NCBI GenBank assembly: GCA_021292105.1
Contig: CM037874.1
Coordinates: 8,613,653 to 8,677,652 of the forward strand
Direction: 5' to 3'
DNA length: 64,000 bases
Source: Anadara kagoshimensis
Taxonomy: Eukaryota > Mollusca > Bivalvia > Arcoida > Arcidae
Position numbers and translations under genes: made by a program. This document shows, piece after piece, positions 1-64,000 of this stretch. The notes under the pieces are model-generated. The model did no database searches, was not told where the DNA came from, and was given only the letters and a program-made list of their open reading frames with translations. How positions within the stretch are numbered: position 1 is the first letter of the stretch; every line of letters starts with the position of its first letter.

Positions 1-24
1 ATTAGTTCAGACAATAAATTCCAC

Positions 25-180
25 AATTTCGATCCCAAAACACAGGTTAAAACTTTAAAACTTGCATCAGATTAAGAAACACGTTAATTAAAAACAGGAG
101 AGCAAGACCGAATGCTTCGGAAGGACCAGTAATGCCTGTCTAGGAAGCTACACCCGCCACGGTTAAAATAAAAATTGAGA
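25..180 (-). mobile_element. Penelope-like element 3' tail, degenerate
   Basis: Read on the minus strand this matches the 3' UTR that follows the reverse transcriptase at 41734-41936. The CACCCGCCAC block, the CTTCGGAAGG block and the AAAACTTTAAAAC block occur in the right order. Substitutions are numerous, so this is an old copy. The RT-coding end is absent. Confidence 0.6.
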
Positions 181-2200
181 ATGAATGAATTAAAAAAAAT
201 AAAAAGAGTAAATCTTAATTTATCCATGTTTTGTTTCCGAGTCTGTATATGATATTACTCAATTATTGGAACTATGTTTATCGGATATTTAATATATTGT
301 ATAGTCAGTAGCAACAACCGCCATTTCATAAACGAAACTAAACGTTCAAACTGAAAATCAAAATACTTTTTCTATGGAAAAGCTTTTCATTGTTAAAAAC
401 AGAGAAATGCCAAAACGGTAAATTTATAACACATTTCAAAACCCGAAGATAAGACAAAAAGATATAGGGATAGGAAGAGATATTGAAAGCACTCCTTTAA
501 TTTAGCAAGACTTCAAGTCGATCAAATGAATCATACAAGTTATATTAGTAATATTAGAAAATACCTTGAAAAATATTCATAAAACGGTATCAGAATCCCA
601 ATCTCAGGGGAAATAAAGTTTTATTGAAATCAAACGTACATTAGAAACATAATAATGAAATGCATTTAACTGGACAGACTGTAATTTAAATCAGTAGAAC
701 TAGGCGCGGTTTTTGTTGATTAATACCAAGTGGTGTGATGTATGAATGTATCTCTTGATTAAATTATTGGATATTCAAGCGGCCGTCGAGATGTGTAATT
801 AGAGACAGTTTTCACCATAGAGATGTAATGTTAGAAATTAACAAGTGATCGCCCACTAATTGGATTAGCAGATCATCATTATTTGATAACAAAGGGCAAA
901 TTGAAAAGGAATACGGGAGAGTAAATAGCAATATATGATGTGATACCTGTGTATTTCAGTGACTGGTATAGGTTAAAATCTGTTACTTGACATTCCATGA
1001 GAAATGACAGGGGTTTTCAGATCGCAAATGATGTAGATGATTTAAGTGTCCAAAAAAGGATTTTTCATTGGTCGTATTTTATAGAAAGCAAGGTTGAGCT
1101 TGATGCCAATGAGAAAATTGTAGCAGATTTTTGCTATAACAATATTCAGTAGAACGAAAACTATGACAATGATAAAATGATGGTTCTTTCTATATACCTA
1201 AGTTGTAAATTTTGAAAAAATTACTGTATCAAAATGAATTGATAATAAAAATGTTGATACTTCTGAAGCACCCGGCCACACTTCTCTGGTGAAAGTTATC
1301 TAAATTTTTCAGTTAAGCATTGCTTTTGGGATATCGATTTGAAATTGGACGGGTATGTTTGTGATTGATTGTATGTAAAAACATTATAGCGTTTTTGAAA
1401 ATGAAATATCAATAACAACCCAACTTTCGAATGTATAAGAAAAAACTAAAAAGTTCTATAACCAAAGTAATGGTAAAAGTTTGACTAAGCATCTTTCTTT
1501 TTGAACCTCTTTTTACGTGGAGGATTATGTCATATAGACCTTATTATATGCATCACTATATTTAGTATACATGATATATACTTCCTTGTTATAAATTTGG
1601 GTATTAACAACTTGGGTTTTATTAACAATCAAACTCCCACAACATGCTCGTGGAAGCGAAAAAGTCTTATAACCATGAGGATTAAAGATCTAAAACAAAA
1701 CCAGTGTGTCCAATTAAGCGTGTATTTAATCCTAATGTCAATAAAAAGTTAAATATCCTCTCAAAAAATCCTTACGATGGTAAGACGGACATTCATCCCA
1801 TGTAGTATATGTCACGTATGTACCGTGCTTGGGTGAAGATCTGTTGTAAGGTATGACTTGACAAAATTATCTTTGTTGTCTTGGTCAAGGACATACTTCA
1901 CTATCCGCCAGTGAACCGAATTAACGGTCCTTGAATCAATAGTTTATATTTCCATTTGAAAGTTCATTTATTTCTGTAATTTATTTTCGCGAATGACCTG
2001 AAGTTTGCACTTCTTATTCATACATTACTATAATAAAATTTTGTTCGAGTGATTATCATCCAAACCAAGCATTATAAATTTTTTTGATAAAAGTTATGTC
2101 TAATGCTGCTAGTTTGTGGGAACCGTAAAACTCATTTTACGAAATAAAGAAGCCTAATTTTCCCAGCTCTTCCACGATTTCTACGCTTATTGGTTGATAG
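181..2200. other. no recognisable gene or repeat
   Basis: AT-rich DNA with stop codons in all frames. The longest open frame (1501-1752, +) is 83 codons of hydrophobic, low-complexity sequence with no motif I recognise. I see no tRNA, clear promoter or terminal repeat. Confidence 0.5.
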
Positions 2201-2201
2201 C

Positions 2202-2209
2202 AGAGAGAG

Positions 2210-2246
<37 letters not shown>

Positions 2247-2247
2247 G
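2202..2247. repeat. (GA)n microsatellite
   Basis: About 22 GA dinucleotides with a single AA interruption near 2226. Confidence 0.97.
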
Positions 2248-2336
2248 TGCATTGAATAAATTAAATATTGTAAAAAATAGATTGCTTATTAGACAGGCAT
2301 GCATGTATACAAATGCTATTTAAAGGGATTGTAAAA

Positions 2337-2556
2337 AAAACCCAAACATACTAATCCATGTCCGAATCACAATCGAATAGCAAAGTAAAAATTGTGGAAC
2401 TGACAAGTTAGGTTAGACATGTGAACTTCCACCAATGAAGTGAGGCCGGGTGCCCCTGAAGGGTAAGCACCTCCTGTTTAGCTAGCTACACCCGCCACGT
2501 GTGTAATCAAAAATGTGCGAAAGGAACATGGAACTATGAAACGTCAAATATATCCA
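2337..2556 (-). mobile_element. Penelope-like 3' tail, full UTR
   Basis: Minus-strand copy of the family 3' UTR. It runs from the AAACATACTAATCCATG end through the GGTGCT hairpin region to the sequence just beyond the RT stop. It is directly followed by a second tail in the same orientation. Confidence 0.88.
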
Positions 2557-2690
2557 TTCCATGTCCGAATCACATCCCGGAAGCAAAGTAAAAACTTTGG
2601 AACTGACAAGTTAGGTTAGACACGTGAACTTCCACCAGGGAAGTGAGGTCGGGTGCTCCGGAAGGGTATGCGCCTCCTGTTCGCTTGTCT
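2557..2690 (-). mobile_element. Penelope-like 3' tail, second tandem copy
   Basis: Begins abruptly at TTCCATGTCCGAATCAC within the end of the preceding copy and runs in the same orientation to the CTGTTCGC region. Its boundary with 2337-2556 is a clean head-to-tail join. On the other side it meets an inverted copy. Confidence 0.86.
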
Positions 2691-2765
2691 TAACTAACTT
2701 GTCAGTTCAAAAGTTTTTACTTTGTTTCTGGAATGTGATTCGAACATGGATTAGCATGTTTGTTT
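2691..2765 (+). mobile_element. Penelope-like 3' tail, short inverted piece
   Basis: Plus-strand terminal 75 bases of the tail: ACTAACTTGTCAGTTC, the TTTTTACTTTG hairpin arm and GGATTAGCATGTTTG. With the minus-strand copy before it, it forms an inverted repeat. Confidence 0.82.
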
Positions 2766-2993
2766 ATAGTTAACTACATATGAAATGTCAATCTAGAATA
2801 ATACTTATTGTATGATTATTAACGAACATTCAATTGCATTGATAAATAAAATCAGAAATATATCAAGTCTTTTTCTACGAAAAATATCATCATTACTATA
2901 ATGTCTATGGTTATTTTTAGTAGAAATATTCCACGATTTGTCAGATACAACATACAAAGCCATTTATTATTTTTTGCAAAATTTTCAAAATTA

Positions 2994-3050
2994 TCACTTT
3001 GCTTTTGAAATTGTGATTTGAGCATGGTCCGCTATATATGTTTGATTTGG
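2994..3050 (+). mobile_element. Penelope-like tail, terminal remnant
   Basis: CACTTTGCTTTTGAAATTG, GATTTGAGCATGG and TATGTTTGATT follow the order of the tail's last 55 bases. The remnant is short and divergent. Confidence 0.45.
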
Positions 3051-4790
3051 TCGGTATTGTGACATTCCATTCAGGTAGAGAAATGTCAAAAAATCAATAA
3101 TATGCCAACATAATGCAAATTGACCCCTCCTGTCTTTTTGTAATTGATTTTAAGCTAAATGATTTACAAATAAAAACTAGTGTAAAAAAACCCAGATAAG
3201 CTAATATATATTATGTTTGTCAAAAACGAATGGTTAAAATACAGTTGAAAAATCGTTTTGTCAGTATTGTTTGACTTTTAAGTCAATTTATCCAAAGAAA
3301 GTGAGATTTGGCAAATGTCTAGAATAGAAGCACTTTCATAAACTATGTTAAATATTCATTGGAGAATAATCTGCGAGTTTGGTTGTGAAATTTTCTCGAG
3401 TATTATTTGTTTTTGATAAATTAAAGATATTTGATCCTAAGGAAATTGACCCATTACGGATATTCACTTTTATATCATTTCCTCACTATACAATTTAAGG
3501 TTTTGTTCTAAATACATGTTCTGTATTACCTTGGCATTTATTGAAATCTGAAATTGGGTTATAAGATAAACACCGATTTATATAAAAAGCAGTTGAGTGA
3601 ATGAGGAAATACAAAAAAATTATAATCATGTAAGCCAAAACGCTTTCCATCTGCGGTTTTAAATGTTCATTTAGACAGTTACTATGAAATCTTCATTGCA
3701 GACAAATGAACTGCATTTGATAAAACTTTACGAAGTATTTATAAAAACACAATAAGTGGAATGGTCGGGAATCATCTTGTATTCAAGCCCCATGACCCAT
3801 CAGTAGTTTTTTGTCTCGGTAAAAGATAGTCTTTTCACGCCTTCTTTGTCTAGCATCTTTTAACATGCTTTTGTGATGTCCACGGTTGCCTTTGCTGCAT
3901 CTGTGTTTATAAAATGTTTTTCAATTTACTTTCCCTCCATTATAGATGTTGAGAGTTCTTTCCTAAAACACTTCGATTACTAGTTATTATACAAGTTAAT
4001 AAACATTATGTTTTTTAACTTGTATACTTTAATTTTATATGCAATCAATGAAATACATTTTTATCTATAGATTGTGTTGCCAGTCGCAGTAATGCAAATG
4101 CGACTTTAACCATAGTTCACTCAACTAAGCAAGACAACCTGGTCACTATTTATTTATTTTTTTTTTGAACCAATTGAAATATTCAGCTTGAGAAAGAGAA
4201 CAAAGTGTAAATATGTCAACAATAACCTACTGTTACGTTTATTCTTGGATAAGTGATAGCACAACAAATCCACTAAACATCTTTCAAAGAGATGGAACTC
4301 AGAAAGACAGTCTTTGTTAGAATGGTTTACCTTAAATCGTATCATCATTTGATGACTGCACAGAAAATAACATAGAATATGATAATAAGTATAGTAACAT
4401 ACCATTTCTCTCTTCTAAGGACTTTTGGGTTATTAAAATTGATTGAGCAAACAATGCTACATGTTACATGTTTTGAACAAATTCTGAGTATTGATATATG
4501 TACAAGGATGTAAATAATTTAACAAGACTTTAGAAAAAGAAATGAATTTATTATATCAAGGGACTTGTGTAGAAATCTGAATTAATGGTTATTTCGGAAT
4601 TATCCGGAAAAGGTTGTATAAACACATTAATAATATGTATGCATGTACTACGCGTCTGTTGTTCGATTACATTCCAAATGGTAGAATTTGGTACCTTCAG
4701 AATTCGTTTATCTGATGATGTACGTGACAATTAACACCTAAGTATTACTACAAAACATTTGGTGAGAAAAATTCTAAATTTTTATCCAAC
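3051..4790. other. no recognisable gene or repeat
   Basis: AT-rich sequence. The best open frame (4154-4405, -) is 83 codons with no family resemblance and begins in a poly-T run on the plus strand. Confidence 0.45.
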
Positions 4791-4792
4791 AA

Positions 4793-4955
4793 AAACATAC
4801 CGGCCAAAGTACAAATCAAAATCACAAAGGCAAAGTAAAACCTTAAATATTTGTAAGTTAGGTTAAACACGTCAACTTCTTCTAGGGAAACGAGGCCGGG
4901 TGCTCCGGAGTGTTTAGGCACATCCTGTTTAGTTATCTATACCCGGCACATGACA
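4793..4955 (-). mobile_element. Penelope-like 3' tail, degenerate
   Basis: Minus-strand tail with GGCAAAGTAAAACC, AAGTTAGGTTAAACACG, GAGGCCGGGTGCTCCGG and TACCCGGCAC in order. About 15-20% divergent by eye. Confidence 0.8.
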
Positions 4956-5273
4956 CAAATATCTCAGACCATGTGAAAATCACGATGAAAAAAAAAAAAA
5001 AACAAAGAAACTAAAAACAATTTAGTCTGGAAAATTAAATAAAACACGTGGCCACCTATTGAGAGTTAAATGATTACGCAACTTAAAACTTAAAACAACT
5101 TTGGAACAATGACAATGATGTCAAGTTTATGCTGTTTTAGTGCATTTTGATGACAATTAGTGAGTTCAAAAGGTATACTATCCCATCACTTTGACTATAT
5201 ATCTAAAAGTAAGTCGAATATAGATATAAAACATCAATAAACTCACTATTCTAATAACACCGAACATACATTA

Positions 5274-5395
5274 CCTTTCCGGAGCACCTGATCTCACTAC
5301 TCTCATGAAAGTTTTGCGTGTTCAATTAATTTGAAAAATTTCAAAAAGTTTACTTTGCTTTGGGATTGTGATTTGGATATGTTTATTAAACAAAT
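5274..5395 (+). mobile_element. Penelope-like 3' tail, 5'-truncated
   Basis: Plus-strand copy starting at CCTTTCCGGAGCACC and ending in ACTTTGCTTTGGGATTG then GATATG. It is inverted relative to the copy at 4793-4955. Confidence 0.75.
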
Positions 5396-6581
5396 TATGT
5401 GTTATTTCAAAAATGCGGTGCCAGTTCCAATTTTGATATATGTGACAATAAGTTCCCATCATTCTACAACTTTTAAACACATTGTACATGACATCAATGA
5501 CGTTATTACAAAACGTAGGCCACTTTTGCTTTTAAAGTTTTCATGTTTATTAATCAAATTATGTTTTATTTCAAAAAATTGGTCTACTTGTTTTTGATTA
5601 TATGGCTAGGATTTCTTAAAAAAATAATGCCGTAGCATTTTATCTTAAAGTCATCAGTATAGAAAATTGGTTTAACGAGAAAATGATTTGTAGACATAGA
5701 ATGCTTTTGCATTGTCTTATTCATTTAATTTGGGCTTAATGATGACTCTGTTCATTCATTGATATTATACAATTGAAATAATAATTCGTTGAAGTGTTGA
5801 CTTTCCCATAACGACACAACAAGACAGAGATGTAATCATTGAACCTCCAGCAGAGCTGATCTAGCCCTCAAACACAGGATACTATATTGATATTCTCATT
5901 AAACTCTAGACAATATTATTAATTTACCTATTTAACTCCAAATGTCATTAGAAATTTCCCAACCCAAGTTTATTATCAGATTTAACAATTAAACCCTGAT
6001 GATGTTTCCAGAGCTGTTCAATTACTCACTCAAACTTTAACATTAGACTATTTATTTTGTTATTAAAATCAATTACGGTAAATATTTGATATTTTTCTTT
6101 TGTTAGGAAAAATCATTAGATTTAATTTACGAACAATGACTTTCGCTTTTTGTTTACTATAAAGATCATTTGGTTTTCATTCATATTTGTCCATTGATTA
6201 AAAGGCGTGAAAGGGATTAGCAGGACACGGTGTTTAATGAACATCTAAAGCATTATTGGAATCTCAATCAGTCAAATGGCTTTGTTAGCGTGATTTATCA
6301 GAAATCTGTTATCATATAATGACTACTTAACAGAGAATATGACCATACGTATAGTTTTATCTCTAACTTTTACTAAATAAATTTTCACTTTCATTGTACA
6401 TATGGATTGCAATTCCACGTCTCTTTTCAAATGAATTTAGGATGATAAAGAGCAGTTGATTAAAAAGACAATGCTTTATGAATATTTGTTTTGGACATGG
6501 ATAAGTTTTTGAAGCTTACCTATTTCGATTATACATGTATTCTGACTACTGATATCAAAAACAGAAATACCAATCGATGTA
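5396..6581. other. no recognisable gene or repeat
   Basis: AT-rich and without long frames. I see no structural element here. Confidence 0.45.
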
Positions 6582-6853
6582 TAATCAAAAAACAAACATA
6601 CTAATCTATGTCCGAATCACAATCCAGAAGAAAGTAAAAACTTTGGAACTGACAAGTTAGGTTAGACACGTGAACTCCACCAGGGAAGTGAGGCCGAGTG
6701 CTCCGGAAGGGTAAGCACCTCCTGTTTAGCTAGCTACACCCGCCACATGTGTAATCAAAATTGTGTGAAAGGAACATGGAACTATGAGACGTCAAATATA
6801 TCCAGGGCAATCCTGGACACAGAGACATCAAACTTATCAACAATACTGTGATT
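6582..6853 (-). mobile_element. Penelope-like 3' end: RT C-terminus plus tail
   Basis: Minus-strand copy that is well preserved from AATCAAAAAACAAACATAC to the coding end. The stretch at about 6795-6853 is the reverse complement of the last codons of the element's RT. Ends where an older tail begins. Confidence 0.9.
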
Positions 6854-6859
6854 GGGGTC

Positions 6860-6988
6860 ATTAATATTTCAAAACCAAAGTAAAAACTTTGAATCAGGCA
6901 AATTATGTTTAACAGGTGATCTTCCACCAAAGAAGTGAGATCGGGTGCTTCTGAAGAGTAAACAACCCCTGTTTATCTTGATACATAT
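6860..6988 (-). mobile_element. Penelope-like 3' tail, tandem partner
   Basis: A second, more diverged tail in the same orientation directly abuts the previous one. CCAAAGTAAAAACTTTG, CTTCCACC, GGGTGCTTCTGAAG and CCCCTGTTTA are recognisable. This is a head-to-tail arrangement. Confidence 0.78.
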
Positions 6989-9541
6989 GATTGGTAATGT
7001 TTTTATCAGTCCCTGAAGAAAAGAAAGCAATTTTACTTAATACGGTGTACACACAAAAGAATGCATGACAAAATATCTAGATAAAGCCTTCAAATCTATT
7101 CAATGTACCGTGAAAGGTAATACAGGTAATTTGTCATTTAAAACCCATCTTAAATGTTCTACCTTAATAATCTTATTTTAACTCTTTCTTCAACTTTCCG
7201 CCAAATGTTATTCTAATTAATACAATAATGTCATTGTATGAATAATAAGATAAGTTAAATGCGTTTGCACTGTAAGTTTCCGTAACAACAGTGGGCTTGG
7301 AAACATTGAAATACAGAATAACATCTACTCATGGTGGCTAAGATAAAACAGATTTGACCACCATTGCACAAAAGCTTCTGACAAAATTTAGCGGATGAAT
7401 ATCTTGCGTTTAACTATGTGTTCCCACTACGTTTGAGGTAATTATTGAGATAAAAAAAATAGTTTAGATTTTGTACATGTTGTTTAAATTACCAAATCCT
7501 TGAAACACTGGACACATTAGATCAGGTACCCATTCAAAAGTCAGAGATATTTAAGCAATGGTCCCAATATGTATATTTCATGTCTTCCCTTGTTATGTTT
7601 TATTTTGTATTTTCTTGGTGACATTTATTATCAATAGGAACAAGTTTTCAGCCACACTGATCGGTATGCTTTTTGTAATATCTGTAGATATTACAACCAA
7701 TGACCAACATAAAGTTCGATGTCATCAATACGTATTGCATTATTCAGTTATACAATGAATCAAACCATGCCTAAGGTGGACACCTCCGATAAACAGATGA
7801 TAGATCATGCTTTGTATATAGGGGCGTTGTTATGACCTTAGGTGTCAAATCATCCGTTGTTTTAACAACGACCAACTTCAAGGTCAATCCGATGCTTTCA
7901 GGTCACAGTAAATTTTGGAAAACAAAGATAGCTCTTTTTTGCATGAATGTATATAATGAACATTCAAAGTTGTTTTACATTTTTTGTGTCATGTAATATT
8001 TCTATTTCTTTCAAAAATGTAAAACAATTTATGAATTATTGATATGATATTATTTACTCGAATTTAAACATCTTTTCAAATCAATTTTAATCTAACTTCA
8101 ACCCATGACAATAATTATCGCCGATAATGAACTTATTTCGTGCATTGAGAATACAGAGTGATCCCAATACAAACTGCATACATGGAATTGTATAGAACAT
8201 ACACGCTACTACTACACTATACATTACGGCAAGAAAGATCTTACAGCGATAGTAAAGAGAGTCAATTATCATATTAAATGGTTGTTTTGTCCTTTTCTTT
8301 TGTGTTTTCAAATTTGCAATTATCAATTAAATCCTGTTTCTTTAGAGGTCTATTAATAGAGGTGTAAACAATTATCATTTCCGTTAAAGATTTCGATTTG
8401 ACTAATCTAAGGAAGTCATTCACTTTATTTGTACTTTCTTCGGATCTAAACTATTAAATCTTCATCAATCATTGTCGGCGGGGGACTCATAGATGATATT
8501 TCCAATACAATCCTTTATTTTACGTGTAGCAAAATGTTTTTATAGCAAGTACGTGGATGTTTAATCGAATGAGGATGTTTCCGCTGTGACGTAATATAAA
8601 ATCGTCTTTACGTCACTGTTCTTTGTGATAATCCATGAATATATAGATTATGCAAAATAAGAGAATGTCTGATCATTTCAATGTCCTTTAAGTTGTTGGT
8701 AAAGTTTTACCTATATATTTAAATGTATCCTTGTAGGTGAAATGGACTTGGTCGTATAGAAGAAAATTACATCAGCATTACCTTTCTTACAAATACCTAA
8801 GGCAAAACTGTGTTAGGAAAGAATTCATATAATGTAAAAACATATTCTCCGCAAAATTGTCTTTTTATGTTTTAACCCGATTAATTGCTTATTTTGAAAC
8901 AAACATTTCGTTCCCTTGATTTTAAGATGTATATTGCAAGTTACAGTATATATATGTCTTCAGAGTAATAGTTTAAAAAAATAAGATTTAACAACTTAAG
9001 ACTAACCACAGCCAAAACAATGGTCGACTCCGACAACCGAGGGGTCGACAATAATACATCAAAGACAGCATAATATCTACCCTTTCAGACAACACAAAAT
9101 CATCACTACTGAATTCAGTTTGAACAAGTTCTTTGAATTTTGCAAATTTTGATAATTCAATTATTTTCAGGTCATGTTTTCCATAACAATGCACTCAGCC
9201 TTAAAACCAAATCTTTTGATTATTTTCTTATTATCCCATTATCCTTGACATTCAAATGATAAAAATGTTAAGGATGCTTATGTGCAAATGTTTCTTTTTT
9301 TTGCCATTTCACTTCATTTCAACACATTTTGTTGATGTATGTTTAATACAGTTTAATTATCATTTGTTTTATCAACACCCAGTTCCCAGTTTTCGTTGCA
9401 CAGAATACACTAAAACTTTCTTTGAAAAATTTTATATACCTGCAACAATATGCAACTCGATGGTTTGAGTTATCTTCGTTGATCTGCAATAGTACAAATG
9501 GTTATGATTATTTTCATTGTACTGTTGTTTAAAGAAATATT
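6989..9541. other. no recognisable gene or repeat
   Basis: Nothing assignable. Open frames at 7558-7758 (+), 8087-8326 (-) and 8988-9194 (-) are 66-79 codons, hydrophobic or low-complexity, and without recognisable domains or splice context. Confidence 0.4.
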
Positions 9542-9769
9542 TATAGGTAAACAACATTGACCTGTCCGCTTGACCTTCCATTAGGAATATTCATATAGGA
9601 CGATCCACTCAACTCATTGTGGTATTAGGATTCGCAGTTAATACATAAACAATGTCCATGATTAGTGTTCACATCATAGACGCGCGCGCTGCCTATTTTT
9701 AAATTAACTCGTCCATAATGGATATTTAAGTCAAAGGTCAAGCGGACAGGTCAATATTGTTTGCCTATA
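9542..9769. mobile_element. MITE-like element with terminal inverted repeats
   Basis: The left end (TATAGGTAAACAACATTGAC, then CTGTCCGCTTGACCTT) is repeated inverted at the right end (AAGGTCAAGCGGACAG, then GTCAATATTGTTTGCCTATA). The outer ~36 bases of each arm match almost perfectly and a weaker match continues inward. No coding capacity. This fits a 228-bp non-autonomous DNA transposon. TA dinucleotides at both edges would suit a Tc1/mariner-type target, but I cannot fix the family. Confidence 0.8.
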
Positions 9770-11517
9770 CATGTATATATATAACCAAGACCTGGTATTG
9801 TATATTTAAAGACACTCGGGATTTCTCTTTTATCTTCAAATTAACTTGGTTTCCGGTTCTTGTTTTGACTTTACAGAAATAGTTTCTTTTTAAATTATTT
9901 ATGCACGCCCCCGCGTGTTCAAATCAAGGATTGGTGAGATACAATGTATAATGGGATATCCTGGAACTCTAGGTTTGTTGTTTGTGTTCATTCTGTCTCC
10001 CACGCAAGTTCAGGCAATTGTTTCATTATGTTGTCTTACAATAAAAGTCCACTAAGAAAGCACAACGTCAGCAAACATAAAAGCATTGTTATACAGTATT
10101 AAAAACAACAAACCATATAGAAAGTTATGAAACGTCGTAAACCTTGAGGATTTTGACCTTACTGACTATTTGAAGTAAAACATTACCTCAATCGAATCCA
10201 TACGATATTACAGATCTTATTGTTCATTGTGTGGTTTCTAAAGAAAAAATAATTTAAAATAGTTACACATTTTTACGTTTTGTTTAGTTGGATATAGTCA
10301 CGTTTTCTCAATAAAATTTATTGTCTAAATAAATTGCTCAATGGTTTTGTGAGTTGCGTGGCTTCAATCGAGTTATTTTATACATTCAAAAACACTTTTT
10401 ATACTTTTGTGTATTTTTATTACATACATTGTCATTTAAAGGATGCAAAAAATAAATCCTTTGATCTTAAGTTAAATGCTGGAATACATTTTTGTACATT
10501 CTAAAACAACATTGAGTGACAACTAAAATTATCAAATATATATTACAAATCAGAGCACATGCCTGAAATGTAAATGTTATTTGAAAATCAAAATATATTT
10601 ATGTGTGGACTGTTTACATTTCTGTTTTTTTTAATATTATTACGTATATATATCTCGACAATTATGTCCACTAACATAAGCAAGATTTACCTTGCATTTA
10701 ATTAAAATAAGGTGCCTACCCTTCCAAAACAACACTCGGTCTCCCTAATGCAAGTTACGTGTTTAAAATTATGTCAGTTTTAACTTTTTTATTCTTACAT
10801 ACTTGTTGGGAGGTCAATATTTACATAGTCTCCTCTAGGATACTTTACCCCCTAAACCCTTCCTTGTGACGTTCGCAGATTTTACAACAAACAATGGTCA
10901 AATACATAATCTCTGACTCAGGTTTTATACAAAGTTTGCTTCCAAAATCTTGTTTAGTAATGCCATCTACAAAACTTTGTATTCTCTTTACATTTATCAT
11001 CTACATATGCGCTTGCAATTTCCAGAAATTTAAAAATGTAAGTATAAAAAGATTCTAATAATGAGCTTAGTAAAACAAATATAAACATTATAAATATGAA
11101 TCAAAACCATTCTCATTTACGATTTTCAACTCTGCTTTTACACATCATGCAACAAGAATTTTACCCAGAAACAAAAATTTATCCATTGATGTCTCATTAA
11201 ACCTTGCAAATGTGGATGATTGAATTGGATTTTTAGCATTGTGTTTAAAATGTTATAAAACAGGATCATGAAAACGATAGCTAAACTATCATAATAGTTG
11301 TGTATATAATAAAAGTACACAAAGAACGGAAATATTTTTATGTTTTATTAAGCCTTGCAGTTGCGTACTGGTTGAACTTAGTTTCTGTGTTTGTATTTTG
11401 GCGTGAAAATCGGAGTCATTTCCTACTCAAGATAAAATAGAAAACAATGTTCTGTAACATGCCTCGTGAAAACGTAATGTATTTACACTATCATAACAAC
11501 AATAATAGTAACAGTAT
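9770..11517. other. mostly unassigned; one weak tail remnant
   Basis: Only a degenerate plus-strand Penelope-like tail can be seen at about 10706-10795 (AAGGTGCCTACCCTTCC, then TACGTGTTTAAAATTATGTC). The rest is AT-rich with no gene. Confidence 0.4.
10706..10795 (+). mobile_element. Penelope-like 3' tail remnant
   Basis: GGTGCCTACCCTTCC, CTCGGTCTCCCT and TACGTGTTTAAAATTATG follow the tail order on the plus strand. Both ends are missing and divergence is high. Confidence 0.55.
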
Positions 11518-11831
11518 AATCAAAAACAAGTATACTAATCTATGCCTTAATCACAATCTACAAGAAAAGTAAAACATTAAAACTGACAAGTTAGGTCAGA
11601 CACGTTGACTTCAACCAGGGAAGTAAGACCGAGTGCTCCGGAAGAGTAAGCACCTCATATGCTAGCTACACCCTCCATGTGTGTAATCAAAATTGTGTGA
11701 AAGGAACTTGAAGTTGTGGGACGTCAAATATATCCAGGACAATCCTGGAGACAAAGACATAAAACTTATAAACAGTACTGTAATGACGTCTATAAAACCC
11801 TTGAGGGCCTTGATAAGCCTAGGCTTGCAAT
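11518..11831 (-). mobile_element. Penelope-like 3' end: RT C-terminus plus tail
   Basis: Minus-strand copy that includes the UTR and about 35 codons of the RT C-terminus (reverse complement of the CAAGCCTAGGCTT to GGATATATTTGACGTC stretch). Open frames of 77 codons on both strands here are by-products of this repeat, not genes. Confidence 0.87.
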
Positions 11832-12192
11832 ACGTATATAATAAAAGTACAGAAAAGACAAAAATAATCCTTAACATGACTAAAACATTGGTCATTTATA
11901 TGTATGTATGGACGCATATGACGTAGTAGAAATCATACAGTTTGTACTCTTATTAAAATCATTATCATTTGCTTGAAGAAATAATAAAATATTTATCCAT
12001 TCAAAATGTCACTGTTTAATGAGGTATTAATATATCAATACAATATTTGATTAATATTTGCCTTCTAGTATATAACCAATGAAATTAACGAACATTTTAA
12101 GAACGTCGAAAAATAAGATATGTCAATCGATCTATCTTAAACTCTATGATATAATACAGTTAAAACATGTAAACTCTCTGGTGGACGCAGTG

Positions 12193-12275
12193 TTACTAAT
12201 TTGTCAGTTTTAAAGTTTTCATTTTGATTTTTGGGTAGTGATTTTAACATAGACTGGTGTGTTTTGAATTACTAA
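12193..12275 (+). mobile_element. Penelope-like tail remnant
   Basis: ACTAATTTGTCAGTTTTAAAG, the TTTTCATTTTGATTTTTGG stretch and TAGACTGGTGTGTTTTG match the last 80 bases of the tail with many changes. Confidence 0.6.
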
Positions 12276-15156
12276 TAAATTCATTTTGATTAAGACGAAC
12301 TCTCGTGTCTCTGAGATTACCATATATGTTTAGTTGTCGTAAAATAAACTTGGAACATTAGTTATCTTTTATAACGAAATACTAGTAACTAGTTTCATTA
12401 AACAGTGAATAAATAAACAAAAATATTTACAATCATTTTAAGAAATAGTTAAAGTCTTTGATGAAAATACGTTGATCAATTAAACTCCATTAGCCGTCAG
12501 TTTTATATCTAAGAGACTAGATCCATATTTTTTATTTTATAGTTGTTTATGTATTTTATTACATTGTCTCACTGTATTAGTTGGATGTGAAAGTAACTGT
12601 ATCAAGTTGGATGATACGTGTTATAAAATTCCTGTCAATTTCTATACCGAGATGAATATGCAAGAACAGAGATCAGTACACCAATGAACAGATATTAACT
12701 CCATTGTCAATTGCCAATAAATTGTTACTTTATCATAATTTCTTTTTCTGATATTTTTTCTTAAAATAAGAAGATGTAACCATGGCAAATAGCATCTGAT
12801 CAGTGACATTGAGATACATTAAGCTACGGGAGTGAATTTAATAATGCACATGCATTGTTTACTTTTATTGAAAGACATTCACATGTCGCATATCAGCTTG
12901 ATTAAGAAAACGAATTTAGAAAACCTTCTAGGAAGGGAAATTGGATTTCATATTTGAAATGATGCATATACATGTACGCCTGACATACGTTTAACGTTAC
13001 ATTATGTCGTCATTAATTTGTACATGTATTCTTCTACAAAAATCTCTTGTTCTATAGTCAAACGTATATTTTTATCTTTGATTATGCTGAGGATTTAAAA
13101 ATTTAAAAAGGAACCAACACTTAAAAATATAAATTTGCAAAATCATGCAACGCTTCATTTTACCATATTGCAAAATTCCATTCTTTGCGGACGTTCTAAA
13201 CATTCTAATTAGAATGCGATATTCTAAATTTTACCATATTACAAAATTACATTTTAGAATCAATGACGCATGCAATTTCTACAGACAGTAACTATTTCAC
13301 TGAATAACTAAACTGCTTTTTCATATAATAAAAAAGGAAAATAGAATTATTATTCTGCCTGTTGAGCCGAATTGTAGCCAGTCATTGTTTGAATTACCTA
13401 GAAATCAACAGTCTGGACAAAGCCATCTTCCACCTTATTAACGATGAACGTCAGTTTTACTCTGTACACAAAACATATAATTTTAATCTCAATATGACTG
13501 GCGTGCTTAATAAAGTATGTATGAAGTATTATATTTACGTCTGACAGATTTTCAGGAATTTTTGTGATTTCTGTGACAAATTAAACTTTCTTGTAACGAT
13601 CTTTACAGAGCAAATAGTATAGACACCTTGGTTGTTACATGACACACATGGTTTCGCCTAGGTCATGTATTAATGAAATATGTCGAATGGTTAAAAATCT
13701 TAATTAAAAATGTCTTTCCTCTGTTGACTTCTTGTCGTATTGATATATTCATATTTTCACATAGATTCCAATGAGGATAAAAACTACTGAAGGAGATTAA
13801 CTCCTGAAGATGTATTTGAATTCACAAATGTTTCGACATATGTCCTCAATGACAAATGATTATAACTATTCAACATTTCACTGATCCGTATAACAGAGGT
13901 GTTAAATCACCGAAATTACATTTTTCATTACATGTAGGTGTCTTTGTTTTTCTGTAATATATGTCATTTAGACTTGTTAAATTCCTTGTAAATTTTGTTT
14001 TTGGATTAAAATGTACAAGAAACTAGACTAGATTGTTTTGATAAAAACCCGATTATCAAAAAATAGGCAACTGTTCAAAATCTTTCAGAAAAAACTAGGA
14101 TTTCAAACTAGATACTGAACATTCATTGACTTACAACATAACAGACCGTTTGCGACTCTAGATCGGATGTTTTAATCTGAATTCATAAAAAAGTATCAAT
14201 AATTCTACTTGACCTACAAATAGTAATACTAAAGGTCTAAAGGTCATACACTCTTTGGACTAAAGAAGGAGATGCTCTCAATACTTCTTTGTCGTCATGG
14301 TTTGATTAAGTCAGGCATGTAACATGTCTTTTCAGAAATTTTATTTAACATGACACAAATCAATAATTTTTCAGTAGTAGGCCTCGGACATTCGATAAAG
14401 TTCTCGACCAGTAACGGAATTTAGTTCATGCGATGTAGTAACCAGACTCTCATTTTGGAGGTGTAGTTTCAGTAACAAACCCTTCTTACAACACACAAAT
14501 ATATAAGATCTTCAATCATTCTACGTTATGGGCTGCATTCAAAGGTTTAACTTCCCCAGTATTCTTGACCTTTTTTCCGGATGACGTACTAATAACTCTG
14601 TATTATGGATATTTCACCTTGGAAAATAACTTTGATTTCATTTATGACTTTATTAAAATAACCTTTGAAACTGTTAGAAATAAACGATTAGTATTGTCCG
14701 CGGAAACACTGTGCTACTCTGGCGCAAATCTCTCATATCTACATGTTTTTCCCTCTAAAATATGTTCTTGGAACCAAACGCCGTAGAATGTTTCCTGTCA
14801 GAGCAGCTGCATAGACTTGACATTTTCAATATTTTTAAGAGAATAAAAAGGTGTTATATTTTTTAACGCCATATATGACGCAAGCCAAGTTTTCAGATTC
14901 TTTTCTATTAAAGACGCAACCATAACAGTTTATTACACGGAAAAGAGAAAAAAGTCGAAATCTAATATTTTGGATTATGTAATCGTACCTTACATACTCC
15001 TTTTACTACTTTATCTTCCCTTTTACCAGTTTTCTCATTTATTTAAATATATTTTGTTTTCTTTTTCTATTCTTATTAAACAGACCATCGACTTACTGTC
15101 TCGGATCTTTATAAAATATAACGCTAGTATACGGGCAAAATTCTCATAAATATGTG
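12276..15156. other. no recognisable gene or repeat
   Basis: AT-rich with only short frames (13362-13544 and 14565-14786, +). Neither shows a domain, a signal sequence or an intron boundary that I trust. Confidence 0.4.
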
Positions 15157-15159
15157 CCG

Positions 15160-15352
15160 TCCGCCACCTGGAGTTAAGTAATGATTGTGAACGACCTAGA
15201 CAAGTTTTTTTTTACGAGACCGAACGAAATAAGAGTACCCGAAGCAAACAAAATACACTATTTGACAAACTAAATGATTAGGATTTGATCCTAAACGGTG
15301 ACAAGCACGGCTCTGTGTAATCCCGGTGCTTAAACCTTTCTACCAAAGCTCC
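15160..15352 (-). mobile_element. tRNA-derived SINE-like element
   Basis: On the minus strand the head starts near 15350 with AGCTTTGGTAGAAAGG (box A-like). About 50 bases later comes GGATCAAATCC (box B-like). The spacing is that of a tRNA internal promoter. The body runs toward 15160. Divergence from a tRNA is strong and no target duplication was seen. Confidence 0.45.
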
Positions 15353-17131
15353 AATGTTTGAAATGTTAGTAAAGTATATCGATTACATTGCATTTTTACT
15401 GACCATGACATTATTTCAATTTAAAACTTAAAGAGCTGTAACACGTTTTTTTTTTAAATGATTGAAGCTTCTGGTAATAATGATTTGATGGCAACAATAT
15501 CATATGCCAGTGTATTTAAATTGCAATCGAAATTCCCAACAGATATACATTATAAATGTTGCTTAAAGACATTGATCATCTAAGATTTAAAAGTTTGATA
15601 AATTGGTGACACTTTTTATTAAGAGATTAATATGTCTACCAATGAGCCTATTCCATTAAAATTTTTAATTAAAAATACTATAATCAAGAATCATGTCTAA
15701 AATAAACTAAAACAAGCATTTTTCATCAAAGGAAAACCTGATATAGGAATGCTGAAGAGGCTGGCGGATCTTAAGTAGGCAGTGCCTCCTGACGCAATTA
15801 TCTCTATACATAAGATTACATAAACCGTTGCAGTAACCCATGCTTCTGTACGACGTTCTTGTCTTTAATATTAATTCATACTAATTATAGACAAAAATAA
15901 CGCCATGAAAGATATGAAACAAAATAGTATTTAGTTGTAGTGAAGTTATTTGTTGACCAACTTAATGTACATCTCCAATTAAACACAAGATAGTGAGCTA
16001 TTTTGTTTACATTTCTTGCTCTGATTCTGGTTAATCAACCCGTTTGATTCTGACTTTATCACTTAATTACATAATTTAGTCATTCCATGGCAATTAAATC
16101 ATAGTAAGAGAAAAGGACGTCAAAGTTTTTTCGCTACACAAAGATTGATATATTTGTTTTTGACTATGTTCTTTGATTCTACGAAAATTTTAATGAACAC
16201 ACACTTTTCAAAAAGAGAGATTAATTGTAGACGATTTCGTTGTAAATATTTTGCCATTGAAAGCAGAAACATTAACTAGAAAATATTTTAAAGATCTGAT
16301 AAATTCTCAAAAGTGACATTTTATGTCACAAGGGTAGTTTTGTCATGGAGCGGTCATACACAACGAAAAGCATTATCCTCATAATAAACATGGAATAAAG
16401 TTTTGTCATCTTAGTTTAGGAAGAGAAACCATGTTAACCGTTTTTGTCAATAGTTTTAAACAATAACAACCACAATTCTGAAAGTATTTGAAATAATCGG
16501 ACAAGTCTTCAATGGATTTATAACAAACGCCAATAAAATGTAATATAAAATAAAAATGAGTATATTTTGTTGTATGTAAAAGAACAGCGATAAATTGAAA
16601 ACGGTTAATGAAGTAATTGGAAACTTTTTAATTATTAATGTTCCGATCTAACATTAATGTTTATTGATAGTCATAACCTGAATATTTTATCTTTGCTAGT
16701 AATGTTTTATAATGCTACCTTGTATATATTATGTTTCCAGATTTTGAAGATATAGTAGAAATCCATTTGTGAGAAAAGTCACTTATGTGTTATGGTTCGA
16801 ATTTCATCGACGGTATCTGTTATTTGTCATAAGCCACATTTTGTCGTCCAATCTTAATACACATAAAGTTCGTATTACTATTCTCTTCCTATAAAGTTAT
16901 ATTCCATTATCACGTTCTTTAGATAGAGCTATGGGATACGTTATGATTTGATCAGGGATTGTGTTTCTAGAAAATGACACAGAGGGACAGTTTTGTTTAA
17001 ATCTATAGATATGAGAAGTGAGAAGTGTGTGATTTCCCAATGGTCAACTTTTCCTTATCGCTCAAAAATGGATTGTCCTTCCTTCTTGTATTACAGTACT
17101 TATATGTCTTTTGTCAATTCTTATTATTTTG
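15353..17131. other. no recognisable gene or repeat
   Basis: AT-rich sequence without long frames or obvious terminal repeats. Confidence 0.4.
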
Positions 17132-17467
17132 GTGTATGTGAATCAAGAAAGACTAATATGGCAATTTGGGTGTATATGAATCGAAAAAGACCTCCATAGC
17201 TATTTTGATGTATATGAATCGAGAAAGACCTCCATAGCTATTTTGATGTATATGAATCGAGAAAGACTTCCATAGCTATTTTTATGTATATGAATCGAGA
17301 AAGACTTCCATAGCTATTTTGATGTATATGAATCGAGAAAGACTTTCATAGCTATTTTGATGTATATGAATCGAGAAAGACTTCCATAGCTATTTTGATG
17401 TATATGAATCGAGAAAGACTTTCATAGCTATTTTAGTGTATGCAAAACGAGAAAGACTTTCATGGCT
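17132..17467. repeat. 38-bp minisatellite, about 9 units
   Basis: Tandem units of 38 bp beginning TGTATATGAATCGAGAAAGA and continuing CTTCCATAGCTATTTTGA. Inner units are nearly identical (CTTCC, CCTCC or CTTTC variants). The first and last units are more divergent (GTGAATCAAGAAAGAC, GCAAAACGAGAAAGAC). The unit is 12.67 codons, so the frame rotates and no protein repeat is implied. Confidence 0.96.
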
Positions 17468-17488
17468 TGGTCAAAAACGTATTTGGAC

Positions 17489-17505
17489 TCGTCGTCGTCG
17501 TCGTC
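17489..17505. repeat. (TCG)n trinucleotide run
   Basis: Short TCG run just after the 38-bp array. Confidence 0.85.
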
Positions 17506-19126
17506 ATGTTACCATTGTAAATTTAATTTGCAGTTTCTGTAAAGGCAAAACGAGAGCAACTGATTAGCGAATTTAAAGGAAAATAGGTAGCTCAATACGA
17601 GGGTCTATTTGTTAGACGGTTGTTTAAATTTGACATGAGTGCCTCAGAATTGCGACAGAAATTTTAGAAACAGTGCTATATTGTTACTTACCTTTATTTC
17701 GTACCATCGTCATGTAGCCAGGTGTAAATTTGCATATTATATAAAACATACTAGTAGTTGAACGAATGATAGTATCGTTTGAGGTGATATGGTTGGTAAG
17801 CATGAAGTATGCGTATTTGACTGTGGTTGGAGAGGGACATGATTGTTTCGGAATTACGATAGAAAGTAGTCAAGACACACTATATGTTCTGATTGACTTA
17901 CCGATGTTTCTACCGTTCACCATTCCACCCTTTTGATTCTATGAAGAATTAAAATTATGTAAATATCTTTGGTCTTTTGAAGTATATGTTATCTTTGAGT
18001 AATGACGTAAAATAGGTTAAAAAGGACTTCTTGGAAGTGTCAACGGAGGGCAACACACTTAAGTTTTAATGACGTGAATAAAGATGTAATAAGCAAAAAG
18101 GTCATCTATATGTCAAATATAATGTTTTAAAGCGATGCATACTATACATACAGACCTGTGGCAAAACTCTCGATTATATGAATTGCTCTAACTTTATTTC
18201 AAAGTAGTCTTATATATGCAAGTTTTTTATATAAAAAGGTTGTATAAAGCATTTATTTAAAATGTATTGTTGTTTTGTTGATTTTAATGTGCACGTGATT
18301 CTGTTGCAAAGTCTCTTTGATATGATAGGTCTTCCACTATATTGGGTAAGCCAATTCCTTCCCACGTAAGAAATGTTTGTTTCCTTCACGCTGTAATCTG
18401 CTGTAGGTGATCAAGTACCAATGATTTGTGATTCCATACACTACCATCATCCTCAGAAGTATCATACATATTGAAAACTGGCCATGAAAAGTGCAGACTG
18501 AAAATCTCTATTAAATTGTATTGTTGAAAACATTTTCTCCTCAAGCTGAGTGTTTTCGAGCTACAATTGTGTTTTTATTTTGAAAAAAATATAATTTCCT
18601 CATATATTTATATTTGATCACAACATTTCAAAACTGTGACAAAGCTATTTATGGACGACAGAGAATTATAGAAGTGTAAGCACTAGGACTCTAGGTCTCT
18701 AAAGGTCTCTAAATAACACTAACTATAAAACAAATCGGAAACACTTCCACATGAACTGCACGGACTTTGTATAGATACATTTAATATTGACTCGTCGTCA
18801 ATAAGGTATGTTCTCCATGTGATCAGTGTGAATTTGCTACTTCCGGGTATTAGAATAACTAAGCTATCCTACTTATTTATAATCAATGATTCCACAACAC
18901 AGAACAATTCAGCATGCTCAAACTTTCATATACGTTTATATACGTTAAGAACGAGTGTCCAAGTGTCATTTTTCCTCCATTGAATATTTTAACATCTTTT
19001 TGTAACTTTTTTATTTTATCAATTAAAAGTTTAAATAACAGAAATGCGAATATTTTGCTTAAAATGTGTACAAGGTATAAATTGTTGCCCAACTTTGCTA
19101 TTTTACGCATCACATTGACTGAATGA
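17506..19126. other. no recognisable gene or repeat
   Basis: No frame above 90 codons and no structural repeat that I can see. Confidence 0.4.
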
Positions 19127-19370
19127 AAAACATTTGACATGAGATTTCCCAACAGGTTAAATGAAAAAGAAAGGAATGTTCGTTAATACGTTTAAAATAA
19201 ATCAATTTATAACTTTACACTGAAAAATGTTTTCCGCTGAGGTTAAAAAGATGATTTATAAATCAAAAGATTACATTGTAATGAAGAAGTGTTTGTTCGA
19301 TTTATGTTTAAGGAGAATATACCGGGGGATTATTGTATCAATGGTTTGGAATGGCTGTTTTTTCAACCGT
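19127..19370 (+). repeat. dispersed direct repeat, copy 1
   Basis: About 240 bases resembling 20768-21005 at roughly 80% by eye. Shared blocks include TTTCCCAACAGG, TTTAAAATAAATCAATT and AATCAATGG-like text. The open frames here are inside the repeat. Family unknown. Confidence 0.75.
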
Positions 19371-20545
19371 TATGATGTCAAGAAATTATATATTTTTCCA
19401 TACACGTCAAAATCGTCAAATAAGCTTCTTAACGTTTGTGGTGAAAATAACTTTTAGGGCATCAAAACACTCCTCATTACTACGGATGAAATATTTAAAA
19501 AACAAAATGAGTTGCAATTTCTAATAATTTAAACTGATGAAAAAAAGGCCAGAACCATGACAATATCTTATTCTACAACACATTGAAATAAGGAAGAATA
19601 AATACAACACACTCTCGACTTCCAACAGTCATAAACCATCATGGTTTATTAATTTAGTGCCTTTGTTTGGCTTAAATCATCTCTTATTGTTCAATTCAGG
19701 ATTTATTTATTTGCTTCATCAAGTCATAAAATGGGGAAATAGTAATCAACTTACGTAAATATTTCCATTAATTATTGTTGTTCGGCGGCGGGTAGAATAT
19801 TGAACCAGTATGTTGGAGGTTATTGGTTTCTCCATGACCCTGCATAATTTTGTCAAATCTGGCCTAATGTTAGAGCACTCTAGATGTAACCAAAAAGCAT
19901 CAAACGACAAAAGACTCAGACCTGATTATGGGTTAATTTGCGAATTCTATGTACATAAACAATCGGGCGTGATTACAAACTGCGTTAAATGACGTGACGT
20001 ATAAATTAATCTCTTGGTGTAACGAATGGCAACGTTTGTTTTTTGAAACGGTACTGTTAGCATTTTACTAAACGTTAAAGCTAACGGGTACTCTTGTAAA
20101 CAACTGTTTCCTGGACACTTTGTAGCTCAAAATGGATGTTATGACCCACGCATGACGGACCGCTTTCTTCATTATTCCCAACATCCATTTAACAAATGGT
20201 TGAATCGTGAAATAAGTTGCAATAGCTGCGTTTAGAGTGACACATGGAAGTCGATTAAGCTATATAGAAATTTAAATTAAAAAAACCATGAGCTGGTTAA
20301 GTATGCTAGAGTATATGCAGGAATACCATAAAACTTTGATCAGTTCATTGTTAATGATAATTAGTTCAAAAATGTCACATCTATGACAGGGCTTAAATAA
20401 TAAACTTTTTGATCGGTGGTCGGAATATATGGCGAACTTTGATTTATAGGATTTACATTAATAAAGGGGCATTGGCTTCACACTCTCATTTTAGCTCATC
20501 GACGAATTCCTCAGTACCTTAATTACTTTATATATATGGTAAACA

Positions 20546-20655
20546 ATCAAAAACAAACATACTAATCCATTTTCGAATCACAATCCAGAAGCAAAGTAAA
20601 AACTTTGGAACTGACAAGTTAGGTTAGACACGTGAACTTCCACCAGGGAAGTGAG
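20546..20655 (-). mobile_element. Penelope-like 3' tail, sharply 5'-truncated
   Basis: Nearly consensus minus-strand tail: AATCAAAAACAAACATACTA through CACCAGGGAAGTGAGGC, then abrupt loss of similarity. The clean break inside the UTR is typical of an incomplete reverse-transcribed insertion. Confidence 0.9.
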
Positions 20656-20767
20656 GCAAAAATTTAATAAAAAGTATAATCGTATATTTTTTTAAATAGA
20701 TCTGAATTCAACAAAGTTAGCGGGTCGATTTGATGTTTCATGCATCAAATTTACTCGGGCGGGAACA

Positions 20768-21005
20768 CTTGACATGACATTTCCCAACAGGGTAAATGAA
20801 AAAAAAGCGGAATATTCGTTTATCCATTTAAAATAAATCAATTAATAACTTAACAAAAGAAAAGTGTTTTCCACTGAGATTGAAAAGATAATCTATAAAT
20901 CAAATTTAAATTGTAAAGAATGAGTGTTTGTTCATTTTACGTTTAGAAATTATCTGTCGGAGCTTAATTAAATCAATGGCAAAGAAAGGCTGTCTTTTCT
21001 CAAAC
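20768..21005 (+). repeat. dispersed direct repeat, copy 2
   Basis: Same family as 19127-19370, same orientation, 1.64 kb downstream. Alignable from TTGACATGACATTTCCC to the TCAATGGCAAAG region. A Penelope-like tail lies between the two copies. Confidence 0.75.
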
Positions 21006-21495
21006 ATTCCAGACGTTTGCAGCAATTCACTTATATCGAAGTCACGTTTTCAGACCCATATTTGTCCGCCATTTTGCCAACAGCTCTTTTATGTTGGCCT
21101 TTTTGATTTGCTTATAACATTGACTAATCATGGCATTCATTGGTTAATATTACAATCACTCTTGTATTAGTATTTTGCTAGGGTTCTCTTCATTTTTGTA
21201 GAATAATTTCGCTTCCTTGACCAGTAGAATTCCCATATTTGCCAGTTTTTCTGGTACTTTTTTTGTCAATTCAGGCCATTAAAAAATCCACATTTTCTTT
21301 TACACCTTTCTCAGTTATTTTCCTTTTTCTATAGTATCCTTTTTAATAAAAAAATGTATCATCTTATTTTTTGCCAGGAATTTGACACTGTTTGTATTTC
21401 TTTCCTCCCGGCTTAATTATTTATTTGGATAAGATCTTGCGACGTTTTTGATTTCCCTCATAGCATTTAATTGTAATTACCGGTAGTTTCTTTAG

Positions 21496-21622
21496 GAAAT
21501 AACATTCTATTTGAGTGTATTCATTAGGTATTATGAATGAGAGCCACAGTTCATGTTAAATATGCTATTCCTGACTCTCATTCATAATACCGAATGGATA
21601 CACTCAAATAGAATGTTATTTC
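21496..21622. repeat. fold-back inverted repeat
   Basis: 51-bp arms (21496-21546 and 21572-21622) differ at only about 3 positions and enclose a 25-base loop. The arms begin GAAATAACATTCTATTTGAG. Transcribed, this would make a long hairpin. It could be a MITE or a recent inverted duplication. No coding content. Confidence 0.92.
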
Positions 21623-23467
21623 TTATATTTACAATCATAAAAAATATTGATATTTACATGTCCGAAATGTAAAACTATCGCTACAATAATTTATTTCAAT
21701 CAAGATTCCGACAAACATACGGGATTGATGGAACAGCCTTGCTCCAAATAAGGATAGTTACGCCGGGACTAGACTTGGATGCTGACACATAATCAGAGGT
21801 CATGACCCCACACTGTATGCCAGTAAAAACAAAATTCATCTAAAGAAGGTCAATTCCTAATGTAAATATTTGATTTTGCATTAATTGCCTTTAGCATATT
21901 ATTTGTCATTATTTAAAGTGCTAGGAAAATGTTATATCAGTGGTAGAAGTCATTGCGATAACTTTGGGCTGTTTTGAATTGGAATTACAATTATTGCTGA
22001 TTGCTGGTGAAATAGATTATGGCTGCATACGCGTTATGTTGCATTGTTTTCAGTTGTCGTTTACCCGTGTCATAACTTAAACAAATTAAATCACTTAACT
22101 TAAATTCTTAAATCCTTCAGTGGATTTTTAAAACAGTTTACATGTAGATATAATTTCGGTTCTTTAAGAAACGTTGTAAAGTTTCATTAGTTCGTTGAAA
22201 GTGGCCCCCGTAATCTGACGTTCGAGAACAGCCGTTGTCGTATAATCCACGTATTTGTCTACAAACTTCATTTGACGCAATTTCTAATCTTACCTATTTT
22301 TCTACCCTAATAACGGCAAATCCACGCCAATTACAAACTTATGAACCCACTGACAGAGAATTGACATTATAATAAACACTCGCCGGGGTATTATCACCAA
22401 GGCGTTAGTCTTTTCGCTGCTGTAGATTAGACTCCAATCGACTGTATAAATGACGTCTGCCTATTATCCACATCCAGTTGTCTCAGTAGATGACTAGAGT
22501 ATATGTTACAATGTTAATGATTATTAATTAGCTCACGTGTATTAGCACTCTCATATTGCTAGATTTGTACAAATCTGGTGTGAACATTACACCATTGACG
22601 TGTATAGATTAATAAAGATTATATTATACCCCCTCAATGGATCTGTATGAACTTCCGGTTTATTTATATGGCTCGTCAATAGATATGTATAAACTTCCTG
22701 TTTATTTATTGACTTTCGAGCAGTTACCGTTTCTACGTCCATCACCCGGTAACTTTCAACAGCTGTATCAGTTACATAAAAACAAAACAACTGTAACTTT
22801 CAATTCTACAAAACAATATAGTCTTTTTGTGATGTTCAAAGTATTGTTTTAATTGCTTTGATATTAATTGATTCATGTCTCATATTAACTCGTAGTTTGT
22901 ACTTTGTTATTGACGTCTGGAACCAGAGGCATTAGCTCCCGGTTTATATACACTCTAATTGGAGTAATGGCTACGATTTCGTTCTTATTGTTGTGATTAA
23001 TACATTGGTACTTCAACACATACAATAGTAACTATCGCCCTTATTCCGGTTTATGCACATAGAAGCCTTGAACCACGAGGTAATGTACGTCACATCTAAT
23101 AGCATAGCTATTAAAACTGCGTTTATACCTCGGTGTATCCTTACTCCACATTATGTCCTCATAATAAGACGCCTGGAAACACAGCAGGGAGGTAACGTGT
23201 GTCATATTCATTAAAATACCGTATACAACCCCGTTTTACACGTTCTTTTAATGGTAATCAATGCATTACATAAGTACTCCAGTTATCCCTCATAACAATA
23301 ACGATAATGTTTTTATGAAATGTCTTGTAATGAAAATCTTTCCCATAATTGATGAAAGTTTGTTGACTGATGTCACTCAGAACCTAGGAAACAAACTATT
23401 TTAATATTTTTTAATTAGTAGGGTCCCACCCCCACCCCAAAGTACCTGAATGCCCCGCCGGGTATAA
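21623..23467. other. unassigned; slightly less AT-rich
   Basis: No gene recognised. From about 22200 to 23250 the base composition is a little richer in GC. A 42-bp tandem duplication lies at 22634-22717. Confidence 0.35.
22634..22717. repeat. 42-bp tandem duplication
   Basis: Two units of 42 bp, each starting TCAATRGATMTGTATRAACT and containing TTCCKGTTTATTTAT. The period is 14 codons, so frames stay open across it on both strands (about 70 codons), but I recognise no protein. Confidence 0.8.
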
Positions 23468-23520
23468 TCATTATACACCCCGCAAACTAGTTTTCGGAGG
23501 GTATATAGGAATCACCATGT
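23468..23520 (+). mobile_element. possible Helitron 5' end fragment
   Basis: TCATTATACACCCCGC after an A, then a fold-back (CCCCGCAAACTAG / TTTTCGGAGGG) and GGTATATAGG. It resembles the 5' end of the element at 24049. No 3' end was found, so it is a fragment at best. Confidence 0.35.
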
Positions 23521-24048
23521 ATATATCATAGCTGCTTTTGACGACTGTCATAAAACTTCACAAGAAAAATCTCCATTGGCCGAAGGTGTGTCATGCCATT
23601 GAACCAAGGTCATATAATAAAGGTCAAGGTTGCGGGAAAACATTAAATGTTGGAGTGGGGGTATTTGGCTTTCAAGAGACAGTTTTAGTTATTACAAAGT
23701 CCATCCAAAGTAAGGTGTTTTATAATCGGCGGTCTCAGAGTATCTGGTCAACTCGTTTCACCAGTTTGCAGTGTTTTTACTCCTTAACCATCCGTTCCGA
23801 TTAATTTTACAACTAGAACTTGTTTTACATTTTTAAAATTTTTACTACTTTTTTATGTTTGATGATTCTCGCTGGTAAATAAACTTGTAATTCAGCATTC
23901 ATCCACTCGAATGCCCAAAGCTATAGGTGAAAATCAGGCAGATGAGGTGTGAAAAAGTTTCATTAAAACACATGTCCTTGGGGTGGTACCGTAACATTCC
24001 CGCGTATACCACTAAAGTGTTTCTTCTGTAACTTATAGTTTTTAGAAG

Positions 24049-24311
24049 TCTGTTATTATACCCCCCCACCGCTTAAAAAGTGGGGAGTATATAGTGATAG
24101 GGTGTCCGTCCGTGTGTCCGTCCTTCCGTTGCACCTTAGGGTACCTATCTCTTATCCGCAACTCCTCCTAAATCTTTCAATGAATTTTCATGAAACTTTC
24201 ACACAACCTTTGTGATATAATGTAGATGTGCGCCTCCTATTTAAAAATTTGATCTGTTCAATGTGGGGGGGGGGGTATTTTTTGTGAGCTTGTGGCTCAC
24301 AGTTTTTCTAG
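24049..24311 (+). mobile_element. non-autonomous Helitron
   Basis: Starts TCTGTTATTATACCCCCC. Ends with a 7-bp hairpin (TGTGAGC, 5-base loop, GCTCACA at 24283-24301), then GTTTTT and CTAG at 24308-24311, followed by T. Helitrons characteristically begin with TC, carry a hairpin a few bases before a CTRR end, and insert between A and T. The 5' flank here is G rather than A. The element is 263 bp with no coding capacity and contains a GTCCGTCC-rich stretch and a G12-type run. Confidence 0.75.
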
Positions 24312-25549
24312 TTAATATTACTATCTACTATTTTTAAATCACATAAAACAATTTATTCTCTATGGAAAACAAACAAATTCAAATCAATTTTTGTTGGAAC
24401 AAATCGTTATTCGTTAGTCATTGTATAATAAACCAATTTCACACGTGCGAGGTGTCTTTTAAAAACCTTTTTCACACTGCAAGGCAAATTGTTTCCCTGG
24501 ATCATTCTGATTGGTCCAATATTTTTAAATATCTTTTCGATCTGTTAAAAGAATATTTCGGGTGTTTTCGAATTATTGTTCTTAAGTTTTTCAAGCCATG
24601 TTGTCGGTTGAAATGAACATATGTAAGACTTAATGTTCTATTAATAGGAATGACGAAATAATAGGGCGAATAGTTACCCGTTGGGTTTTTTGGTATACAG
24701 TCAATAAATAAATCAAGCATGATATTATAAACTACCTTAAATAGAATTCACAATAAGAATCGGATGCATTCCAGATGAAACAAATATAGAATAATATCAT
24801 ATCAACAACGAAAATACTCTTATTAATAATCTAATCATAAAACACTGCCAAAGAAACTGAACTACTGGAGTTTAGTATAATATTTTGAACGAGTTGGTAA
24901 AAATGTGGGACAAGTGGTTATTTAAGTTGAAACGAATTGGTAAGCAAAAGTAGAACGAGGAAGTAAAAGCCAGGTGAAACCAGTTGGAATTGGAATGAGC
25001 TGACTATTATCCGGTCTCATAATGTGTTAACCTTTTGTTATTTCGAATTATTTAAAAAAAAAAACGTTCAAAAGAAGCAGACGACATGTTTATCGGACTC
25101 TTGTATTGTTTTCTTGTTTAGTTTCGTATTCGTTGTCCCATTGGTTATTTTGTTATTGTCAAACACATGTTGGTATCAGATACAAATTAATATATTCAAA
25201 CAATATCTTGATTCAATGACAAGTATTGGGTTGTTTTACCGTTCGTTTTTTTAAACCTAGCTATCCTAGAACCAATAAGCTCGTTTTTTGGCATTCATTT
25301 TAACGTTTTACCTGTTACCTTTGTCTGGTTTTCTCCATTATAGATCACGTTTCAATATTTATCAGAATTTGTTTCTATTTCTTGTTAATATCAGTCTGTT
25401 TTAACAATGTCACCTTCGTTTACGTATCTTTGATATATCAAATACACTTCAAATGATGGAATCAAACACGCTGAGTGTAAAATTATTCAACTTGTATTTA
25501 ATGATAGAGTTAATTAAATGTGTCTTTACACCCTAACCAAGTGTTTTTC
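24312..25549. other. no recognisable gene or repeat
   Basis: Frames at 24362-24616 (+), 24502-24720 (-) and 25024-25254 (+) are 72-84 codons, with no motif recognised. Confidence 0.4.
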
Positions 25550-25690
25550 GATGTATGCGTTCATTTCTCTTATGGTGGAGGAAACCGAAGAGTCTCGAAA
25601 AACCACCAACTTTAGACAGAACTAACAAAAACTTTATCGCACTAAGGTTTTCCCGAGTGGGATCTAAGCTAACTGTCAGAAATATTCATC
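25550..25690 (-). mobile_element. degenerate SINE-like repeat
   Basis: Plus-strand text GGTGGAGGAAACCGAAGAG, ACCACCAAC and CCGAGTGGGATC follows the order of a dispersed bivalve repeat that I recall. Its reverse strand has a tRNA-like box B. The match is from memory and decayed. The 60-codon frame here lies in this repeat. Confidence 0.35.
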
Positions 25691-26089
25691 TATTATGTAG
25701 TCTTCTAAATAAAGCTTGTAATATATATCTATCGTGAATATTGATTACAATTTAAATACACTGGCGATATGTGATACGGTTTATTAAAATTGCAAGAGGT
25801 ATAATAAGCTTGATAAGCATAAGGAATGCATGATATTGTAATGTTGAAATTATTTAGAACAAAAACTCTTCTGAGATGAATGTGAATGATGTCATGATTA
25901 GTGCTTAAGAAAAATTAGCGATGTATTCTATTTATACTTTCTCACATTCGAATCTTCCAGCGTGGGATTCGGACCCTTGCAATGATCGAAAACAGCTTAC
26001 AGATCACAGTTCCTATGTTTAAATCAAATTAGCGATCAATGTGTTTTAACTTCAATCACGCTATGGCAATAAGCAACGATTGGCTTTGG

Positions 26090-26250
26090 CTTTTACCACG
26101 TCTACCCCGTATACGATTTTAAGGTATCGTCTTGTTATCCCTTCTAAACACCAAATCGCCAGGAGTCATTGCCATTGCCTGGGTTGACCTGCTTTGGGAT
26201 CGAACCCTTACCTTTGTCTTATGAAATGAATGCAATGCCAACTTATTAAC
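26090..26250 (-). mobile_element. tRNA-derived SINE-like element
   Basis: Minus strand: AGTTGGCATTGCATTC (box A-like, near 26240) and, downstream, GGTTCGATCCC (exact box B, near 26200). A body follows to about 26090. A further box B-like GGTCCGAATCC on the same strand near 25970 may be another relic. Confidence 0.5.
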
Positions 26251-29054
26251 AACAGTAGTTTAATCAGTGCAGTTGACTAATCAAAATTGTGTCTAAATTC
26301 AACTAGATTTCTCATAAAAAAGTTACACTAAATGTGAAAGTTGATGTTGTATTTCAATACATATAAAAAAGTCTGTCGTCGTATCAATGAGCAATACAAA
26401 CATATCGATATATTACACGGTATGCGCGTTTTAACAATATATACCAAAGCACCATTGCAAAAACAGTTCCGTTATCGTCGTCGGGTGTTACATTTTGAAA
26501 TTTTATGAAAACACATCCAAAAGCAGAACACTTGTATAATTTACCTATTTTCTAATTATTTTACATATATATATATGCATTGACCATGTTTGTTCTTGAT
26601 TCTGTCCAACTTGATTATATTTCTGTTTAGTGTTTATTGTATTAATGGGTGGTTAATGATAGCTACATTTTCTAGTTATATTTTATTTCTTCACATCCGT
26701 CATACAATCCAGACTGTTATAACAAAATCAGGTTTTGAAATTGATTTTTCAATACTTGCTAATTACCTTGCCTTTAATAATGACAAAATACTTCTATTGT
26801 TGGCATGCTTTCATACTTACACCTTGCTCTTTGATAATTTCAATATTTTCAGAAGATTCAAACGATGCATATTTTAAATCTAAAGTTACTTTTAGTAAAA
26901 ACATATTTTAAAGCTCAAGTTACTTCATACTTCCGTTAGGCGTTTACAAAAAACTAACATTTCAAGAGAGACTAGATAGTCGAATGATCGCTTAAAAGTG
27001 CGTTTACTGGTGATACTGCATTTCGCTTTATAGCGGGCATATCTTTGTACTAGTGAGAAAGGGTTTCAGTCGTGACCGCCTCGATATAAGTGATAAAATA
27101 TTGATTGTGGCGTAAAATGTCATTAGCCCACTCTTCCGGACTGCTTGTATATGCTCTAATTGTTTTTTTTAACTTAAAACCTCTTATAGAAGTTTTACCA
27201 TCTTTTTACAACCATTTTTCATCATGTATATGATGTTATTTAAGAATTGATACCAGAACTGCAAATCTATATTACAAAAATATCGGTTAAGATAATATAA
27301 AAATCTAGTCTAGTGAACTTAAAATCTACAATCAATTAAAACAATGATGATAATATCAAAACACCTCCTACAGAAGTGTCAAGTAATTAAAACGGTATTA
27401 AGACAAGTTTTCAGCCTCTTGTGTGTTTCCGTTGCTGTCATGCTCTGCATGATTTTCCGATTACGTGTTTCACATTCATACTGAATTCACAGCGGAATTT
27501 CCAAATTTGTTTTAATGTTTTCTGCGTTTAATTTCTTTGACATTTTCTTTAAACGTTTTAAACTTGTTTCATTATAACCAACTTTTAAAACAAAAGAAAA
27601 AGAGAAAAAAGCAAATCAAAAAAGTATATAGAAATATATAGAAATTTACCTTATTTTAGAATTTTTTGACGACTTCTCTTTCCTAAATCCATATCAGTAT
27701 TTTAGAATCCCATGATCGTTTCCTGTGAAACACGTGGTCGATTGCTATGCTATTATCACAAGTTAAACCCTTTTGTTGGCATTGAAATTTACCTTTGACG
27801 GAATTCTATCTTAAATATACTTTATATAATATATTCAGACCAAAGTCAGTTGTATAAAAATTCCACAATGATGACGTCTTGGGTCTTTTTAGTCATATTC
27901 AAAATATATCCAAACCATGAATTTTATTTCGCCCTTTGCCGCCTACTGGCAATTGGATTTCAGAACCAATCCTTTTCTTTCTAATACATGTCTCATCAGA
28001 TACTACACATCTATAACCAATCACGTATTCCGTAATATATTCAAAAGAAACCACGTGCTTATGTTTACCTCATGGACTAAAGTTAAAAACATGTGACCTT
28101 TTTAATTTCCAGATCGGATAACCAGTCTAGGGTGTGTCGAATACCCAATGGACTTTTTGCGTGTTAACTTCTCGGAAATTATTTTCCGACTGTGAAGATA
28201 TTTAATTGACTGATATTGTTTATAATGACTGATGAATAATTCATCTGTGAAGATTTATACGATATAATTGAATGTATATCCGTAGTTAATATATTGAATC
28301 CTGTATGATCATATAGTGTATTATTAATCAGTTATTTTTTAATGTAGATTGATTTTACAAATGGATACAGTTCCTTTATAGTGTTTTACATCACTTATCA
28401 ACAATCATTTTTCTGAAGATTCGATACTCGTAGTGTATTATTTATAAGATTTAAACATAGATAAATCATTTAAGATTTATATCAGCCTTACATCAAGTCA
28501 TTTGATCGTTAGAATGAATAAATATTGTAACAGAAAAATCCACAACAGTACATGCCAGATAAGGCTGGAAAAAATATACAAAGATTTCAAAAATAATTAT
28601 GTAAAACGTACATGGGAATGTTCAGCAAAAGACAGCCAAATTTCAAGCCGGGAGACATAAAAAAGTGGAAACTTAGGAAATAAACACAAATAACAAAAGC
28701 CAACAAAATCATAATGAATAATAAAAAACTAAAAATGAAATTCTAGTTAGGACCGATAATTCGTCAAATTCACTTTAAGACTTCCTACTTTTCAAAATCC
28801 CTTACAAAAATACTAGGATATGTGACTTTATATTAAAAGAATATTGCATCTATGCAAGTGCGAGATCAACTTTCTTAATTCAAATATTACAGTATTGACA
28901 AAACGACCATAAAACAGGCTTGCCGCACCGCGGATGATATTTCTCACTACATGTTGTCCAGAGAAATTAATCTCAAACAAAAAGATTTAAGATTCCTTTT
29001 CACTGAAACGTTCATGAAACGGCACAAAAAAATTTCTAGGCGACAAAGGTGGAC
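26251..29054. other. no recognisable gene or repeat
   Basis: The frame at 26590-26877 (+, 95 codons) is rich in Leu, Ile and Phe and could form membrane segments. AT-rich DNA yields such frames by chance and nothing around it suggests a gene. Confidence 0.4.
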
Positions 29055-29220
29055 TATTGGCGGGTGTAGCTAGCTAAACAGGAGGTGCTTACCCTTCCGG
29101 AGCACCCGGCCTCATTTCCCTGGTGGAAGTTCACGTGTCTAACCTAACTTGTCAGTTCCAAAGTTTTTACTTTGCTTCTGGATTGTGATTCGGACATAAA
29201 TTAGTATGTTTCTTTTTGGT
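29055..29220 (+). mobile_element. Penelope-like 3' tail, near consensus
   Basis: Starts at GGCGGGTGTAGCTAGCTAAA and ends TATGTTTCTTTTT. All three UTR hairpins are intact (GGTGCT/AGCACC; the TTCC/GGAA stem, with A-to-T change at its edge; CAAAGT/ACTTTG). Probably one of the youngest copies. Confidence 0.93.
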
Positions 29221-29320
29221 CATTATCCAGTTCTAAGTAAAACTCCTTTTTCTAGTTACATCACCGAATACAAACTAGTTGATGTTAAATAAGAATGGTT
29301 TAAGGTTATGGAATAACACA

Positions 29321-29474
29321 CACATGGCGGGTGTAGCAAGTTAAACAGGAGGTGCTTACCCTAACGGAGCACCCGGTCTCACTTTACGTTTTTAACCTAA
29401 ATTGTATGTTTCAAATGTTTTACTTTGCTTCTGGATTGTGATTCAGACATTGATTAGTATGTTTGTTTTTGATT
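29321..29474 (+). mobile_element. Penelope-like 3' tail
   Basis: Second plus-strand tail within 300 bases of the previous one. The middle is missing (CTGGTGGAAG deleted). It ends in the usual TATGTTTGTTTTTGATT. Confidence 0.9.
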
Positions 29475-29859
29475 TGCAAACATATCTGTATTTTGTGATT
29501 AAAGAAGGTTTTACAACCAATTTCTAGAACGATTGAGAGTATTCCTGTAAGGCTCAGGTTGAAGTTGAAAATGATGGACAGTAAAGAAAATGAAATATAT
29601 TATTGTCTTAATAAGTCGGCAAACCTATAAATTTATTTAGAACTAAATGCAGTGCACTGAGTACCAATGTTAAATGCCTAAAAGATAGTTTTAGAAATAA
29701 ACCAACTATTTCAAAAATATTCACACAATAGCATGCTATTGCGCAAAAGGTGAATACTAAAAGGTTATCAGAAGTCTTAATATAAAGTAAAATCTCCAGG
29801 TGTTTATCGAGCCATTCAGTTTACTGAAACTGATAGTTGGTCTCACTTTCAGTAGTCGG

Positions 29860-30098
29860 TGTCCAGGATTGCCCTAGATATATTTGGCGTGCCATAGTTC
29901 CATGTGACATTCACTCTCAATTTTGATTACACACGTGGCGGATGTAGCTGGCTAAACAGGAGGTGGTTACCCTTCCAGAGCACCATCCGGCCTCACTTCC
30001 CTGGTGGAAGTTTACATGTTTACCTAATTTGTCAGATTCAAAGTTTTCACTTTGTATTGGGACTGTGACTTGTCAAAGATTAGTATATTTGCTTTAAT
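29860..30098 (+). mobile_element. Penelope-like 3' end with RT C-terminal codons
   Basis: Third plus-strand copy in this cluster. It starts within the RT C-terminus (GTGTCCAGGATTGCCC) and runs through the UTR to TTAGTATATTTGC. Confidence 0.88.
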
Positions 30099-31185
30099 TG
30101 GTAACAGACACCGGTGCTCCGACCATGTTCTGAAATCCATCAAAACATGAATGGAATATGTCATTAATGAACCTGATATTACTGTTTATATATGTTGAAT
30201 AAGATGTGCTTAATGTAAAATATCTGAGATTGACTGGTAAAAGTAGGGATGAATTTTTATTTATCAATTAATTTTTTTATGACCACATCTTACTTCTACC
30301 ACTTAATTGCAATGAATGGTATTACCAACATCAAATGCAGCCGTTTTAGACGTAGTAAATGGCACGGATGGAACAAGGATATTTTTCTAACGCTTTAACA
30401 AATGAAAAGCACGACTGAAGCTTATCCAACCAATTGATGTGAAAATATGATACTGTTCTATTACATAAACAAACACTAGAGTTATGAGAACAAAATTATT
30501 TAACACAGGATTGCGTTCACACAAGTTTCAACGCTGTAACGCTTCGAACATGTGATAATACTGAACTTGTGAAAAGAAAGGTAATTAAGCACATTGTACA
30601 TACAGTAAAGACCTGTCGAAAGTTAAACACCAAACCAATGAATTATTGCCTAATCGACATTTCATCTCTGCCCCTCTTTAGTGTTATCTACACAGCCGCT
30701 ATCTATCTCCGGGTAGATTTTTGGCGGCTAGCAATTTATATCTCGGCAGCCGAGATTCGATTGTTTTACCTGGGGTCCGTGTTAAACTGTCGACATGTCT
30801 GTACTTTACTGCAATTATATATGAACATCTGGAAAAATAACAAAAAAGAGTCTTATCTGGGACAGGTGAAATGCACTATTCTAACATGACCTCCATATTC
30901 CTTCATAGGAAACATGTAGAGAGCCAGCCGTGGTAAAACAAACGATATACCCATCGCTGTTCCCTTTTAATGACGTACTCCCTTGCTTATTTTATGACGT
31001 CATGCTATGTGTCGCGAACAATGGTTGTGACGTAATTTTCATTCATAAAATCATTTATTTCAATGGAGGTAATATCAACAGCGGAAATGTTTCAATGGAC
31101 CTTTTTGCAAAAAGATAGTAAAATGTACTTCCGAAGAAGAGTTCGCAATGTTAATTTTAATTATTTTTTTAGTCATGTTAGAATT
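30099..31185. other. no gene; GC-richer patch with hairpins and CRE-like sites
   Basis: At 30660-30790 there are small GC-rich hairpins, including ATCTCGGC-A-GCCGAGAT (30740-30756). Three TGACGT sites occur at 30971, 30995 (full TGACGTCA) and 31028. The open frames (30569-30889, 106 codons; 30930-31118) resemble no family I know. Confidence 0.4.
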
Positions 31186-31357
31186 GAAATGATCAACATA
31201 TACCCGCGGTATATCGTCGAATAATACATTGGCTGTCGTTTACATGCGGCGAATATATCACTCGGTGGCAAAGCCACCTCGTGATATATTCTTCCGCATG
31301 TGAACTCCGCCCCCTGTATTATTCGACGATATACCACGGGTAAATGTTGATAATTTC
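31186..31357. mobile_element. fold-back (hairpin) element
   Basis: Arms of about 84 bp (31186-31269 and 31274-31357) match at about 80-85%, centred on GGTGGC-AAA-GCCACC. The GTATATCGTCGAATAATAC blocks in the arms are perfect. No coding content. A fold-back MITE is the likeliest identity. The central GC-rich part would form a very stable cruciform or RNA hairpin. Confidence 0.87.
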
Positions 31358-32700
31358 TTAAATAAAATCGTTATTTAGATGAAACAAACATCAGTGTAGT
31401 TGTGTACTCTTACTCTGTCAAATAAAAACAATAACAAGTAAACAGCATAAAATAAGAATGTTGACATTACATGTTGATTTCGTAAATATTTTGAAATGTA
31501 GACAAGCTGCCGATGGTGGCACCCATATAATGTTTTAACTGTCTTGTATCAATGTGCAATTTTGAAAACAATTTTTTTATCAATTTGGATTAAGAAGTGT
31601 CATTCAGAATTATAAAACTTAAACTTTTATTTCTAACATCTTCTATAGTGCAGAAAAAACGTTCAAAACAGATATTTTGGTAATATGTCTTTTTTTTATC
31701 CAAGTCATAAATCAATACCATATATCATTATTTTTTCAATTTTTTTTGCCGCACGAGACCATACATGTTAAAAATTTTTGAAAACAAAACGGAAAAGTTA
31801 TTTAAGAAACTATCATTAAAAGTTTGCTCTTGTTTATCATGCTTTGTGGTGGAAAGGTAGGCAAGGTTTAAAACAGCCAACAGGACAGGTAATAGGTCAG
31901 ATGCAAATGGTAAACAGGCCATAATGTATTTTATATGTAAATTAACTTTCTTTCTGGGTGTGTTTAAGGTAATCTATGTATTTATATACAACACTCAAAA
32001 CTGTACTATTATTAGCAAAATGTGTGCTAAAGTTTAGAGTTCTATTTCAATGCATAAATATAAAAGTAATTTTATATGTATGCACATAGAACAATTAGTG
32101 TTTCTAAACATGTTGGAAATGTAGGTTTACAGGTTGTCATGTATTTATGCAGGTCATGAACCCAATCTTAATCTGCTTAAAGGGTCAGGTAATATTAAAT
32201 AATGTAAACTTTCACCCTCTACACAAATCTCCAATGTGGCATTTGGAATTGGTTATGATAACTTAAACATTTTTTTGTTTTTCCATAAAAAATTCAGAAA
32301 TTATCTCACTTGATGCGGCAAAAACTTTCATGGAAAATGTTATATTGGGTTTCAATTTTTAATTTGAAATGAAAAAGATATTTTACCAAAATACCTGTTT
32401 TGAACGAGTTTCCTACACTATACCATTACTAATATTACTTATTCCTATGGTAGATAAGGAAGATTTTGTAGTGAATGACTAAATAAACATTACAAATCAA
32501 ACCAAAATTCTTTGGTGTATAATATTAAGGTTTTGTTCTTGTCAATCAAGTATTGTTGAGAACTTTTTTTTTGAAAAACAAATCATTAGTTTTAGAGACA
32601 CACTAAAACAGTTTACTTAATGGGTGTTTTGGAAAGTAAACTACTAAGTAAATGTAGCTAGCTAGTTGTTATTTTAAACAATGTATGTAACTATTACATG
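31358..32700. other. no recognisable gene or repeat
   Basis: AT-rich, nothing assignable. Confidence 0.4.
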
Positions 32701-32701
32701 T

Positions 32702-32925
32702 TACACCAGTTTTAATTTTACAGCACTAGACTGCCGTTTCGGAATAATATTCCTCAACAGTAGTGCTTGGACCCAAATTGTGATTTTTTAAGAGTTTGAG
32801 GAAATGTCCAAAGGACCAAAATATATTTTATCAAATTTAGCTAAGGAAATACTTTGCATGAGGGAGTATACCATAGTTTTAAAGGAATTTCAAATTTTAT
32901 TATAATTCAATGTTTTACTTACCAA
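32702..32925 (-). mobile_element. hammerhead-bearing repeat unit
   Basis: Minus-strand unit. It has the ACTAAGGTATACTCCC-like and CATGCAAAGTATTTCC blocks, the GGTCC block, then the hammerhead and ACTGGTGTAA. The same block order occurs at 33870-34060, 48557-48930 and 61748-61945. Confidence 0.85.
32722..32767 (-). ncRNA. type I hammerhead ribozyme, one core change
   Basis: Sense on minus strand: stem I AGCACTA pairs with TAGTGCT (7 of 7). The core is CTGTTGA instead of CTGATGA. Stem II is GGAAT-ATT-ATTCC, followed by GAAAC, then a minimal stem III (AC/GU around GGCA) and GTC before the predicted cut. The A-to-T change in the invariant core should impair cleavage. Confidence 0.85.
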
Positions 32926-33372
32926 AATCTTTTTTCTCAAATAATTTTCATTTAGTTATATATCCATCGTAGTAGAGCTATAGGACTTTTTAATCATATA
33001 TACATGTGCATATTTACTAGACATTCAGAGTTTTATTTTTGCTGTTTTTTCTTTTTTTGTTTTCCCTCACGTCACGAAATGTATCATTCATAATTGATAC
33101 AATATGGAACGCGTGAAATGTTCATTATATTCATTGAAAATGAACCTTTCCACATGACTCAAAGTGTGAACATGTCATAATTTTAGAATGATGTATTAAC
33201 TGCATGTCATTCCGTATATTTATAGTTAACTGAAAAAGAAAATTATTTAAAAATATGGAAAAAATGATTCATATCATAATAATCATGTCACGGAAAGTTA
33301 CACAAGAACAGTGGTCATCGTGTTCGAGGTGAACTTAATTTCTGCAATGTATTGAATGTTGCAAGGAATTCT

Positions 33373-33401
33373 AAAAATGGATTAGTATGTTTGTTTTAAT
33401 T
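33373..33401 (+). mobile_element. Penelope-like tail, terminal 29 bases
   Basis: ATGGATTAGTATGTTTG followed by TTTTAATT matches the extreme 3' end of the tail. A very short 5'-truncated copy. Confidence 0.6.
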
Positions 33402-33869
33402 CATGGTGCTTATAAGCGAAGGAAAAAATAGAATCCACAAGTCTGGCCAGTAGTTTATTATACGACGGAGGTCTGAAAGACATGTACACCTGATTACATT
33501 TGACCTATCATATGTGCTAGTTAGCCTGTAATTACTATTAAGTGAAGCATGTTCTGTTTATCTCATTCATTTTAAGAATCTTTTCCTTTTCTACCTTTGA
33601 AAATAAAAGGAACTGTAACATATCTTATGGAAATCGAATTTAAACATATTAATGCGTAGGCATTAAATTGTAAAAGTATGAACTTGCAAACACTTTGTTA
33701 TTTCATCAGGGTATTTAGTCCGACGCCTGTCCAAAATTCACTATGAATAAGGCTGTACACATGGATTTGTTGTCCTAAAATAGATGTACAGTTGCCCTGA
33801 GGAATGTTGCAGTTACGTATTCTTATCTCTGATAAGCATATGCTAATTTTAATTTAATAGGGCAAAGCA

Positions 33870-34060
33870 TGCAAAGTATTTCCTGGGTAAATGCAATCAT
33901 AATTTGGTAAAATATATTTTGGTTCTTTTATCTTTTCAACATCTTGAAAACAATTTTGGTTTTATAATTTCGGTCCAAGCACTGCTGATGAGGAATTGTA
34001 TTCCGAAACGGCCGTCTAGTACTGTAAAGTTAAAACTGGTATAATATGTAAGCTAAATTG
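33870..34060 (+). mobile_element. hammerhead-bearing repeat unit
   Basis: Plus-strand unit: CATGCAAAGTATTTCCTGG, ATATTTTGGTTCTTTT, TTTTCAACATCTTG, then the hammerhead and AAAACTGGTATAATATGTAA. Inverted relative to the unit 1.2 kb upstream. Confidence 0.87.
33978..34023 (+). ncRNA. type I hammerhead ribozyme, intact core
   Basis: CTGATGA (33985-33991), stem II GGAAT-TGT-ATTCC, GAAA, minimal stem III (AC, loop GGCC, GU) and cleavage triplet GTC (34014-34016) before T. Stem I is AGCACTG against TAGTACT: five pairs, one G-U, one C-A mismatch. All core bases of the motif are present. Short stem III is typical of the hammerheads known in Penelope-like elements and retrozymes, which usually act as dimers. 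Confidence 0.9.
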
Positions 34061-34250
34061 TATTTTTTGTTTTTTTAGACGGTGATAGCTGAAGCATTAT
34101 TACACTCACCTGTTCCAGTTTTTTCATTTTAATTGAGAAAATAATGAGATATCAATAACTGTTTATATAAGTTGATAATATTGTTGCATTGAGTTTTGTC
34201 AAGTTCATGTTTTTTCTTTACTTGATATAATATCCAAATCAAGAACGAGC

Positions 34251-34541
34251 AGTTGAGTTGAGTTGAGTAATGGTGCTTAACGTCCAAGTCAAGAATATTT
34301 CACTTATATCGAGACGTCGCCAGCTATACGAGAAGGTGTAGAAAGTTGCAGCAGGGTTCTTTATCATGCTAAGCCTACCGTGACACGGGACCTCGTTAAT
34401 TTTAAGCTCCCACCCGAAAGAACCGTGACTTTCATTTCGTAATGCCTAGTGCTTGGCAAAAGAACAGTCACTACCCACTATCAAGTCTTAGACCAGACCC
34501 GGTCGGGGCGAGCACTCTACCAAATGAGCTACCGCAGTGGA
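34251..34541 (-). mobile_element. tRNA-derived SINE
   Basis: Minus strand begins near 34540 with GCGGTAGCTCATTTGGTAGA, a clear tRNA 5' half with box A. The box B region is shortened. The body contains blocks (CCTACCGTGACACGGG, CAGTCACTACC) that I recall as a SINE common in molluscs. The far end carries (GAGTT)n, a simple 3' tail. The open frame 34449-34658 lies across it and is not a gene. Confidence 0.8.
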
Positions 34542-34977
34542 ATCAAGAACGAGGAGGAGTATTTGTCGTGTTTTGAATTCTTCTTATCCTATTACTTACT
34601 TAAAGCATTGTTCATTAGAATAATGTCAGTGAAACGGAAAATATTTAATAATATCTAACATCAAATAGGAAAAAATCAATTATTAATTTAGAAGTATGAG
34701 TTACTCAACATAAAAGTACATAACTAATAATTAGAAAAAACCTGTCCATTTAATATGCCAGACAAATCAAGACCAGACTTAAGTTCGTAGAGAAACGAAC
34801 ATTTTCTGTTTGTTTGTTTGTTTTGTTTACAAGTATTCATTGACCGAAATCTCAATACGCTAATATTTCTATGTATATGGGTATCGATTGGACAATTTTC
34901 TCTTTAAAAATATACAATTCTAACTCATGAACAAAGATAAAAATTATCACGAGGCAACAACGTATCTAAATCATAAT

Positions 34978-35140
34978 CAAACAGATCTGTCCATGTCTAA
35001 TTCACAATCCAAAAAGCAAAGTAAAAAACTTTAAAAGCTGGTAATTTTAGTTAAACGCTTGAACTTCCATCACGGAAGTAATACCAGGTGCTCCGGAAGA
35101 ATAAACACCTTCTGTCTAGCCAAGTATATCGGCCAGATGA
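34978..35140 (-). mobile_element. Penelope-like 3' tail, degenerate
   Basis: Minus-strand tail: AAGCAAAGTAAAAAACTTT, TTGAACTTCCATCACGG, GGTGCTCCGGAAGAAT and CTGTCTAGCC in order. Confidence 0.78.
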
Positions 35141-35173
35141 TAAATAGACAATATTAACTGTTTAATAAATAAA

Positions 35174-35215
35174 ACAATCACAATTCAAAAGCAAAGTAAA
35201 ACATTTATTAAGAAA
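35174..35215 (-). mobile_element. Penelope-like tail, short piece
   Basis: ATCACAATTCAAAAGCAAAG then TAAAACA matches the terminal part of the tail only. Confidence 0.45.
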
Positions 35216-35393
35216 TATTTGCCAGACGGGATAAAATGACATATCAAATACAGTGTTTTGTTAAAGTACCTTTCAGGAACCTAACAACTAAGAACTTATT
35301 TTAAAACCAATTACTACATCACGAAAATTGGATTTGTCATGGTGGTAGCAATAATTAATTTATTTGTGCCTCTTTTAAAAGGTGGAATAAATA

Positions 35394-35452
35394 AAAAACA
35401 AACATATCCGCCCATGCCAAAATCACAATCCAAAGTCAATTGTAAAGAAAAA
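35394..35452 (-). mobile_element. Penelope-like tail, short piece
   Basis: AAAAAACAAACATA, CCATGCCAAAATCACAATCC and TTGTAAAGAAAA follow the tail's terminal order. Confidence 0.5.
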
Positions 35453-36767
35453 ACGTGCATTTAAAAACCGCCCATGACATTAAGAACACGTGACAATTAC
35501 TTATATAATAAGACAAATTAAAACATGTGGAGACCACATAATAAAATTCCATTTTAGCTTAAAAAAGGTTTACTCCATTTTATCATACTAATTTTACACT
35601 CAATTAGAACAATATGATTGTCGATGTGACCTTTAAGAAAGGGTAGCAGACAAAGTTCTATGACAGAAGCTTTTATTGTAATTTCAGCATAGTTATAGGT
35701 CAAATGCAGATTATATACTGGGTCAAACCTTTTAAAACTTTGATCTACTTTTCTATTCTATATTTCTTAAGAAAAGTCCCGAAATAATTCAAAATTTATT
35801 TAGTTATAGACAGTATACGCATATTCTGTTTTTACACTATTAGAAGTGGACTGTTGTGTGCCACACAGTGACGGTATCTCCGAAAAGAAAGAATGATCTC
35901 GCTAGATCCCGTTTCGTTCGCGTTTCAATATGGCGATTAACGTGAATTTGACACAAATTGTTCAACTCACCAGTATAGGGATTGTTGTGTAGGATAAATG
36001 GACTTTTTTGTAATTTGATCGATTTAAGAATTATGTTTACACGTTGCCTGTGGTGAAAGCTTGGGTTAATATCAATTATTTCCAATAGTAGGTACAGACA
36101 TTATTTAGTTGACATGTCTAGAAGAAGGGCAATCATAAATATATGTTATTACTCTTAATTTTTAGAGTTGAGAGCTTGGCTGAACAGGTATATATTTCAT
36201 TACTAACGTCTTATTATTTGGCAATGTTCGTTGCTGTTTAAATGCTGGCCATATTACGTGTTCTTCTTTCGAACGTCTTACATTATGTTTATTTTTGAAG
36301 CATGTAAACTAGACACAAGTATAGGTTCCTATATCACCAAGAAAATCCTTGTCTAGTACCCGGTATCCTTTGTCTTTTTTCTTTTACTGTTTTTATGATT
36401 GCAAAAATACTTATTTTTTAAAATTGTTTATCACAGGTGAAAAGAATCAAACACTGTTGTAAAAATAAGTGTTAAAGTTGAATCCTTATGCATCAAGCAG
36501 CATCATAACTGAGTTATTTCGTTACAAATTCAAAACCAATGATCAAACATATATGTGTTTTTCTCACACAAACATCTCAAATAAAATAAAAATGCTAATA
36601 ATTTTGATAATACACAACAACTGAACACCGAGTCATCTGTATCTATCTACGTTTATGAAAACAAAATTTTTTAATAAATACTTGAAGATAATAAATCATG
36701 CCCAGCTTATACGAGTTAATTCTGTTTGGGAATACATGTATGTATCAAAAGTCCAGGTAATAAAGTA

Positions 36768-36928
36768 ATCACTTTGAAAATCGTGTCACGTTTAGTAAAA
36801 CACATATACTTCTACCAAGAAAGTAAACCCAGATGCTGCGGAAGGGTAAATGTCTCTTAAAACTAGTTACACCTGTCACGTGCGAAATCAAAGTTTGGAA
36901 TTAAACTATGCCACATCAAATATATATC
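36768..36928 (-). mobile_element. Penelope-like 3' tail, degenerate
   Basis: Minus-strand tail lacking the extreme 3' end: CTTCTACCAAGAAAGTAAA, GATGCTGCGGAAGGGTAAA, TTACACCTGTCACGTG and CTATGCCACATC in order. Confidence 0.7.
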
Positions 36929-38612
36929 ATTCAATTTTTCTTACATATATATATTAAAACGTAAGTTACTTACTTTGCTAAGTGTGAGCATAAATTGTTA
37001 CGCCTGGAGAGATTTTCCACAGTTCTTAAATCAATTACTTCATAGCACAGCAACAAAAACATTTAACAACAACGTCATAAGGCAAATAACAAACCATGGA
37101 CAAAATTTGAGAAAAAATATTGAAAATATATAAATCTAAATATCACATAATTTACGTAACCGCGGTATTGATTTGTGATTTTTTGGCGGGGGAGTATAGA
37201 CTTTGTTTTACAAAAATTGTTAATTACTCATTATGTGAAGTCAAATAATCTATTATTCTGTCTGAAATGTAGAGAATATGTATCTAAATGACATGCTCCT
37301 GCTTATAACCAAAGCAAAGGAAGACCACTTGCACCAAACACGAGGCCAGGTGACAGGGATTGGTAATCACTTCTTTACCTGATTACCTTAAATGGTAAAA
37401 TACGTCAGATTAAATGAATCTTGTGTGTTAACTTTTTCGAATAATGTAGCCTTTATTTCTTTCCTTTACTCTGTAACTAAATACATTTCAATTTAATTTA
37501 AACACATACTGTCACATTTTACAAGAAAATAGAATCTCACAGCGCTCTTAATATGGGACTGGTTTTTCTGGACAAGAATGTTAACAAACTTATTAAAGAT
37601 TTCTTAAGTTCCGTTTGTCAATGCAAAACGTTTTTTTAAAAGATGTAGACCGAAATCGTTTATTTTCAGCGAAGTGTAACTTCTTTGGTAGGCATAAAAA
37701 TCGATAGATATCCTTAACTGATAATGAGAAAATATATTTCAATAATCTTTTAAAATAAATTTTAGAATGAAATATTCGTTGAATTTATAATCTAATAAAT
37801 CAAAAAGTGCATAATATCCCCTTAAAGGACTTCTAGTAAACGTATATAAAATGCATCTTCTAACTTTCTGTAGATCAGAGTTTCCTATTTCAAGATGCCA
37901 ATGTTTCGTAATAGGCACTTAAGTCATCTGTATTCAAAATAACAATTTGATATCGTCATGACTGTATTCATGATTAAGGCCTGAAAAATTTGTATTCAAG
38001 AAAGATGTATGTATTGACAAAGGGTTAAACTTTGACCTTTATTGTAGAATTACGTCTGATACAATAAGAGCGAAACTACGTAACTAAATATCCATACAAT
38101 TATAGACCAATGGACCTTACGATTGCGCTCTGGTTGTTGCAATTACACATCAGGTTAAAAAGCCTCCTCCATTATTTATTTTAATGCTTATAATTGATAG
38201 TGTTAATGTATATTTATTAATACAAGTTGTTTTTATGCTTTGGTTTTTGATTAATATTCCTAAATTAAACAAAAAAGACGGAAGTGACCAAGAAAAATAT
38301 TGTCTATTTACAGAAAACGTAATTGCAGACTAAAAGGGAATGTATATTTCTTAAAACAATAACCAATAATGACGGTCTATTGCGTAGTATTGTCTATTGC
38401 GTAGTGTTGTAGGTAGACTTTGGAGGTAAACCCATTAACTATAAAAGTAAAAAATCCTTACATTACGGAATAAAACAAACGGGACATTTAAAAAAGACAA
38501 TGGGTACAAATCGGGAATGTCATCGATTCCACGATCGGAAAACTGCGTTACCCTGGATAAAGATGAATAATATTTTTTCGTATTTCTTTCATACTTTAAT
38601 TTTGATAACACA
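36929..38612. other. no gene; one doubtful tail relic
   Basis: GAGGCCAGGTGACAGGG near 37340 may be a strongly decayed minus-strand tail (about 37300-37390). Otherwise nothing assignable. Confidence 0.35.
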
Positions 38613-38712
38613 TGTTGGGGTATACCTAGCTAAACAGGAGGAGCTTAGCCTTCCGAATCATCCGGTTTCACTTCCCTGGTGGAGGTTCACATGTCCTTGC
38701 TTGAATTGCGTA
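38613..38712 (+). mobile_element. Penelope-like 3' tail, both ends missing
   Basis: CTAGCTAAACAGGAGGAGCT, TTCACTTCCCTGGTGGAGG and TTCACATGTCC follow the UTR order. Lies 0.3 kb before a hammerhead unit in the same orientation. Confidence 0.75.
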
Positions 38713-38920
38713 CACATTGTATTCAACGAATTTAATAAACTCAATATTACGTGAACACGAATTTATTTTTTCCATCTGTAAAGTTATTTTTTGCCTAAAC
38801 AAAAATGTATGTAAAGTCAAGCTAACTGTTAAATGACGACATAATACGTAACAACAATCGTATGATATCAATGGCTATTGATACATATGTGGTATGACAC
38901 TAGTGTAATGTATTTTAATT

Positions 38921-39272
38921 TTCTTAGCTAAATTTGGTAAAATATTTGTATTTCACAATTTAGTTAAAACACTACTAATGAGGAAATGTATTCCGAAACG
39001 ACCGTCTGGCGCTATTACATTAACATCTGTATAGTTTGTTATTTCAATCACCGGGCCGATATCTCTGTTAGCAGACAAAACATTCCGGAGGATATCATAA
39101 ACTCACAAGGCAATAAATATAAAAATCCTCAGCAACTAAGATATACACCCTCATGCAAAGTATTTCCTTAGCTAATTTGGTCAAATATATTTCGTTCCTT
39201 TGGATAGTATTTTCTTGTTAAATATTTAGGTTTGTCTATTGTTGTAAAATTAACACTGATCTTATATGTTAT
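38921..39272 (+). mobile_element. decayed hammerhead repeat dimer
   Basis: Plus strand: end of one unit, hammerhead relic at 38968-39013, inner unit (TTTCAATCACCGGGCCGATA, CATGCAAAGTATTTCC), then TTTGTCTATTGTTGTAAAAT at 39231-39250. That last stretch is the 3' side of a second hammerhead whose core is deleted. The GTC-to-GTC spacing is 230, against 330 at the 48.6-kb locus, consistent with a deletion of about 100 bases. Confidence 0.75.
38968..39013 (+). ncRNA. hammerhead ribozyme relic
   Basis: Core reads CTAATGA instead of CTGATGA. Stem II is GGAAATGTATTCC. GAAACGACCGTC is kept. Stem I 3' strand is TGGCGCT. The lost core G should abolish activity. Confidence 0.7.
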
Positions 39273-39734
39273 GACCTATTTTTTTTTTTGGGGGGGGGTG
39301 ATTATAAAATGAAAAATGCCTTAATTTTAGTATTTAGGCATTTAGCTGGTTTAAAGACTGATAACGCTAAAAATAAAGATCAATGAGGAAATAACCCTAA
39401 ATTTGTAAAGAGGTCCTGATCACTTCTCCTGTGTATACTGGTCATGGTTTTACGTTTTAAAACAAAAGTGCCTGACTGTTTCTACTGAAGCGTATTATAT
39501 CGTCGTGGCAGGGTATTACCCGGTTATCTCTATCTAAATTATATAAAGCTGCTGACAAATAAGTTGTTTACTCGATGATATTGGAAGCCTTGCCGTATCA
39601 AGGACCTACAAAGAATTTATTGCCGCCATCACATTATATTGATATGTACAATGTCTGTATTTTATTTAAAATTATTTTTTGATATATTTCAAGTCCCATA
39701 CTTCGATGTTTTTATTCTTATTTTTAATTTTACA

Positions 39735-39895
39735 TATGGCGGGCGTAGCTTGCTAAACGGGAAATACTTGTCCTTCTAGAGTCCCCTTGCATAACTTCCC
39801 CATGTGGATTTAACTCGTTTATCTAAAATGGTTAGCTTGCAAAACCTTTACGTTGTTTTTTGTGATTTGAACATGAATGTTAACATGTATTGAAA
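39735..39895 (+). mobile_element. Penelope-like 3' tail, degenerate
   Basis: Plus-strand UTR: ATGGCGGGCGTAGCTTGCTA, ACTTGTCCTTCTAGAGTCCC and AAAACCTTTACGTTG then TGTGATTTGAACATG. Confidence 0.72.
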
Positions 39896-40404
39896 AAAAC
39901 TGCATTTGGCATTAAATCGTTATGCCTGCCCATCGTATCATCAATTTAAAAGCTAACATTATCGATAATAACATAGTCACGTTAAGATTTTATTTTATTT
40001 TGTATGATCCAATCTAATGAGGGATTTGTTTAAAAATACAAATAATATCCAGATTTTCTAAAAGAAAACATTTAAATAATTTTAATATGAGAAAAAAGTC
40101 GATGACGATCGTAATTAGGATTCATTTGGATTTCAGAAGAAAAATTATAAAAGCTTTCTGTCTCTCAGTAGGTAGAGAAATCTGTTATATTGGCCATTAG
40201 TGACTCCCGTAGATATAGTCTGTTAAGATATTAATATTAAGGTGTAAGATGTATAAATAATAACTGTTTGCATATAATCTGCTTTGAGTTGATAATTAAT
40301 CGAGGTTAAATAGGTTAGACTAATATAAACCTTTGATATACTGAAATCATTTACTTTTACAAGCAATTTTAGGTTAAAAGATTTTCTATTGTTTAATTCT
40401 AACA

Positions 40405-41733
40405 GACATACACAACAAATATGTAGTTGTTTCAGCTAATAAGGCTTCCAACAACATTATTCTCCTTTGTAAGAGATTCTACCTTGAATGTTTTATTAAG
40501 GAGCTTGGGTTAGATAGTATATCAAATAACCCTGCATATACTAGAACTAATGTTACCAAAGATGAAGTTCTTTCCAATTATAGGGGAGTTCTCGAGTCTT
40601 TCGGTAGCAATCTTAAAGAGGAAGATCTTGATCTTACTTACTTGTATTGGATTCCTAAACTCCATAAAAATCCATACAAGAAAAGATATATAGCAGGCTC
40701 ATCTAAATTTACTACTAAATCATTATCGGTAACTCTAACACAAATTTTGACAATCTTCAAAGATGGTCTTCAGTCTTATTCAGAAAAAAGTATATTCTAC
40801 GTCTGGAATCAACCAAATGTGGATTTTCAAAAATTCTAAAGAATTACTTGAATATCTTGCTTCTAATACTTTATCTCATATAAACAGTATAAAACATTTG
40901 ATTTTTCTACACTATACACCACTATCCCTCATTCTAAATTGAAAGAACGTCTTAAAGAAATTATTCACTTGTCTTTCTTTTACAAAAACGGTAAGCCAAG
41001 AGACAAATATCTGGTGCTAAACAGGGATTCTGGTTATTTTGTCAAGCACTAACAAATACCATCAACAAAATGTTGGAGTTTTTGATAGATAACATATTTG
41101 TTGTTTTTGGTAAAATATTTTTTCAGCAAAAAATCGGTATACCAATGGGTACAAACTGTGCACCATTGCTTGCTAATATGTATCTTTATTCTTACGAAGC
41201 AGAATTTATGCAGAACCTTGTTAAATCCGGAGAGAAGACTGTCGCCAAATCATTCAACTCAACAGATATATAGATGACGTTCTGTCTCCTAACAATCCTA
41301 AATTTGGAGACTATGTAAATGTCATTTATCCTAGTGAGCTTGAAATAAAAAACACGACTGATCCCTCAAGTTCTGCTTCATATTTAGACTTATACCTGAA
41401 TTATGACGCACACGAAAGGCTGCATTTGAAACTTTATGACAAACGTGATGACTTCAATTTTTCTATTGTCAACTTTCCTGCTTCAATATACCTCCTTCTC
41501 CTGCTTATTGTGTATTTGTTTCCAAATTAATACGCTATGGTAGAGCTTGTTCCCACTACGGGGACTTTCTACAACGAAGTAAGCTGCTTGCAAATAAATT
41601 CTTGACTCAGGGATATTGCAAGCCTAGGCTTTTTAAGCCCCTCAAAACGTTTTATGGCCGTCATCACAGTATTGTTGATAAGTTTGATGTCTCTGTGTCC
41701 AGGATTCCCCTGGATATATTTAACGTCTCGTAG
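40405..41733 (+). pseudogene. Penelope-like reverse transcriptase, broken and 5'-truncated
   Basis: The longest transposon coding remnant in the window. In reading order I see a KYVVVSANKASNNI stretch near the start, YWIPKLHKNP (about 40645), a KTFDFSTLYTTIPHSK stretch (about 40889-40935), IGIPMGTNCAPLLAN (about 41135), the catalytic YIDD (41267-41278), SASYLDLYL and YDKRDDFNFSI. The C-terminus, near 41640-41733, contains FYGRHHSIVDKFDVSVSR and a TAG stop. The PKLHK motif, IPMGT box and YIDD suit Penelope-like RTs. Frames shift at about 40790, in the middle stretch around 40890-41070 and at about 41262, and no GIY-YIG nuclease domain is visible. It begins without a plausible start, so the 5' part is missing. 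It cannot make a working enzyme. Its 3' UTR is the parent sequence of the tails scattered over the window. A non-LTR identity is less likely; assignment to Penelope-like elements is from motifs only. Confidence 0.85.
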
Positions 41734-41936
41734 TTTCATGTTCCTTTCACACAATTTTGATTACACACGTGGCGGGTGTAGCCAGCTAAACAGGAGATGC
41801 TTACCCTTCCGGAGCATCAGGCCTCACTTCCCTGGTGGAAGTTCACGTGTCTAACCTAACTTGTCAGTTCCAAAGTTTTTACTTTGATTCTGGATTGTGA
41901 TTCGGACATGGATTAGTATGTTTGTTTTTGATTAAT
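41734..41936 (+). mobile_element. 3' UTR (tail) of the Penelope-like element
   Basis: Follows the RT stop codon and ends TATGTTTGTTTTTGATT. It contains three short hairpins: GATGCT/AGCATC (41796-41801 with 41813-41818), ACTTCC/GGAAGT (41826-41842) and CAAAGT/ACTTTG (41871-41886). This region is what recurs elsewhere, so it likely contains the 3' signal used for copying. Confidence 0.88.
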
Positions 41937-41937
41937 T

Positions 41938-42196
41938 GCCGTCATCATAATATTTTAATAAATATGATGTCTATGTATTTACCGTGAACATATTGTAAGC
42001 CCCATAATTCCATGTTGCATTTAAGCCTGATTTTACTTACATACGTGGCGGGTTTAGCTAGCTAAGCCGGAGTTGGTTACCCTTCCGGAGCACCCGGCCT
42101 CACTTTCCTGGTATGAGTTTACGTGTTTTACATAACTTGTCAGTTTTAAAGTTTTTACTTTGCTTTGGATTTAGACATAGATTGGTATGTTTGTTC
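41938..42196 (+). mobile_element. Penelope-like 3' end, tandem copy
   Basis: Starts at GCCGTCATCATAATATTTTA (RT C-terminal codons) immediately after the preceding tail and runs through the UTR to TTGGTATGTTTG. More diverged than its neighbour. Head-to-tail arrangement. Confidence 0.86.
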
Positions 42197-42855
42197 ATCA
42201 GTCTATTTCAGATGGAGTTTTTTTCTATATCTGTCATCATGTTAACGTGTTTAACAAATTTGCCAGACCCAACGTATTTACTTTCCTTTGTCGTTTTGAC
42301 ATGGATGTGTTTATTTTTTGTTTATTGCATTCTGGTATTGTTGGGTAAATGATTTGAAAAATAATATGTAATTATGAAATTACCAGAATGGTAAGCACAT
42401 TTCCTATCTAGGTAGATCCCACAACTAAGTGTCGATACATACAATGAGGGCATCTGTCGTAAATGTTGAATTGACTTCTCCCGCTTATGTTTTCTTGGTA
42501 AATTGATGTTACCTAGTGCAAATGTTTAATTGGGAAAACCCTATTCATTGCATAAATGTCTCCATTTTACTTTGCGCTATTCAATCAGTGTAAGCGTGAA
42601 ATTCCTTGCAGTCGTTTATTTTTAAAAGTAAGATAAAAAAGCCTTAGAACATTTATAAAATAAAATTTGGTGAAATAATTGCTAAACTTTGAAAACTAGG
42701 GGGCGTTCAGTCGCTTTTTATAGAAATTATCTCAAACCAAATACTAGTAATAGAAAGTCAGTTGTTTGATTACTTGATACAATAACGGTTCATAAATAGT
42801 TTTTATTCCTTTTTAACAAATATTTAAAATCTGTCTAAATATTTCTGCAGAATTT
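42197..42855. other. no recognisable gene or repeat
   Basis: Nothing assignable. The 79-codon frame at 42113-42352 begins inside the tail. Confidence 0.4.
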
Positions 42856-43625
42856 TAAATATTTCAAGATTCTGCATACGACTATGTGTTAAAACAGATA
42901 CTAGTATAAAAAATTTAATCATTGAACTTGTTTCATATGCAATTGGTGAATAAATATAAATTTCTAAAAATAAAATCTATAGATTGTTCAAAATATACGT
43001 TAAATTTGCATATAGCTAGCTGATTGTTTCCTTATTACTATCATGCGTCTTCACCTACAGCTGTACACTATAGCAATTCTTGATATATTAAGAGCTTAAA
43101 AGGGAAAATTTACCATCCCCTATTTTCAAAAGATTAACTGGATTAAGTTCTGTCTATTGTTTACGTCAGTTTATCCGAAATGTATTCATTCATACGCAGG
43201 TAAAACGTTGTTTCTCCTACACTTCCGTTGTCTAAAAATAAAATGACAGCGTAAATAACAACAAAAGGTATGTTAAGAATTAAGAATGAAGGTTCTGGAA
43301 ATATTTTATGAACTAAAAACCATATGTGATAAAGCTAAACAAACGTCTTACTATTTCAGGTTTGATTTGGGATGTTCATACTGTAATACTGTTCATATGG
43401 ATATATTGCAGTTTATTTTTGTACGAAAAAAGGTTTTTGTCTTATTTTAGTAATTTAGTCTTCAAGCAACGTTCATTTGTAATATACATTTATCAAAACA
43501 ATGATCAAATAAAAAACCAAGATAATACACATTATTTAAAGACATATATATGCTAATTATAATAATTATATAAGAATGTATTTGTATGATATTCGAGTCT
43601 CGTTGAAGTCTCTTTTAAGTAATTT

Positions 43626-43626
<1 letters not shown>

Positions 43627-43657
<31 letters not shown>
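43627..43657. repeat. poly(A) tract of 31
   Basis: 31 consecutive A in copy A. The aligned place in copy B (about 45628-45642) is short and interrupted (CCAAAATACAAAACGC), so the run expanded after duplication or is a sequencing artefact. Confidence 0.95.
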
Positions 43658-43658
<1 letters not shown>

Positions 43659-43971
43659 GCTGATGAAAACTGTTAATGAATCTTTTACACATTTAAATGT
43701 AAATATTAATTTTTTATTTCAAGAAGGTTTCAAGTGGCATATGGTGTCAGCCAAAATTTGGAGAAAAAAGGTGAGGTTTTCCATAATTCTTAAATATGTA
43801 TTTTTATTATTCTAAAAAGAAGTTGAAATTGATATCTATTTTGTTGTTATAATAATTAAAAAAGCACAATTTTAACAAACATTCTTCATCATTGATTTGC
43901 CTAAGAAAAACCACAGATACAACGTATACTAACGTATAATTATTATGTTCTAAATTTAATCAGATGTTCCT

Positions 43972-44118
43972 TTCACACAATGTTGTTTACCCTTCCGGAG
44001 CATCCGGTCTTACTTCCCTGGTGAAAGTTCACGTGTCTAACTGAACGTGTCAGTTCCAAAGTTTTTACTTTGCTTCTGGATTGTGATTCGATCATGGATG
44101 AGTATGTTTGTTTTTGAT
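43972..44118 (+). mobile_element. Penelope-like 3' tail in copy A
   Basis: Begins TTCCTTTCACACAATG, has an internal deletion of the GGCGGGTGTAG part, then CCCTTCCGGAGCATCCGG to TATGTTTGTTTTTGATT. Confidence 0.9.
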
Positions 44119-44434
44119 TGAACATTAGCAGGTAGCTAAATATTTCAAGATTCTGACTATGAGTAGTATAAAAGATTAATAATTGAACTTGTCATGTTTT
44201 ATGTGCCATTGGTGAATTGATACACAATGTCTAAAAATAACATACGTACATTGTATTCAAAATATACGTTAATTTAGTATATAGCTGGCAGATTGTTTCC
44301 TCATTACTATCACGCGTTTTCACCTACACTATAGCAATTCTTAATATATTAAGAGCTTAAAAAGGAAATTTACTATCCCAATTTTAAAAAGATTAAGCGG
44401 ATTAAGTTATGTCTATTGTTCACGTCAATTTATC

Positions 44435-45191
44435 TTACAAGTAATATGTATTTTGTTTAACTTTGTTCATTCTTGAACTGATACAAGGGTGACTGATACA
44501 AGATTCTGTATCAGGTATATGCCTGATACAAGGTCGCGTGCGTTTGTTCGCGGACTACTTCAGATTCGTAGCAATGATGTCATCATATTGGAATGTAACG
44601 TAAACAAAGATCAGGGGTTTCCTGCCTACATTTACTGGTTGCAGTAGAAACCAACAATATTTAAATTGTAAATATGTTCGTCTTTATCCGTAAATAAAAC
44701 AGTAATGTGATTCTTGGCAATGGCGGTACGTTTATTTGTACATAATGTATTTAGTGTTTTCAATTAAATGACTATTCATCTGTTAAAGTAAATGTTCCAT
44801 TCATGTGGATTAAAATGGCACAAAGAACCTCGGAAACCGTCAAAATATAAATAAAAAATAATCGCCATTTCAATTTTCCAAAGATTCAAATTTTAAAAGC
44901 TTGTTGATCACACGTCGGATGTCTAAAATGACGTCCAATGAACTGGCGCTCGTCAATCATGATCCGTGTTTTATACTGTGACTTTACGCACCCCAGAAAA
45001 AGAAAAAAGAAAAAGTACTCACTATGTTTAACTTTAATTAATAATATTAATAATTTTCTCCTAAATTTGTAAACATTGTAAGATAAAAATATCGGCGGCT
45101 CGTCGTGATATCGTCATGGGAACAAGACTCGACTCTGATACAAATCCCGTACATACGAGCATACATAAGATATAAATAATATGTATTTATC
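44435..45191. mobile_element. insertion in copy B, unknown family
   Basis: Absent from copy A, where TTTATCCGAAATGTATTC is continuous. In copy B the flanks repeat ATTTATC on both sides (44428-44434 and 45185-45191), as a target duplication would. Inner ends share TAATATGTATTT (44442-44453 and 45177-45188). GATACAAG-type words recur in the first 120 bases and again near the other end. No coding frame. Family not recognised. Confidence 0.6.
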
Positions 45192-45956
45192 CGAAATGTA
45201 TTCATTCATACGCAGGTAAAACGTTGTTTCTCCTACACTTCCGTTTTTTAAAAATAAAATCGGATTCTACGACCAATGACAGCAACCCAAAGGCTTGTTA
45301 ATAATTAAGAATGACGGTTCTGAAAATATATGATGAAGCTTATAAAGTAAAACAAACGTCTTATCATTTCAGGTTGGGATGTTCATACTGTAATACTGTT
45401 CATATAGATATATTGCAGTTTTTTCGTACGAAAAAAGGTTTTTTGTCTTATTTTAGTAATTTAGTCTTCAAGCAACGTTTATTTGTAATATACATTTATC
45501 AAAACAATGCTCAAATAAAAACCAGAGATAATACACATTGTTTGAAAAAATATATATGCTTATTAATAATTATAGAAGAATATATTTGTATGATATTCGA
45601 GTCTCGTTGAAGTCTCTTTTAAATAATTTCCAAAATACAAAACGCTGATGAAAACTGTAAATGAATCTTCTACACCTTTAACTGTGTAAAACGTTAAATA
45701 TTTATTTCAAGAAGGTTTCAAGTGGCCAATAGTGTCAGCCAAAGAGTGAAGAAAAAGGCGAGGTTTTCCAGAATTCTTAAATATGTATTTTTAAAATCAT
45801 TATTCTAAAAAGAAGTTGAAATTGATATCTATTTTGTTATTATAATAATTAAAAAAGCACAAATTTAACAAAAAATCTTCATCATTGATTTGGCCAAGAA
45901 AAACACAGAAACAACGTATAATAACGTATAATTATTATGTTCTATATTAATCAGAT

Positions 45957-46133
45957 GTTCCTTTCACACAATGTTGTTTACACACGTTGCGGGTGTGGCA
46001 GGAGAAGACGCTTACCCTTCCGGAGCACCCGACCCTACTTCCTTGGTGAAAGTTCTCGTGTCTAACTAAACTTGTCAGTTTCAAAGTTTTTACTTTGCTT
46101 CTGGATTGTGATTCGAACATGGATTAGTATGAA
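45957..46133 (+). mobile_element. Penelope-like 3' tail in copy B
   Basis: Retains the GCGGGTGTGGCAGG part that copy A lacks and is missing the final TTTGTTTTTGATT. The two tails thus decayed independently after duplication. Confidence 0.9.
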
Positions 46134-46145
46134 CATTAGCGGGTA

Positions 46146-47091
46146 CATTTGTTTTTTCTTTTTGAATCATAAGATCTATAAAAACATCTTATGAAACATA
46201 TGAAAAATGTTTAATGTAAAAACAGTAAATTTTTTTACAACAGTCAAACACATTAAACACGAGAATATTATCAAAATAGGTAAATATTTACATGTGATAA
46301 AAGTAGTTCAATATCATATGTTTTTTGACTTCATAAACCATTGTTTTGTACAGTAATAACCTAAATAATCACTTAGAAACACGTTGGTTCTTTGGAATCT
46401 AAATTATACCAGTTAAATAAAAAAGTACATATTAAAACCATTAAAAAGCAGCTTACCTCAATCAGAAATTGTAAGAAAGTCCAGGTAAACATGCAACAAA
46501 ACACATTAGTGAATTATATTGCACTGAACGTGCAGTAGTAGGTTCGAGACAAAGTGCTAACGGGGGATAAACAACTGATTTTTCCAACACGTAACCTTAC
46601 AGCAAACACAGTGTCTGAAGATAAAGGGTCCTAAGTAACATCCATGTAAATAAGTTCATTGGTGTTATTTGCTAGTAATAAGAAAAAACAATTGTTTATG
46701 TTGTAATATGTACTTAGTTAATGTGCTTTCCGGGGTCATCTGAAATTCAGAAGTTAACTCAGAGGTCATAATGTCATATGCACTATTTTTACACATTAAA
46801 TACATCATGAACCAAGTGTTATTATAATACACATTTTTATTACGGCTTGTTGCGATAATTAAAATGTAATAACTATTGAAAGGTATCGTCTTTATTTCCT
46901 GGAGTTTATTAGACAAGTCTAAAAGCAGAATTCTGGCAAGTCATAAATTTTAGAGATCCCACGATGTTGTAATTTATGAAGATATGAATATTTGAATATT
47001 CTATTTCATGGTTGATGTACTTTTACCGCCGAAATATTGCGTATTTCTACACATGAGATATTTATTGTTTATGAAATATTTCTTAAATTCT
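46146..47091. other. no recognisable gene or repeat
   Basis: AT-rich. The frame at 46665-46916 (-) resembles nothing known to me. Confidence 0.4.
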
Positions 47092-47396
47092 TATACAATG
47101 AAGCAACCAGCTTATAAATAAAAAGTTGACCCATTGATATTGCAAGCCTAGGCTTATAAGGGCCCTCAAGAAGTTCTATGGCCGTCATCACAGTGTTGTT
47201 GATACGTTTGATGTCTAGGATTGACCTGGATATGTTACCATGGCCGATGTAGCTAGCTGAAAAGGAGGTACTTACCGTTCCAGAGTACCCGGTCTCACTT
47301 ACCTGATGGAAGTTCATGTGTTTGACCAAATTTGTCAGTTATAAAGTTTTTACTAAGATTTGGGATTGTGATTTGGATATGGATTTGTTTTTGATT
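47092..47396 (+). mobile_element. Penelope-like 3' end: RT C-terminus plus tail
   Basis: Plus strand from the coding stretch equal to 41569 onward (TACAATGAAGCAACCAGCTT), through ATTGCAAGCCTAGGCTTATA, to the tail end TTTGTTTTTGATT. A minus-strand 86-codon frame here is a shadow of the repeat. Confidence 0.87.
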
Positions 47397-48556
47397 CTGT
47401 ATATTTTGTAGTTTTCCCCCGATAAGCTTACTGATAAATATACAATAATACGTATAAATACTTCCTGTACAGTGACTAAAAATTACAGCTAAAACAATAA
47501 AAATAGTTAGCGAGACAAAACCATTAGTTTTATTAAATCAAAAATTCTTTCCCTATCCGTTTTGAATGTCTAACCTATATCATAGAAGTCTCTTATCCTA
47601 CGGAATTGTAGGCAAGGTTAAAAACACATGTATTTATGTTTAAATATCCATATAAATCCATTACACAAAAAACAAAAAAGCTTTTAAAATATTTACATTA
47701 ATCAATTCTAAATAAAGCAAAATAAAACTAAATCTGGTTATAACAAAGTATAAAGTATATAAATAAAAGGGGTGTGAAAAAAGATTAGCAAATTACGTTA
47801 TAATGTCAAAAAAACCCAAAACGTTTATTATTTCTGTTTGATTGGAGATGTCCATTTTATCTCATGTTATGTATTAGACCTTTTCAAATGGAATAAAGGA
47901 CATGGATATATGCGTTATGTAATCAGTATATCTTGTCAAAGCATTTCAAAAAGACACATTTCATCACGATATGATTAAATATTTAAATTCACTGATTCTG
48001 AAAATATACCTACTAATTAGATAAATAGATAAGAAGTTTTCATTAAACTTATATAGTCACGATTTTGTTGGAATGATGATGAATTTCGTTGTAGGCGTAT
48101 TGCCATTGCTATGGAACATTTTCATATTATAATGGTCCAAAATGTATCAATGTATTTTCCAACTGATCTTTATAACGAAGGAGGCTCAGTGGTTTGAATT
48201 GATTTCTTAAGAATCACAGGTTCTTTTGCTACCTGAAATCAAATCCTATTTGATACGATAAAAAGTTTCAATTAATCAAGAAACAGAAAATCCTGGTACA
48301 TTAAACAGTTTGCACTTTATTTTTCTATCTTATTAAGAATGTTTTATTTTGTAGTTTTACGCGTTTTTTGTTTTTACTTTATAAGGTCATAATCACGGGT
48401 ATAGGCCGTCTAGTGTTTTGAGAACTTAATATATTGTTGCAAACGCCATGATCTACATATGGGTAGTCTTAACAATTGCAATTTGATAATATATATCACA
48501 TAAATATATTTATTAATATAGCATTATGCTTGTGTTGTTGGTGCTGTTGTGAATTA
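47397..48556. other. no recognisable gene or repeat
   Basis: Nothing assignable before the hammerhead unit. Confidence 0.4.
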
Positions 48557-48930
48557 CATATTATACCAGTTTATTTTACATCACTAGACGACCGTTTCGG
48601 AATACAATTCCTCATCAGTAGTGCTTGGACCAAAATTATGAAACCAAAAATGTTTTCATGATGTTGAAAAGATACTCAAAAGACCAACAAATATATCTTA
48701 CCAAATTTAGCTAAGTACTAAATACTTTGCATGAGGCACTATACCTTAGTTTTTAAAGAATTTCAAATTTTAGCTAGCAGCAAATTTAAACAATAGTATA
48801 TTTCTGACAATAATACACAGTTATTGCCGACTGAGTTTGAGGCACCAGCTACCAGCAGAGATATCGGCTCAATGGTTGAAATTACATATTATACCAGTTT
48901 TAAATTTACAGCACTAGACGGCCGTTTCGG
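48557..48930 (-). mobile_element. hammerhead repeat dimer (330-nt unit)
   Basis: On the minus strand a 3' half of a hammerhead (about 48905-48940) is followed by a full unit and then an intact hammerhead (48580-48625). Predicted cut sites after the two GTC triplets lie at 48917/48916 and 48587/48586, so the unit is 330 nt. Inner landmarks, in minus-strand sense: CCGATATCTCTGCTGG, CATGCAAAGTATTTAG and TTTTGGTCCAAGC. No protein frame. Self-cleaving tandem units of this size are known from retrozymes and from Penelope-like terminal repeats. Confidence 0.88.
48580..48625 (-). ncRNA. type I hammerhead ribozyme, intact core
   Basis: Minus-strand sense: stem I AGCACTA with TAGTGAT (6 of 7 pairs), core CTGATGA (48612-48618), stem II GGAAT-TGT-ATTCC, GAAA, stem III of AC/GU closing loop GGTC, then GTC before T. 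All core positions match the motif. The best candidate in the window for real cleavage. Confidence 0.92.
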
Positions 48931-48940
48931 AATACAATTT
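48905..48940 (-). ncRNA. partial hammerhead ribozyme
   Basis: Keeps ATTGTATTCCGAAACGG, CCGTC and TAGTGCTG but the CTGATGA half is replaced by unrelated sequence. It cannot cleave alone. Confidence 0.75.
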
Positions 48941-48984
48941 GGGAATACAATGCAAATGTAAAATGATAAAGATAAAAACATAAA

Positions 48985-49035
48985 AAAGTTTTTACTTTGC
49001 TTTGGAATTTTAATTTGGACTTGTTAGTTTTTTAT
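48985..49035 (+). mobile_element. Penelope-like tail, terminal piece
   Basis: AAGTTTTTACTTTGCTTTGG, AATTTGGACTTGTTAG. It lies next to the hammerhead dimer but in the opposite orientation. Confidence 0.6.
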
Positions 49036-49619
49036 CATTCAAAAAAAACCAAAAAACAAAAAAAGAAAATTTTAAATCTAGCGAAAGTTTTCCTCGTCGA
49101 ATTTAGGAAGGACGTTATTTATCTCTTTACACTATCCCTTTCCATTTTGAAGTTACTGATACTCAAATGTACGAGTATTATAAGCGTCAAAAGATAAGTA
49201 TGACAGAAAATACCATGGACCGATGGATAGTTTGATTTTATAATAAAGATGTTATATACACTGAATTCAAGTAAATATTTTATAATTCATATGATATTAT
49301 CAGAAAATATATTCATAAAAAAGTGCTTAACCACTTAATCACAAACGATTAACTAGTCAAACCGTTTCAAATGATTTCAAAAGAAGCTTTTTACACAATC
49401 GATTTGTAAATAAATTATACGTTTTATATTAGTAATCTGAACACGGATCTGATTGAAATGGTAACAAAAACCAAGGTAGGCGTTAAATATGTCTCACATC
49501 AGCCGGTGTAATAAAAGACAACAGTGGTAGGCAATAGAAGCTCTAGATAATAGTCAAATGCGACCAAAAACACAAATGAAACAGCAAATGTACATGTTAG
49601 ATCAATATTATCAAGCACA

Positions 49620-49795
49620 AACATACAGATTCTTTTATGAATCACAAATCCAACGCATAGTAAAAACTTAAATCATGAAAATTAAGTAAAAACATGTAAA
49701 CTTCAATTATGGAAGCGAGGCCGGGTGCTTGCTGAAAAGATGTAAATTCTAAATTGAAACATGAAAGTAACATTTAACTATGATATGTCAAAGCC
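49620..49795 (-). mobile_element. Penelope-like 3' tail, degenerate
   Basis: Minus strand: ATGAATCACAAATCCAACGC, GAAGCGAGGCCGGGTGCTTG and ACTATGATATGTC in order, with the central hairpin region partly deleted. Confidence 0.72.
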
Positions 49796-50712
49796 GGTTT
49801 CAACTATATATAGACTTAAAAAGTGCCAACAGAAACCAATACCACAACACATTACAAGTTAAGGAAAAAACAATCAGATAAGGTAATAATAGACCAAAAA
49901 ACATATTTGTAACACTGAATATAAATTTGCCAATTCATTTTACAACCAGTTTTACACCAATACACTAATAAATTTAGAATTAATAATTGTTATACCGAAC
50001 AATGAACAATGTCTCTACTATATGTATCATCCAAAAAAAATTAAGAAAATAATATTTTATATATAATTACTATCATGTTGTTAATTTTAATATACCCAGG
50101 AAAGAATTACTTCAATACCGCTTGTAAAAGAATATAACATAGGAACCCGTTCTATGGATACACAAAGAAAGGTAGCAATCAGGACACATCCTTCCACTTC
50201 CGTTGAGTTTTAGGTGAGCCCGATATTGATTCTCTACAACATGGAAAGTGGCTGCTTAAATTGAATGTTGTATAGATTTCTTCTGTCATTACTGGTTTCT
50301 GTCATATAACAGACTTATGATACCAAAAAGAGGTTTGTCTTATTGATAGGTTTCTTGCAGGTAGCATCACACTTTTCATAATGAACAATTTTATTTTTAT
50401 CACAGTAAAAATATTAGAGCTTCTGTTCGATATGCTGGTAAAAGGAAAATGCATTGAATTTTAACTAAAGGTCTTTATAATTTTTACCAGATTTTTATCT
50501 TATTTTATCTTATTTTGATAACGATATCCTTGTTTAAAAGAAACAAGAAATTCCTGGAGTGAAAATATTCAATATTGAAACAAACAGAAGCTATTTGTAA
50601 GGCGATGTAGATATCATAGTAACGTGGTCTTAGATAAGATCCTGTAGGAAAATTATTTAAACACTTTTATATAGGAAGTAAAAAAGAATAAGGAATGGAC
50701 ATGGTATTAGTT

Positions 50713-51018
50713 GAAAGTTAAAGTTAAAGTCTGTCCCGAGCCATTAGGCCCATCAGGCCGGAGCTTATCCCGGTTTCTGTGGCGTTAAGCGACTGAGAGT
50801 ACAAGACTCTCCCCTGAATGGGACGCCGGTCCATCGCAGGGTTAACCCCCCCCCCTCCCAGCATTTTGCTGGTACTCATTTATTTTTCAGCTGAGTGAAC
50901 TGGAACAACGTGAAATTAAGTGTCTTGCTCAAGGACACAACACATCGCCCGGTCCAGGGATCGAACCCACGACCTTCGAATCATGAGTCCAATGCCTTAA
51001 CCACTAGGCACGCGCTTC
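50713..51018 (-). mobile_element. tRNA-derived SINE
   Basis: Minus strand starts at about 51018 with GCGTGCCTAGTGGTTAAGGC (box A) and has GGTTCGATCCC (box B) about 35 bases on. The body includes GTGTCCTTGAGCAAGACAC, CAGCAAAATGCTGGGAG and GGACCGGCGTCCC. It ends in (AACTTT)-type repeats near 50713-50730. I recall this body as widespread in molluscs. Much more GC-rich than its surroundings. Confidence 0.87.
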
Positions 51019-52007
51019 CACGATCTTATACAAATTTAATTTTTGTAGCTACTTACTGATAACGATGTATAAATGAATGCTAATGACATGCGCAGTAATT
51101 ATAGGTCATTGGTTATGAGCCTCCTATGGTAATTAAACAATATCAAAGAAAATGCTTTCACGCTGGAGCTAGTGTCCTTGCAAAGTCGGGTGTTGTGTTG
51201 TCAGTGTTATTTATATATGTCTGTCTTCATTAACCTTTTCTGCTTCATGATCATGATATGTGCCTATTGCAAAGTTACAAATTGTTTTTTTTTTCTATTC
51301 TAAAACCATGATATATTACAACACTATTGATAGGAAATCCTAATCTAAAGCTTTTAATTTTAAAATAAAATATTGTGTTGTGTTAAAAAAACATACAGAT
51401 AATGTGGCATTTTAGTTTTTTGAAATTTTGCTAACATTTTAATATAAAGATAGTCTTCCTAAAATCAGGACCTAAGTTCTAGAACATAGGTCCTATTACT
51501 GAATCGGGTGAAATTTGACATATGCTATTATAATCTGTTTCCTGCATTTTTTTAGGAACTACTATCTATATATGGCATTAATCGAACAATCGATTAAGTA
51601 TATAATAATGATACATGATTCTGTTTACTTCCGTCTTACCAATCATTTAGAACTCTGGTATGAATTTATATAGTTGTTTATTGAACCCAACTTATTGAAC
51701 CTGATCTTCATATTTATTTTTTTAAATTGATGCCATTTAGTCTTACTATAAATAAAAAATATTAAAAGGAATTTCATCCTGGCTATGTATATTGTGCTTC
51801 ATCATTGTCATAAACTTCTAACCTATTTATTGCTAGAAGCTGATCTAAATAATAAATGCTGACAATTCTTAAAAGTGATAGCAAATGACATCTTTTCCCA
51901 TAATGTGTAGTTTGTTTTGATTGAAAGACGCATCTTATTGTTCTAGGTTTAATAATAATAATGATAATAATAAAGCAAATAATGTCTTGTTATTCTCTTG
52001 CGATTGG
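51019..52007. other. no gene; (AAT)n run
   Basis: Nothing assignable except the simple run at 51951-51973. Confidence 0.45.
51951..51973. repeat. (AAT)n microsatellite
   Basis: About seven AAT units with one ATG interruption. Confidence 0.85.
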
Positions 52008-52132
52008 ATTACGGGTGTTGCTAGTTAGACAGGAAGTGATCATCCTTCCGGAGCATCCGATATAACCTCTAATGTGGAAATTCGCGTGCTTCACTCAATT
52101 TTTAAGTTTTAGTTGGGGTTGTGGTCGGCATA
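52008..52132 (+). mobile_element. Penelope-like 3' tail, degenerate
   Basis: Plus strand: TACGGGTGTTGCTAGTTAGA, CATCCTTCCGGAGCATCCG and ATGTGGAAATTCGCGTG. The last part is truncated. Confidence 0.75.
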
Positions 52133-52796
52133 TTTGTGGTTATCACTGCACAAATCGAAAATATTACAAATGCATATTTTGATAATTATCCATTTTATGT
52201 TTCATTTTAAATTGCTTTGGACATACATTTTGTACCAATAATTTGTTTCATAGCGTGTTAAAAAGAAGTATAAAAATTGTGATTTTAAGTATATGTCCTC
52301 TAATAGTTTCCTACAGAAATACTTGAGAACTATGGTATATATTGTTGACGGACAATTGTGCATTGATTTAGTTTCATCTTTAAATAAAGGTAGGTGGTAT
52401 AGATTATTTTGTCAATATTGATTAAGGGATACGGATACATGAATTAGTTAACAGCTTAAGTTTTGTATTTAAAATAATAGATTATGGATTATCCGAGTAA
52501 TTAAGATGTTGACATATACCAAATCCCCGTTAATCACTATTAGACTAAGTACGTAATGAAGAGTAAATAAATTTTTTTTAAAGTTTTAGAGAAACATAAA
52601 GGATTGAAGTAAAAAAGTCGAGTGAATTTGAATGTTTTATAATCAGTATTCGCAATATGTATTTCTATTGCCTTCTGCTCTTTTTTTTAATTTACTCGTT
52701 TCTTGCTTCGTGCTCTAATTTGTATGGTTTGTTTTTTGTCTGGTTTTTTAATCAGCATTGCAGTAACAATAATCAACGCTTTAGGCAACTTTATCT

Positions 52797-52890
52797 AATC
52801 AAAAACAAACATACTTATTAATGTCTAAATCACAATTCAGAAGCAATGTAAAAACTTTTAAACTGACAGGTTATGTTAAACACGTGAACA
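52797..52890 (-). mobile_element. Penelope-like 3' tail, short
   Basis: Minus strand: AATCAAAAACAAACATACTT, AGAAGCAATGTAAAAACTTT, ACTGACAGGTTATG and CACGTGAAC, then similarity is lost. Confidence 0.85.
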
Positions 52891-53269
52891 GGAACAGGAG
52901 GCCTGTCATAATCATTGCATAGGATTTGTGGCACAAATATAAAAAATTACAATTTATATATAAGATAAAAATTATGAAAACCTAAGACCAATCCCATAGA
53001 CATAGTTAAATTCATTAAAGGCTAATCGTTTTCCAATGCAACGGGGATGTTCATCTAGCTGATGACTGTGAAATGTTTGATTTATATCAGAGTGTATTCT
53101 ATAGAACCCTTTGAAGGTTATGGTTGATAAGTGACACACAAGAACGATCTCTGTTTATCTATCTCTTTTATTCTGTTATCAATGAAGAGAAATAATATAA
53201 TGATATTCTGTTTGAAGTAGTTCAGTGACATTAAAGGAGTGACAAAAGGCAGTGAAAAAACGTCTACAA

Positions 53270-53330
53270 ATTGTTCTTTTTATTTTACTTTTGGGATCGT
53301 GGTTTGGACATGGACGGGTATGCTTCAGTT
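53270..53330 (+). mobile_element. Penelope-like tail, terminal relic
   Basis: TTACTTTTGGGATCGTGG, TTTGGACATGGACGGGTATG resembles the tail's end. The 103-codon frame from 53271 starts in this relic and has no known homologue in memory. Confidence 0.45.
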
Positions 53331-53774
53331 TTATTCTTCGAATGTCTTGGTCCACTAATGATTCTTTATGTGCAACTTCAAATATTTATCTACCAATCTA
53401 CCTGTAATTTAGATTTGATGTTTAACATTTTGTTTGTATGGTTTAAACGACATCGCTGTCTGCCAAGAACACTAGCATTACGGTATTATGCCCATAAACA
53501 ACACATAATAACAATGCACACTTTTATTCTGTTAAAATTATTTTTCGCCTATTCATACAAAGAAAGAATATTCGATTATTAGCCATCAGAAGAAAAAGTA
53601 GGACAAAAAAGAGAAAAATTGCAAAATAACAATAACAAATGATTATATTCGCTATGGGTTACATATCGATCAAATTTACCCATTACATATTTTATATGCA
53701 TTTAAATAAAAATTAACCTATGGATTCTGTCATTTTGATAAATATTCAGAGCGATGTCTATTCTAATCAAACAT

Positions 53775-54043
53775 ATAAATATTGGTTGTTAAGTTAAACA
53801 CTTGAATTTCCACCAGGGAAAAGAGTCCAGGCGCTCCGGAAGGCTGCGTTTTTGTGCCAAGTTAGATGTGCCGCCACGTTTAAAGTCAAAATTGAGAGTG
53901 AAAAGAACATTAAACAATGAGACGCCAACAATACTGTAATGATGGCCATAAAATATTTTGAGGACCTTGATAAGACCAGTCTTGTAATATCCCCAAGTCA
54001 AAATTGTATTTGTAAGACAGATGATTCGTTGTATAAAACTTGT
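53775..54043 (-). mobile_element. Penelope-like 3' end: RT C-terminus plus tail
   Basis: Minus strand from mid-tail (TTCCACCAGGGAAAAGAG, GGCGCTCCGGAAGG) through the stop region to about 40 codons of the RT C-terminus (GATGGCCATAAAATATTTTG, ATTCGTTGTATAAAAC). Carries an internal deletion of about 30 bases (between ATGAGACG and CCAACAATACTG). Confidence 0.82.
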
Positions 54044-54365
54044 AATGAGTGTGAAATGATTTAGATATAAACACATTGTTCATAATAACTTTATATTCAT
54101 GTACATATATGGATTTTTTATCTGTTCCTAAGCCAGGGGTGAAACGTGAAACTATCGTCATAATGTTACAATTTTTAGTCTTCAGGTTTTAAATTGAACG
54201 AAATAATAATTGATTTTAAACAATTTGAGAAAGAAATTTTATAAAATACAGGATTACAATGAGATTTTTAGCACTAGTTTTAGTTTCAAAAACGCAAAAT
54301 ATTATTGTTTAACGCAATTTTTTTGAAAATTAATGGTGGCTGAAATATGCTGTTTCTTGTTAAAA

Positions 54366-54462
54366 TCAATCCCAAAAGCAAAGTAAACACTTTGAAATAA
54401 ATACTGTACCAGTGTTAATTTTACAGCACTAGAGGGTCGTTTACGAATACAATTGAATACTA
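54366..54462 (-). mobile_element. tail end joined to hammerhead relic
   Basis: AATCCCAAAAGCAAAG-type tail text (54366-54396) is followed after about 10 bases by ACCAGTGTTAATTTTACAGC, i.e. the minus-strand hammerhead unit. The ribozyme part (about 54424-54462) has CTC instead of GTC at the cleavage triplet and a damaged GAAA, so it is dead. Confidence 0.62.
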
Positions 54463-57149
54463 GAAGCTTTATTCAAACATGCGAATTTTCATTAATATAT
54501 TTCAGATTTATTTCTGTTTATTTTTTACACACAGACAAAAAACCAATAACATGACTCAGAAAAAAGGAAAAGCTATGACGTAATGACTGGAATTGGTGTA
54601 AAGTAAGGAGCAGATTATAAGGAGTGAAGATTATTAATAAATGTATCAATATCAATGTACTATTCAAAGAATGTTGTCTGGAACTAAATGAGTTTGATAT
54701 CAGATATGCTAAATTTCTTACAAGAAACCTAATAATATGTTTCCTTCCGACATTAAATACAGAGAAGAAAATACGTTTGATCTGTCATACAATATTCTTA
54801 ATATTTTAATGGTGGATTACACTTGTGTAATACGCGAGAGTTAATTGTTCCGATTTATATTTTCTTAACAAACCTTTGTACGTTAGAACTTTCCTTTAAT
54901 AAATTGCTTTAGCAGCGACATCGGAAGCTTATTTGTAAAACTGTTATTTTTGTAGGGAAAAGTCCATGTAAAGGAAACTTCGCCTTATAAAATCGTTATT
55001 TTTACTTTTTTGAAATTATTTGTCAATTTTAGTTTTAAATGCTACAATAATATTAAGATAGAAATGCTTGTGTTAAAATTGAAATTACATATTAATCATT
55101 TTGATTAATAATTAAATGAGACTCGCTTAAGATTTAATTATAATTCTATGAACATAAAATCATAAAATAGCTTTCCATTTTTTAATAGAAACGTCTGAGA
55201 ATCTATTCGAAAATAGTTTATTTTTCATAAAAGTGCAAATGAAATTAAAGATGAGATTGAAATATTTTAAACACATTTTCCTGTAATATCATTTTGAAAA
55301 TTGACACTTTAAAAGATTTTAACAATTCAAACAAAAAAATACTCACAGGGGATAAGCAAAGTATGAAATCTTATGCGTGACCTGATCATAAGTTGTAAAC
55401 TATAGTTTAATGTAACATTTGGTAGAATGTTTGTAATGTATTTTAACATAAAGGAAGAATTTTGATTCAGCGTAATTCAACCGCAAATCGCTTAACTGAG
55501 CTATTAATCTTTGGCTTTTAATTCCATGGATTTTTTCCATTCACACTGCTTATGTCTTGATTTCCGTTAAGATAACACATTTGTGAATTATTGATGTTTT
55601 CTAAAAATATTCTACCACGATGACACAATATGACACTGTAAATATTTTCTTTTCTTTTTACCGAGGTAATGTTTAAGCGAGCACATGCTGATCAAAGTTT
55701 TTTGTAATATAATATGATACCATGAAGATATTATATCCTGTACCCTTATTTTGAATATTCAGATTTTCAATATGTATTTATGTATAATTGGTGTTTTTTA
55801 GTTCATAATGCGCATCTTACAAAGCCAGAGTAGCCATGCCTCTCGCAATGAAATGTACTATGGTATGTTAAAGTTTGACAAGTAATGCCATTCTCCAAAC
55901 AAAAAATGGTATGCTATTTTGTTCACAAGAGTTGCTAAGAATGGTGTATCTATAACCAGAATATACTTAAGGTCAGTAAAGACAATAATAATTCTTCCAT
56001 TATGAGTCATGAATATATTTGAATCTATTATATATTTTATGTCTTTTTGCCTTAACATCACAAACAGGTAATACAGGGTTCGTGGTATAATGACAATGGC
56101 GTTCAATCTTGCGTCATAACTGCAATGATGTTTACAGATGTCTTCAGTGACATATATAATCTGTAAGATAATAAACAAAAATCTTACAGAATCTTTGATA
56201 TACATGTATAATAATCCCCATCAAATAATATTGGTTATGCTGTGTTCATAAAGAAGTTAATAACAAAAACCTTGTAGAAATATCTTAAAAGTTCTTTTGT
56301 TTTTTTCCATAAAGCCTTTCAAAAAGTATAATATATAAAAACAAAAGAATTCTTTGCTATTTATTACTCTTAAACTTAAACCGTCATCTTTCGAGGCATA
56401 CAATAAATTTCCTGTCTACCTTTATATGATAATAAAACATGATATAAGTTACATTTAGCTTTTCTCAATGCCCGATAATGTAAAAGGTCACATTTTCAAA
56501 ACGACATTTATTTTTCCATACCAATGACATTTCTGAATTGATGAATAAGTTTTATTTCTTCTAAGAATTTTTTCGTATTTATTGATCAGAACTAATCCTG
56601 AAGAGTGTTGGCGTGTCTACATTGTTAATATATATTAGTATATTCAGTTGCATTTAAAACTTTTTATGTAACATTTACCAAAGAAGCAATTTTGTCGTTA
56701 ATGTTTATATGACATTCTGTGAAGAACGTCAAGAGGACCATTACAATGATGAAACTAAAAAATACATTTGTTGCAATAAAGGCACATGTATTTTAAAACA
56801 TTTTGCAAATTAAGAATTACAAGTCTGGTTATTAAGTTCTAATGATTTATTACTAATGTTACAAAAATGAATAATTATATATATTTAATTCTTTACAATT
56901 AATGGTACCATCTATTTGATACATGCCAAACCCATTCTTCTGAAGGTCCATTTAATATAGCTTATACCTGGACAGCCCATTGTCAACTGTAAATTCAAAT
57001 GTTTAATTGACACATTTTATTTATGTTTTTAATATTTAACTATAGGTGACGAAAACAAATCTAACAGACACAAGATTTGAAGCATTAAATTGGTAAAGAC
57101 ACAGTTATCTCCATTTATACAAAACAGACGCATGTATCAACGGCAAAGT
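54463..57149. other. no recognisable gene; one unassigned frame
   Basis: The frame 55858-56205 (-) has 115 codons and a fairly even composition (Cys-, His- and Asp-containing middle, hydrophobic runs). I do not recognise it, and no neighbouring exon or promoter supports it. Confidence 0.35.
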
Positions 57150-57418
57150 AAAATGGAGTTTGATGTCTCTGTGTCCAGGATTGCCCTGGATATTTTTGAC
57201 GTTTCATAGTTCCATGTTCCTTTTACACAATTTTGATTACACACGTGGCGGGTGTAGCTAGCTAAACAGGAGGTGCTTACCCTTCCGGAGCACCCGGCCT
57301 CACTTTCCTGATGGAAGTTCACGTGTATAACCTAACTTGTCAGTTCCAAAGTTTTTACTTTGCTTCTGGATTGTGATTCGGATATGGATTAGTATGTTTG
57401 TTTTTGATTGCAAAACTG
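57150..57418 (+). mobile_element. Penelope-like 3' end, near consensus
   Basis: Starts in the RT C-terminus (GTGGAGTTTGATGTC-like, 57150s), passes GTGTCCAGGATTGCCCTGG and the UTR with all hairpins, and ends TATGTTTGTTTTTGATT. Followed within a few bases by a hammerhead relic in the same orientation. Confidence 0.93.
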
Positions 57419-57454
57419 ATGATTAATTGTATTTCAAAACGACCGTCTAGTGCT
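57409..57454 (+). ncRNA. hammerhead ribozyme relic
   Basis: CTGATGA (57416-57422) is intact, but stem II is TTAATTGTATTTC, GAAA has become AAAA, and the stem I 5' strand is replaced by GCAAAA. GACCGTC and TAGTGCT are kept. Probably inactive. Confidence 0.72.
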
Positions 57455-57775
57455 GCAAAGTTAGAATAGTTAAAGTAAAAATGTGTACATTACACCGGAT
57501 AAAAATTCTTATTACCAAATAACATGTTTAAGTTAATTATAAATATTTAAGTACCTGTAATTTCATTCCAAAATGCAATTTTATCTGATAAAATGGAATT
57601 ATTATTATGACAAATGTCTGTCTGAGAATAATAGTACCACAAATATCATTAACAATAAACTGTTTTGTGGAATTCATTATATAATTAAAAATTGATAATT
57701 TGTAAGCAAATTTAAAGAAGATTTATTTTTTAGCAACGTCAGTGTATTACTCAAAGCCTTCTATATTAATAACGG

Positions 57776-57776
57776 A

Positions 57777-57833
<57 letters not shown>
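57776..57833. repeat. (TG)n(GA)n compound microsatellite
   Basis: About nine TG then twenty GA units. Frames of 61-65 codons across it on both strands are artefacts of the repeat. Confidence 0.97.
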
Positions 57834-57834
<1 letters not shown>

Positions 57835-58037
57835 GGAAAGAGAGATTCTGTTTTCGGCGTATGGAAAACATATTGCACGAACACAGTTTTTTTCTGAATT
57901 GCGTCTGTTTGTCACATATAAGCAATTATTGATTGAAACAAAATTGAACAAAACAATTCAATTTCATTGTTGACATATTTGTGTACAGTAGATATCTATA
58001 TTTAGGACCAAAACGTTTAGGTTGGACCTGTATAAGA

Positions 58038-59304
58038 CAGGCATGGGGTAATGCTAATTTGTAATTGTAATGCCCTGTAATGCATTACATTTTCTCAAAG
58101 TAATGCATGTAATGTGTAATGCCCTAAATTTTGCATTACATGTAATTGTAATGTAATGCATTACATAGACAAAATGCATGTAATTTAAGCATTACATGGC
58201 ATTACATAGCATTACTTCTCTGTATTAAATGTTAGATATTATTACCATTACAATTCAGGGCTAGTAAGTACCTACATGCTACTTTTTTCCCTAATATAAA
58301 ATATGAAAATCGATGTCTAGAAAAATTGTAACTGTGAACTGTTGTCAAACTAATAATTTATTTCATTCAACCTTAATACTAAAACTATATAAAATGCTAA
58401 AAGCTTAGTATTGAATTTCCAATAAATGTAAAGGATAAAAATACATTTTAAAGCAAAATGCAAATGCTGTTTTTAGTACTATCGGGAAGTCTAAAGATCA
58501 CATTAAAATTTGCAACATATCTAAATATAAGTTTCAGTAACTACATTAATTTGTAATTTTGCTTTAACTGATAACCTGTGATGAAAACAATTTTATTTTT
58601 ACAAGAAATTGTTTTTTTTTGTAATCCTTTTTATATGCTATTAAGGTAACTATCTTTAATGATTAAAGAAGTTATTTATTAAAGGTATGGTTTATAAATT
58701 ACACCTGACAATACCACTAATTAGTTTGTATACCTATCAACTCCTTTTACTGTTTTGATTTAATGGTAATTAAGAAACATTCAGTGAATAAAAAAAATAA
58801 AAAATAAAAACATATAATATGAAAAAATTCCTTACAGCATCTCTGTTTTTTCTTCTTAATTTTTAGAGTAAAAACAGAAATGTATATTTGGATAATAAAA
58901 AACCTGACATAGATGAACAATCAACTTTGACAAATTTTGTAAAACCTACTGGTAAACAGCAGAAATATCAGTTGAATGACCCAAAGCAAAAAGAATCTAT
59001 ACATGCACTTATTCACTATATATACTCTTGTTTTCAACAGTTGAAAATCAAAACATAAGAACTTTATAGAAAAAGAACCCAAAATTTTAATTTCAAATTC
59101 TGAATCGGAAACATATCGTATTTATATGTTTGAATTCTTTATGAAATGTAATGTGTAATATAATGCATTACTTTGGTAAAGTAATTGTAATGTAATGCAA
59201 TACTTTCCAAAATACATGTAATTGTAATTGTAATATAATGCTACTTTTGTCAAAGTAATTGTAATGTAATGCATTATATTGCAATGTAATTCGCCCCATG
59301 CCTG
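58038..59304 (+). mobile_element. non-autonomous hAT transposon
   Basis: 1267 bp flanked by a perfect 8-bp duplication GTATAAGA (58030-58037 and 59305-59312). Ends are inverted: CAGGCATGGGG at the left and CCCCATGCCTG at the right. Both subterminal regions (58043-58217 and 59145-59300) are packed with TAATGCATTAC-type words in both directions, as expected of transposase binding sites. An 8-bp duplication and CAGG-type ends are hallmarks of the hAT superfamily. Inside, a decayed transposase exon is visible at 58867-59058. No intact transposase, so it would depend on one supplied elsewhere. Confidence 0.93.
58867..59058 (+). pseudogene. hAT transposase N-terminal exon fragment
   Basis: After a pyrimidine-rich stretch ending TTTTTAG, a 63-codon frame runs to TAA. 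It contains QSTLTNFVKPTGKQQKY and DPKQKESIHALIHYI. In hAT transposases a Q-S-x-L/I-T-x-F/Y block followed by H/D-P-K-Q and an A-L/I-V/I helix lies between the BED zinc finger and the catalytic domain. The remaining domains are absent. It sits inside the hAT element, supporting the element's family. Confidence 0.65.
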
Positions 59305-59362
59305 GTATAAGATCAACAGTATACATACCAAATGATTGGTTTAATTGTAATGTAAAATAAAA

Positions 59363-59508
59363 AAACCAAGCATATTAACAGCAATCTTAAAGTAAAGTAA
59401 AAACTTTGAAAGTGACAATTTACACGTGACCTTTTACTCAGAAAGTGAGGCCGGGTGGTCCAGAAATGTAAATATACCCGGCGACCTAGGTTCACACGCC
59501 ACGTTAAG
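59363..59508 (-). mobile_element. Penelope-like 3' tail, degenerate
   Basis: Minus strand: AAAGTAAAAACTTTGAAAG, GAAAGTGAGGCCGGGTGG and CACACGCCACG in order. Just downstream of the hAT element. Confidence 0.78.
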
Positions 59509-60640
59509 TATAATATCCGTGCTTATTTAAGGCCAATGATATTTAAAGTTGCTTATCTTTAGCAGGAATATAGTGCTACTTTCTATATCGCTAATTATAA
59601 TATCTGTTCTAGATAATTACTACGACTGATCACGAATCATCTGAAATTGGCCCAGTAAACGAAACAATTACTTTGTAGTCTGCTCTGTTTATTTCGCTAG
59701 AAAAAGTGTTGTAGTTTTGTATTTTTGTATTGAGTTGAGCTGCTAATTGTAAAACGAAACACAGCTTCGTGTGATGGCTAATAACGTCTCTGCAAAACAG
59801 CACAAAATCAGCACTACGTATGTTATAGGTCATCAAGTGTAAATATGGGTGGTGCCTAAATTTGACCAGCGTAGCGCATTCAAGTCTAGAAAATGTTTAG
59901 CATAATATAATATAATTTTTGTAAATAGATGGTCTTACGAATTAAAAATAGTGATTTTGTACTTTGGTACGATAATCTGAATTCTTTTATATTTTCTGTT
60001 TCCGTTGTGGAACAATTAGAGTGGGAGGGTCATTTAAGTGTCTTCTTTCAGCATAACGATAAACCAAAAGACATCACTTTACATGCAAATAAAGACAAGA
60101 CGAAGGATTCCTATAGGAGGTGGTAAATGTTTCAAATTGTTCCAAATTATTATATAACATGTTATACTAATATTGACATGAGTAAAATGATTAAAGTTAA
60201 ACATGAAAAATAAAATAGCCCACAATTTGAAGGAAATACAATAATATCATCAATGTATAATAGCAGCAATTAATGCATAAACTGCTACATCTTATCACAT
60301 GACAAATGTGTTAGATTTTATACACATAAACGTCTTAATTGCTAACCATATTGAGACAATTAAGATAAACGGAATCTTAATTCATCCATAACGCGACTAT
60401 ATCGTTTTAATTTGCATTTTCTAAGCTATAACCAATCGGTAAAAATAAAGATTAATATTCGAATCGAAAGCTGTTTAAATCTCAAAATGATATAGCTTAT
60501 TATATCACAGAAAACCTAACAAAGAAACAGATAAACGAATTTCAAATCATATATTTAAAAGTTGGAAATATGTAGACTAGGGTAATACATGTATTCTCAA
60601 CAAAAAATGTTACCCTCTTTTCTCACTCATCCCTCGAGTG
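59509..60640. other. no recognisable gene or repeat
   Basis: Frames at 59630-59836 (-) and 59929-60126 (+) are 65-68 codons with mixed composition. I recognise neither, and no splice signals link them. Confidence 0.35.
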
Positions 60641-60642
60641 TG

Positions 60643-60823
60643 TTAACTATTATGACAAACGTGATGACTACAATTTTTCTATTGACAACTTTCCGTTTCT
60701 ATGCAGCAATATACCCACGTTTCCTGCTTATGGTGTATTTGTTCCCCAATAAATACGCTATGGTGGAGATTGTTCTCACTATGGGGACTTTGTACAACGA
60801 AGCAGGCTGCTTGCAAATAAATT
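60643..60823 (+). pseudogene. Penelope-like RT C-terminal fragment without its tail
   Basis: Reads YDKRDDYNFSIDNFPFLCSN, then IPTFPAYGVFVPQ, a stop, then RYGGDCSHYGDFVQRSRLL. Homologous to about 41435-41600 of the larger RT relic and less rearranged there. It ends at ANK, before the final coding part, and no UTR follows, so it is an internal fragment, unlike all other copies. Confidence 0.85.
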
Positions 60824-61108
60824 GTAAAAAAATAAAAATAATATTTATACCATATTCGTCCTAGATATCTGTTTAACAATTTTGATATATGCAATATATG
60901 CTTCAGTTTATAGTTATTACGACTCTATGAACGAGCAAAACATGTTTAATATCACGAACACAAAAAGATTCCCAGTATTTGATAATTACGATTCAAGAAA
61001 TATATAAAGAAAGGAAAAATTGTAATTCTCGTATATGTTATTGAACTGATTTTAATTTTGGTATAATAGGAGTAGAGGACAGTTGAAGCATTTTACATCA
61101 TATTCAAG

Positions 61109-61212
61109 AGTATTTAACTTTTATCAAGGCGGTAAGTATTTAACTTTTATCAAGGCGGTAAGTATTTAACTTTTATCAAGGCGGTAAGTATTTAACTTTT
61201 ATCAAGGCGGTA
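61109..61212. repeat. 26-bp minisatellite, 4 identical units
   Basis: Four perfect units starting AGTATTTAACTTTTATCAAG and ending GCGGTA. Perfect identity suggests a very recent expansion. Confidence 0.97.
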
Positions 61213-61474
61213 AGTTCATGGAAAGTGAATCAAATCGGAATCTCGAGAGAAAACCACTTACTTTCGGAACTAATGACACAATGTTATTCGAATCTAGACG
61301 ATGTATCTGTTATAATAGCATATTTTATTTTACTATTAAATAACAATAAACTTTCATGCTTGTTACAAATATGTGCAAATTAATAGTTTTGGCATATTAG
61401 AAATAATTCGAATAGAAACAATATGATTGTGAATTCATTCTAATAAATAATTTGTTCGTGTATTACCCTAATTA

Positions 61475-61680
61475 TATTTGACATCCCATAGTTCCATATT
61501 ATTTTCATTCCAAATTTTGGTTACATACGTTGCGTGTGTAACTTGCTTGGCGGGGTGTTTGTCCTTCTGGGGCACCCGGACACGCTTCTCCGGTTAAATC
61601 TAATTTGCTAGCTTCAAAGTATCTATTTGGTTGTTGGATTGTAATTTGGTAATCGATTGGTTTTTTTGTTTGTTTGTTTT
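61475..61680 (+). mobile_element. Penelope-like 3' tail, degenerate
   Basis: TTGACATCCCATAGTTCCAT, TACATACGTTGCGTGTGTA, GTCCTTCTGGGGCACCCGG and TTCAAAGTATCTATTTGG in order. Expanded T/GTTT run at its end. A hammerhead unit follows 70 bases later. Confidence 0.8.
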
Positions 61681-61747
61681 TTTTGCATATCATAACAATT
61701 TCAGTTTACATATTGGAGTATATACAAGTATTTTATTTAATTTATCA

Positions 61748-61945
61748 AAAAAACTAAGGTATTCTCCCTCATGCAAAGTATTTCTTAGATAAATGTGGTT
61801 GAATACATTTTGGTTCTTTGGTTATTTTTTCAACATCTTGAAAACATTTTGGTTTCATAAGTTTTGCCCAAGCACTACTGATATATATAGGAATTGTATT
61901 TTAAAACGGCCGTCTAGGGCTGTTAAATTAAAACTGGTATAATGT
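61748..61945 (+). mobile_element. hammerhead-bearing repeat unit, decayed ribozyme
   Basis: ACTAAGGTATTCTCCCTCAT, GCAAAGTATTTCTTAG, TTTTCAACATCTTGAAAAC, then a ribozyme relic at 61871-61921 and AAAACTGGTATAATGTG. The relic has CTGAT followed by an AT-repeat insertion and AAAA for GAAA, so it is inactive. Confidence 0.82.
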
Positions 61946-62631
61946 GTAATGTCTTCTGAACTACAGAAACACTTCAAAACGTACAACACTAACACATGTT
62001 GTATATAGGGTAATATATAAGTATAAATTAACTGTGGAGCGAATACATATTGAATATTGACTTCACAGTATGCCAGAATATAAAACGATTGTAATGTGTA
62101 AACAACAGAAAATGCACCGAATGCCACAAATACCCTCAATGGCACTTGATAATGTAAAAATATAAGTCGTTAATGAATAAGTAAGGTATTGGTCTTTTTC
62201 ATCTATCGTGTTGCCATGGTCACACCTACTCAATTTGTAACAGTTTAAGTATCAAAAACGTGTAACTCGCTTTTACAATATTGTGTTATTATGTTTACGT
62301 GTCCGGAAATTAGTATTCATACGTGCTAACAGAGATCGAGACCACCGAGTGCAAAAAATGACAGATATGGAAGTTAATTTGCATCATATTGTGGGTTTTC
62401 ATAATTTGTTATTAAGCATTAGGATCAATTTATGTCTTTCATGTTTCTTATATGTGTTTCATTTTTGCATCATATTGTTGTTTTTTTTTCACTTTGAGTT
62501 TAAGAGTTTCAACCTTCTCCATTCGAAATTGATGTTTACTAAAAATAAACCTTCCTGCTTCAATTTTTTTATTTTAAAGCAATTTGACGCCTTTAGTATT
62601 AACATGTTAGAAAATATTGGACGATTCTAAA

Positions 62632-63085
62632 ACAAAATACAAATTCGTGTCTAAATCATAATCCCCAAGAAAAGTAAAAACTTTAAAAACTGGCAAACTA
62701 AGATAAACATGTTAACTTTAACCAAGTTAAAGGAACCGTGTTTTCCGGTGGGTTAATCAATTCCCGGTTAGCTAGCTACTCTCGCCAGGCGTGTAATCAA
62801 AATTAAATATGAATATGGAACTATGGTACGTCAAATATACAGGTATACAGGGTAATTTTGGATAGAGACATCAACAATATTGTGACAATGGCCATCATAT
62901 TTTGAGGACCTTTATAAGCGTAAGCTTGCAATATCACTGTGTATACAAATTACTTTTAAGCAGTTTGCTTCGTTGTATAAATTTCCCGTATTTGGAACAA
63001 GCTTTGTCATAACATATTAATTGTCAAACCAAAACGCCATAAGCAGGGGAAGCAGATATATAGCTGCTATGAGGAAAATCGACAA
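62632..63085 (-). mobile_element. Penelope-like 3' end: longest detached RT C-terminus plus tail
   Basis: Minus strand: tail from ATACAAATTCGTGTCTAAAT to GTGTAATCAAAATT, the stop region, then about 80 codons of RT C-terminus back to the CCTGCTTATGGCGTTTTGG equivalent. Several stops. Longer than other detached copies. Confidence 0.83.
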
Positions 63086-63247
63086 ACGATTTGTAGCCAT
63101 CATAGTATTTGTAATACAATCAGCATATAGTAAAATGTAAGATATAAAACCGTGTTTTAATACATTCCTTAGAAAGTTGGCAAGTTTGAATAATCATGGA
63201 AGATTATAGCCGTTAACATCAAATAAATCAGAGTGTTTTTAAGGATT

Positions 63248-63540
63248 ATTGATGCCCTCAAAAAGTTTACGGCCGCCATCACAATGTTGTTTGTAAGTAT
63301 GATGACTGTATCGAAAGTTACCTCTGACATCCCATAGTTTCTTGTTCCTTTCATATCAAATTTTGATTGCACATGTGGCGGGTGTAGCTAGATAAACAGC
63401 AGGTACTTACCTTTCCGAAGCACCTGTCTTACTTCCATGGTGGAAGTTCACATGTTTATATTAATTTGCAAGCTTCAAAGTTTTAACATTGCTTTGTCAT
63501 TGTGGCTCTGACATGAATTGGTATGTTTGGTTTTTTTTAT
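63248..63540 (+). mobile_element. Penelope-like 3' end: RT C-terminus plus tail
   Basis: Plus strand from CCCTCAAAAAGTTTACGGCC through the UTR (GGCGGGTGTAGCTAGATAAA, GGTGGAAGTTCACATG) to TTGGTATGTTTGG. Convergent with the copy at 62632-63085. Confidence 0.86.
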
Positions 63541-64000
63541 TTTGATTAAAATGACAAATATATGAAATGAAAATTTTTAACAGAAAAGCACGAAATTGTC
63601 TACAGGCACCACAGCCAAGACACATTACAAATAAGAGAATCAGCCAAAGAAAATGAGATAGCATCAACAGATACTGGTGCCAAAATTATAAAACTACTGG
63701 CTTGGTGGGGCAATAGAGTGGCTGTCAAATAGTGTGATTATAGTAATTTAACAGAATCACCCACGATCCAACATTTTAAACAAATGGTTCAAAAATGCAC
63801 ACAATAAAACATAATAAAAAGACGTTATTTTACTTATAAAAAAAACAACAGTTCTTCCTGTATAAGTTATACATTGAAATTTAATCTACTCTTCGGGTAA
63901 GCTTAGTAAAAAAATTGTTAAAATAAGTCTGACTTGTGCTCTGGACACACCCAACAACGTGTAGCTTTATTATTGGTTCTTCAATTTTTTCTCCAGCGGT
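63541..64000. other. no recognisable gene or repeat
   Basis: AT-rich, nothing assignable. Confidence 0.4.

Follow-up and report, generated by a model that had tools for sequence, protein, structure and literature searches.

The anatomy of animal retrozymes has been described for mussels, corals and the axolotl (PMC7229834). For the mussel genome around 5000 type I hammerheads are reported, usually lying in repeats of 350-390 bp that are expressed as circles, and a stem III of two pairs closed by a tetraloop is given as the invertebrate form of the ribozyme (PMC7229834). The same source names Penelope-like elements as a strong candidate for moving animal retrozymes. The enzyme of one such element, of a type that has been termed telomerase-like, starts reverse transcription internally, 111-118 nt into the ORF, with the hammerhead cut lying 26 nt in, and genomic copies of the element end at such internal start sites (PMC11167929). 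Hammerhead cleavage is reported there to be dispensable for insertion in vitro, so that an uncut multimer stays possible as a template.

What, then, is the nature of a bivalve repeat that carries a hammerhead of this type, and what do its ends say about the way in which it was copied? The window considered here (the whole stretch of Anadara kagoshimensis DNA that was analysed, 64,000 nucleotides) holds a family of repeats that are very probably decayed non-LTR retrozymes of about 330 bp, non-coding and equipped with a type I hammerhead, for which a copying cycle is proposed below. The hammerhead itself is ordinary for elements of the retrozyme type.

The hammerhead at 48580-48625

The feature under study is as follows.

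48580 to 48625, minus strand: hammerhead A, core at 48587-48618, read in the sequence, recovered by a descriptor scan and matched over its full length by RF00163 at 19.6 bits

Read on the minus strand from 48625 to 48580, hammerhead A consists of CTGATGA, a 5-bp stem II with the three-nucleotide loop TGT (GGAAT/TGT/ATTCC), GAAA, a stem III made of an A-U and a C-G pair with the loop GGTC, the trinucleotide GTC and finally TAGTGAT, and its stem I has 6 of 7 pairs, of which five are consecutive and are followed by a mismatch and one further pair. The elements that define a type I hammerhead, namely CUGANGA, GAA, the A15.1-U16.1 pair and H17 within three helices of which stem I is open, are all present, and cleavage is predicted between 48587 and 48586. 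The original prediction had placed a type I hammerhead with every core position on the minus strand, and both the sequence and the descriptor scan bear this out; its 5-bp stem II with the TGT loop, its two-pair stem III and a stem I paired at 6 of 7 positions all read as described. A complete type I hammerhead core inside repeat DNA is confirmed at this position.

Scoring against Rfam turned out less favourably for the original prediction, which had looked to a covariance-model hit above threshold. The gathering score of RF00163 (Hammerhead_1) is 34 bits, a curated cut-off and not a biochemical feature, and both intact hammerheads of the window fall below it: hammerhead A gives a full-length match of 19.6 bits (E 0.019 in a 201-base scan), and the second one, copy C, a full-length match of 29.0 bits (E 1.6e-5 against 4227 families). 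A scan of the entire window at gathering level returned no Rfam match, and a 2-kb scan did not list copy C, probably through filter loss. The score and E value of copy C make the identification of the family firm. Exact motif patterns had 0 matches in IMG/VR viral contigs and 0 in GTDB prokaryote genomes, collections that are uninformative on animals.

Copies of the repeat in the window

A mismatch scan finds eight copies of the hammerhead region at seven loci, dispersed through the window on both strands, in agreement with the earlier claim of repeat DNA. Whole-unit BLAST (E up to 1e-4) revealed no new locus and added only the second unit of locus E. The tandem partner of hammerhead A at 48917, 330 bp away, the intact copy at 34.0 kb and the remaining copies go beyond what had been described before. 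The loci are:

48552 to 48939, minus strand: tandem locus A+B, a 5'-truncated copy B followed by one full 330-bp unit (repeat spacing 328-330, unit BLAST)
33901 to 34051, plus strand: copy C, the second intact hammerhead (BLAST bounds; by eye the 5' end may lie at ~33862)
32693 to 32899, minus strand: copy D, with the broken core CTGTTGA and a stem I that still has 7/7 pairs
38910 to 39272, plus strand: locus E, two decayed units in tandem, the first with the core CTAATGA
57410 to 57477, plus strand: copy F, a short decayed fragment starting at the hammerhead, its core broken after stem II
61749 to 61953, plus strand: copy G, in which an insertion (CTGATATATATAGG) disrupts the core
54392 to 54454, minus strand: copy H, a fragment that begins at the same stem II point as copy B

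Within locus A+B, copy B begins inside stem II and has its cut-site equivalent at 48917/48916, while the full unit, 48916-48587, ends in hammerhead A; a further 35 nt, reaching +37 in the numbering of the unit, follow the cut. From cut site to cut site, B and A are exactly 330 bp apart. The GC content of the unit is 0.327, below the 45-50% that is the limit for retrozymes, which is weak evidence since the window itself has 27-36% GC in 2-kb steps. Three ORFs overlap the locus, of 30-61 codons and none longer, as befits a repeat that does not code for protein. Tandem arrangement of type I hammerhead repeats in the ~150-450 bp size range of metazoan retrozymes is seen at two of the seven loci, A+B and E; just one complete hammerhead is present in A+B and none in E, where, judging the alignment by eye, little is left of the hammerhead in the second unit.

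In copy C the core occupies 33985-34016, with the cut predicted after 34016. Cores are intact in A and C (2/8); those of D, E, F and G are broken, and B and H have lost theirs by 5' truncation. Divergence of the copies from a leave-one-out majority ranges from 1.7 to 27%, and the two with intact cores are the least diverged among the long copies, at 5.3 and 5.4%. By arithmetic from these divergences, plain decay over 13 core positions would be expected to leave about 1.4 of six cores intact, and with two observed no selective constraint is needed on single copies; the core of copy A is still intact because this copy is little diverged.

In the majority sequence of the family 7/7 positions of stem I and 5/5 of stem II are paired. 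Stem III together with its loop has the sequence ACGGCCGT, which is palindromic over 8 nt, and two ribozymes pairing through it would share a stem III of 8 bp. Copies B, C and G (3/8) have this palindrome in perfect form; in A it pairs at 8/8 positions with wobbles, and it is weaker elsewhere, with 6/8 in D, E and F and 4/8 in H. Support is gained in this way for the suggestion, made at the outset, that this is a hammerhead of retrozyme type in which stem III is very short, as the palindrome, wobbles in A included, fits dimer action.

Folding energies were computed for monomer, dimer and circle. The minimum-energy folding of hammerhead A is unremarkable (z -0.67, with 48 of 200 shuffles folding equally well), and ViennaRNA prefers a structure in which part of the core is paired with CGUC at the cut site. 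The monomeric hammerhead fold comes to -1.1 kcal/mol against an energy minimum of -10.0 in A, and to -0.8 against -10.1 in C. As a dimer hammerhead, A reaches -12.8 (-18.8 without end pairs), where two monomers have -20.0 and the best cofold has -25.5; C reaches -20.5 (-21.9 in a constrained fold without stem I), where the corresponding values are -20.2 and -25.7. Thermodynamic support for the monomer or the dimer hammerhead was not obtained in copies A and C, and, despite an energy model that omits tertiary contacts, the calculated values stand against easy cleavage; self-cleavage of hammerhead A is possible. The circular form, folded from one decayed unit, is not unusually stable (60 of 200 shuffles are at least as stable), a highly self-paired circle being a reported trait of retrozymes that PMC7229834, in the part consulted, does not require.

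Insert ends and a proposed copying cycle

The ends of the copies are best expressed on a circular 330-bp unit numbered from the cut. In this numbering BLAST places the 3' ends at +37 in A, +35 in C, +36 in D, +39 in G and +41 in H, and in the alignment the second unit of locus E stops, as judged by eye, near +36. Copy F is too decayed, its end falling at +19 or +30 depending on the scoring scheme. A second alignment method left the ends of A, C, G and H unchanged and gave +47 instead of +36 for D. The 3' ends lie at +35 to +41 in 6 of the 7 loci that make up the sample, or in 5 of 7 without D. Animal retrozymes with a fixed 3' end were not seen reported in the literature searched, which was largely open-access and, apart from the papers cited here, screened as listings.

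The 5' starts vary. BLAST gives unit positions 308 for B and for H, 293 or 298 for F, 233 or 261 for E, 210 for C, 163 for G and 145 for D, with three of the seven starts lying inside the hammerhead. The tandem loci A+B and E run on beyond +41, enter a second unit and stop there at the common 3' end, and the cut junction is read through without a gap in all eight copies. Target-site duplications of retrozymes, when present, exceed 4 bp; at six loci (E left out) no such duplication was better than chance (p 0.13 to 0.84), with 5' bounds that are uncertain. As an observation on the shortest inserts, B (48939) and H (54454) both begin at 308 in stem II and F at 293/298, in the manner of a reverse-transcription stop at a hairpin; the cases are few.

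Together, 3' ends at +35 to +41, varying 5' starts and read-through of the junction suggest reverse transcription from a fixed internal site. The gapless passage across the cut junction argues that the template was not a linear, hammerhead-cut RNA, and either a closed circle or an uncut multimer could have served. The more specific proposal, that copying starts at a fixed internal position about 37 nt 3' of the cut on closed or uncut RNA, as for the Penelope-like enzyme, and that loci A+B and E arose from the copying of a circle or multimer, is advanced tentatively and falls a little short of probable.

In the cycle envisaged, transcripts reading through tandem copies would bring the palindromic stem III of neighbouring hammerheads into pairing, generating a dimeric ribozyme that would cut after GTC. 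The resulting unit-length RNA would be closed into a circle by a host RNA ligase, a step that is taken from the literature. A reverse transcriptase acting in trans, most likely a Penelope-like one, would start ~37 nt past the cut site, pass the closed or uncut junction and sometimes span more than one unit, the circle being a presumed intermediate. Inserts produced in this fashion would all stop at one 3' position, begin at differing 5' positions and now and then be tandem, which is the end pattern of the small sample in the window. If true, the 3' ends of animal retrozymes would point to their mobilising enzyme, and if the fixed 3' end holds genome-wide, the question of that enzyme would become testable from sequence alone together with an in vitro priming assay.

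Reverse transcriptase sequences and other repeats

Animal genomes with retrozymes are expected to contain Penelope-like elements as well. The window holds remnants of a reverse transcriptase (RT) element.

40378 to 41733, plus strand: broken reverse transcriptase fragments in ORFs with PKLHK, GIPMG and YIDD motifs, possibly of Penelope/telomerase type

The best PDB match of the piece at 40995-41270 is a telomerase RT (E 0.0023), followed by an unrelated chain at E 0.013, which gives a weak hint of a Penelope-like enzyme. A second RT piece matched only unrelated proteins in PDB, at E 0.075 or worse, and Pfam searches with six RT pieces yielded RVT_1 (E 0.04) and the unrelated Big_8 (E 0.056), both below the cut-off, with four pieces without a match. 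A scan for GIY-YIG-like motifs had a sole match, YIGKT, which is isolated at 8703-8717 on the minus strand with a stop soon after. The RT fragments are a candidate relative of the enzyme that would move the repeats, on circumstantial grounds.

A repeat of ~200 bp resembling the tail of the RT element occurs, for example, at 41731-41935, 57207-57409, 6582-6784 and 2336-2536. BLAST with this tail gives 37 rows besides the query and 32 merged stretches in the window, query included; 22 of the 37 rows end at query positions 193-207, and the RT element likewise seems to have a fixed 3' end. Likeness of the tail to the 3' end of the retrozyme repeat was looked for by eye and none was seen. The tail bears a likeness to mussel repeats, which, like the low GC of the window, suggests a bivalve source. 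An association of the retrozyme copies with these tails (B, E, F, G and H by eye) was considered and rejected as being at chance level, with 4 of 7 copies within 300 bp against 3.0 expected and 3 of 7 within 100 bp against 2.0 expected; the apparent association arises because there are 32 merged tail stretches in the window. The segment 41651-42210 is made up of 5'-truncated tandem copies of the RT element's 3' end with ~276-bp spacing, and partial tandems are described for Penelope-like elements (PMC11167929).

Other repeats of the window include a SINE-like sequence at 50740-51010 on the minus strand (extent by eye), whose tRNA-like part at 50954-51009 scores 26.1 bits against RF00005, for which the cut-off is 29. 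There is also a minisatellite at 17125-17467, in which a 38-bp unit is present nine times (91% match), and at 61109-61215 a 26-bp unit is repeated 4.1 times at 100% match, probably a recent event.

Alternative explanations

The RT fragments bear on the alternative that survives best, although it is improbable, namely that the repeats are not a separate retrozyme but fragments of a pseudo-LTR that belongs to an autonomous Penelope-like element with a minimal hammerhead. The short stem III, with no clear loop-loop contact by inspection, is as in Penelope-like hammerheads, which according to the consulted part of a review may act as dimers, and the possibly Penelope-like RT pieces have locus E 1.1 kb upstream of them on the same strand, a placement that a pseudo-LTR would explain. 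However, a further RT-element tail fragment (39722-39878) intervenes between the two, on the downstream side of the RT locus, the one such locus in the window, there is no hammerhead copy before 48.5 kb, and the nearness of copies to RT-element tails is at chance level. Moreover, two loci are tandems joined at an identical junction, the A+B unit is 330 bp long with ORFs of at most 61 codons, and stem III has two pairs here, whereas the same part of the review describes Penelope-like elements as usually lacking helix III.

Less likely still is the possibility that the family is tandem satellite DNA spread as DNA, with the hammerhead a fossil without present use. Copies scattered over both strands that share their 3' end and differ in their 5' ends show the pattern of reverse transcription, and no array in the window reaches two full units, even if the 330-bp tandem, the divergence of 1.7 to 27% and a core intact in just 2/8 copies would suit a satellite. 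Chance resemblance to a hammerhead has a negligible probability: a looser core pattern is at chance level (13 matches against a shuffle mean of 10.3, with 38 of 100 shuffles reaching 13) and the Rfam cut-off is not reached, but the strict type I descriptor, drawn up post hoc once the motif had been seen, finds two cores in the window (hammerhead A and 33985-34016 on the plus strand) against two in total across 300 simulated order-2 Markov windows, the E value of copy C makes chance very unlikely, and pairing is better in the majority sequence than in A or C, the copies whose cores are intact.

Comparison with known systems

As probable decayed retrozymes, the repeats are most readily set beside the non-LTR retrozymes of Mytilus galloprovincialis (Cervera and de la Pena 2020, PMC7229834), with which they share a type I hammerhead, low GC, short tandems of a unit that measures a few hundred bp and has no long ORF, and a loop-loop contact that is not obvious by inspection. 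The unit of 330 bp differs from the 350-390 bp of the mussel, a comparison made with the published description only, and the common 3' end seen here has no mention for the mussel retrozymes in the part of PMC7229834 consulted. The satellite hammerheads of newt and axolotl (PMC7229834) are similar in their ~330 bp unit, weak stem III and palindromic loop suited to dimer cleavage; they differ in being vertebrate, in the very large copy number of the axolotl and in the single-pair stem III of HHR_Amex1. With the minimal hammerheads of Penelope-like elements, such as Poseidon of Anolis (PMC11167929), the likeness extends to a type I core with a stem III that is weak or missing, and, for Poseidon, to an RT start site downstream of the ribozyme cut, a geometry resembling that of the fixed 3' end here. 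In contrast to the unit here, which is without a long ORF, Poseidon is a coding element whose hammerhead overlaps the start of the ORF. Eight copies at seven loci and a 330-bp tandem give the family an anatomy that, as far as it can be read from the DNA, is that of the metazoan non-LTR retrozymes, an already known kind.
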